This document shows, one piece after another, positions 1 to 35,090 of a stretch of DNA of 35,090 bases (positions within the stretch are counted from its first letter, which is position 1; each line of letters starts with the position of its first letter). This DNA is from an uncultured Candidatus Pelagibacter sp. Lineage in GTDB: Bacteria > Pseudomonadota > Alphaproteobacteria > Pelagibacterales > Pelagibacteraceae. The DNA lies in the NCBI GenBank assembly GCA_905618805.1, contig CAJQSZ010000055.1, forward strand, positions 1 to 35,090, written 5' to 3'. The notes beneath the pieces were generated by a model. That model was not told where the DNA came from. It worked only from the letters and a program-made list of their open reading frames with translations, and made no database searches. Position numbers and translations under genes: made by a program.

Positions 1-1
1 A

Positions 2-1504
2 CAAAAAAGCTATACTAACGAAAATGAAATAATTAATGAATTTATTCCTCAAGAACAAATTAAAAGTTTAATTCAAGAAGATCTGCCCTTTATAAAAAAT
101 GAAACTAAAGATTTGAGTAAAAGAAATAAATTCAAACTTCCTTCTGTTGATTTATTAAAAATTCCTACCAAAAAAGATAGGGGAAAATTAAGAGATGAAG
201 ATTATATTGATAGTGGGTTTTTAGAAAAAATTCTTTTGGATTTTGGAGTCAGTGGTCAAATCAAAAAAGTAAGTCATGGACCTGTGGTTACTTTAAATGA
301 ATTTGAACCTGCTGCTGGTGTTAAGGTTTCTAAAATAATAAATCTTTCTGATGATATAGCTAGGAACACAAGTTCAGAATCTGCTCGTATTGCTACTATA
401 CCTGGAAGAAGTACAGTTGGTATCGAGCTACCCAACGCATCAAGAGAAAATGTTTATTTAAGTGAAATAATTTCAAATACTGACTTTACAAAAAAAGATA
501 TTAGATTACCGATTGCTTTAGGGAAAAATATTTCAGGCATTCCTGTAGTTGGTGATTTAGCATCTATGCCTCATTTATTAATAGCTGGAACAACTGGTTC
601 TGGAAAATCTGTTTGCATAAATACTATTATTCTTTCTCTTCTTTATCGGCACCCACCTGAAAAATGTAAATTTATTCTAATAGATCCTAAGATGTTGGAG
701 TTATCGACCTACGAAGGTATTCCTCATTTGTTGTGTCCAGTAATAACTGAGGCAAAAAAAGCAGCTTCAGTATTAGGATGGGTTGTTAAAGAAATGGAGA
801 GTAGATATAAACTAATGACCAAAGATGGTGTTAGAAACATTGATAGTTACAATGCCAAACATGCGCTAGCCATGCCTTATATTGTCGTTATCGTTGATGA
901 AATGTCAGACCTAATGCTTGTGGCAGGGAAAGAAATAGAAAATTACATACAAAAATTATCTCAAATGGCGAGAGCTGCTGGAATTCATATTATTATGGCA
1001 ACCCAACGTCCTAGTGTTGATGTGATTACAGGAACAATTAAAGCAAACTTCCCAACCAGAATATCTTTTCAGGTTACTTCTAAAATTGATAGTAGAACTA
1101 TTTTGGGAGAACAGGGTGCAGAACAGCTATTGGGCAAAGGTGATATGCTCTACATGTCTTCTGCTAATCGAATTATTAGAATTCACGCTCCATTTGTTTC
1201 TGATGATGAGATAGAAAAAGTTAACAACTATCTAAGAGGACAAGCGGAGCCCGATTATATAGATGAAATTTTAAATTTTGTGGATGAAAAAGAAACTGGG
1301 GGTGGTTCATCAAACTCAGGAGATAAAGACGAATTATACCAATCAGCATTAGATATTATTAGATCTGAAGGTAAGGCTTCAACCTCTTTTTTACAAAGGA
1401 AGTTACAAATTGGATATAATAGAGCTGCTAGAATTGTTGATATGATGGAAGCTGATGGAATTGTCAGCAAGGCAAATCATGTTGGTAAAAGAGACGTTCT
1501 TTAA
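2..1504 (+). CDS. ftsK: DNA translocase FtsK, C-terminal part (5' end outside window)
   Basis: This is the motor part of FtsK, the septum-associated ATPase that pumps chromosome ends across the division site and activates XerCD at dif. The frame is open back to base 2 with no stop, so the TTG at 113 is not the true start; the membrane domain and linker lie off the left edge. A Walker A motif, GTTGSGKS, sits at about 587-610, and a Walker B motif, IVDEMSDL, at about 890-910. After an acidic, glycine- and serine-rich linker, the last 60 or so residues form the winged-helix gamma domain that reads KOPS sequences. The stop codon shares one base with the lolA start (TAATG), so the two are co-transcribed. 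FtsK is certain at family level; the true length cannot be seen. Confidence 0.95.
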   Translation, partial: QKSYTNENEIINEFIPQEQIKSLIQEDLPFIKNETKDLSKRNKFKLPSVDLLKIPTKKDRGKLRDEDYIDSGFLEKILLDFGVSGQIKKVSHGPVVTLNEFEPAAGVKVSKIINLSDDIARNTSSESARIATIPGRSTVGIELPNASRENVYLSEIISNTDFTKKDIRLPIALGKNISGIPVVGDLASMPHLLIAGTTGSGKSVCINTIILSLLYRHPPEKCKFILIDPKMLELSTYEGIPHLLCPVITEAKKAASVLGWVVKEMESRYKLMTKDGVRNIDSYNAKHALAMPYIVVIVDEMSDLMLVAGKEIENYIQKLSQMARAAGIHIIMATQRPSVDVITGTIKANFPTRISFQVTSKIDSRTILGEQGAEQLLGKGDMLYMSSANRIIRIHAPFVSDDEIEKVNNYLRGQAEPDYIDEILNFVDEKETGGGSSNSGDKDELYQSALDIIRSEGKASTSFLQRKLQIGYNRAARIVDMMEADGIVSKANHVGKRDVL

Positions 1505-2058
1505 TGCTTAGGTTTCTATCAATTTTATTTATATTAAATTTTTATAATCCAGCTTTTTCCTCAGCCAAACAAAGTATTATTTCTCAAATGAAACTTACTA
1601 ATATTTTAAGTTTTAATTTCGTACAAACAATTGATGGGAAAAATGAAAGTGGAACTTGTATTTTAAAGTATCCTAAAAAAATTTTTTGTGAGTATGTTGG
1701 TGTAAATAAAAAAATTATCGTTTCGAATGGAAAATCACTAGCAATCAAAATAAAAAACAGTGGAAATTACTATCTGTATCCGCTCAAAAAGACACCTCTT
1801 GATTTACTATTAGATAAAGAATACCTGATATCAAAGATAAATAGCTTAGAAGTAAGAAGTATTAGTGATCAACTTTTGACTTTTAAAATTTTTGAAAATG
1901 GTAATGAAATCAATATTTTTTTTGATAAAAAAAACTTTAATCTAACAGGTTGGCAAACTGAAGATATTTACCAGAAACTAAGTATTACTTATATTTCATC
2001 ATTAAAAGTTAATGAAAAAGTAGATGATAGAATTTTTATATTACCAGTAAGGGATTAA
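1504..2058 (+). CDS. lolA: Outer-membrane lipoprotein carrier protein LolA
   Basis: LolA is the periplasmic chaperone that takes lipoproteins from the LolCDE complex to the outer membrane. The protein has 184 residues with an N-terminal signal peptide (hydrophobic residues 3-19, probable cleavage after SSA near 20). The mature part has the LolA pattern: a FNFVQTI segment where most homologues have F-x-Q, then G-x-l-x-yPk-x-fr-y, which appears here as GTCILKYPKKIFCEY. It overlaps the ftsK stop by one base, and the ftsK-lolA pairing is usual in alphaproteobacteria. The exonuclease gene xthA that often follows is absent; a convergent acetyltransferase follows instead. Confidence 0.88.
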   Translation: MLRFLSILFILNFYNPAFSSAKQSIISQMKLTNILSFNFVQTIDGKNESGTCILKYPKKIFCEYVGVNKKIIVSNGKSLAIKIKNSGNYYLYPLKKTPLDLLLDKEYLISKINSLEVRSISDQLLTFKIFENGNEINIFFDKKNFNLTGWQTEDIYQKLSITYISSLKVNEKVDDRIFILPVRD

Positions 2059-2069
2059 TCAATTATCTA

Positions 2070-2129
2070 ATAAAAGTTTCTGATTTAAAAAAATTTTTTT
2101 AAATTGCCTTACCAAAACTAAACTTTTAT
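2070..2129. terminator. Nested inverted repeats between convergent lolA and GNAT gene
   Basis: Two perfect 10-base arms (2070-2079 and 2120-2129) flank a perfect 20-base palindrome at 2084-2103 made of 7 A followed by 7 T with TTT/AAA ends. The outer right arm enters the last codons of the acetyltransferase gene. Placed between two converging stops, it could act as a bidirectional terminator. There is no GC-rich stem, so the assignment is tentative. Confidence 0.35.
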
Positions 2130-2618
2130 GATTTCAGTTTTAAAAATTTTCATACCTCTAGCAATATAATTATCTAAAGCATTTTTATGATCTAGAGAAC
2201 AGGTGTGTACCCAAACTCTATTTATACTATTTACAAAAGATTTCTTTATTGCTTCAGATAATAAATATGAGCCTAATTTCTTATTTTGATATTCTTCTAA
2301 TAATCCAAAGTAAGCTATTTCTACCTCTTTTTTTTCAAAGTGAAAAATTAATTCAAAAAAACCTGCTAAATTATCTTTATGCTTAAAAACGTAAGTCTTA
2401 ACTTTTTTACTAGATAGATAATCTATCCATTGACTTTCGGTCCAAACAAGACGATCTATCCACTTATGTTTTTGACCAATGTTTTTATAAAAGAATTTAT
2501 TTAGTTGAAAATTAATTGGATCCAATAATATTAAGAAGTAATTATCTAAAGATTGATTAACTCCTTTTAAGTTTTGAAGTGATTTAATTTCTAAATAATT
2601 TCTTTTAACCTCTATCAT
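2118..2618 (-). CDS. GNAT family N-acetyltransferase
   Basis: This 166-residue protein has the GNAT fold: a motif-A-like acetyl-CoA pyrophosphate loop near residues 112-124 (EEYQNKKLGSYLL) and a C-terminal VHTCSLDHKNALDNYIARGM block seen in a group of alphaproteobacterial GNATs. The usual R/Q-x-x-G-x-G/A signature is altered, reading Q-N-K-K-L-G, so the first glycine is a lysine. The substrate is unknown. The start overlaps the stop of the HIT gene by four bases, so it is the last gene of the leftward his-containing cluster. Confidence 0.75.
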   Translation of the reverse strand: MIEVKRNYLEIKSLQNLKGVNQSLDNYFLILLDPINFQLNKFFYKNIGQKHKWIDRLVWTESQWIDYLSSKKVKTYVFKHKDNLAGFFELIFHFEKKEVEIAYFGLLEEYQNKKLGSYLLSEAIKKSFVNSINRVWVHTCSLDHKNALDNYIARGMKIFKTEIIKV

Positions 2619-2980
2619 TCAACCATTTTTCCAACTTTCTCACCTCCAAATAAGTGAAAATGCAGATGAGGTACCTCTTGGCCGCCATGGTTGCCAATGT
2701 TGGCCAAAGCTCTGTATCCATTACCAAATTCCATGGAAATTCTTAATTTTTTAGCAACTTTATTTATACCTTTTAATAATCCAACCATTTCTTCAGGGGA
2801 GGCATTTAAACTAAAATCATCTAAATCGACATACTTTCCTTTTGAAATTACCAGTGCATGAATTATCTTTTGTGGATTTATGTCATGAAATGACAAAACA
2901 AATTCATCTTCATAAATTTTATTACAAGGAATCTCACCTTTTAAAATTTTTGCAAAAACATTATTTTCATTATATTTCAT
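2615..2980 (-). CDS. HIT (histidine triad) family protein, Hint-like
   Basis: A 121-residue protein of the HIT superfamily, small nucleotide-binding hydrolases acting on purine nucleoside phosphoramidates and related substrates. The triad appears as HLHFHLFGG starting at residue 105, and the N-terminal FAKILKGEIPCNKIYED block is typical of Hint proteins. Length matches the family. A partial Shine-Dalgarno (GGTGAG) lies about five bases before the start. It sits downstream of hisE and the methyltransferase and overlaps the GNAT gene by four bases; HIT genes next to hisE are common in alphaproteobacteria. Confidence 0.9.
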   Translation of the reverse strand: MKYNENNVFAKILKGEIPCNKIYEDEFVLSFHDINPQKIIHALVISKGKYVDLDDFSLNASPEEMVGLLKGINKVAKKLRISMEFGNGYRALANIGNHGGQEVPHLHFHLFGGEKVGKMVE

Positions 2981-3002
2981 AAGCTCACCACATGTTCATT
3001 TA

Positions 3003-3866
3003 TTAACTTTTCTCAATAAAAATTATCTCTGAAATATTAATTTGATTTTGTGTATAAATACCTTTTTCAATATATATTTTTTTAATTTCATTTCTTAATT
3101 TTTTTACATCATCTTGCTGTAAATATTTTATCTTCGATTTATCATTTTTTATAACAGAAAAAAGTATTTCCTTTGCACCATAAGCAAGATTATCTTGATT
3201 TAGGTTTTTCATAGCAAGATATTGGGATGCATCTTCAATTACGTAAACTCCATTTCTTTTAAGATTTCTAAATAGAATATTTAGAGTCACTATCTGATCT
3301 TTGATGTTATGACTGCCATCATCTATAATAATATCGAATTCTTCATCAATAAAGGAAGATAAGTTGGATATGCTTTCTTTAGATTGGGTATCTAAAAACA
3401 GCTTTCTAATTTTTTTTGAAAAAACTTCAATTTGAAAAGGATTAATATCTGCACAAAATATTTCTGGATTGTTAAAATAGTAAAAAAAACTTGCAGTTGC
3501 GCTCCCTCTTAAGCTTCCAATCTCTAAAACTTTTAATTTACTCTTGTTTTTATAACTTGAAAAATATTTTTCATAAAAAGGGGTATAACTATGACCACCA
3601 ATTAACTTGCCATTCATTTTAAATTTAGAGCCCTTGTCTGCATTAAATTCTATAAATAATTCGTCTAATTTCATATTCTTTAAAATTCTTAATTTTAAAT
3701 TTTTATCTAAATTATTTTTTTTTATTAAAAAGGTTTGTCTAATTCTGTCTAATAAAAACTTATAGGGATAATAAAATAATTTTTTAAAAGACCTATAAAA
3801 CCTTTTTTTCGCTAGATCAGTTTTAAGTGATTGAATAAAAGAAAAGAAAAAATCAGTAAATAACAT
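3003..3866 (-). CDS. Class I SAM-dependent methyltransferase, sugar O-methyltransferase type
   Basis: A 287-residue protein. After a basic N-terminal 60 residues come an ADKGSKF block and HSYTPFYEKYF, then the SAM-binding loop EIGSLRGS (115-122), the acidic ribose-binding DIN (140-142) and IIDDGSHN (180-187). The order TDKG-like / HxYt..Y / LEIG / IDDGSH matches the MycE/CmcI-type family that methylates hydroxyls of sugars or small secondary metabolites. The substrate cannot be told. It lies 10 bases after hisE in the same orientation, unusual company for histidine genes, so it probably shares only transcription with them. Confidence 0.7.
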   Translation of the reverse strand: MLFTDFFFSFIQSLKTDLAKKRFYRSFKKLFYYPYKFLLDRIRQTFLIKKNNLDKNLKLRILKNMKLDELFIEFNADKGSKFKMNGKLIGGHSYTPFYEKYFSSYKNKSKLKVLEIGSLRGSATASFFYYFNNPEIFCADINPFQIEVFSKKIRKLFLDTQSKESISNLSSFIDEEFDIIIDDGSHNIKDQIVTLNILFRNLKRNGVYVIEDASQYLAMKNLNQDNLAYGAKEILFSVIKNDKSKIKYLQQDDVKKLRNEIKKIYIEKGIYTQNQINISEIIFIEKS

Positions 3867-3876
3867 TTAGTAAAAT

Positions 3877-4149
3877 CTATTTTTTTCTGCTTTCAAGTTC
3901 AAATATTACATCCTCGATCTTAATTTCATTTGCCTCTAGATACATTATCAAATGATAAAAGACATCTGCAGCTTCATGAATTTTATTGGTATTTTTATCA
4001 ACTGCCTCTATTAATTCTTCTATTTCTTCTAAAATTTTTTCTTTACATAAAGATCTGTCAGTTAATAATTGATTCGTATACGAACCTTCAATGGGGTTTT
4101 TCTTTCTTTCTCTTGCAAGTTTAAATAAGCTTTCAAGTGTGTCTAGCAT
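3877..4149 (-). CDS. hisE: Phosphoribosyl-ATP pyrophosphatase
   Basis: HisE hydrolyses phosphoribosyl-ATP to phosphoribosyl-AMP in histidine synthesis. An ATG at 4149 gives a 90-residue product, one base after the hisF stop. A longer in-frame reading to 4218 would run 68 bases into hisF and add residues unlike HisE, so the shorter start is preferred. Visible family blocks are GSYTNQLL, KEKILEEIEELIEA and EAADVFYHL, the last carrying metal-binding acidic residues. The enzyme is monofunctional; hisI is not in the window. Confidence 0.92.
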   Translation of the reverse strand: MLDTLESLFKLARERKKNPIEGSYTNQLLTDRSLCKEKILEEIEELIEAVDKNTNKIHEAADVFYHLIMYLEANEIKIEDVIFELESRKK

Positions 4150-4150
4150 A

Positions 4151-4906
4151 TTAAATTCTAACAGGTATTCCTTTTGAGTCCAAATATTCTTTGGCCTCTT
4201 TAACTGAGAATCTTCCATAATGAAATATGGATGCAGCTAAAACAGCACTGGCTTTTCCTAACTTTATACCATCCACTAAATGATCTAAATTTCCTACTCC
4301 ACCTGATGCAATTACTGGGATGTTTACTTTTGAAGATATCTTAGACATCAAATTAATATCATAGCCAAATTGAGTTCCATCTCTATCCATAGAAGTAACT
4401 AACAATTCTCCAGCTCCGCAATTCTCCATTTTTTTTGCAAACTCTATTGCATCAATCCCGGTTTTATTTTGGCCGCCATGAGTAAACACTTCCCATCTAT
4501 TATTATTTTTTTTTGCATCGATTGCCACAACAATACACTGTGACCCAAATTTTTTTGCACTTTGAATAATAAATTCGGGATTTCGGACTGCAGCAGTGTT
4601 AATTGAAACTTTATCAGCTCCACATTTTAGAAGCTTGTTAATACCCTCAATACTTCTAATTCCACCACCCACTGTTAGTGGTACAAAGCATTTCTTTGAT
4701 GTTCTCTCAACCACTTCATAAATTGTATCTCTATTTTCGTTAGAGGCTGTAATATCTAAAAAACAAATTTCATCAGCACCACCGTCACTATAAATTTTAG
4801 CTTGTTCAACTGGATCACCCACATCTTTTAAATCAATGAAATTAATGCCTTTTACAACACGCCCATTTTTAACGTCTAGGCAAGGAATAATTCTATTTTT
4901 AAGCAT
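4151..4906 (-). CDS. hisF: Imidazole glycerol phosphate synthase, cyclase subunit
   Basis: HisF is the (beta/alpha)8 cyclase half of IGP synthase. It uses ammonia delivered by HisH to turn PRFAR into IGP and AICAR. The 251-residue protein opens with [20 protein letters not shown] (catalytic Asp 11) and has VVAIDAKK for the second catalytic Asp. Phosphate-binding glycine motifs VGGGIRS and ASGGVG are intact. Its start lies inside the last eight bases of hisA. Confidence 0.97.
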
Positions 4907-5624
4907 TTTCTAATTCCTTGAGATCACTAAGGTTTATGTCTCCATCGTAAATTGCTTTTCCAACAATTACGCCTTCAATATTAAATTTCTTAAATTCCTT
5001 GATTTTTTTTACATCCTCAAATGAAGAAATTCCTCCCGATACCACAACTGGTGCTGAGGAAATTTTTGCAATATTTATAGTTTCTGCAATGTTTGGTCCT
5101 GTTTTGGTGCCATCTCTATCAATATCTGTGTAAATAACCCTTGAAAAACCATAGCTATTTACACTTTTTAAATAATCTTCAGCTGTTAGACTTGTTGTTT
5201 CCTTCCAGCCTGAAATAGAAAGCATTCCCTTCTTTGCGTCTAGGCCAAGAGCTATTCTTTCTTTAAATCTTTCACAAGCTTGCTTTAAAAAAATGGGGTT
5301 TTTTATGGCAGCGCTACCAAGTATGACTTTATCAATTCCTACATTTAAATAGGTCTTTATTTTTTCGACAGACCTTATTCCTCCGCCAATTTCTACAGAA
5401 ATACTCAATTTTTTTATAATATTTTCTATTACATCTAGATTAACCAATTCACCTGTAAGAGCTCCATCAAGATCCACTATGTGTAAATTTAGAAAACCCT
5501 CATCTTTATATTTTGATGCCTGATCGTAGGGAGATTGTTTATAAGTAGTTTGATTGTCAAAATTTCCTTTTAGTAACCTTACACATTTTTTATCTTTAAT
5601 GTCTATAGCGGGAAATATTTTCAT
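4899..5624 (-). CDS. hisA: ProFAR isomerase (HisA)
   Basis: HisA opens the ribose ring of ProFAR to give PRFAR, the IGP synthase substrate. The ATG at 5624 is one base after the hisH stop and gives the standard [11 protein letters not shown] start with catalytic Asp 8; the frame stays open to 5648 inside hisH, but that extension is not conserved sequence. The second catalytic Asp lies in ALGLDAKKG, and the phosphate sites IGGGIRS and SGGISS are present. The 241-residue length is normal. It overlaps hisF by eight bases. Confidence 0.96.
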
Positions 5625-5625
5625 T

Positions 5626-6261
5626 TTATAGTTTAATAAAATTCTCAATAACTTTTAAACCAATTATGTCACTTTTTTCTGGATGAAACTGTGTTCCAAA
5701 TATATTTTCCTTTTCAACAGAGGCAACAATTTCTTCAGAATAATTAGTTCTACTTGATATAAGTTTTTCATCATCAGGTATAAACTTGTAGCTATGAACA
5801 AAATAAACGTGTGACTTTTCTTTTATACCTTTAAATAATTTACTGTCAGAGTTAAAAGAAAGTTCATTCCACCCTATGTGTGGGAGTTTAAATTGATTAT
5901 TTTTATTATTTATTTTTTTTACATTACCAGAAATCCAGCCTAAGCCTTTTGTTTCGGTCTCTTCAAACCCTTTGTCAGCAAACATTTGCATACCAACACA
6001 AATTCCAAATAAAGGTTTTTTTTCAATAATAGCAAATCTATTTAATATATCTTTAAGACCTTCAATTTTTTCCAATGATTTTATGCAATTTTTAAAAGAT
6101 CCTTGTCCTGGTAATATTATTTTATCAGAACTTAATATTTTCTTTGAATCAGATGTGACTTCTATCTTAATTTCAATATTTAGATTTGAGCTTGCTTTTT
6201 TGAAAGAATTAATTACTGAGCTTATATTGCCAGATTCATAATCGATGATAGCAATGTTCAT
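5626..6261 (-). CDS. hisH: Imidazole glycerol phosphate synthase, glutamine amidotransferase subunit
   Basis: HisH is the class I glutaminase that supplies ammonia to HisF. The nucleophile is in FGICVGMQM (Cys 88), and the catalytic His and Glu are in QFHPEKS (193 and 195). The N-terminal IAIIDYESGNISS and oxyanion PGQGSF motif are standard. The 211-residue protein follows hisB by eight bases and precedes hisA by one, so the two IGP synthase subunits are made from one transcript. Confidence 0.97.
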   Translation of the reverse strand: MNIAIIDYESGNISSVINSFKKASSNLNIEIKIEVTSDSKKILSSDKIILPGQGSFKNCIKSLEKIEGLKDILNRFAIIEKKPLFGICVGMQMFADKGFEETETKGLGWISGNVKKINNKNNQFKLPHIGWNELSFNSDSKLFKGIKEKSHVYFVHSYKFIPDDEKLISSRTNYSEEIVASVEKENIFGTQFHPEKSDIIGLKVIENFIKL

Positions 6262-6269
6262 TGCTTTTT

Positions 6270-6860
6270 TTATAGCGATCCCTTCGTGGAAGGAACTATA
6301 CCCTTAATTCTAGGGTCTATTTCTAAAGCTATCCTTAAAGACCTTGCTAAACCTTTAAAGCATGACTCAATTATATGATGACTATTATCTCCATAAATAT
6401 TTTCCATATGTAGTGTTATTCCAGCTGATTGAGAAAATGCTTGAAACCATTCTTTAAAAAGTTCCGTATCCATTTCTCCAAGTTTTTCTACTTTTAACCT
6501 AACTTTCCAAATTAAGTATGGTCTATTTGAAACATCGATTGCAACCCTTGTTAGTGTTTCATCCATTGGGATTATTGCATGAGCATACCTTCTAATTCCT
6601 GCAAAATTTTTTAAGGCTTTCTTCAAAGCTTCACCTATTGCAATCCCAGTATCTTCTGTTGTGTGGTGAAGATCAATGTGCGTATCTCCTTTTGCCTTTA
6701 GATTAATATCTATCAACGAATGTTTGGATAATTGTTCAAGCATGTGATCTAGAAAACCTATGCCAGTATCAATTTTATACTTTCCCTTACCGTCAATATT
6801 TAAATCAACACTGATGCTGGTTTCTTTTGTTTTTCTAGAAATTTTTCCTTTCCTATTCAT
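6270..6860 (-). CDS. hisB: Imidazoleglycerol-phosphate dehydratase
   Basis: HisB converts IGP to imidazole acetol phosphate using two Mn ions. This is the monofunctional 196-residue form without the phosphatase domain found in E. coli. The metal-binding histidine blocks [17 protein letters not shown] and [17 protein letters not shown] are intact, as is [13 protein letters not shown]. It is the first gene of the leftward cluster, and a promoter candidate lies just upstream. Confidence 0.97.
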
Positions 6861-6871
6861 AATACTAATTA

Positions 6872-6900
6872 TGTATATAGAGGTTAACCAACTATATCAA
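6872..6900 (-). promoter_or_regulatory. Candidate promoter of the his cluster
   Basis: On the minus strand TTGATA (6900-6895) and TATACA (6877-6872) are separated by 17 bases, an acceptable sigma-70 pair. The start codon lies 12 bases beyond the -10, so the leader would be only a few nucleotides. The spacer holds an 8-base palindrome GGTTAACC (6882-6889) that could be an operator half. No his-leader peptide is visible. Confidence 0.35.
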
Positions 6901-6951
6901 TATTTGTAATCCACCACTTGAAGAAAAAAAATTAATATCCATCTATAATCA

Positions 6952-7467
6952 ATGACTACAATAGTGCTTATTAGAAAAAATAATGAAGTAGTAGTAGCGG
7001 GTGATGGCCAAGTTAGTATGGGCAATACAGTTATAAAAAGTACTGCTGCAAAAGTTCGAAAGATTGAAAAAAGAAACGTGATTGCTGGATTTGCTGGCTC
7101 TACCGCAGACGCTTTAACTTTATTTGAAAGACTTGAAGCAAAACTTGAAAAGCATGCAGGGAACCTTCCTAGGGCAGCTGTTGAGCTAGCGAAAGATTGG
7201 CGAACTGATAAATATTTAAGAAGATTAGAAGCTTTAATGGCTGTTGGTGATAAACAAAATAGTTTTATAATTTCTGGTACTGGTGATGTGCTAGAACCAG
7301 AGGGTAACGCTATAGGTATAGGATCTGGTGGGAATTATGCTTTGGCTGCTGCTAAAGTTTTATTGGACACAGAATTAAGTGCAGAAGATGTTGCAAGAAA
7401 GGCTATCAAAGTTGCTTCTGAAATTTGTGTATTTACTAATGATAATATTAAAATTGAAAAAATTTAA
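6952..7467 (+). CDS. hslV: HslV peptidase of the HslUV protease
   Basis: HslV is the proteasome-like peptidase that degrades proteins unfolded by HslU in the cytoplasm. The protein is 171 residues. The sequence M-T-T-I-V places Thr 2 as the N-terminal nucleophile after Met removal, which fixes the start. The blocks [30 protein letters not shown] and [13 protein letters not shown] are typical. No Shine-Dalgarno is seen before the ATG. It overlaps hslU by one base. Confidence 0.97.
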
Positions 7468-8834
7468 TGAAAGATTCTAACGTTACTCCTTTTCCAAAAG
7501 AAAAAAATGAAAGTAAAAATAGCTCCCTAGTTAGTTCTTTATCTCCTAGAGAAATAGTTTCTGAATTGGATAGATATGTAGTTGGGCAAAACAAAGCTAA
7601 GAAGGCAGTTGCTATTGCTTTAAGAAATAGATGGAGAAGACAAGCTTTAAAGGGTGAAATGAAAAATGAAGTTTTACCAAAAAATATTTTAATGATTGGC
7701 CCAACAGGTGTTGGTAAAACTGAAATTTCAAGAAGACTTTCTAAATTAGCTGAGGCTCCTTTTGTAAAAGTAGAGGCAACAAAATTTACAGAAGTTGGTT
7801 ATGTAGGAAGGGATGTTGAACAAATTATAAGAGACTTACTCGAAATTGCAATTGCAATGGAAAAAATAAAAAAAAGAAGAGAAGTTAATGCTAAAGCACA
7901 AAGGTTAGCTGAGGAAAAAGTTTTAGATGCGCTTGTTGGAAATAAAGCAAGCCTTGCAACAAGAGAAAGTTTTAGAAAAAGGTTAAGAAATGGTGACTTA
8001 GATGATAACGAAATAGAAATTGAAGTAAATAATAGTGCTTCACAACCTTCGTTTGAAATCCCTGGAATGCCTGGTGCTAATATTGGCATGATAAATATTG
8101 GTGAGATGATTGGAAAGTCTGTTGGCAATAAACAGAAGAAGAAGAAAATGTCTGTTAAAGAATCTCATGAAATTTTAATCAATGAAGAGGCTGATAAATT
8201 AATAGAAGAAGATAAAATTATAAAATCAGCGATAGATTCTACAGAAAATAATGGGATCGTTTTCTTGGATGAAATAGATAAAATTTCTGGAAGAACTGAT
8301 AGAGCTGGTGGAGATGTTTCTAGAGAGGGTGTTCAAAGAGACTTGCTTCCTTTAATTGAGGGAACAACTGTGAACACAAAATATGGTCCAATTAAAACTG
8401 ATCATATTTTATTTATTGCATCAGGAGCTTTTCAACTTGCAAAGCCTTCTGATCTACTACCAGAACTACAAGGAAGACTTCCTATAAGAGTTGAGCTTGA
8501 AGCTTTAACTAGTGATGATTTTAAAAGAATCCTTAAAGAACCAGATTATAGTTTAATTAAGCAGTATGTTGCTCTTTTGAAAACTGAAAATGTAGAACTA
8601 GAATTTTCAGAAGATGGCATAGATGCTATTGCCAATATGGCTTCAGAGGTTAATGCTACCGTAGAAAATATTGGTGCAAGAAGACTACATACCATTATTG
8701 AGAGAATTTTGGATGACATTAGTTTTACAGCTACTGACAGGGCTGGGGAAAAAATTATAATTAATTCAGACTATGTTAAACAAAATTTAGATGAGCTTGT
8801 TAAGGACACTGACTTATCAAAATTTATTCTTTAG
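7467..8834 (+). CDS. hslU: HslU ATPase of the HslUV protease
   Basis: HslU is the AAA+ unfoldase partner of HslV. The 455-residue protein has [17 protein letters not shown] near 25-41, Walker [10 protein letters not shown] at 78-86 and Walker B VFLDEIDK near 265-272. An I-domain insert lies between them (about 110-240), and conserved [16 protein letters not shown] leads to a C-terminal KFIL tail that docks on HslV. The N-terminus is about 20 residues longer than in E. coli, but the TAATG junction with hslV supports it. Confidence 0.97.
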
Positions 8835-8837
8835 TAA

Positions 8838-9263
8838 TTACTTAATCTTAAATTTATTTTTAAGGAAAATGTAAAAAGCTCCACTTCCACCATCCTCAAT
8901 TTTGGCATCTGTAATATCAATTATCATTTTTATTAAATTTGTATTGTTTTCAATAAACTCAGGAACAGAATACTTTAATATACTCAAATCTTTTGAAAGA
9001 TATGGGTTTTCAACACTTTTAGATCTCAGGCCTTTGCCAGTAATTACAATAACTTTAGTCACACTTTCATCAAAACATTTTTCAATGAATTGCTCTATGG
9101 CTTTATTTGCTTCTTCAATTGTAAAGCCATGAAGATCTATTTTCTTAATTTTTTGATGACGAATATTTTTTTTAATAACAAAATCTTTATTAGGTATTTT
9201 TTCTTTGTCTTTTAGGAATCTTTCCCAATCTTGTTTATCTTTATCTGTAATTTTCTTGATCAA
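8838..9263 (-). CDS. Smr/MutS2-type domain protein
   Basis: A stand-alone Smr domain protein of 141 residues. The domain is marked by IDLHGFTIEEANKAIEQFI (DLHG motif, about 52-70) and VIVITGKGLRSK (TGKG motif, about 82-93). Smr domains are nucleic-acid-binding or nicking modules; small alphaproteobacterial forms have no settled role. The stop converges on hslU with three bases between, and its start is one base from the stop of the Tim44-like gene. In many alphaproteobacteria mltA lies between these two genes; it is missing here. Confidence 0.85.
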   Translation of the reverse strand: MIKKITDKDKQDWERFLKDKEKIPNKDFVIKKNIRHQKIKKIDLHGFTIEEANKAIEQFIEKCFDESVTKVIVITGKGLRSKSVENPYLSKDLSILKYSVPEFIENNTNLIKMIIDITDAKIEDGGSGAFYIFLKNKFKIK

Positions 9264-9857
9264 TTAAGTTATTGTATCAATTAATAGCCAATTAGGGTTG
9301 GGTGATTTCACATCTTTTGAAAAAATCCACGTGTCATAAACCGTTTTGATTTTTTCAGCATCTCCAGAAATTATTTTTTTATCTTTGTCTTTTATACAAG
9401 TTATAATTTCACTAACGAAGTCTACTATTACTTCTAGGCTATCTTCTACTTTTTTGTGTGTTTTAATTTTCGCAGACTTAATTCCTATAAAAGTTATCTC
9501 AGCAAAATTACCTTTGTTTTCTCTATCTAGAAGAGCTTCTTTGAATTGGTCGTAAACTTTTTTACCTAACAGTGGCTTGCTAGCTATCAACTTATTATCA
9601 CTATCACTAAAATCTGTAATAATTGTTTCATATGCAATTTGTGCACCTTTCAAAAAAAATTTTTGTTCTTCTTCGTTAAATTTTTCACTTTCTGGTTTTA
9701 AAATTGCGTTAATTTCTTGAAATTTTTTTTCAGTTTCGTTTGAAATTTTTCCACTAAAACCTGTTTTTTTACCAAGTATTCCTCTAAGACGAAGGAAGAT
9801 AAAACCAGCAATCATTGCTAGGAGAATAATATCGATGTACTGGAAACTATAATTCAT
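9264..9857 (-). CDS. Tim44/TimA-like inner-membrane protein
   Basis: A 197-residue protein with one N-terminal membrane anchor (about 8-25, IDIILLAMIAGFIFLRLRG). A charged stretch and a Tim44-like C-terminal domain follow (KFFLKGAQIAYETIITDF..., ending KSPNPNWLLIDT). In mitochondria Tim44 tethers Hsp70 to the import pore; the bacterial homologues are membrane-associated with unproved function. It lies next to fxsA and secB, as in other alphaproteobacteria, suggesting a link with protein export or envelope quality. Confidence 0.85.
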   Translation of the reverse strand: MNYSFQYIDIILLAMIAGFIFLRLRGILGKKTGFSGKISNETEKKFQEINAILKPESEKFNEEEQKFFLKGAQIAYETIITDFSDSDNKLIASKPLLGKKVYDQFKEALLDRENKGNFAEITFIGIKSAKIKTHKKVEDSLEVIVDFVSEIITCIKDKDKKIISGDAEKIKTVYDTWIFSKDVKSPNPNWLLIDTIT

Positions 9858-9916
9858 ACCTTAATAATATTTAGTATGTTGATTAATTACAACTAGCAAT
9901 TTAGAGTAAGGACAAA

Positions 9917-10339
9917 ATGAACACTTTATTATTGATAATCATAGGAATCCCCATATTTGAAATCTATTTATTTATTAAAGTTGGATCTCAAATTGGTGCT
10001 TTTAATACTATATTCCTTATTTTTATTACTGCATTCTTTGGTATTGTTTATGCTCGTTATGAAGGCTTTAACACCCTAAAATCTGGTATGTCTCAAATCG
10101 TTAAGAAAGAGCTTCCAGTTTATGAGATTATCTCTGGGGCGGCGTTAGCTTTTGCGGCTCTACTTCTAATCTTACCTGGTTTTGCGACTGACTTTGTGGG
10201 TTTGTTAATTATTTTTCCACCTACAAGAAAATTGATTTTTAAAAAGGTATCAACTAAACAAAGAACTAAGGCTGGAAAGCAAGACTTTATTAATGGAGAG
10301 TATGAGGATATTGAAGAAGAAGATGATAGAAAACTTTAA
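9917..10339 (+). CDS. fxsA: FxsA family membrane protein
   Basis: A 140-residue cytoplasmic-membrane protein of the FxsA family. Hydrophobic segments cover about 2-18, 26-45 and 70-97, with the signature LLILPGFATDFVGLLIIFPPTR near 81-102. The C-terminus is acidic and cytoplasmic. A good Shine-Dalgarno (AAGGA, 9908-9912) lies four bases before the ATG. The E. coli protein is known only for reducing exclusion of phage T7 by the F plasmid. The 3' end overlaps secB by 17 bases. Confidence 0.9.
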   Translation: MNTLLLIIIGIPIFEIYLFIKVGSQIGAFNTIFLIFITAFFGIVYARYEGFNTLKSGMSQIVKKELPVYEIISGAALAFAALLLILPGFATDFVGLLIIFPPTRKLIFKKVSTKQRTKAGKQDFINGEYEDIEEEDDRKL

Positions 10340-10745
10340 GATATTAGCTGAGTTTATAAAGGATGTATCTAGTGAAACTCCAGATATTCAAAGTTATATT
10401 TTTGTAAAAGAGAATATTTCGAAATATCAGTTAAATATAGACATTACTTCTAAAGCTTTAAAAAACAAAATGATTGAGGTTAACACGACTTTAAAATTTG
10501 AGGATAAGGAGTTAAACGAAAAAAAATCTTATTTTGAAATAGTTTATGCCTCTGTTGTAAAAATTAATGAAGAAGTAAAAGATAAAAAAGAATTAGAAAG
10601 GATTTTATTATGTGAGGTGCAAAATAAAATTTATCCTCACTTAGAGAAAGCATTTTTAAATCTACTGCATAACTCAGGATTTCCTGAAATAAAATTAGAT
10701 AAAAAAATTGATTTTAACAAGCTGTATAACGAAAAATTTAATTAA
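10323..10745 (+). CDS. secB: Protein-export chaperone SecB
   Basis: SecB is the cytosolic tetrameric chaperone that keeps preproteins unfolded and hands them to SecA. Starting at the ATG at 10323 gives a 140-residue product beginning MIENFKILAEFIKDVSSETPD, the usual SecB opening; an upstream in-frame ATG at 10293 would add ten residues unlike SecB. C-terminal features are LLCEVQNKIYPHLEKAFLNLLHNSGFPEIKLD, close to the SecB YPhlR..is..v..gGFP block. The gene overlaps fxsA by 17 bases and converges on dnaQ with an 8-base overlap. Sequence is divergent but position and motifs agree. Confidence 0.85.
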   Translation: MIENFKILAEFIKDVSSETPDIQSYIFVKENISKYQLNIDITSKALKNKMIEVNTTLKFEDKELNEKKSYFEIVYASVVKINEEVKDKKELERILLCEVQNKIYPHLEKAFLNLLHNSGFPEIKLDKKIDFNKLYNEKFN

Positions 10746-11409
10746 AAAAATTTTTTTTTAAGTTATTTTTTAGATAATGTTTGTGTAGCTTAAGCTCATC
10801 TTCCGTTGGTTTTATAATTTTTTTATAATATTGATTAGAGGCAATTGAATTTATAGTTGTTTTTTCATTATCCTGATTTTGAAAATTTAAAGTTGGTTCT
10901 TTTTGATCCAATAAATTAATGTAAACTTTTGAAAGTAAGTCACAGTCTACTAATGCCGTATGCTGCGCTCTATTAGAGTTGTCTATTCTATATCTTTTAC
11001 AAAGGGCATCCAAACTTACTGGAGAGCCTGGAAATTTGTCTCTAGCAAGTGATAGGGTATCAAGAGCATCTTCGCTATTAATTTTCCCTTTGCCTAGCAG
11101 GGCTAGTTCATTATTTAAATGTGATAAATCAAACTCAGCATTGTGAATAACCAACCTTTTGTTTTCTATAAAATTTAGAAAATCATCTACCACATCAGAA
11201 AACTTTTTTTGCTTAGATAGAAATTCATCTGTATATCCATGAACTTCTAAGGCTTTCTCAGAAACTTTTCTTTCTGGGTTTAAATAGCAATGAAATCTAT
11301 TCTTTGTTGGCACAAGATCTTCAAGTTCAATACAACCTATTTCAACAATCCTATGTCCATCTTTAACAAATAAGCCTGTTGTCTCTGTGTCTAATATAAC
11401 TTCTTTCAT
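10738..11409 (-). CDS. dnaQ: DNA polymerase III epsilon subunit (3'-5' proofreading exonuclease)
   Basis: DnaQ proofreads for the replicative polymerase. The DEDDh exonuclease motifs are complete: ExoI LDTETTG (D7, E9), ExoII VIHNAEFDLSHLNNEL, and ExoIII RAQHTALVDCDLL with its His and Asp. After about residue 180 comes a short tail that binds the polymerase alpha subunit. The length of 223 is slightly short but normal. It is the last gene of a leftward unit ppsR-maf-aroE-coaE-dnaQ that starts at the proposed origin, and lies one base after coaE. Confidence 0.95.
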   Translation of the reverse strand: MKEVILDTETTGLFVKDGHRIVEIGCIELEDLVPTKNRFHCYLNPERKVSEKALEVHGYTDEFLSKQKKFSDVVDDFLNFIENKRLVIHNAEFDLSHLNNELALLGKGKINSEDALDTLSLARDKFPGSPVSLDALCKRYRIDNSNRAQHTALVDCDLLSKVYINLLDQKEPTLNFQNQDNEKTTINSIASNQYYKKIIKPTEDELKLHKHYLKNNLKKNFFN

Positions 11410-11410
11410 T

Positions 11411-11983
11411 TTATAAAATATCTTTCAAAATCTTTTTTATACTTTTATTAACAGATTTTTTAGTAAAATTATTTTTAATAACAAATTGAGATTTTTTCTC
11501 TTTATAATTAAGTGACAGTTGAATATTCTTGAATTTGTTAAAAAGTTTTAGGTTAAAGTTTTCTCTCTTTCTTAGTCTTTTTGAAATATCTGATTTCTTA
11601 GACTTAACAAAAACCAAAATGTCATTTTTTTTATTAATCTTATTTTCTAATAACAGGGGAATGTCTAAAATTATAATTTTCTTATTTTTATTTTTATTTA
11701 AAAATATATTCATTTTTTTTCTTATTTCTAAATGAACAATTGCAACAATTTTTCTTAAATTAGATTTGTTAGCTAGTATAGCATTGCAAATTTCATCTTT
11801 GCTTATTGGAAATAAATGAATGTATTTAGGTAATATTTTTTTTAACTTATCAAAAATTTTTTTATTTTCTTTGTATAACTTACCTACCTCGACATCAGCA
11901 TTAAATACTGGGTAGCCAAAATTTTTAGCTACGTAACTTTTACCTGATCCAATATCTCCTAAAATTCCAATTTTAATCATCAA
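11411..11983 (-). CDS. coaE: Dephospho-CoA kinase
   Basis: CoaE phosphorylates the 3' hydroxyl of dephospho-CoA, the last step of coenzyme A synthesis. The P-loop GDIGSGKS is at residues 9-16, followed by the substrate-binding region FNADVEVGKLY and LDIPLLLENK, which corresponds to the family D-x-PLL-e. The 190-residue protein is lysine- and asparagine-rich from AT-rich codon drift. It overlaps aroE by four bases. Confidence 0.92.
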   Translation of the reverse strand: MMIKIGILGDIGSGKSYVAKNFGYPVFNADVEVGKLYKENKKIFDKLKKILPKYIHLFPISKDEICNAILANKSNLRKIVAIVHLEIRKKMNIFLNKNKNKKIIILDIPLLLENKINKKNDILVFVKSKKSDISKRLRKRENFNLKLFNKFKNIQLSLNYKEKKSQFVIKNNFTKKSVNKSIKKILKDIL

Positions 11984-12816
11984 TCTAAAAGTTTAATCAC
12001 ATCATCGTCTATTTCTGGCATTATATTTGTCCAAATATTGAATGCATATTTTGCTTGATTTAGAAACATCATTTTACCATTCATTGTTTTATTTCCTCTT
12101 AATCTTGCTTTCTTTAAAAAAACTGTTTCTTTTGGATTATAAATTAAATCATAAAATAGGAGGTTTTTATGAAAGCTTTTATCATAATCACTAAAATCTA
12201 TTTTTACTTCTTCATCCTTAGTTAAACCAACACTAGTTGTGTTAATCACAATATTACAGATTGTGGGCCTTTTACCCCAATCCAGAACTTCTAATTCTGG
12301 AAATAGTTTTCTTAATTCATTTGCTTTTTCCTTTGTTCTATTGCTTAAAATTATATTATCAGCTCCTTCACCCTTAAGAGCAGAAATTATGGATGATGTC
12401 ACACCACCAGCGCCTAGAATAAAAATACATTTACCTTTGAGCGGCTGTGGCTCCATTGAGACGTTGCTCAAGGGATAAGCTTCTCTAATAGTGTCCCCAA
12501 AACCAGCCCTGTCTGTGTTATATCCAATAATTTTATTGTTGGTTTTAAAAAGAGTATTTACAGATTGGGTTTCTTTAGCACTAAAATCTAACTCATCCAA
12601 AAAAGGAATAATTAGTTTTTTATATGGTACGGTAACGTTCACACCGACTATTTCATCTCCTTTTATTTCTTTAATTAAATTTTTTAAATTTTTTTCTTCT
12701 ACTTTTCTCTTTTCATAAACGCTGTCTACTAAATTATATTTCTTTATCCAATGATTGTGTATTAAGGGTGAGAGAGAATGCTCGATTGGATTTCCTATGA
12801 CTAAATATTTTCTCAT
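11980..12816 (-). CDS. aroE: Shikimate dehydrogenase (NADP+), carrying an in-frame insert
   Basis: AroE reduces 3-dehydroshikimate to shikimate. Substrate-site residues are visible in SLSPLIHN (14-21), NVTVPYKK (Lys 66) and GYNTD (Asp 102); the NADP-binding GAGGVTSS follows at about 135. Between Asp 102 and this glycine loop there are 32 residues, compared with about 23 in the E. coli protein as I recall it. The extra stretch, around residues 113-128, is encoded by a GC-rich palindromic segment at 12434-12474. It falls in the linker between substrate and cofactor domains, where a loop could be tolerated. Four-base overlaps join it to maf and coaE. Confidence 0.94.
   Translation of the reverse strand: MRKYLVIGNPIEHSLSPLIHNHWIKKYNLVDSVYEKRKVEEKNLKNLIKEIKGDEIVGVNVTVPYKKLIIPFLDELDFSAKETQSVNTLFKTNNKIIGYNTDRAGFGDTIREAYPLSNVSMEPQPLKGKCIFILGAGGVTSSIISALKGEGADNIILSNRTKEKANELRKLFPELEVLDWGKRPTICNIVINTTSVGLTKDEEVKIDFSDYDKSFHKNLLFYDLIYNPKETVFLKKARLRGNKTMNGKMMFLNQAKYAFNIWTNIMPEIDDDVIKLLD
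12434..12474. repeat. GC-rich palindromic element in frame within aroE
   Basis: The arms CCTTTGAGC (12434-12442) and GCTCAAGGG (12466-12474) are complementary over nine bases with one T-G mismatch. A smaller hairpin CTC-CATT-GAG lies at 12451-12460. The segment is over half G+C in a region well below one third G+C, and it adds about ten residues to AroE. No second copy was seen in this window. Its size, structure and in-frame position resemble the palindromic elements found inside Rickettsia genes; membership of any repeat family is inference. Confidence 0.55.
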
Positions 12817-13400
12817 TTATGGTTATTTAAATACTCTTTGATTTTTTTGACCGGCAAGCCCATTATAGTGTCCTCGTCTCCTTCTATTTTAGAAAATAAA
12901 GCTCTGCCCTCACCTTCTATTTGATAAACATTGTAAGCATATAACGCCTCATCACTTATTTTTGCTAAATACACTTTAAGCTCTTCATTGCTCATTTGTT
13001 TCATCGTCAAAGATGCTTTATCTGTATAGTTCCATATCATTGAACCACCTCTAGATATGCAGACTGAGCTAATTAGATAGTGAGTTTTCCCATTAAGTTT
13101 TTTCAATATTGTAAGTGCTTCTAATCTATCTTCTGGCTTTGAGATAATCTCACCATCTAAATCAATTACACTATCTGCGCCCAAAACTATTTCATCAGCA
13201 AATTTTTGACTGATCTTGTTTGCTTTAAGTTCTGCTAGGTTTTTTGAAATAATTGTTGGTGTTGCTTTTTCCTTTAATAGGCTTTCTTTAACACTGTCTT
13301 CATCAACATTTGAAGGTTTAACCATACAATTAATTTTATTTTTTTCTAAAATTTTTTTTCTTACTTCACTTCTTGAGGCAAGTATTATTTTATTAATCAT
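12813..13400 (-). CDS. maf: Maf-family nucleoside triphosphate pyrophosphatase
   Basis: Maf proteins hydrolyse dTTP, UTP and modified nucleotides to monophosphates and pyrophosphate. The 195-residue protein has the N-terminal IILASRSEVRKKIL block (phosphate-binding; usually LASgSprR), VLGADSVIDLDGEI with the catalytic Asp, and SKPEDRLEAL. The final IMGLPVKKI motif is also standard. It overlaps ppsR by eight bases and aroE by four. A maf gene adjoining aroE and coaE next to the origin is a shared alphaproteobacterial arrangement. Confidence 0.93.
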   Translation of the reverse strand: MINKIILASRSEVRKKILEKNKINCMVKPSNVDEDSVKESLLKEKATPTIISKNLAELKANKISQKFADEIVLGADSVIDLDGEIISKPEDRLEALTILKKLNGKTHYLISSVCISRGGSMIWNYTDKASLTMKQMSNEELKVYLAKISDEALYAYNVYQIEGEGRALFSKIEGDEDTIMGLPVKKIKEYLNNHK

Positions 13401-14217
13401 TATTTTTATATATTTCGTGTATTTTAATTATTGATGCTGCGGTTTCTTCAACTGACTTTCGAGTAACATCAATTGTTGGCCATTTATATTTTGCAAAGGT
13501 TTTTTTTGCCCACTCAACTTCTTCTTTAATTTTTTGTATGTCTGTGTAGCTAGTGTTTTCTCTTTCCTTAAGAGTCATCATCCTATTTTTTCGTACATCA
13601 ACCAATCTTTCTGCTTCTGTAGTTAGACAAACAACACAGGCCATTTGGGGATCCTTTTTTAGACTTTCGGGTATAGAACTTTCATTAACCAGTGGAATAT
13701 TTGAGGTTTTGAAACCTTTGTTTGCTAGATAAATTGATGTTGGGGTTTTACTTGTTCTGCTAACACCTAATAATATTAAATCAGATTTATATAATTCGCT
13801 TATTAAATTTCCATCATCATGATTCATTGTAAATTGAATGGCTTCTATTCTTTCGTAATATTCCTCGTTAAGTGCGTGCTGTCCGCTTGGAACGTGTGAG
13901 GCCTGTTGATTTAATAGTTTTGAAAAACTAAGTATTAAATTTCCCAAAACTCCGAAACAAGGAATTTTTTTTTCATCACTCTTATTTGATAAAAATTTTG
14001 CAAGACTGTTATCAACAATGGTGTATAAAATAATTGCATTATTGTTTTTTTTTGCTTCTTCAAGAATTTTAATAACCTGGTTTTCCGTTCTTGTAAAAAA
14101 ATAAGACCTAACATCATATTCGATATTTTTAAATTGTGCTTTGATGGCTAAAAAAACTCTATCTAATGTTTCTCCTGTTGAGTCCGATATTAGATATATT
14201 TGATATGTATTACCCAT
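13393..14217 (-). CDS. ppsR: Pyruvate,phosphate dikinase regulatory protein (DUF299 kinase-phosphorylase)
   Basis: This family switches PEP synthase or pyruvate,phosphate dikinase on and off by ADP-dependent phosphorylation and Pi-dependent dephosphorylation of a threonine. The 274-residue protein has IYLISDSTGETLDRV at the N-terminus and the nucleotide-binding GVSRTSKTPTSIYLANKG near 152-169. Which dikinase it controls cannot be seen here. The gene is the first of the leftward unit at the left side of the proposed origin, the position of the homologue RP001 in Rickettsia and of its counterpart in Caulobacter. Confidence 0.92.
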   Translation of the reverse strand: MGNTYQIYLISDSTGETLDRVFLAIKAQFKNIEYDVRSYFFTRTENQVIKILEEAKKNNNAIILYTIVDNSLAKFLSNKSDEKKIPCFGVLGNLILSFSKLLNQQASHVPSGQHALNEEYYERIEAIQFTMNHDDGNLISELYKSDLILLGVSRTSKTPTSIYLANKGFKTSNIPLVNESSIPESLKKDPQMACVVCLTTEAERLVDVRKNRMMTLKERENTSYTDIQKIKEEVEWAKKTFAKYKWPTIDVTRKSVEETAASIIKIHEIYKNND

Positions 14218-14418
14218 GAATAAAATGTTGATAATTAAGTATTATTTTTATCATTTTTTTAAAATTATAATGTCTTTTATTTTTCATTGTAAAACCAGTG
14301 TTTTATAAACATTAATAAACATGTGAACTGTAAATATACATTTTATCTAACAATATTAAAGAAAGACACAATTTGGTTAATAAACCTTATTTGTATAAAT
14401 TTTTAATTATTAATAAAC

Positions 14419-14427
14419 TGTGTATAA
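14419..14427 (-). promoter_or_regulatory. DnaA box (exact)
   Basis: The minus strand reads TTATACACA, an exact match to the DnaA consensus TTATNCACA. It lies 24 bases left of the second exact box and in the opposite orientation. Confidence 0.75.
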
Positions 14428-14451
14428 AACATGTAAAACAATTAATTACCA

Positions 14452-14460
14452 TTATTCACA
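14452..14460 (+). promoter_or_regulatory. DnaA box (exact), overlapping the hemE -35
   Basis: The plus strand reads TTATTCACA, an exact consensus DnaA box. Its last six bases are also the -35 hexamer of the hemE promoter candidate, so bound DnaA would compete with RNA polymerase. Confidence 0.75.
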
Positions 14461-14483
14461 TACTATATAACTAATACTATAAT
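14455..14483 (+). promoter_or_regulatory. Candidate hemE promoter
   Basis: TTCACA (14455-14460) and a perfect TATAAT (14478-14483) are spaced by 17 bases, the best sigma-70-like pair in the window. Transcription would start near 14490, giving a leader of about 13 bases. In Caulobacter a hemE promoter inside the origin is tied to replication control; the same use here is inference. Confidence 0.6.
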
Positions 14484-14502
14484 TAAATATTTACTTATTA
14501 TT

Positions 14503-15504
14503 ATGACACCCATTCAAGAAACTATAATAAATAAAAAGACAACTAACTCTCCAATATGGTTAATGAGACAAGCAGGAAGATATCTTCCAGAATTTAGAGA
14601 AATTAGAAAATTAAACCCAAACTTTATTAAGTTATGTTTGAATGAAAATTTATCGTCAGAGATTACTTTACAGCCTTTACGAAGATTTGAACTAGACGCT
14701 GCAATAATTTTCTCAGATATTTTAATGTTGCCTTATGGGTTAAATCAAAAAGTAGAATTTAAGAAAGATTTTGGTCCACAACTTGGCCCTCTAAATTTAA
14801 ATGAAATATTAAAAATTGATGAAGTTGATTTTATACAAAAATTATATCCAGTTTATAAATCGATAAAAAAAGTGAGTGAGAATAATTTAATTAAAAATAA
14901 AAACCTAATAGGATTTGTTGGAGCGCCTTGGACATTATTGGTTTACATGATTAATAAACACTCACCAAAAAAAGAATTAATAAAAGATTTTTTTAAAGAT
15001 GAATTTTTAATAAATCGAATTTTAATAATATTAGAAAAATTTTTAAAATTACATATTAATCACCAGATAAAAAATGGTGCAACTGTGATCCAGATTTTCG
15101 ATAGTTGGGCTGGGTTATTAGAAGAAAAAGATTTACCAAATTATATTTATATTCCAACATTAAATTTGGTTGATTATGTAAAATCACTAAACATACCTGT
15201 AATTTGTTTTCCAAGAGGCATAAAAAATTATAAAAATTATTGTGATATTGTTAAACCTGATGCTGTCAATATTGACTATGATGTAAATCCTGTTTCTATA
15301 TGTAAAGAAATTAATATACCTGTCCAAGGTGGACTTGACCCAAAGATATTATTAACTGATAAAGAAAATTTGAAAAAAGAAACAAGAAGATATCTAGATA
15401 TATTCAAAGATCATCCGTATATCTTTAATTTAGGCCATGGCGTATTGCCCCAAACAGATCCTAATATGGTGGACTATTTGGTGAAGATGGTAAAAGATTA
15501 TTAA
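14503..15504 (+). CDS. hemE: Uroporphyrinogen III decarboxylase
   Basis: HemE removes four carboxyl groups from uroporphyrinogen III to give coproporphyrinogen III in haem synthesis. The 333-residue protein has PIWLMRQAGRYLPEFRE near 18-34, FSDILMLPYGL with the catalytic Asp, GFVGAPWTLLVYMI, and the C-terminal FNLGHGVLPQTDP block. It is the first gene of the rightward block from the proposed origin. Its stop codon is directly followed by the hemH start with no spacer. Confidence 0.97.
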   Translation: MTPIQETIINKKTTNSPIWLMRQAGRYLPEFREIRKLNPNFIKLCLNENLSSEITLQPLRRFELDAAIIFSDILMLPYGLNQKVEFKKDFGPQLGPLNLNEILKIDEVDFIQKLYPVYKSIKKVSENNLIKNKNLIGFVGAPWTLLVYMINKHSPKKELIKDFFKDEFLINRILIILEKFLKLHINHQIKNGATVIQIFDSWAGLLEEKDLPNYIYIPTLNLVDYVKSLNIPVICFPRGIKNYKNYCDIVKPDAVNIDYDVNPVSICKEINIPVQGGLDPKILLTDKENLKKETRRYLDIFKDHPYIFNLGHGVLPQTDPNMVDYLVKMVKDY

Positions 15505-16539
15505 ATGAAAAAAGCAATTATTTTATTTAATCTTGGGGGTCCAGATAAATTAGAAAATGTTGAACCCTTTTTATTTAATTTATTTAATGACCCAGCAATT
15601 TTAGATCTACCAACTTTTTTAAGATATCCGTTAGCAAAACTAATCTCTAATAGAAGGGCACCTGTTGCAAAAAAAATTTATGCAGAACTGGGTGGCTCAT
15701 CACCCATATTAAAATTAACCAAAGAACAGTCTGATGCTCTAGAAATAAAACTAAATCAAACCCAAACAGAAGATGAATACAAGTGCTTCATCATAATGAG
15801 GTGCTGGAATCCTAGAGCTAAAGATGTGATTAAAGATGTTCAATTATATGGCCCAGACGAAGTTGTCTTAATGCCTCTTTATCCTCAATACTCTGCTGCA
15901 ACATCGGGGTCTTCAATTAAAGAATGGAAAGACGTTTGTAAAAAAAATAACTACCATGTTAAAACAAGCACAATATGCTGTTACCCAACAGACCAGAATT
16001 TTATTAACGCTCATACAAAAGAGATAATAAAGAAAATTAAAGATCTTAAAAACTTCAAATTGATATTTTCTGCACACGGCCTTCCAGAAAAAAATATTAA
16101 AAAGGGAGACCCCTATCAATGGCAAGTAGAACAATCGGTTCAAAAAATAGTTGAGAGTTTAAATGATGAGAACCTTGATTGGATATTGAGTTATCAAAGT
16201 CGAGTTGGTCCACTAAAATGGATAGGACCATCTACAGAAACTATAATTATTGAAAATTCCAAGATTGGCAAACATATCGTTTTAGTCCCTATCGCGTTTG
16301 TTTCCGAGCACTCAGAAACTCTCGTTGAGCTTGATATAGAATATAAAGAAATAGCAGATGCTAATGGATGTAAAAATTATACAAGAGTTCCAGCACTTGG
16401 AATTAATGAGGATTTTATCAAAGCAATGTCAGAATTAATAATTAAGAAAAACGAATATAAAATTAATGAGGATCTTTATCCACCAAAGATACAGTGTCCA
16501 TCTAATTTTAAAAAATGTCCCTGTTTAAATTATGAATAG
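15505..16539 (+). CDS. hemH: Ferrochelatase with C-terminal cysteine motif
   Basis: HemH inserts Fe(II) into protoporphyrin IX. The catalytic His is in FSAHGLPEK (His 191), and other family blocks are NLGGPDKLENVEPFL, PLYPQYSAATSGSS and WILSYQSRVGPLKWIGPST. The 344-residue protein ends with a cysteine group CPSNFKKCPC (331-340). Some alphaproteobacterial ferrochelatases carry a [2Fe-2S] cluster bound by C-terminal cysteines, so a cluster is possible here. The 3' end overlaps hemJ by eight bases. Confidence 0.96.
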   Translation: MKKAIILFNLGGPDKLENVEPFLFNLFNDPAILDLPTFLRYPLAKLISNRRAPVAKKIYAELGGSSPILKLTKEQSDALEIKLNQTQTEDEYKCFIIMRCWNPRAKDVIKDVQLYGPDEVVLMPLYPQYSAATSGSSIKEWKDVCKKNNYHVKTSTICCYPTDQNFINAHTKEIIKKIKDLKNFKLIFSAHGLPEKNIKKGDPYQWQVEQSVQKIVESLNDENLDWILSYQSRVGPLKWIGPSTETIIIENSKIGKHIVLVPIAFVSEHSETLVELDIEYKEIADANGCKNYTRVPALGINEDFIKAMSELIIKKNEYKINEDLYPPKIQCPSNFKKCPCLNYE

Positions 16540-16966
16540 TTATTTATTATTTAAGAGCCTACATTTAATATCAGTAATCTCATGGATGGCAGGACTCTTA
16601 TATTTACCCAGGATTTTCGTATACCACGTAGAAAATTTAAAAGATAAAAACACTTCTTCAGTATTTAAAACAATGGAAAGAAAATTATATTTTTACATCA
16701 TGACACCAGCAATGATTTTAACTTGGGTGTTCGGATTAATTTTAATTTCTTCTTTAGGCTTCGAAGTTTTTTCTGCAACTTGGATTAAACTAAAATTGTT
16801 GTTAGTGATTTTATTAACCTTATATCATTTCTATTTATCCAAACTTCTTAGTGATTTTAATTTGGATCAAAATATTAAATCTTCTAAGTTTTTTAGAATA
16901 ATCAATGAAGTACCAACAATATTGCTTATTTTGATTGTTTTTGTTGTTGTTTTTAAGCCTATCTAA
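16532..16966 (+). CDS. hemJ: Protoporphyrinogen oxidase HemJ
   Basis: HemJ (formerly UPF0093) is the membrane protoporphyrinogen IX oxidase used by bacteria that lack HemG and HemY. The 144-residue protein has four hydrophobic segments and the signature FKSLHLISVISWMAGLLYLPR with the conserved His 11, followed by FVYHVE. Standing directly after hemE and hemH, with an eight-base overlap, it completes the late haem steps encoded here. Confidence 0.93.
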   Translation: MNSYLLFKSLHLISVISWMAGLLYLPRIFVYHVENLKDKNTSSVFKTMERKLYFYIMTPAMILTWVFGLILISSLGFEVFSATWIKLKLLLVILLTLYHFYLSKLLSDFNLDQNIKSSKFFRIINEVPTILLILIVFVVVFKPI

Positions 16967-16968
16967 GC

Positions 16969-16996
16969 TTGTAATAGTTTAAAGAGTATATATATT
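16969..16996 (+). promoter_or_regulatory. Candidate rho promoter
   Basis: TTGTAA (16969-16974) and TATATT (16991-16996) are 16 bases apart, just after the hemJ stop. The leader would be about 35 bases and contains an unusual C-rich patch (CCTCCCCC) shortly before the rho ATG, with no Shine-Dalgarno. Confidence 0.3.
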
Positions 16997-17036
16997 TATC
17001 TCATCTTACAAAAATTTTAATAACCTCCCCCTACTC

Positions 17037-18305
17037 ATGAATATACAAGAACTTAAATTAAAATCATCTGAACAATTAATTACGCAAGCAGAAGAGCTTG
17101 GTATTGAAAATGCTAGCACACTAAGAAAACAAGAAATTTTATTTGCTATATTAAAAAAAGTAGCAGAAAAAGAAGAAATAACTGGTGCTGGAGTTTTACA
17201 GTTGCTTCAAGATGGGTTTGGTTTCTTAAGAGCAATGGAGTCAAATTATTTACCTGGGCCTGATGACGTTTATGTAAGTCCAAGTCAGATAAGAAAATTT
17301 GGTTTGAGAACCGGTGATACGGTTGAAGGTCCTGTTAGAGCTCCCAAGGAAGGTGAGAGATACTTTGCACTATTACAAGTAAGTAAAATAAATTTTGAAG
17401 AGCCTGAAAAAGCGCGTCATAAAATTGCGTTTGATAATTTAACCCCACTATATCCAGACAAACAAATGGTGATGGAAGTTGAAACAACCACGATAGAAAA
17501 AAAACCAGATTTAACTCCAAGACTAATCGACCTCGTGAGCCCAATTGGCAAAGGTCAAAGATCTATAATTATTTCACCTCCTAAAGCTGGCAAGACTATG
17601 ATTTTGCAGAGCATCGCAAACTCAATTGCTAAAAACTATCCAGATAGTTATTTAATGGTTTTATTAATTGATGAAAGACCAGAGGAAGTGACTGACATGC
17701 AAAGAACAGTTAAGGGAGAAGTAATAAGTTCTACATTTGACGAACCTGCCACAAGACACGTTGCTGTAGCAGAGATGGTAATTGAAAAAGCAAAAAGATT
17801 AACGGAACACAAAAAAGATGTCGTGATTTTATTGGATTCAATCACAAGATTAGGAAGAGCTTATAATGCTGTAATTCCAAGTTCAGGAAAAGTTTTAACA
17901 GGTGGTGTGGATGCAAATGCACTACAAAGACCAAAAAGATTTTTTGGTGCCGCAAGAAATATTGAAGAAGGTGGATCTTTAACAATTATTTCAACAGCGT
18001 TGATCGACACAGGAAGTAGAATGGATGAGGTTATTTTTGAAGAATTTAAAGGAACTGGAAATAGTGAAACGGTGCTTGATAGAAAAATTGCAGAAAAAAG
18101 AATATATCCAGCAATAGATATTACAAAGTCAGGAACAAGAAGAGAGGAATTGCTTTTTGATAAAGATGACCTTTCAAAAATGAATGTTCTTAGAAGAATT
18201 ATTGGTCCAATGGGCACGATGGATGCAATTGAATTTATTAACTCAAAACTTAAAGAAACAAAAAGTAATGCAGATTTCTTTAATTCAATGAATAAGCCCG
18301 CTTAA
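17037..18305 (+). CDS. rho: Transcription termination factor Rho
   Basis: Rho is the hexameric RNA helicase that ends transcription of untranslated RNA. The 422-residue protein has an N-terminal helical domain (1-45), and an RNA-binding cold-shock-like domain [15 protein letters not shown] with [20 protein letters not shown] (52-98). Its ATPase has Walker A PPKAGKTM (181-188), [13 protein letters not shown], Walker [16 protein letters not shown] and the Q/R-loop region. The ATG lacks a recognisable ribosome-binding site. Rho follows hemJ here as in other alphaproteobacteria. Confidence 0.98.
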
Positions 18306-18412
18306 TAACACTCCCTAAATAAGTTTTAATCCAGAAAAAAAGATGTATTTTATAAATAAATTTTATAGATAAATTTTAAATAAAAACTTAAAAAACCGTC
18401 TTCATTAACTTA

Positions 18413-20080
18413 ATGATAGAGCTAGATAACCAACAAAAAATAAAAATATTAAACTTATTTAACAGCAAAAGGTTTTCAGAACTTGAGATGGAAATAGAGT
18501 TAATTTCCAAAACTGGTGAGAGAAGCCCCTTCCTATCCAATTTACTTGGTGTGGCTAAAATCCAAAAAAAAACTCCAACTCAATTAGACTTTGAGAGTGC
18601 AATGGAACTTTTCAGAGAGGCGACAAAAGGTGATTCACTTTATGAGGATGCTCTTTGTAATTATGCTTTGTTAGGTCTAAAACTTAACAAGCATGAAGAG
18701 CCCTTTAAACTGTTAAAAAAATTTTTAAAAAAAGGTTACAAAGCAAAAACTTATCTGGTGCTAGCTAGAATATATTACATGATAGGAGAAATTAATGAGG
18801 CATTAGAACTTTTGAGATTTGTGATTGAAAAAAAGGAAGCAAGCATAGTGCCTGCAACTCATTTCTTGTCAGCACTAAATTATACAACAAAATATAATCA
18901 AAGCGATTACATAGAATTTTGTAAAAAAATTAATGAACAATTTAAACCAAATGATATTTCAAAATTAAAAAATTTTAATTTTGATAAAAAAACAGAAGTA
19001 CTTGAGATTGGATGGTTGTCTCCAGATTTTTGTAATCACGCAATAGCACAATATTTACTAGAAACTTTGGCGGAACTAAAAAAATACAATTTTAAATTAC
19101 ATGCATTTAATTTAAGAAATCCAAAAGGGTTTGATGAGATAACTAAAAAATATAAAAACATCTTTCATAGTTGGCATGATGTAAGTTTACTAACTGATTT
19201 TGAAATAGCAAATTTCATAAGAGAAAAAAAAATTCATTTTTTATTTGATTTAACGGGCTACTTTAAAGGAAACAGATTTAGAGTTTTAAAATATAAACCT
19301 GCACCAATCCAAATACTTTGGCTTGGTTATCTAAACACCACTGGAATTAAAGAAATTGACTACATCATTTCAGATCAAAATTTAATACACAAAGGAGAGG
19401 AAAAATTTTATTCTGAAAAAATAATTAAACCCTCAAAGATTTGGAACGCTCATTCAAAAATTAATTATAATTTAAAAGTTCAGGAACTACCGTTTAATAG
19501 AAATAATTTTTTTACTTTTGGGTGTCTTAACAATTCATCAAAGATATCAAAAGAAGTTATTAATGTATGGGGGAAAATTTTAGTAAGCGTAAAAAATTCT
19601 AGGCTTCTTTTAAAAGCAGTAAATAAAGATTCAGAAATTGCTTATAAAAAAATTTTAGAAAAACTAAATATTGAAAGTTCACGGATTATTTTTTTATCCG
19701 CAAAACCAAATAAAGTAGATCATTATAAAACTTATAATGATATAGATTTAGCATTAGACACATTTCCCTATCCTGGTGTAACAACTTCTTTCGAGGCTAT
19801 TTGGATGGGCGTTCCTGTTTTGACAATGAAAGGAGATAATTCAGTATCAAGGTGTGGTGAGAGCATAAATATCAATTTAGATTTAAAAAATTTTATTGCA
19901 AACAACCCTGAGGAATATGTAGATAAAGCTGTTTTGTTTTCAAAAAATAATGCTGAATTATCCAAAATTAGAAAATCTTTAAGAGAAAAAGCTTTAGCCT
20001 CTCCACTTTTTGATATTAAAAATTTTTCAAAGAATCTTTCTAACCAAATTAATAAAATTTGGCTAAATCACCCTAATTAA
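18413..20080 (+). CDS. TPR-containing GT41 (O-GlcNAc transferase/SPINDLY-type) glycosyltransferase
   Basis: A 555-residue protein with a degenerate TPR-like helical N-terminus (1-160) and a GT41 catalytic half. The catalytic part shows IGWLSPDFCNHAIAQYLLETL (199-219), FLFDLTGYFKGNRFR, YKPAPIQILWLGYLNTTGIKEIDYII (295-320), FGCLNNSSKIS with a Lys at the place of the nucleotide-contacting Lys of OGT, and LDTFPYPGVTTSFEAIWMGVPVLTM (about 447-473). GT41 enzymes transfer sugars, usually GlcNAc, to Ser/Thr of proteins; donor and target are unknown here. It sits between rho and mnmE, which are neighbours in many relatives, with gaps of about 100 bases on both sides, so it looks like an addition to this core block. 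Confidence 0.85.
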   Translation: MIELDNQQKIKILNLFNSKRFSELEMEIELISKTGERSPFLSNLLGVAKIQKKTPTQLDFESAMELFREATKGDSLYEDALCNYALLGLKLNKHEEPFKLLKKFLKKGYKAKTYLVLARIYYMIGEINEALELLRFVIEKKEASIVPATHFLSALNYTTKYNQSDYIEFCKKINEQFKPNDISKLKNFNFDKKTEVLEIGWLSPDFCNHAIAQYLLETLAELKKYNFKLHAFNLRNPKGFDEITKKYKNIFHSWHDVSLLTDFEIANFIREKKIHFLFDLTGYFKGNRFRVLKYKPAPIQILWLGYLNTTGIKEIDYIISDQNLIHKGEEKFYSEKIIKPSKIWNAHSKINYNLKVQELPFNRNNFFTFGCLNNSSKISKEVINVWGKILVSVKNSRLLLKAVNKDSEIAYKKILEKLNIESSRIIFLSAKPNKVDHYKTYNDIDLALDTFPYPGVTTSFEAIWMGVPVLTMKGDNSVSRCGESININLDLKNFIANNPEEYVDKAVLFSKNNAELSKIRKSLREKALASPLFDIKNFSKNLSNQINKIWLNHPN

Positions 20081-20180
20081 TAGTCGTGGTTATTAACTTA
20101 AAACAAATAAATAATTTAATAGACTTTATGAGTAAGTATTTTTTAGTTAATTAATTTTAAAATTTTGAGTATGATGACTT

Positions 20181-21512
20181 ATGACGATTTATGCTTTATC
20201 CACTGGCCCAGGAATATCGGGTGTTGCTATAGTAAGAGTTTCAGGACAGGATACAAAAAAAGTAATAAAATTATTAACTAAAAAAACAATTCCAGAGCCA
20301 AGAGTCGCAACATTAAGAAAAATCAATAAAACCAACACTTCTGAGCTTATAGATGAGGGTATAATATTGTGGTTTCCTGGGCCTGACAGCTACACAGGAG
20401 AAGATATGGCTGAATTCCATATACATGGTAGTAAAGCTGTAATTGATGCCCTTCACAAGTCTATTTCAGAGATTAAAGATTGTCGTTTAGCAGAAGCGGG
20501 TGAGTTTACAAAATTAGCATTCCAAAATGGAAAAATAAATTTACTCAAAGCAGAAAGTATTGCAGATTTAATTTCAGCAGAAACTGAAATTCAAAGACAA
20601 CAAGCAATAAATATAATGAATGGAAAAGCTGCAGAAAAATTTAATGAACTGAGAGAAAAACTTTTAAAAATTTTATCTCATGTAGAAGCTAAGATAGATT
20701 TTCCAGATGAGGATTTGCCAGAAGATATTTTAAAAAATATTAAAATAAAATCTAATGAAGTTTATTTAGAAATTAAAAAAATTTTAGAAGATGAAAAGGT
20801 TGGGGAGAGAATTAGAGAAGGTTTTAAAATTGCAATTATAGGACCAGCAAATGTTGGTAAATCAAGCTTGCTAAATCATCTTTCTAACCGAGATGTTGCT
20901 ATTGTCTCTGAAACAGCCGGAACCACCAGAGATGTAATTGAAACACATTTAAATATTGATGGCTATCCCGTCATCGTTTCTGATACTGCTGGGATTAGAG
21001 AATCTATAAACGAAATAGAAAAAAAAGGTATAAAATTAGCACTGGACAAAGCTGAAGATGCGGACTTAAAACTTATTGTAATTGATGCTAAAAAACCTGA
21101 ATTTAAAGGCACTTTGAGGGATATGATGGACGAAAATGCAATTCTTGTTATAAATAAATCGGACCTTTTAAATAGAGATCTAAGTACAGAAATTATAAAT
21201 TTTAATCACGTTTTGATTTCTGTTAAAGACAATCTCAATATTGATGGTTTAATTTTAGAGATAAAAAATAAATTAAAAAATAAATTTATTACTAGTAATG
21301 ACATTTTAATTACTCGAGAAAGACACCGACAGCATCTTGAACAAAGCTTAGGTTATCTAAAAAACTTTGAAGAAAAAAACCAAGCAGAAGATTTTGATAA
21401 AGCGGCCGAAGACCTACGATTAGCCACCAGACAACTTGGAATGATAGTTGGAAAGGTTGATGTTGAAGAAATTTTAGGTAGCATTTTTAGTGATTTTTGC
21501 ATTGGAAAATAA
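20181..21512 (+). CDS. mnmE: tRNA modification GTPase MnmE
   Basis: MnmE acts with MnmG to put a (carboxymethyl)aminomethyl group on the wobble uridine of certain tRNAs. The 443-residue protein has the folate-binding N-domain (TIYALSTGPGISGVAIVRVSG), a helical domain and an inserted G domain. The G domain shows G1 GPANVGKSS (221-229), GTTRD, DTAGIRE and NKSD. It ends in FCIGK, the required C-x-G-K C-terminus. mnmG follows after a 258-base gap. Confidence 0.97.
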   Translation: MTIYALSTGPGISGVAIVRVSGQDTKKVIKLLTKKTIPEPRVATLRKINKTNTSELIDEGIILWFPGPDSYTGEDMAEFHIHGSKAVIDALHKSISEIKDCRLAEAGEFTKLAFQNGKINLLKAESIADLISAETEIQRQQAINIMNGKAAEKFNELREKLLKILSHVEAKIDFPDEDLPEDILKNIKIKSNEVYLEIKKILEDEKVGERIREGFKIAIIGPANVGKSSLLNHLSNRDVAIVSETAGTTRDVIETHLNIDGYPVIVSDTAGIRESINEIEKKGIKLALDKAEDADLKLIVIDAKKPEFKGTLRDMMDENAILVINKSDLLNRDLSTEIINFNHVLISVKDNLNIDGLILEIKNKLKNKFITSNDILITRERHRQHLEQSLGYLKNFEEKNQAEDFDKAAEDLRLATRQLGMIVGKVDVEEILGSIFSDFCIGK

Positions 21513-21770
21513 ATAATATTATTTTTAATACTGTTTTTCCTTAAATAAGCTATATTTATCAACAAATTATATTTTAAAAATAAATACAGTTTTTAATAGT
21601 TTTTTGACACATTTTGAGCACTTATCGTTGATGAACAACACTTATTTTTCATATTTTCGAATATTTTAACATGGTTTTTTGCAATTTTTTATATTTATTA
21701 ACCATTAAAAATATATCAAAATTATTTACTCGCACCTTGTAAAAATTTGGATCAGTTATAAATTTAAGTT
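21513..21770. other. Non-coding region between mnmE and mnmG
   Basis: This is the second-longest gene-free stretch (258 bases). It holds two copies of CACTTAT (21619-21625 and 21639-21645) exactly 20 bases apart, with GTTG-ATGAA-CAAC (21627-21639) between them. A perfect TTGACA (21604-21609) lacks a good -10 at normal spacing. One one-mismatch DnaA box occurs at 21556-21564. A small hairpin ATATT-TTCG-AATAT lies at 21651-21664. I see no gene and no clear promoter for mnmG. Confidence 0.5.
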
Positions 21771-23642
21771 ATGAAAAAAAATTTGTCATTTGATGTTGTT
21801 GTAATAGGTGGAGGTCATGCGGGTTGTGAGGCTGCTGCAGCCTCTGCACGCCTTGGAGTTAACACCGCCTTATTTACGCACAAAATTGAAACCATAGGAG
21901 AAATGTCCTGTAATCCAGCGATAGGAGGTCTTGGCAAAGGTCATCTTGTTAGGGAGATAGATGCCTTAGATGGTGTAATGGGGGAAGTTGCAGATAAGTC
22001 AGGTATACAATTTAGATTGTTAAACAGAAGTAGAGGTCCTGCAGTTCAAGGACCCAGAACACAGTCTGATAGATTTTTATATCGTAAATATATGCAAGAA
22101 AAATTGTTAAACTACTGTAATTTAAACGTTTTTTCAGATCCAGTAATAAGATTTATTTTCCAAAAAAATACAATAAGTGGATTTGAAACTAAGCTAGGTA
22201 ATAAAATCTCATGTGGCAAGTTGATATTAACAACGGGTACCTTTTTAAATGGTTTAATTCACATTGGTGACAAAAAAACTCCTGCTGGTAGGTACGATGA
22301 GAAGCCATCAACAGGCTTAAGTGAGCAACTTGAAAAATATGACTTCAAGGTGGGAAGGCTTAAGACAGGAACGCCACCAAGGTTAGATGGTAGAACAATT
22401 AATTATGAAAATTTGGAAGAACAGTTTGCAGATGATGATCCCTACTTTTTTTCCTTTCTAACTAAAAAATCTTTGAACAAACAAGTTTCATGTCGAATGA
22501 CCTATACGAATGAAAAGGTTCATAAAATAATTCAAAAAAATTTAAATAAAAGTGCCATGTACTCTGGAAGCATTCAGGGGGTTGGACCAAGATATTGTCC
22601 CTCGATAGAGGATAAGATAGTAAAGTTTGCGGATAAGGATCGACATCAAATATATTTAGAACCAGAAGGGTTAAATGACCATACTATATACCCAAATGGC
22701 ATTTCAACCTCACTTCCAGAGCAGGTACAACAAGAAATATGTAATAATATCAATGGTTTAGAAAATGTTAAGATAATTAGACCAGGATATGCTATTGAAT
22801 ATGACTATATAGATCCTAGGGAGCTATTTTTAACACTTGAAACAAAAAAAATACATAATTTATATCTTGCAGGGCAGATAAATGGGACTACCGGTTATGA
22901 GGAAGCTGCAGCACAGGGTTTAATAGCAGGAATTAATGCTGCCTTATCTTTTAAAAAAGAGGAACCATTTATTTTAGATCGATCTGATGCCTATATAGGA
23001 GTTATGATAGATGACTTAGTAACAAAGGGTGTTGCTGAACCTTACAGAATGTTTACCTCAAGAGCCGAATACAGACTTAGTTTAAGAGCAGACAATGCTG
23101 ATCTACGTTTAACAAATAAGGGTATTGCTATTGGTTTAATATTTAAAAATAGGGAAAATATATTTAAAGATAAAGAATTAAAAATTAAATTAATATCAAA
23201 AAAAATGTTAGAATCATCTATAACGCCAACTAAAATTGATAAATTTGATATAAAAATTGCAAAAGATGGAGTATTAAGAACATCTAACGAAATATTAACA
23301 CAAAAGGGTGTTGATATGAAAAAAATAAGAGAAATATGGCCCAATATACCTTTTTTTGATAAAAAAATTGATGAACAGATAGAAATAAATGCACATTACA
23401 GAGGGTACCTTAAAAAACAAAAAGCTGATATATTAGCATTTAAAAGAGACGAAAATTTAATTATTCCTGATAAAGTTAATTATGATGATCTTTCAGGCCT
23501 TTCCAATGAAGTAAAGGCTAAATTCAAGCAAATAAAACCAAAAACCATGGGACAAGCACTTCGAATAGATGGAATAACACCAGCCGCTGTATATATTCTG
23601 TTGTCACATGTAAAAAGAAGGTCTATTAAGCTTATAGCTTAA
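21771..23642 (+). CDS. mnmG: tRNA uridine-5-carboxymethylaminomethyl modification enzyme MnmG
   Basis: MnmG (GidA) is the FAD- and NADH-dependent partner of MnmE. The 623-residue protein opens with [21 protein letters not shown], the dinucleotide-binding fold, followed by [37 protein letters not shown] and [21 protein letters not shown] with a conserved Cys. The C-terminal helical domain that binds MnmE is complete. Its stop shares one base with the rsmG start. Confidence 0.98.
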
Positions 23643-24283
23643 TGGAAGAAATTTTAAAAAAATATCCACTACTAAAAGATTATAATGTTCCACGTGAAAC
23701 ATTTATAGAGTTTGAAAGATTCATCACTATGCTCCAAAAGCGAAATGAAAAAATTAACATTATCAGCAGTGAAACTGCAAAAAATGACATAATCAGAACG
23801 CGACACATAGTAGATTCAGCACAAGTCATTGAATTTATTGATTTAAATAGTTATATAATAACAGATATAGGATCAGGTGGAGGTATGCCAGGGATAATAA
23901 TAGCAATTATGCTTAAAAACACTAAACATTTAGCAAAAATTCGCTTATACGAAAAAAGTCACCATAAAAGTGCTTTTTTAAGAGATGTGTCGAGAGATTT
24001 AAAAATAAATACTGAAATTATACAACAAAATATTTTTGAGGAACAAAATCTAGAGTCAGGTACAATAATGGTAAGAGCTTTTAAGCCCTTACCAATAGTT
24101 TTAGATGTAGTTTATAAAAATTTTAAGAGTTATAAAAATTTAATTTTATTTATGGGAAAAAATGGAGAAAAAATTTTAGAAGAAACTTTAAAAGATTGGG
24201 ATTTTGATTTCGAAAAGAAAAAAAGCATCACAAGTGAAGATTCATTTTTGTTAAATATAAAAAATATTAAAAAAAGATTATAA
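23642..24283 (+). CDS. rsmG: 16S rRNA (guanine527-N7)-methyltransferase RsmG
   Basis: RsmG (GidB) methylates N7 of G527 in 16S rRNA. The 213-residue protein has ITDIGSGGGMPGIIIAI, the SAM-binding glycine loop (about 77-93), and VRAFKPLPIVL in place of the usual SRA block. Residues NVPRET near 16-21 are encoded by a parS site, as in other bacteria where this segment is constrained by the centromere. One-base overlap with mnmG; parA follows after six bases. Confidence 0.95.
   Translation: MEEILKKYPLLKDYNVPRETFIEFERFITMLQKRNEKINIISSETAKNDIIRTRHIVDSAQVIEFIDLNSYIITDIGSGGGMPGIIIAIMLKNTKHLAKIRLYEKSHHKSAFLRDVSRDLKINTEIIQQNIFEEQNLESGTIMVRAFKPLPIVLDVVYKNFKSYKNLILFMGKNGEKILEETLKDWDFDFEKKKSITSEDSFLLNIKNIKKRL
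23686..23701. other. parS centromere site inside rsmG
   Basis: The 16 bases TGTTCCACGTGAAACA differ at one position from the palindromic parS consensus TGTTTCACGTGAAACA. The site lies at the 5' end of rsmG, about 0.6 kb before parA, and roughly 9.2 kb from the proposed origin. ParB encoded at 25084-25932 would load here. I found no second copy in the window. Confidence 0.9.
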
Positions 24284-24289
24284 ATTAGA

Positions 24290-25084
24290 ATGCAGATTAT
24301 TTCAGTAATAAATCAAAAGGGTGGGGTAGGAAAAACAACTACAGTAATTAATCTTGCAGCAGGTTTAGTACACCAAGAAAAGAAAGTTTTAGTAATAGAT
24401 CTAGATCCACAAGGAAATGCAACTACAGGACTTGGCTTATCCAATTTAGAAAATTCAAGTGAAACAATCTATGGGGTTCTGAATGGGACAAAAACTATTT
24501 CAGATGTAATTAAGAAAACAGATTATAAAAACTTGGATATAGTGAGTTCTAACGTCGATTTGTCTGGACTAGAGATCGAGACAGCTGGAGATAGTGAAAG
24601 AGCCTTTATACTCAAGGGTAAATTAACCGCTTATTTGAATGATTCTAGAGGATCCTATGATTATATACTCATAGACTGCCCTCCTTCATTAAGTCTTATT
24701 ACAGTCATGGCGCTAGTGTCATCGCACTCACTTGTTGTACCACTACAAACAGAGTTTTTCGCATTAGAGGGACTAACTCAACTAATGAAAACAATAGAAA
24801 GAATAAAGGTAAGTTTAAATCCTCAATTACAAATAAGAGGAATTCTTTTAACGATGTATGACAAAAGAAATAAACTTTCTGCACAAGTGGAAAAAGAAGC
24901 AAGAGACTATTTTAATGATAAAGTTTATCAGACAGTTATACCAAGAAATGTAAGATTGTCAGAAGCTCCTTCACACGGAATGCCAGTCTTAATTTATGAC
25001 AAATTTTGTCTGGGTAGTAAATCTTATTTTAGTTTTACTGATGAGTTTATTAATCAAGAACAAAAAATAGCAAGAAAGGTATAA
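24290..25084 (+). CDS. parA: Chromosome partitioning ATPase ParA
   Basis: ParA is the DNA-binding ATPase that drives segregation of ParB-parS complexes after replication. The 264-residue protein lacks an N-terminal HTH, as chromosomal ParAs do. It starts MQIISVINQKGGVGKTTT, the deviant Walker A with its signature lysine, followed by LVIDLDPQGNATTGLG and YILIDCPPSLS (Walker B). The stop overlaps the parB start by one base. Confidence 0.97.
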   Translation: MQIISVINQKGGVGKTTTVINLAAGLVHQEKKVLVIDLDPQGNATTGLGLSNLENSSETIYGVLNGTKTISDVIKKTDYKNLDIVSSNVDLSGLEIETAGDSERAFILKGKLTAYLNDSRGSYDYILIDCPPSLSLITVMALVSSHSLVVPLQTEFFALEGLTQLMKTIERIKVSLNPQLQIRGILLTMYDKRNKLSAQVEKEARDYFNDKVYQTVIPRNVRLSEAPSHGMPVLIYDKFCLGSKSYFSFTDEFINQEQKIARKV

Positions 25085-25932
25085 TGGATACTAATAAAAT
25101 AAAGAAAGGGCTAGGTCGTGGACTATCATCATTAATAGGTGAGACAAAAGTAAAATCAAATATTAATAAATTACCCATAAGCGACTTACTTAGTAATAAA
25201 TTTCAACCAAGGAAAATATTTGATAAAGATAATTTACAAGATTTAACGAATTCAATAAAAGAAAGGGGAATTATTCAACCCATCATAGTTAGAGAATCTG
25301 CAAATCATAATTCTAAGTATGAAATAATAGCAGGAGAGAGAAGGTGGTTGGCAGCTCAAAAAGCAGGCTTGCACGAAGTGCCAGTAGTAATTACAAATGT
25401 TAATGATTTAAAATCTTTAGAGTTTGCTATCGTTGAAAATGTTCAAAGGCAAGGTTTAAACGCCATCGAAGAAGCCAGAGGTTATCAACGTTTAATCGAA
25501 GAATTCTCATATGATCAAGAAAAAGTAGCACAATTTATTGGAAAAAGTCGAAGTCATATAACAAATTGTTTAAGAATATTAAACTTGCCAGAAGAAGTTT
25601 TAAAGCTAGTAGAGAATAACAAATTATCAGCAGGGCACGCTAAAATTTTAGTTGGACTAAATAATATTGAATTTATTGTTAAAAAGATAATAGAAAAAAA
25701 TCTCTCAGTTAGACAAACAGAAAATCTTGTTAGAATTTTTAAAATAAAAAAACAAACGTTTAAATCACTAAAAGATCCAAACCTGAAGGTTCTTGAATTA
25801 TCAATTATTGAGAAAATTGGTTTAAATGTTTTAATTAAGAATAAAAAAAATAATACAGGATCTTTAATAGTTGAGTATAAAGACCTTGATCAATTAAACA
25901 AAATCATTGAAATAATTAAGTCTAACTACTAG
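25084..25932 (+). CDS. parB: Chromosome partitioning protein ParB
   Basis: ParB is the CTP-dependent clamp that loads at parS. The 282-residue protein begins with a ParA-stimulating basic segment (KKGLGRGLSSLIGE), and has FQPRKIFD and the CTP-binding YEIIAGERRWLAAQKAGL block. The HTH EKVAQFIGKSRSHITNCLRIL that reads parS follows, and then a C-terminal dimerisation domain. Its last 11 bases overlap the end of the convergent holA. Confidence 0.97.
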   Translation: MDTNKIKKGLGRGLSSLIGETKVKSNINKLPISDLLSNKFQPRKIFDKDNLQDLTNSIKERGIIQPIIVRESANHNSKYEIIAGERRWLAAQKAGLHEVPVVITNVNDLKSLEFAIVENVQRQGLNAIEEARGYQRLIEEFSYDQEKVAQFIGKSRSHITNCLRILNLPEEVLKLVENNKLSAGHAKILVGLNNIEFIVKKIIEKNLSVRQTENLVRIFKIKKQTFKSLKDPNLKVLELSIIEKIGLNVLIKNKKNNTGSLIVEYKDLDQLNKIIEIIKSNY

Positions 25933-26914
25933 TTGGAGACGCAGTTTCAATAATAAAGTTAAACAAAATAGAAATTGAATTACTGTTGTGTAGCTTGATT
26001 AAGAGCTCAACCTCATTAATTTTATATATTAAGTTTTTAACCTCTGTAAGAGACCAATTTCTTAATTGTTGTTTCACAATTTCTTTTTCTTTCCAAAATA
26101 TTGGTGGTTTACTGGATAGAATAGTTGCGTCAATATTTTTGATTTTTTTAAGCTCAACACTTAATTTAAGCAACCTTTTCGTTTTTATTAAAAACGTCCT
26201 AATGATTAGTATACAATCTTCTAGTGTATAATTATTTTCATTTAAAATATTTATAGTTTTTTTTTTATTTTTACACAAACAAGAGTCGACTAATTCAGAA
26301 ACATTATAATTTTCTGCTAGGTTGGTTAATTTTAAGATATCTGAAAGACCAATTTTTTTTTTTACGCCTACATAACTTTTTATTTTCTCTAGCTCATTAT
26401 TTAAATTTAACCTATCACCCCTTGCTCTTTCGACTATTAGGTTGATGGCTTGTTGTGAAATTGGTAGGTTAATTGATCTAAAAAAATTATTAGCAATATT
26501 AGATAAGGTTTGATTGTTATCTTCATAAAAAGCCACACAAGTAGTCTCCTTATTTTTTTCAAATAATGACCTTATCTTAGATTTTTTTTCAAGAGTATTA
26601 GCATTTAGTATTACGACCAGATCTTCAATTTTTTTTTCAATCAATTCTTCAATAATACCCAGTATTTTATCTGTAATTCTATTTATTATGATTAGTTTTT
26701 CATTTTCAAAAAAAGATTTTGATAAAATACTATTAAAAAAATTTTCTTTATTAATCAGAACTTCTTTTTCATCATAATTATAAGTGCTCTCTTTATATTT
26801 TACTTGAAATTTACCCTTTATAACCTCACTTTTATGTCCTTGATTTTCTCCATAAAATAGAAAAAAATTAGTTTTTATTTTAAGTTTTTCTAATTCAAAT
26901 GACTTAACAATCAT
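25922..26914 (-). CDS. holA: DNA polymerase III delta subunit
   Basis: HolA opens the beta clamp within the clamp loader. The 330-residue protein is weakly conserved but has FFLFYGENQGHKSEVIKG at the N-terminus, typical of delta, then the IIINRITDK and AVVILNAN-like LVVILNANTLEKKS strands, and the RARGDRLNLNNELEKI region in the middle. The order leuS-lptE-holA next to parAB is conserved in alphaproteobacteria. lptE lies two bases upstream. Confidence 0.9.
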   Translation of the reverse strand: MIVKSFELEKLKIKTNFFLFYGENQGHKSEVIKGKFQVKYKESTYNYDEKEVLINKENFFNSILSKSFFENEKLIIINRITDKILGIIEELIEKKIEDLVVILNANTLEKKSKIRSLFEKNKETTCVAFYEDNNQTLSNIANNFFRSINLPISQQAINLIVERARGDRLNLNNELEKIKSYVGVKKKIGLSDILKLTNLAENYNVSELVDSCLCKNKKKTINILNENNYTLEDCILIIRTFLIKTKRLLKLSVELKKIKNIDATILSSKPPIFWKEKEIVKQQLRNWSLTEVKNLIYKINEVELLIKLHNSNSISILFNFIIETASPTSS

Positions 26915-26916
26915 AT

Positions 26917-27369
26917 CTAAATCTTAGAAAGATAAATAATTATACGATCAATATTTTTGTCAATTAATAAATCTTCAATTTCTTTTTCATATTGATTGAA
27001 TTCAAATTTATTTATATTTTTATTGTAGTTAAACCTTTCTTGGAAAGATCTGATCTTATTTTGACTTTGACCATATGCAATTTCTAATTTAGTGCTAATA
27101 ACCATTTCAAAACGAGAGGGATCTCCTTTAGAATCTTTCGCAAGAATATTAATTTTTTTTTGTGTATCAACTTTTAATGAAATTATTTTTTGACTTTCTT
27201 GATTTGAAAAGTTTTTTAATTTTCTTTCTATTTTATTGTTAAGTTGATTATCCTTTAATTTTAATACTTTTTTTAATCTAAAATCAAAATTTTTGCTTGA
27301 ATAAATAGGTGCATATCCACAACTTGTTAAAAATAAAAAAGTGAGCAATGTTATAATAATTTTTTTCAT
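26917..27369 (-). CDS. lptE: LPS-assembly lipoprotein LptE-like
   Basis: LptE plugs the LptD channel that inserts lipopolysaccharide in the outer membrane. The 150-residue protein has a lipoprotein signal peptide with a lipobox-type [11 protein letters not shown], acylated at Cys 17. The rest is poorly conserved, with a C-terminal region like other short alphaproteobacterial LptE forms. Position between leuS and holA, as in E. coli and alphaproteobacteria, is the main support. The start overlaps leuS by four bases. Confidence 0.82.
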
Positions 27370-29915
27370 TCAGTTATTAAGTTTATCAATTTATTTTTGA
27401 TATAAATACTTTTTTTAATTTTTTTATCTTTAATAAATTTATTTATAATATCATCTGCTCTTATCCTTTTAAGCAATTGCTCTTCGGTAGCATTTGACTC
27501 AGAAAGTAATAGACCCCTTTTTTTACCTTGAATTTGTACTACAATATTGAACGTTTCTTTTTCTATAAGTTTGAAGTCAGCAATAGGCCATATGGGACTA
27601 TATTTTTTATCCACTTCCACCAAGCACTCAAGAGCCAAATGTGGTATTACTGGCTGAAGCAAACAAAGTATCTTTTTATAATTTTCAACTAAGTCTAAAC
27701 TATTTATAGGTTTTTCAATTTCTTTGTTTAAAAAATTGTAAGTTTCATGAAAATTAGCCACAATTACATTGTAATGAAATTTTTCTAAGTTTTTTGTAAC
27801 CTTATCGATTAAAATATTTGTAAAATTAGCTAACGATTTTGAATCTTTATTTTTCTCATCTAATACAATTTTAACCATAATTTTTTTGTGTAGTAGCCAA
27901 AACTTTTGAATGAACTTATATGAAGCAACCATACCTTGATCAGACCATTGGACATCTTTTTCAGGTGGGCTATCCGACAAAATAAAAAGTCTTACTGCAT
28001 CGGCACCATAGTCTTTTATAATTTTTTGAGGATCTATAGTATTTTTTTTAGATTTTGACATGGATTCGCTTGGACCAACTTTTACTTTACTGCTTGGTTC
28101 ATCTTTTATTCTAAAGTTAATTCCATCAGTTGTTTCAACTTCATCTAAACTTAACCATTGATTATTTTGATCTTTATAAGTTGCGTGGCACACCATCCCT
28201 TGAGTAAATAACCCCTTAAAAGGTTCTATGTTTACAAATTGTTTTTTGTCAAGGCTTATTGCTCGCATAAAAAACCTTGAATATAAAAGATGAAGAATTG
28301 CATGTTCAACACCTCCAATATATTGATCTACTGGCATCCAATAATTTACTTCATCTAAATCAAATCCTTTTTCTGAATTATGGCTTGAACAAAATCTTAA
28401 GTAATACCAAGAAGAATCCACAAAAGTATCTAGAGTGTCAGTTTCTCTTCTACACTTTTCACCATTTATTTCAATTTCCCGCCAGTTCTTTTGGTGATCT
28501 AGTGGATTACCATTTGTATTGAGATTAATATTTTCAGGTAATTTTACAGGTAAATCATTTAGAGGAATTTTAACAATCTCATTTTTATTGTTATATGCAA
28601 TTGGAATCGGACATCCCCAGTATCTTTGTCTAGATATACCCCAATCTTTTAACCTAAAGTTAATTTTTTTTTTCCCTAACTTTTTTTCTTCCAAGATCTT
28701 AATGGCCTCAGGTATAGATTGGTCAGGTGCTTTTAAGTTATCTAAAAATTTTGAATTAATTATCTTGCCTGGTCCTGTATAGGCCTCACTAATTAAATTA
28801 ATCGCATTTTTTTCGTTTTCAGGTTTAATTACTGAGACGATCTTTAAATTATATTTTTTTGCAAATTCAAAGTCTCTTTGGTCATGTGCTGGACAACCAA
28901 ATACAGCTCCAAAACCATAATCCATCAATACAAAATTAGCAAAATATACGGGAACTTTTATCAAAGGGTTAAAGGGGTTTATGGCCAATAATTCTGTTTT
29001 AAAGCCTAACTTTTCAGCTTGTGCAATTGATTCCTCCGTGGTGCCTGTTTTTGAACACTCTTCCTTAAATTTTAGAAATTGTTTATCTTTTTCGTAAAAT
29101 TTAGCTATAGGATGGTCAACAGATACAGCTAAAAAAGAGAAACCAAAAAGTGTATCAGGCCTGGTAGTAAAACATTTTATATTTTCTACAGGAAGTGTAC
29201 TTTCCACCTTAAAATCTACTTCACACCCAAAAGATTTTCCTATCCAGTTTTTCTGCATAGTCTTCACTTTATTTGGCCACTCATTAAGATTTTTTAAACC
29301 CTCTAATAATTCTTCTGAAAATTTAGAAATATTAAAAAACCATTGGTTTAATTTTTTTCTCTCAACTTGAGCCCCCGACCGCCAACCCTTTCCATCAATA
29401 ACCTGTTCGTTGGCAAGAACTGTTTGATCAACAGGGTCCCAATTTACATATTTGTCTTTTCTATAAACTAACCCCTTGTCATATAATTCTAAAAAAAGAG
29501 CTTGCTGGTGTTTGTAATAGTCTGGTGCACAAGTAGATATTTCTTTATCCCAATCAATAGAGAGGCCCAATTGTTTCAATTGACTCTTCATTGTTTTTAT
29601 ATTTTTTTCAGTCCAGTCTTTTGGATCTAGATTATTTTGTTTCGCTGCATTTTCAGCGGGCATACCAAAAGAATCCCAGCCCATGGGATGCAATACATTA
29701 AACCCCTGCAATATTTTAAAACGAGCAAGCACATCCCCTATGGTATAATTTCTTACGTGACCCATATGAATTTTTCCAGATGGATAGGGAAACATTTCTA
29801 GACAATAAAACTTTTTTTTATTTTTTACAATTTTTGCTTTAAAAGTTTTATTTTTTTCCCAATATCCTTGCCACTTCTTTTCAATAATTTTAAAATTATA
29901 TCTTTCAGATTCCAT
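27366..29915 (-). CDS. leuS: Leucyl-tRNA synthetase
   Basis: LeuRS charges tRNA-Leu. The 849-residue protein has the class I HIGH signature as [14 protein letters not shown] (about 44-57). The CP1 editing domain shows [11 protein letters not shown] and [19 protein letters not shown] with the discriminating Asp. KMSKS is present as SMSKSKKN, and a C-terminal tRNA-binding domain follows. Length and domain order are normal. It is followed by lptE with a four-base overlap. Confidence 0.98.
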
Positions 29916-29949
29916 CTTAAATAATTTAATTAACTAAATTTTTAACTAC

Positions 29950-30507
29950 TTAAAAATTTTTTGGTAGTGTAACTGGTTCACTACCATCTCTTTTTTTTGC
30001 CAGATCCGTTTTTTGAATTTGAGCAGCTTTTTTTAAAATAGAAAATTTTATTTTATTATTTAAAGTATTTTCAATTTTATTAACCTTGCAATTATTCAGG
30101 TTGTCACAAATTTTTTTATGAATTATAATATCAACAGCATCTGATCTAATCTCATTAGTTAAAAACCTAACTGTAATTTTAATCTGATCACTTGAACCAC
30201 CCTCACTAAACCAGTCCGTAACAATAATACCACCTGCGTAATCAACATTATTCAAGGGTGCAAAATCTAATTTTTTTAATGCTGCTCTCCACAATGGGTT
30301 GGAAGTAGCAAACTGAAAATCTCCCCCAGATTTTTTTCCAAGTTTTCCAAGTCTAAAACCTCTTCCTTCTTCAATATTTTTTTTAACTCTTTCATTAGCA
30401 TTTGTAGGAATTTTTCTTGCATCAGTTTTTTTATAAATTCCACAGGAGTTAAGCAATAAAAGGCATAATAAAATTGTAGGCAATAATTTTTTATAGTAAA
30501 GTTTCAT
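29950..30507 (-). CDS. DUF3576 family lipoprotein
   Basis: A 185-residue protein with a hydrophobic signal peptide and lipobox LLNSCG (Cys 22). The body contains GKKSGGDFQFATSNPLWRAALKKLDFAPLNNVDYAGGIIVTDWF, the hallmark of the alphaproteobacterial DUF3576 family, which regularly lies just upstream of leuS. Function is unknown; the location and lipidation suggest an outer-membrane or periplasmic role, possibly in envelope assembly with lptE downstream. Confidence 0.85.
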   Translation of the reverse strand: MKLYYKKLLPTILLCLLLLNSCGIYKKTDARKIPTNANERVKKNIEEGRGFRLGKLGKKSGGDFQFATSNPLWRAALKKLDFAPLNNVDYAGGIIVTDWFSEGGSSDQIKITVRFLTNEIRSDAVDIIIHKKICDNLNNCKVNKIENTLNNKIKFSILKKAAQIQKTDLAKKRDGSEPVTLPKNF

Positions 30508-30552
30508 AGTTCTATAATTGAAGTTTTAATTTTTTAATTTAGTTACATTTCT

Positions 30553-30593
30553 ACACTAAATAAATTTAAAATGAAAAAAACTGCATTTAGTGT
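30553..30593. repeat. Inverted repeat upstream of the porin gene
   Basis: Perfect nine-base arms ACACTAAAT (30553-30561) and ATTTAGTGT (30585-30593) are separated by 23 bases in the divergent gap between the DUF3576 gene and the porin. A -10-like TATAAA (30615-30620) follows on the plus strand. It could be an operator or an mRNA stem; no regulator family is recognised. Confidence 0.45.
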
Positions 30594-30702
30594 GGTATTT
30601 TTACAACAAATACCTATAAAAGGGAAGAAAGTAGATAATAATTAACTTTTATCTTAAATTAAAAGTAAATTATCAGAATTCATATATGAAAAACAATAAC
30701 AA

Positions 30703-30707
30703 AAGGA
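30703..30707 (+). promoter_or_regulatory. Ribosome-binding site deciding the porin start
   Basis: AAGGA lies five bases before the ATG at 30713. An in-frame ATG at 30686 has no such site, so translation most likely begins at 30713. Confidence 0.6.
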
Positions 30708-30712
30708 AAAAC

Positions 30713-31729
30713 ATGAATAACTTTAAAAAAGTAGGTTTAACAGCTTTAGCTGGTTCTCTTGCTGCCTTATCAGCTCACGCAGCTGAAATGGGAGTATCTG
30801 GTGCTACTGTGTTAACTTATACAAGTGAAGATGGTACAGAAGTAACTGGTAACCCATTAGGAATGAAAACTAATCTAAGCTTTAAAGCTTCAGGTGAAGT
30901 TAACGGATACACAGTATCTTACATGCAAACAAGTGCAGATCAATTTGCTGGTATGTCATCAGCTAGATTGTCTGTTGATATGGGTGATCTAGGTTTAATA
31001 GCATTTGACCAAGGTTCAGGATCAGGACTTGCAACTATCGATGATAAAACACCGACTGCTGCAGAAGAAATTTGGGATGGTCTTGATGGTGCTGGAGCAT
31101 CTACTACTTCAGTAGGTGGTTTAGTTGGTACAGCTGGTAATTCAGGTGTAGTTAACTACGTTAAATCATACGCTGGTATCAAATTCAATGGTGCTTGGAG
31201 AAAAGGTGCGGGTGTAAATCTCTCTGACGGTTCTTCAGGTGGAAACTCAGAAGGAGCTTGGGACTTTGCAATAACTGGAAGTGGATCTTCATTTGGTATA
31301 TCTGAATTAGAAGGTTTATCTATGGGTGCTGGTTATGGTGAAGCTTCATCAGGTACTGCTGCTGGTACTCAAAGTGGTGATGATGTGCATATGACTGCAT
31401 TTGCTAACTACTCTATGGGTCCAGTATCATTTGGTGTTCAAGTGTCTGATTTAAACCGTAACGCAAAAGGTGTTGCTGGTGAAGAAGCAGTTGCTTGGGG
31501 ACTTGCTGTGAATATTAACGAAGATCTTTCTGTATCATACGGAGAGAGAGAAGTTAATTACACACATGCTTCAGCTAGTGCCATTAAAGAAAAAGGTGAT
31601 GGTATTGCTGTAGCTTACACTATGGGTTCAATGAAAATTGCTGGAAACCGTAATGAAGTTGATAACAATGGTGGAGTTTCGAACGCAAAAGATTCAATGA
31701 CAGAAATCGCTGTTTCATTTGCATTCTAA
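30713..31729 (+). CDS. Outer-membrane porin-like beta-barrel protein
   Basis: The 338-residue product begins MNNFKKVGLTALAGSLAALS with signal peptidase site SAHA|AEMG. The mature part is rich in Gly, Ser, Ala and Thr with alternating beta-strand patterns, and ends in EIAVSFAF, the C-terminal phenylalanine signature recognised by the BAM complex. It fits the Gram-negative porin type seen in SAR11. G+C is visibly higher than in neighbours and codons are even, as expected for a highly expressed gene; it has the only strong Shine-Dalgarno plus intrinsic terminator pair in the window. A start at 30686 would add nine residues. Confidence 0.85.
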   Translation: MNNFKKVGLTALAGSLAALSAHAAEMGVSGATVLTYTSEDGTEVTGNPLGMKTNLSFKASGEVNGYTVSYMQTSADQFAGMSSARLSVDMGDLGLIAFDQGSGSGLATIDDKTPTAAEEIWDGLDGAGASTTSVGGLVGTAGNSGVVNYVKSYAGIKFNGAWRKGAGVNLSDGSSGGNSEGAWDFAITGSGSSFGISELEGLSMGAGYGEASSGTAAGTQSGDDVHMTAFANYSMGPVSFGVQVSDLNRNAKGVAGEEAVAWGLAVNINEDLSVSYGEREVNYTHASASAIKEKGDGIAVAYTMGSMKIAGNRNEVDNNGGVSNAKDSMTEIAVSFAF

Positions 31730-31747
31730 TTTAATTTGAAATTATAG

Positions 31748-31778
31748 AAAAAGCCCCAATTTATTGGGGCTTTTTTTT
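31748..31778. terminator. Strong intrinsic terminator, probably bidirectional
   Basis: Perfect ten-base arms AAGCCCCAAT (31751-31760) and ATTGGGGCTT (31763-31772), extendable by three A-T pairs, are followed by a T run to 31778. An A run on the left gives a T tract on the other strand as well. It separates the porin from the convergent sulfotransferase gene and is the only GC-rich terminator seen. Confidence 0.9.
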
Positions 31779-31786
31779 GTCCAAAA

Positions 31787-33337
31787 TTAAATATTTTTAT
31801 TTAAATCTTCAAGAAAAGAAGAAAATTTTTCGTAAGAATTTATAGAGCTTTTATAAATAGGTTGTCTTGCCTGGGCAGTACTCATGGTTTTAATTGGGTT
31901 TTTATTTTTATGAAAATTTAAACAAGCATCTTCCCAAGGCAGTTTACAAAATTTTAATATTTCCCTTATTTCTTCCAAAGGGTTGTTAATTATTTTTTCA
32001 TAATTTGCTTCGTGGATCGAATCTGGAAATAGCTCTAACCAGAAACTCATTAAATCTAAGTATAGCCCATAATATGTAGCAAGTTCTTTTTGATCATAGC
32101 TAAAGTTTAAACCACCTTCAAAAAAATTTTTATATAATGAAAAGCAGTTATCTTTAGGGTTACGAGTGCAATGAATTATCTTTGCACTAGGAAAGAGTAT
32201 TTTAATTAAACCAATCCACCTAAAGTTTAAGGGGGCTTTATCTGTAATAAAATCTTTATCAGAATTAAATCTTCCTAAATAATTATAATAATCTTTTCTT
32301 AATTTTGCAGCAAAGGATTCATCATCGATTAAAGATTTAATATTTTGTTCAGAAATAACATTAATATTAATAAGATTATCTTTGACAATTTTTGATAATT
32401 GAGGAAGTTCACCACCACCAAATACATTTGAATGAGAAGTAACAATCTGTTCAACTAGCGAAGTACCTGACCGTGGCATGCCTAAGATGAATATAATATT
32501 TTTTTGAGGAATCAATTCTTTTGAAAATTTTTCTTTATTAGTGCTGGCAAATACTTTTTTAAGTTGATTAAAAAATTTAATCTCCTCATTTATATCAAAT
32601 TTTATTAACCTTCTTCTAATTTGATTTCCATAATTTAAGTTTTTAAATGCCTTTTCAATTTGATTCATATCTTCGTTAGCTTTTGCAATCGCAAACAGCA
32701 AGTTTACTTTTTGATCAGAATTTAATTCTAGGTTATCAATTTTGAAATTCATCTCATTTAAATGTTTATTTCCATCTTTATATTTTACAGATTGACTAAT
32801 TAATAAATCAGCTTGTGTAAACTTTGGATCCAGAATGAGTGTTTTTTTGGCGTATTCAATAGCTAGATCAAAACTACCTAATCCTTGGTAAGCTAAGGCT
32901 ATAGAGTAGGTTATAATTGGATTTTTTTTGTTAATTTTTAATGCCTCACTATATAAAGTTATAGCTGAGTCAAAATCATTAATATCTCTTTTTAGGTTCC
33001 CAAGGTTAATATACGCATTAATATAATCAGGTTTATTTTTTATTATTTTTCTAAATAAATTTTCGGCAGAATCAAGCTCACCTATATTTTTATGTACATT
33101 CCCTAAATTATTCATAATTGCAATATTGTTAGGTTCTAATTTGAGTCCCCTAGTAAATAATTCTTTAGCTAAGCTTAAATTACCTATATTTTGATATGCA
33201 GACCCTAAAAGATTATACAGTATTAAATATTCTGGAAATTTTCTAATAAGTTTTTTTGATTTTATTATAACCTCCTCATACTTATGAGCGTTAAAAAGGT
33301 TTAATAAAATCTTAATATCATCTTCTATATTTATCAT
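31787..33337 (-). CDS. TPR-repeat sulfotransferase
   Basis: A 516-residue two-part protein. Residues 1 to about 185 are TPR repeats with the usual A-x-x-x-x-x-x-x-P spacing, for example NLGNVHKNIGELDSAENLF and NLGNLKRDINDFDSAITLY. Residues 280-510 are a sulfotransferase domain with the PAPS 5'-phosphosulfate loop GMPRSGTSLVEQIV (PRSGTS at 288-293), FGGGELPQL and the 3'-phosphate region HCTRNPKDNCFSLYKNFF. Such proteins may sulfate carbohydrates or proteins; the acceptor is unknown and no signal peptide is visible. It is convergent to the porin and one base after the ThiE-like gene. Confidence 0.85.
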   Translation of the reverse strand: MINIEDDIKILLNLFNAHKYEEVIIKSKKLIRKFPEYLILYNLLGSAYQNIGNLSLAKELFTRGLKLEPNNIAIMNNLGNVHKNIGELDSAENLFRKIIKNKPDYINAYINLGNLKRDINDFDSAITLYSEALKINKKNPIITYSIALAYQGLGSFDLAIEYAKKTLILDPKFTQADLLISQSVKYKDGNKHLNEMNFKIDNLELNSDQKVNLLFAIAKANEDMNQIEKAFKNLNYGNQIRRRLIKFDINEEIKFFNQLKKVFASTNKEKFSKELIPQKNIIFILGMPRSGTSLVEQIVTSHSNVFGGGELPQLSKIVKDNLININVISEQNIKSLIDDESFAAKLRKDYYNYLGRFNSDKDFITDKAPLNFRWIGLIKILFPSAKIIHCTRNPKDNCFSLYKNFFEGGLNFSYDQKELATYYGLYLDLMSFWLELFPDSIHEANYEKIINNPLEEIREILKFCKLPWEDACLNFHKNKNPIKTMSTAQARQPIYKSSINSYEKFSSFLEDLNKNI

Positions 33338-33338
33338 T

Positions 33339-33902
33339 TTATATTTTTATATTTCTATTATTTCTATTATTTCTAAAATAGGTAATTCCAGCAAAACCAT
33401 ATGATTTAGTAACTTTTAATCTACATAAATTTTTAGCCGTAATACCACCAAGAGCTATAATTTTTTGAGTTGCCTTTAGACCAAGTAAATTAAATTTTAT
33501 TGGGTTTAAAAAATTGTTATTTTTTTTTGTTTTGAATAAGGGAGCAATAAAAATAGCTTTAGCACCCTGAAGCTCTTTATTTTTTATTTCTTGTACAGTG
33601 TGCGCTGAACCAATAATTAAGAAATTTTTTTTCATATTTGTTTTAGAAACATTTAAACTGGTATTAAATGAGGGTAAATATACACCATCTAAACTTAAGC
33701 TTGTTGCTAATTTTAAGTCATTTGCAAGAAAAAACTTTATTCCATTTTTTTTACAAGTGGTTTTAATTTTTATGATTAGTGTTTTGTTATATTTAATTGA
33801 GTAGTTTCTATAAATTATTGCAATTTTATTATCTAATTTTCTGATATAATCTTCATCATAGTTATCAATAAAAACAAAAAGTCTAGAAAGATTATAATGC
33901 AT
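33339..33902 (-). CDS. Degenerate ThiE/TenI-superfamily protein
   Basis: A 187-residue TIM-barrel-like protein related to thiamine phosphate synthase. Recognisable blocks are ANDLKLATSLSLDGVYLPS (60-78), IGSAHTVQEI (97-106), GAKAIFIAPLF (113-123) and IIALGGITAKN (148-158). The catalytic region that normally reads GvHlGQxD is GVYLPSFN, so the conserved His, Gln and metal-binding Asp are replaced. It may therefore not make thiamine phosphate; a TenI-like or lost activity is possible. The C-terminus ends in a repeated Asn-Asn-Arg run. Its start codon directly abuts that of yggS on the other strand. Confidence 0.7.
   Translation of the reverse strand: MHYNLSRLFVFIDNYDEDYIRKLDNKIAIIYRNYSIKYNKTLIIKIKTTCKKNGIKFFLANDLKLATSLSLDGVYLPSFNTSLNVSKTNMKKNFLIIGSAHTVQEIKNKELQGAKAIFIAPLFKTKKNNNFLNPIKFNLLGLKATQKIIALGGITAKNLCRLKVTKSYGFAGITYFRNNRNNRNIKI
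33351..33377. repeat. 9-bp tandem repeat at the 3' end of the ThiE-like gene
   Basis: The unit ATTTCTATT occurs twice exactly (33351-33359 and 33360-33368) and a third time with two changes at the end (33369-33377). Read on the minus strand it codes for repeated Asn-Asn-Arg at the very C-terminus, a spot where slippage would cost little. Confidence 0.75.
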
Positions 33903-34559
33903 AGTACTTTAATCAATTTAATTGAAATTAAAAAAAAAATACAATTAAAAATTGATGACCTGGTTGTCAAAAAACCTCTGCCAAAAATCATTGCTGTATC
34001 GAAAACACATTCTATGTCTAACATATTACCGTTAATCAACTCTGGTCATTTAGATTATGGAGAGAATAAGGTCCAAGAAGCAATAGATAAATGGACAAAA
34101 ACCAAGACTCAAAATAAAAATATAAAATTACATCTCATTGGACCTCTTCAAACGAATAAAGTAAAATTTGTCATAAAAATTTTTGATTATATTCATTCAG
34201 TTGATAGAGAAAAACTGGCCATTAAAATAGCTGATGAACAAACTAAACAAGGAAAAAAAATTAAAATATTTATTCAAATAAATATTGCTAATGAAGAACA
34301 AAAATCGGGTGTTAAAAAAGAACAGGCTGCTAATTTTCTAAATTTTTGTAAAAATCTAAATCTAGATGTTATAGGCACGATGTGTATACCTCCAAAAGAA
34401 GGTGATTCACAAAATTATTTCTTAGAAATGAATAAAATTAATAAAGAGTTAAATTTATCAGACTTAAGCATGGGTATGTCAGAAGATTATTTAAAGGCAA
34501 CTGAAAATAATGCTACATACTTAAGAATTGGTTCTAAGATTTTTGGTCAAAGAAATTAA
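33897..34559 (+). CDS. yggS: PLP homeostasis protein (YggS/PLPBP family)
   Basis: This family binds pyridoxal phosphate without known catalysis and controls vitamin B6 and amino-acid balance. The 220-residue protein has PLP-binding Lys 36 in IIAVSKTHS, then GENKVQEAIDKW, LHLIGPLQTNK and the C-terminal LSMGMSEDYLKATENNATYLRIGSKIFG with the phosphate-binding residues. The ATG is back-to-back with that of the ThiE-like gene, so any promoter must lie inside that gene. The stop overlaps the convergent L,D-transpeptidase gene by four bases. Confidence 0.94.
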   Translation: MHSTLINLIEIKKKIQLKIDDLVVKKPLPKIIAVSKTHSMSNILPLINSGHLDYGENKVQEAIDKWTKTKTQNKNIKLHLIGPLQTNKVKFVIKIFDYIHSVDREKLAIKIADEQTKQGKKIKIFIQINIANEEQKSGVKKEQAANFLNFCKNLNLDVIGTMCIPPKEGDSQNYFLEMNKINKELNLSDLSMGMSEDYLKATENNATYLRIGSKIFGQRN

Positions 34560-35044
34560 CCAATCTTTATTTTAGTTTTTTTATCAATCAAATATAATAA
34601 AATATCATAATCCTTTTTTTTTAATGCTATACACCCCGTTGTAGGATTATAATTATCTGTTAAATGTATGAAAACAGCACTTCCTTTGTGAGGAATTTTT
34701 TTATCATTATGACTAATGGTTATTAAATAATCATAGTTATGATCTTTCCTGAAAAATTTTTCTCTAGCATTCTTGTCAAAAATTTGAATTTCTTCATTAT
34801 ATTTTTTGTGATTTGGATCATCACACCAACCCAAATTTTTTGTAATCTTTTTTTTACTAATTGCGCATTTTGGGATTCCAAGTCTATCTTTTCGAAAATA
34901 TAATCTTTTTAATTTAAAAAGTCCTTTCGGTGTTGAAAAATCACCCTCCGTTTTATTTGAACTCAAACCTGATTTGCCAACACAGCATTTAAATTTAAAA
35001 TCATCAATTATAAGGGTGTTTTTATTTTTTACATGAATTATCAT
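34556..35044 (-). CDS. L,D-transpeptidase (YkuD) catalytic-domain protein
   Basis: The YkuD fold uses a Cys nucleophile to cross-link peptidoglycan or attach proteins to it. In this 162-residue protein the active site is GSAVFIHLTDNYNPTTGCIAL, with His 127 and Cys 138 in the expected T-x-G-C-I/V context. Earlier blocks GKSGLSSNKTEGDFSTPKG and LGWCDDPNHKKYNE match an alphaproteobacterial subgroup that is short and lacks an obvious signal peptide. How it reaches the periplasm is unclear. The start is 13 bases from a possible divergent gene. Confidence 0.87.
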   Translation of the reverse strand: MIIHVKNKNTLIIDDFKFKCCVGKSGLSSNKTEGDFSTPKGLFKLKRLYFRKDRLGIPKCAISKKKITKNLGWCDDPNHKKYNEEIQIFDKNAREKFFRKDHNYDYLITISHNDKKIPHKGSAVFIHLTDNYNPTTGCIALKKKDYDILLYLIDKKTKIKIG

Positions 35045-35057
35045 AAACTATAAAAAA

Positions 35058-35090
35058 ATGATTAAAGAAAAAATTATTATTATAAATTTC
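35058..35090 (+). CDS. Possible start of a gene running off the right edge
   Basis: An ATG at 35058 is followed by 11 open codons, MIKEKIIIINF, to the window end. It is divergent from the L,D-transpeptidase gene with 13 bases between. The peptide is too short to recognise, and no clear ribosome-binding site precedes it. Confidence 0.3.
   Translation, partial: MIKEKIIIINF

Follow-up and report, generated by a model that had tools for sequence, protein, structure and literature searches.

Where does replication of the SAR11 (Pelagibacter) chromosome begin, and does the short AT-rich interval that separates ppsR from hemE in this DNA serve as that site? SAR11 bacteria are among the most abundant cell types of the ocean, and with a pinned origin, the metagenomic coverage of origin relative to terminus could serve as a readout of their growth. 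A first-pass annotation of the 35,090-nucleotide stretch analyzed here (the window) had proposed a probable SAR11-type origin in this interval, a proposal that is now supported by the strand skew of relatives, the conserved gene layout, and the enrichment of DnaA boxes. We predict that positions 14218-14502 are very probably the chromosomal replication origin of this genome. The literature searched, whose scope excluded most subscription papers and bioRxiv, contained no description of a SAR11 origin, its architecture, phase-locked spacing within it, or its apparent lack of CtrA control.

The proposed oriC is the ppsR-hemE intergenic interval (14218-14502), identified by the gap and boxes in the window and by the skew of relatives. 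It is bounded on the left by ppsR (13393-14217, minus strand), a member of the pyruvate phosphate dikinase/PEP synthase regulator family (NF003742.0, 297.8 bits, cut-off 225), and on the right by hemE (14503-15504, plus strand), encoding uroporphyrinogen decarboxylase (TIGR01464.1, 308.6 bits, cut-off 302.95), both names being taken from NCBIfam models above cut-off. As originally claimed, the 285-bp interval is the longest gap in the window between open reading frames of at least 80 amino acids, the runner-up measuring 258 bp (21513-21770), and gene blocks point away from it on both sides, on the minus strand from 14217 back to 10738 and on the plus strand from 14503 to 25932. Its AT content, 84%, exceeds the 71% of the window as a whole. 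Searches for an RNA gene or tRNA inside 14218-14502 were negative with ARAGORN, which found no tRNA in the whole window, and with Rfam models, none of which reached the gathering threshold within 13300-22000. Positions 14000-14700 had no blastn match in the phage collection.

The position of this interval between hemE and ppsR, which we take to be COG1806, has precedents. The accessible portion of PMC1914354 places both the Caulobacter origin (Cori) and that of Rickettsia prowazekii in the hemE/COG1806 interval, and, as far as they are described there, SAR11 has in common with them the same flanking genes, an AT-rich gap, and DnaA boxes. Both the gene interval and a candidate DnaA-box cluster within an AT-rich gap, as in origins of the hemE/COG1806 type, were found in the window. 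In a class-wide survey, for which 150 of 163 hemE matches were usable, hemE and ppsR were divergent within 3 kb in 114 of the 124 alphaproteobacterial genomes that had both genes among the matches listed (193 genomes), a result that bears out the earlier claim of a location conserved across the Alphaproteobacteria and with which the Caulobacter interval, as given in that portion of PMC1914354, agrees. The median gap between the hemE and ppsR matches across the class was 479 bp. The ten exceptions comprise seven genomes with the genes on different contigs, one (G259) in which the pair seems to lie across the start of the record, and two (G203 and G277) with divergent genes 3.7 and 6.2 kb apart.

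At closer range, 101 genomes were searched for hemE and 87 were positive, 52 of the same genus and 35 of a second family. Nine same-genus genomes yielded no hemE match and the partial hits in G038 and G058 were excluded; the same-genus set (n = 51) consists of 50 full-length hemE hits and G254. The ppsR-interval-hemE layout was present in all 51 same-genus intervals, with gaps of 261-285 bp, and in 76 of the 80 SAR11 loci taken from named records. Removal of four named-record intervals identical to earlier ones left 72 that were new and distinct, giving a pooled set of 123 intervals (51 plus 72), all distinct. Among the four named loci that gave no ppsR match, three stop close to hemE; the fourth, L228, has a full flank in which ppsR is not matched, and it keeps the anchor box described below. 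The comparison among SAR11 genomes suggested at the outset was favorable to the original proposal, since both the layout and the box positions are kept. The description of the origin as very compact is fair, but it does not set this genome apart, since intervals of 261-286 bp are usual in the genus.

Two exact matches to the DnaA box TTWTNCACA lie within the interval, at 14419-14427 (minus strand) and 14452-14460 (plus strand), in opposite orientation and with 24 bases between them, exactly as first reported. One-mismatch boxes number four rather than the three initially counted, at 14226 (minus), 14303 (plus), 14390 (minus), and 14421 (minus), the last of which overlaps an exact box. The first of these, TTATCAACA (14226-14234), matches 7 of 8 positions in the box scan, and the start codon of ppsR is 8 bp away; a box matching at least 6 of 8 positions is found at this left-edge offset in 101 of the 123 intervals. 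The box scan also gave TTATACAAA at 14390-14398 on the minus strand. The plus-strand box TTATAAACA at 14303-14311 (7/8), hereafter the left box, keeps its distance to the anchor box in helical steps. The window as a whole shows no enrichment of exact boxes (5 found, 6.48 expected). The ppsR-hemE intervals of the 51 relatives contain 1.18 exact boxes each, versus 0.08 in dinucleotide shuffles; at least one is present in 44 of the 51 and none in the other 7. Among the 191 gaps of at least 100 bp in the complete genome G012, the interval leads in exact-box count, and by relaxed-box count it ties for first with a gap at 618614-619099 near the terminus and skew maximum. That second gap holds three relaxed DnaA boxes and no exact one; it is perhaps terminus-related, perhaps a product of chance.

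Strand skew was read in relatives only, because the draft genome from which the window derives is 64% complete and split into 58 contigs. Within the window itself, raw cumulative GC skew is lowest at 6959 (-211), versus -164 at 14360 in the interval. The cumulative GC skew of G012 reaches its maximum at 616 kb, and its minimum is broad, falling at 1291 kb in the raw curve and at 1231 kb after detrending. A gene-strand-corrected fit of third-position GC skew, in which leading strands were taken as G-rich and the equivalent C-rich mirror solution was set aside, placed the G012 origin at 1270 kb. The set within 2 lnL units spans 1245-1320 kb and includes the interval (1261.9-1262.2 kb); TA3 skew alone did not locate the origin in this genome. 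For the complete genome G254, of which 39 of 60 stretches of 20 kb were sampled, the interval, at 66.8-67.1 kb, falls within an origin set of 10-150 kb. For the complete genome G172, which belongs to another genus of the same family and of which 20 stretches were sampled, the fitted origin is at 140 kb, the terminus at 780 kb, and the interval at 141.3-141.7 kb, the set within 2 lnL units also including 1170-1190 kb. The interval lies at or near the strand-skew switch in all three complete relatives, and their strand-corrected skew, a form of the check that the first-pass annotation had recommended, is compatible with an origin at the ppsR interval.

The resolution of this skew is tens of kilobases, which gives some room to the alternative that the true origin lies nearby, at dnaA, before mnmG, or in the parABS cluster, and that the interval is a DnaA-titrating or regulatory locus. 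In G012, dnaA is 62 kb from the interval and mnmG about 5 kb, and parB, parA, and a parS-like site all lie within 10 kb; with up to 2 mismatches allowed, that genome has a single parS-like site, at position 1254719, which is 7 kb away from the interval and likewise close to rsmG-parA. In the window, parA and parB (24290-25932, plus strand; ParA-type ATPase matches below cut-offs, ParB domain TIGR00180.1 at 192.7 bits, cut-off 58.45) stand 10-12 kb to the right of the interval, and a motif match identified a parS-like site with one mismatch, TGTTCCACGTGAAACA, within rsmG (23686-23701, plus strand). The two rival sites named at the outset fared poorly: the G012 dnaA (1198-1200 kb) is outside the 1245-1320 kb set and the surrounding 1197-1202 kb contains no exact DnaA box, nor does the gap before mnmG in the window, whereas the ppsR-hemE gap is the one that leads the 191 gaps of G012 in exact boxes. 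An origin displaced to one of these neighbors is very unlikely.

A second alternative is that the interval is a divergent ppsR/hemE promoter region, possibly regulated by DnaA, with no origin function. It does sit between divergent genes, and in 39 of 51 intervals (those with a relaxed box there) only 46-53 bp separate the anchor box from hemE. G172 separates the origin from the gene promoter. In this genome hemE-hemH lies far from the interval, at 718-720 kb (G172:C1:718091-720072) near the fitted terminus, and at the origin locus (L136), at 141 kb, 353 bp separate ppsR from rho. The skew origin nonetheless stays at the ppsR-rho interval, an origin at 720 kb fitting 8 lnL units worse than one at 140 kb, and this speaks against the interval being no more than a hemE promoter. 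No exact box occurs in the 700 bp preceding the distant hemE. The second family departs from the promoter reading in another way. In the 12 of its 35 hemE loci that were read, the fetched upstream stretch gave no ppsR match and held maf (tblastn), yet box-like sites persist before hemE, with at least two CTA triplets in 9 of the 12 by eye, five in tandem. A promoter region without origin function is, on this evidence, highly improbable. The G172 hemE scores below the family cut-off, and its replacement by another copy is possible.

As a predicted origin, the interval has a defined internal anatomy. Intervals were anchored on their last plus-strand box, which was found in 50 of 51 same-genus and 122 of 123 pooled intervals and which in the window is the exact box TTATTCACA at 14452-14460. 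Mean minus-strand box scores over the 50 anchored same-genus intervals peak exactly at -44, -33, and -22 from the anchor, with values of 6.44, 6.12, and 6.34 of 8 (median 3.05). In the window, these offsets correspond to three minus-strand sites: TTATTAATA at 14408-14416 (6/8), the exact DnaA box TTATACACA at 14419-14427 (8/8, recognized by exact match as well as by anchored scores), and TTTTACATG at 14430-14438 (6/8), which reads TTTTACACA in the close relatives L005 and L006. The window scores at -44 and -22 are thus only 6 of 8. Among the 72 later intervals, which had not been used for pattern discovery, scores of at least 6/8 were obtained at -44, -33, and -22 in 67, 57, and 65. The assignment of these positions as DnaA sites is supported by the occurrence of exact boxes at them in 7, 2, and 14 of the anchored intervals. 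Genome-wide in G012, the interval scores highest for the four-site layout (26 of 32, the next locus scoring 25).

These intervals are related and their length classes require only six changes on the tree, which accords with a third explanation, that the conserved sites are AT-rich sequence common by descent rather than selected protein sites. The same three peaks, however, are found among 19 intervals that are less than 70% mutually identical (6.37, 6.00, and 6.16, versus a median of 3.00), and exact boxes in these 19 number 1.16 per interval versus 0.07 in shuffles. Common descent without selection is scarcely credible as an account of the sites. In the same 19 intervals, a relaxed pattern gave a weak same-strand spacing signal, at spacing 22 only (4 pairs), and the array became clear after anchoring.

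The conserved sites form same-orientation 9-mers two bp apart, all candidate DnaA sites, and in this they resemble a phased low-affinity array. In E. coli oriC, as described in the available part of PMC4451416, low-affinity arrays consist of same-orientation weak 9-mers exactly two bp apart beside a strong site, and the SAR11 array has the same orientation, the same two-bp separation, and an adjoining strong site. Compared with that description, SAR11 has one array of three sites, no second one having been recognized on the left, whereas E. coli has two arrays of four, and the site letters differ, with a SAR11 consensus close to TTATTAACA.

The distance between the left box and the anchor follows a second regularity. 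In the 100 of 123 intervals with a left plus-strand box of at least 7/8 (the 23 without such a box being excluded), this distance is 126-128 in 11, 135-139 in 26, 146-151 in 62, and 158 in one, and among spacing periods from 4 to 20 the best fit is 10.6 bp (R 0.90). The distance changes by about one helical turn per step, and two simple promoters would need no such phase-locked spacing over 127-158 bp. The spacing classes require 6 changes on a FastTree tree, that is, few independent events, and the evidence for helical locking is for this reason suggestive rather than strong. That the left box keeps helical phase with the anchor suggests that two clusters of DnaA meet across a bent loop.

Beyond the anchor on the plus strand lies a DnaA-trio-like ladder, CTA-ATA-CTA (14471-14479; 3'-GAT-5' on the other strand), assigned by triplet phase and by the trio consensus given in the accessible text of PMC8287927 and PMC10721633. 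Within 25 nt past the anchor in 122 intervals, 185 of 218 CTA triplets occur in one phase, with starts at 4, 7, 10, 13, 16, or 19, and 24 of the 33 off-phase triplets are at position 2; in the window, the triplets at 14471 and 14477 are in phase and that at 14463 is out of phase. The proposed DNA unwinding element (14464-14503) is the least stable 40-mer of the window and ends on the first base of hemE, and its G012 counterpart is within the least stable 0.05%, 600 other 40-mers being less stable. As in the basal unwinding system (BUS) outlined in those portions of PMC8287927 and PMC10721633, the SAR11 interval has a strong box, CTA (3'-GAT-5') triplets within the expected distance, and an AT-rich stretch; it differs from that outline in the imperfect ladder of the genus (CTA-ATA-CTA in the window), and the window shows no evident second tandem box or GC-rich spacer. 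Because the strict three-trio pattern, CTA-NTW-NTW within 28 nt, occurs in 16 of 50 intervals versus 2.6 expected, the BUS label is likely for the SAR11 interval but not proven. The ladder of the second family looks more classical than that of the genus. In its loci L102-L113, with maf beside the putative origin, clearer DnaA-trio repeats precede hemE, such as CTACTACTACTA.

The anatomy is nearly fixed over the 123 distinct intervals: three weak sites, a strong opposite box, a CTA ladder, and an AT-rich stretch leading into hemE. The 11-bp array, the ladder, and the unwinding stretch, like parA/parB and the parS-like site, had gone unremarked in the first-pass annotation. Judged from its motifs, the architecture is that of a putative E. 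coli-style 11-bp low-affinity array joined to a predicted DnaA-trio unwinding element.

The reports on the Caulobacter and Rickettsia origins, as covered in PMC1914354, stress CtrA and IHF sites. By comparison with the type described there, no CtrA model match accompanies the SAR11 interval, which in the window lacks GANTC and is shorter than the class median gap. A CtrA model gave no match above cut-off in any of 5 genomes and passed cut-off in 1 of 14 controls; it is named for the Rhodobacterales and might therefore overlook a distant CtrA. All three full response regulators of G012 resemble non-CtrA families most closely, the first matching PhoB above cut-off, and the same genome has three HU/IHF-family genes. 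Neither GANTC nor an exact CtrA-type TTAA-N7-TTAA occurs in the window interval. The accessible part of PMC3973325 names SAR11 as an exception, in wording that is ambiguous as to a CcrM homolog. As TTAA-N7-TTAA also has an 11-bp pitch, the possibility that the array doubles as CtrA sites was considered and dropped: TTAA-N7-TTAA occurs in 44 of 123 intervals, and a spacing of 7 is not favored (N3 87, N5 81, and N10 64, versus N7 51).

From this arrangement we infer how DnaA binding, its order of assembly, unwinding, and initiation would proceed at the interval. DnaA would occupy the strong anchor box (14452-14460), and DnaA-ATP would fill the three weak same-orientation sites (14408-14438), which at an 11-bp pitch would lie on one helix face, until it met the anchor. 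A DnaA filament would then step from the anchor in threes along one strand of the CTA ladder and open the AT-rich stretch at 14464-14503, where the helicase would load. With the left box at 14303 in helical phase with the anchor, two DnaA clusters may touch via a bent loop. We offer as a tentative generalization, somewhat short of probable, that the SAR11 origin is a minimal one, run by DnaA without CtrA or GANTC methylation control, that fuses a phased array and a trio element in 260-286 bp, its clusters on one face and its loop evolving by whole turns. The location could have been predicted from the Caulobacter and Rickettsia origins; the anatomy, the helical locking, and the apparent absence of CtrA control seem to be the new part. 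The fixed anatomy provides a concrete model of initiation for an alphaproteobacterium seemingly without CtrA control, and a single-change prediction follows from each of three features: the array of three sites, the triplet ladder, and the helical spacing.

Other features of the neighborhood were also recorded. A short winged-helix protein without a receiver match is encoded about 18 kb from the predicted origin (L188 in G012, about 1244.4-1244.9 kb; about 85 kb in G254), and at about 28 kb in G172. In the window, a 347-amino-acid open reading frame at 30686-31729 has no Pfam match at E 0.001, and a family-41 glycosyltransferase-like gene (PF13844) lies between rho and mnmE at 18413-20080.
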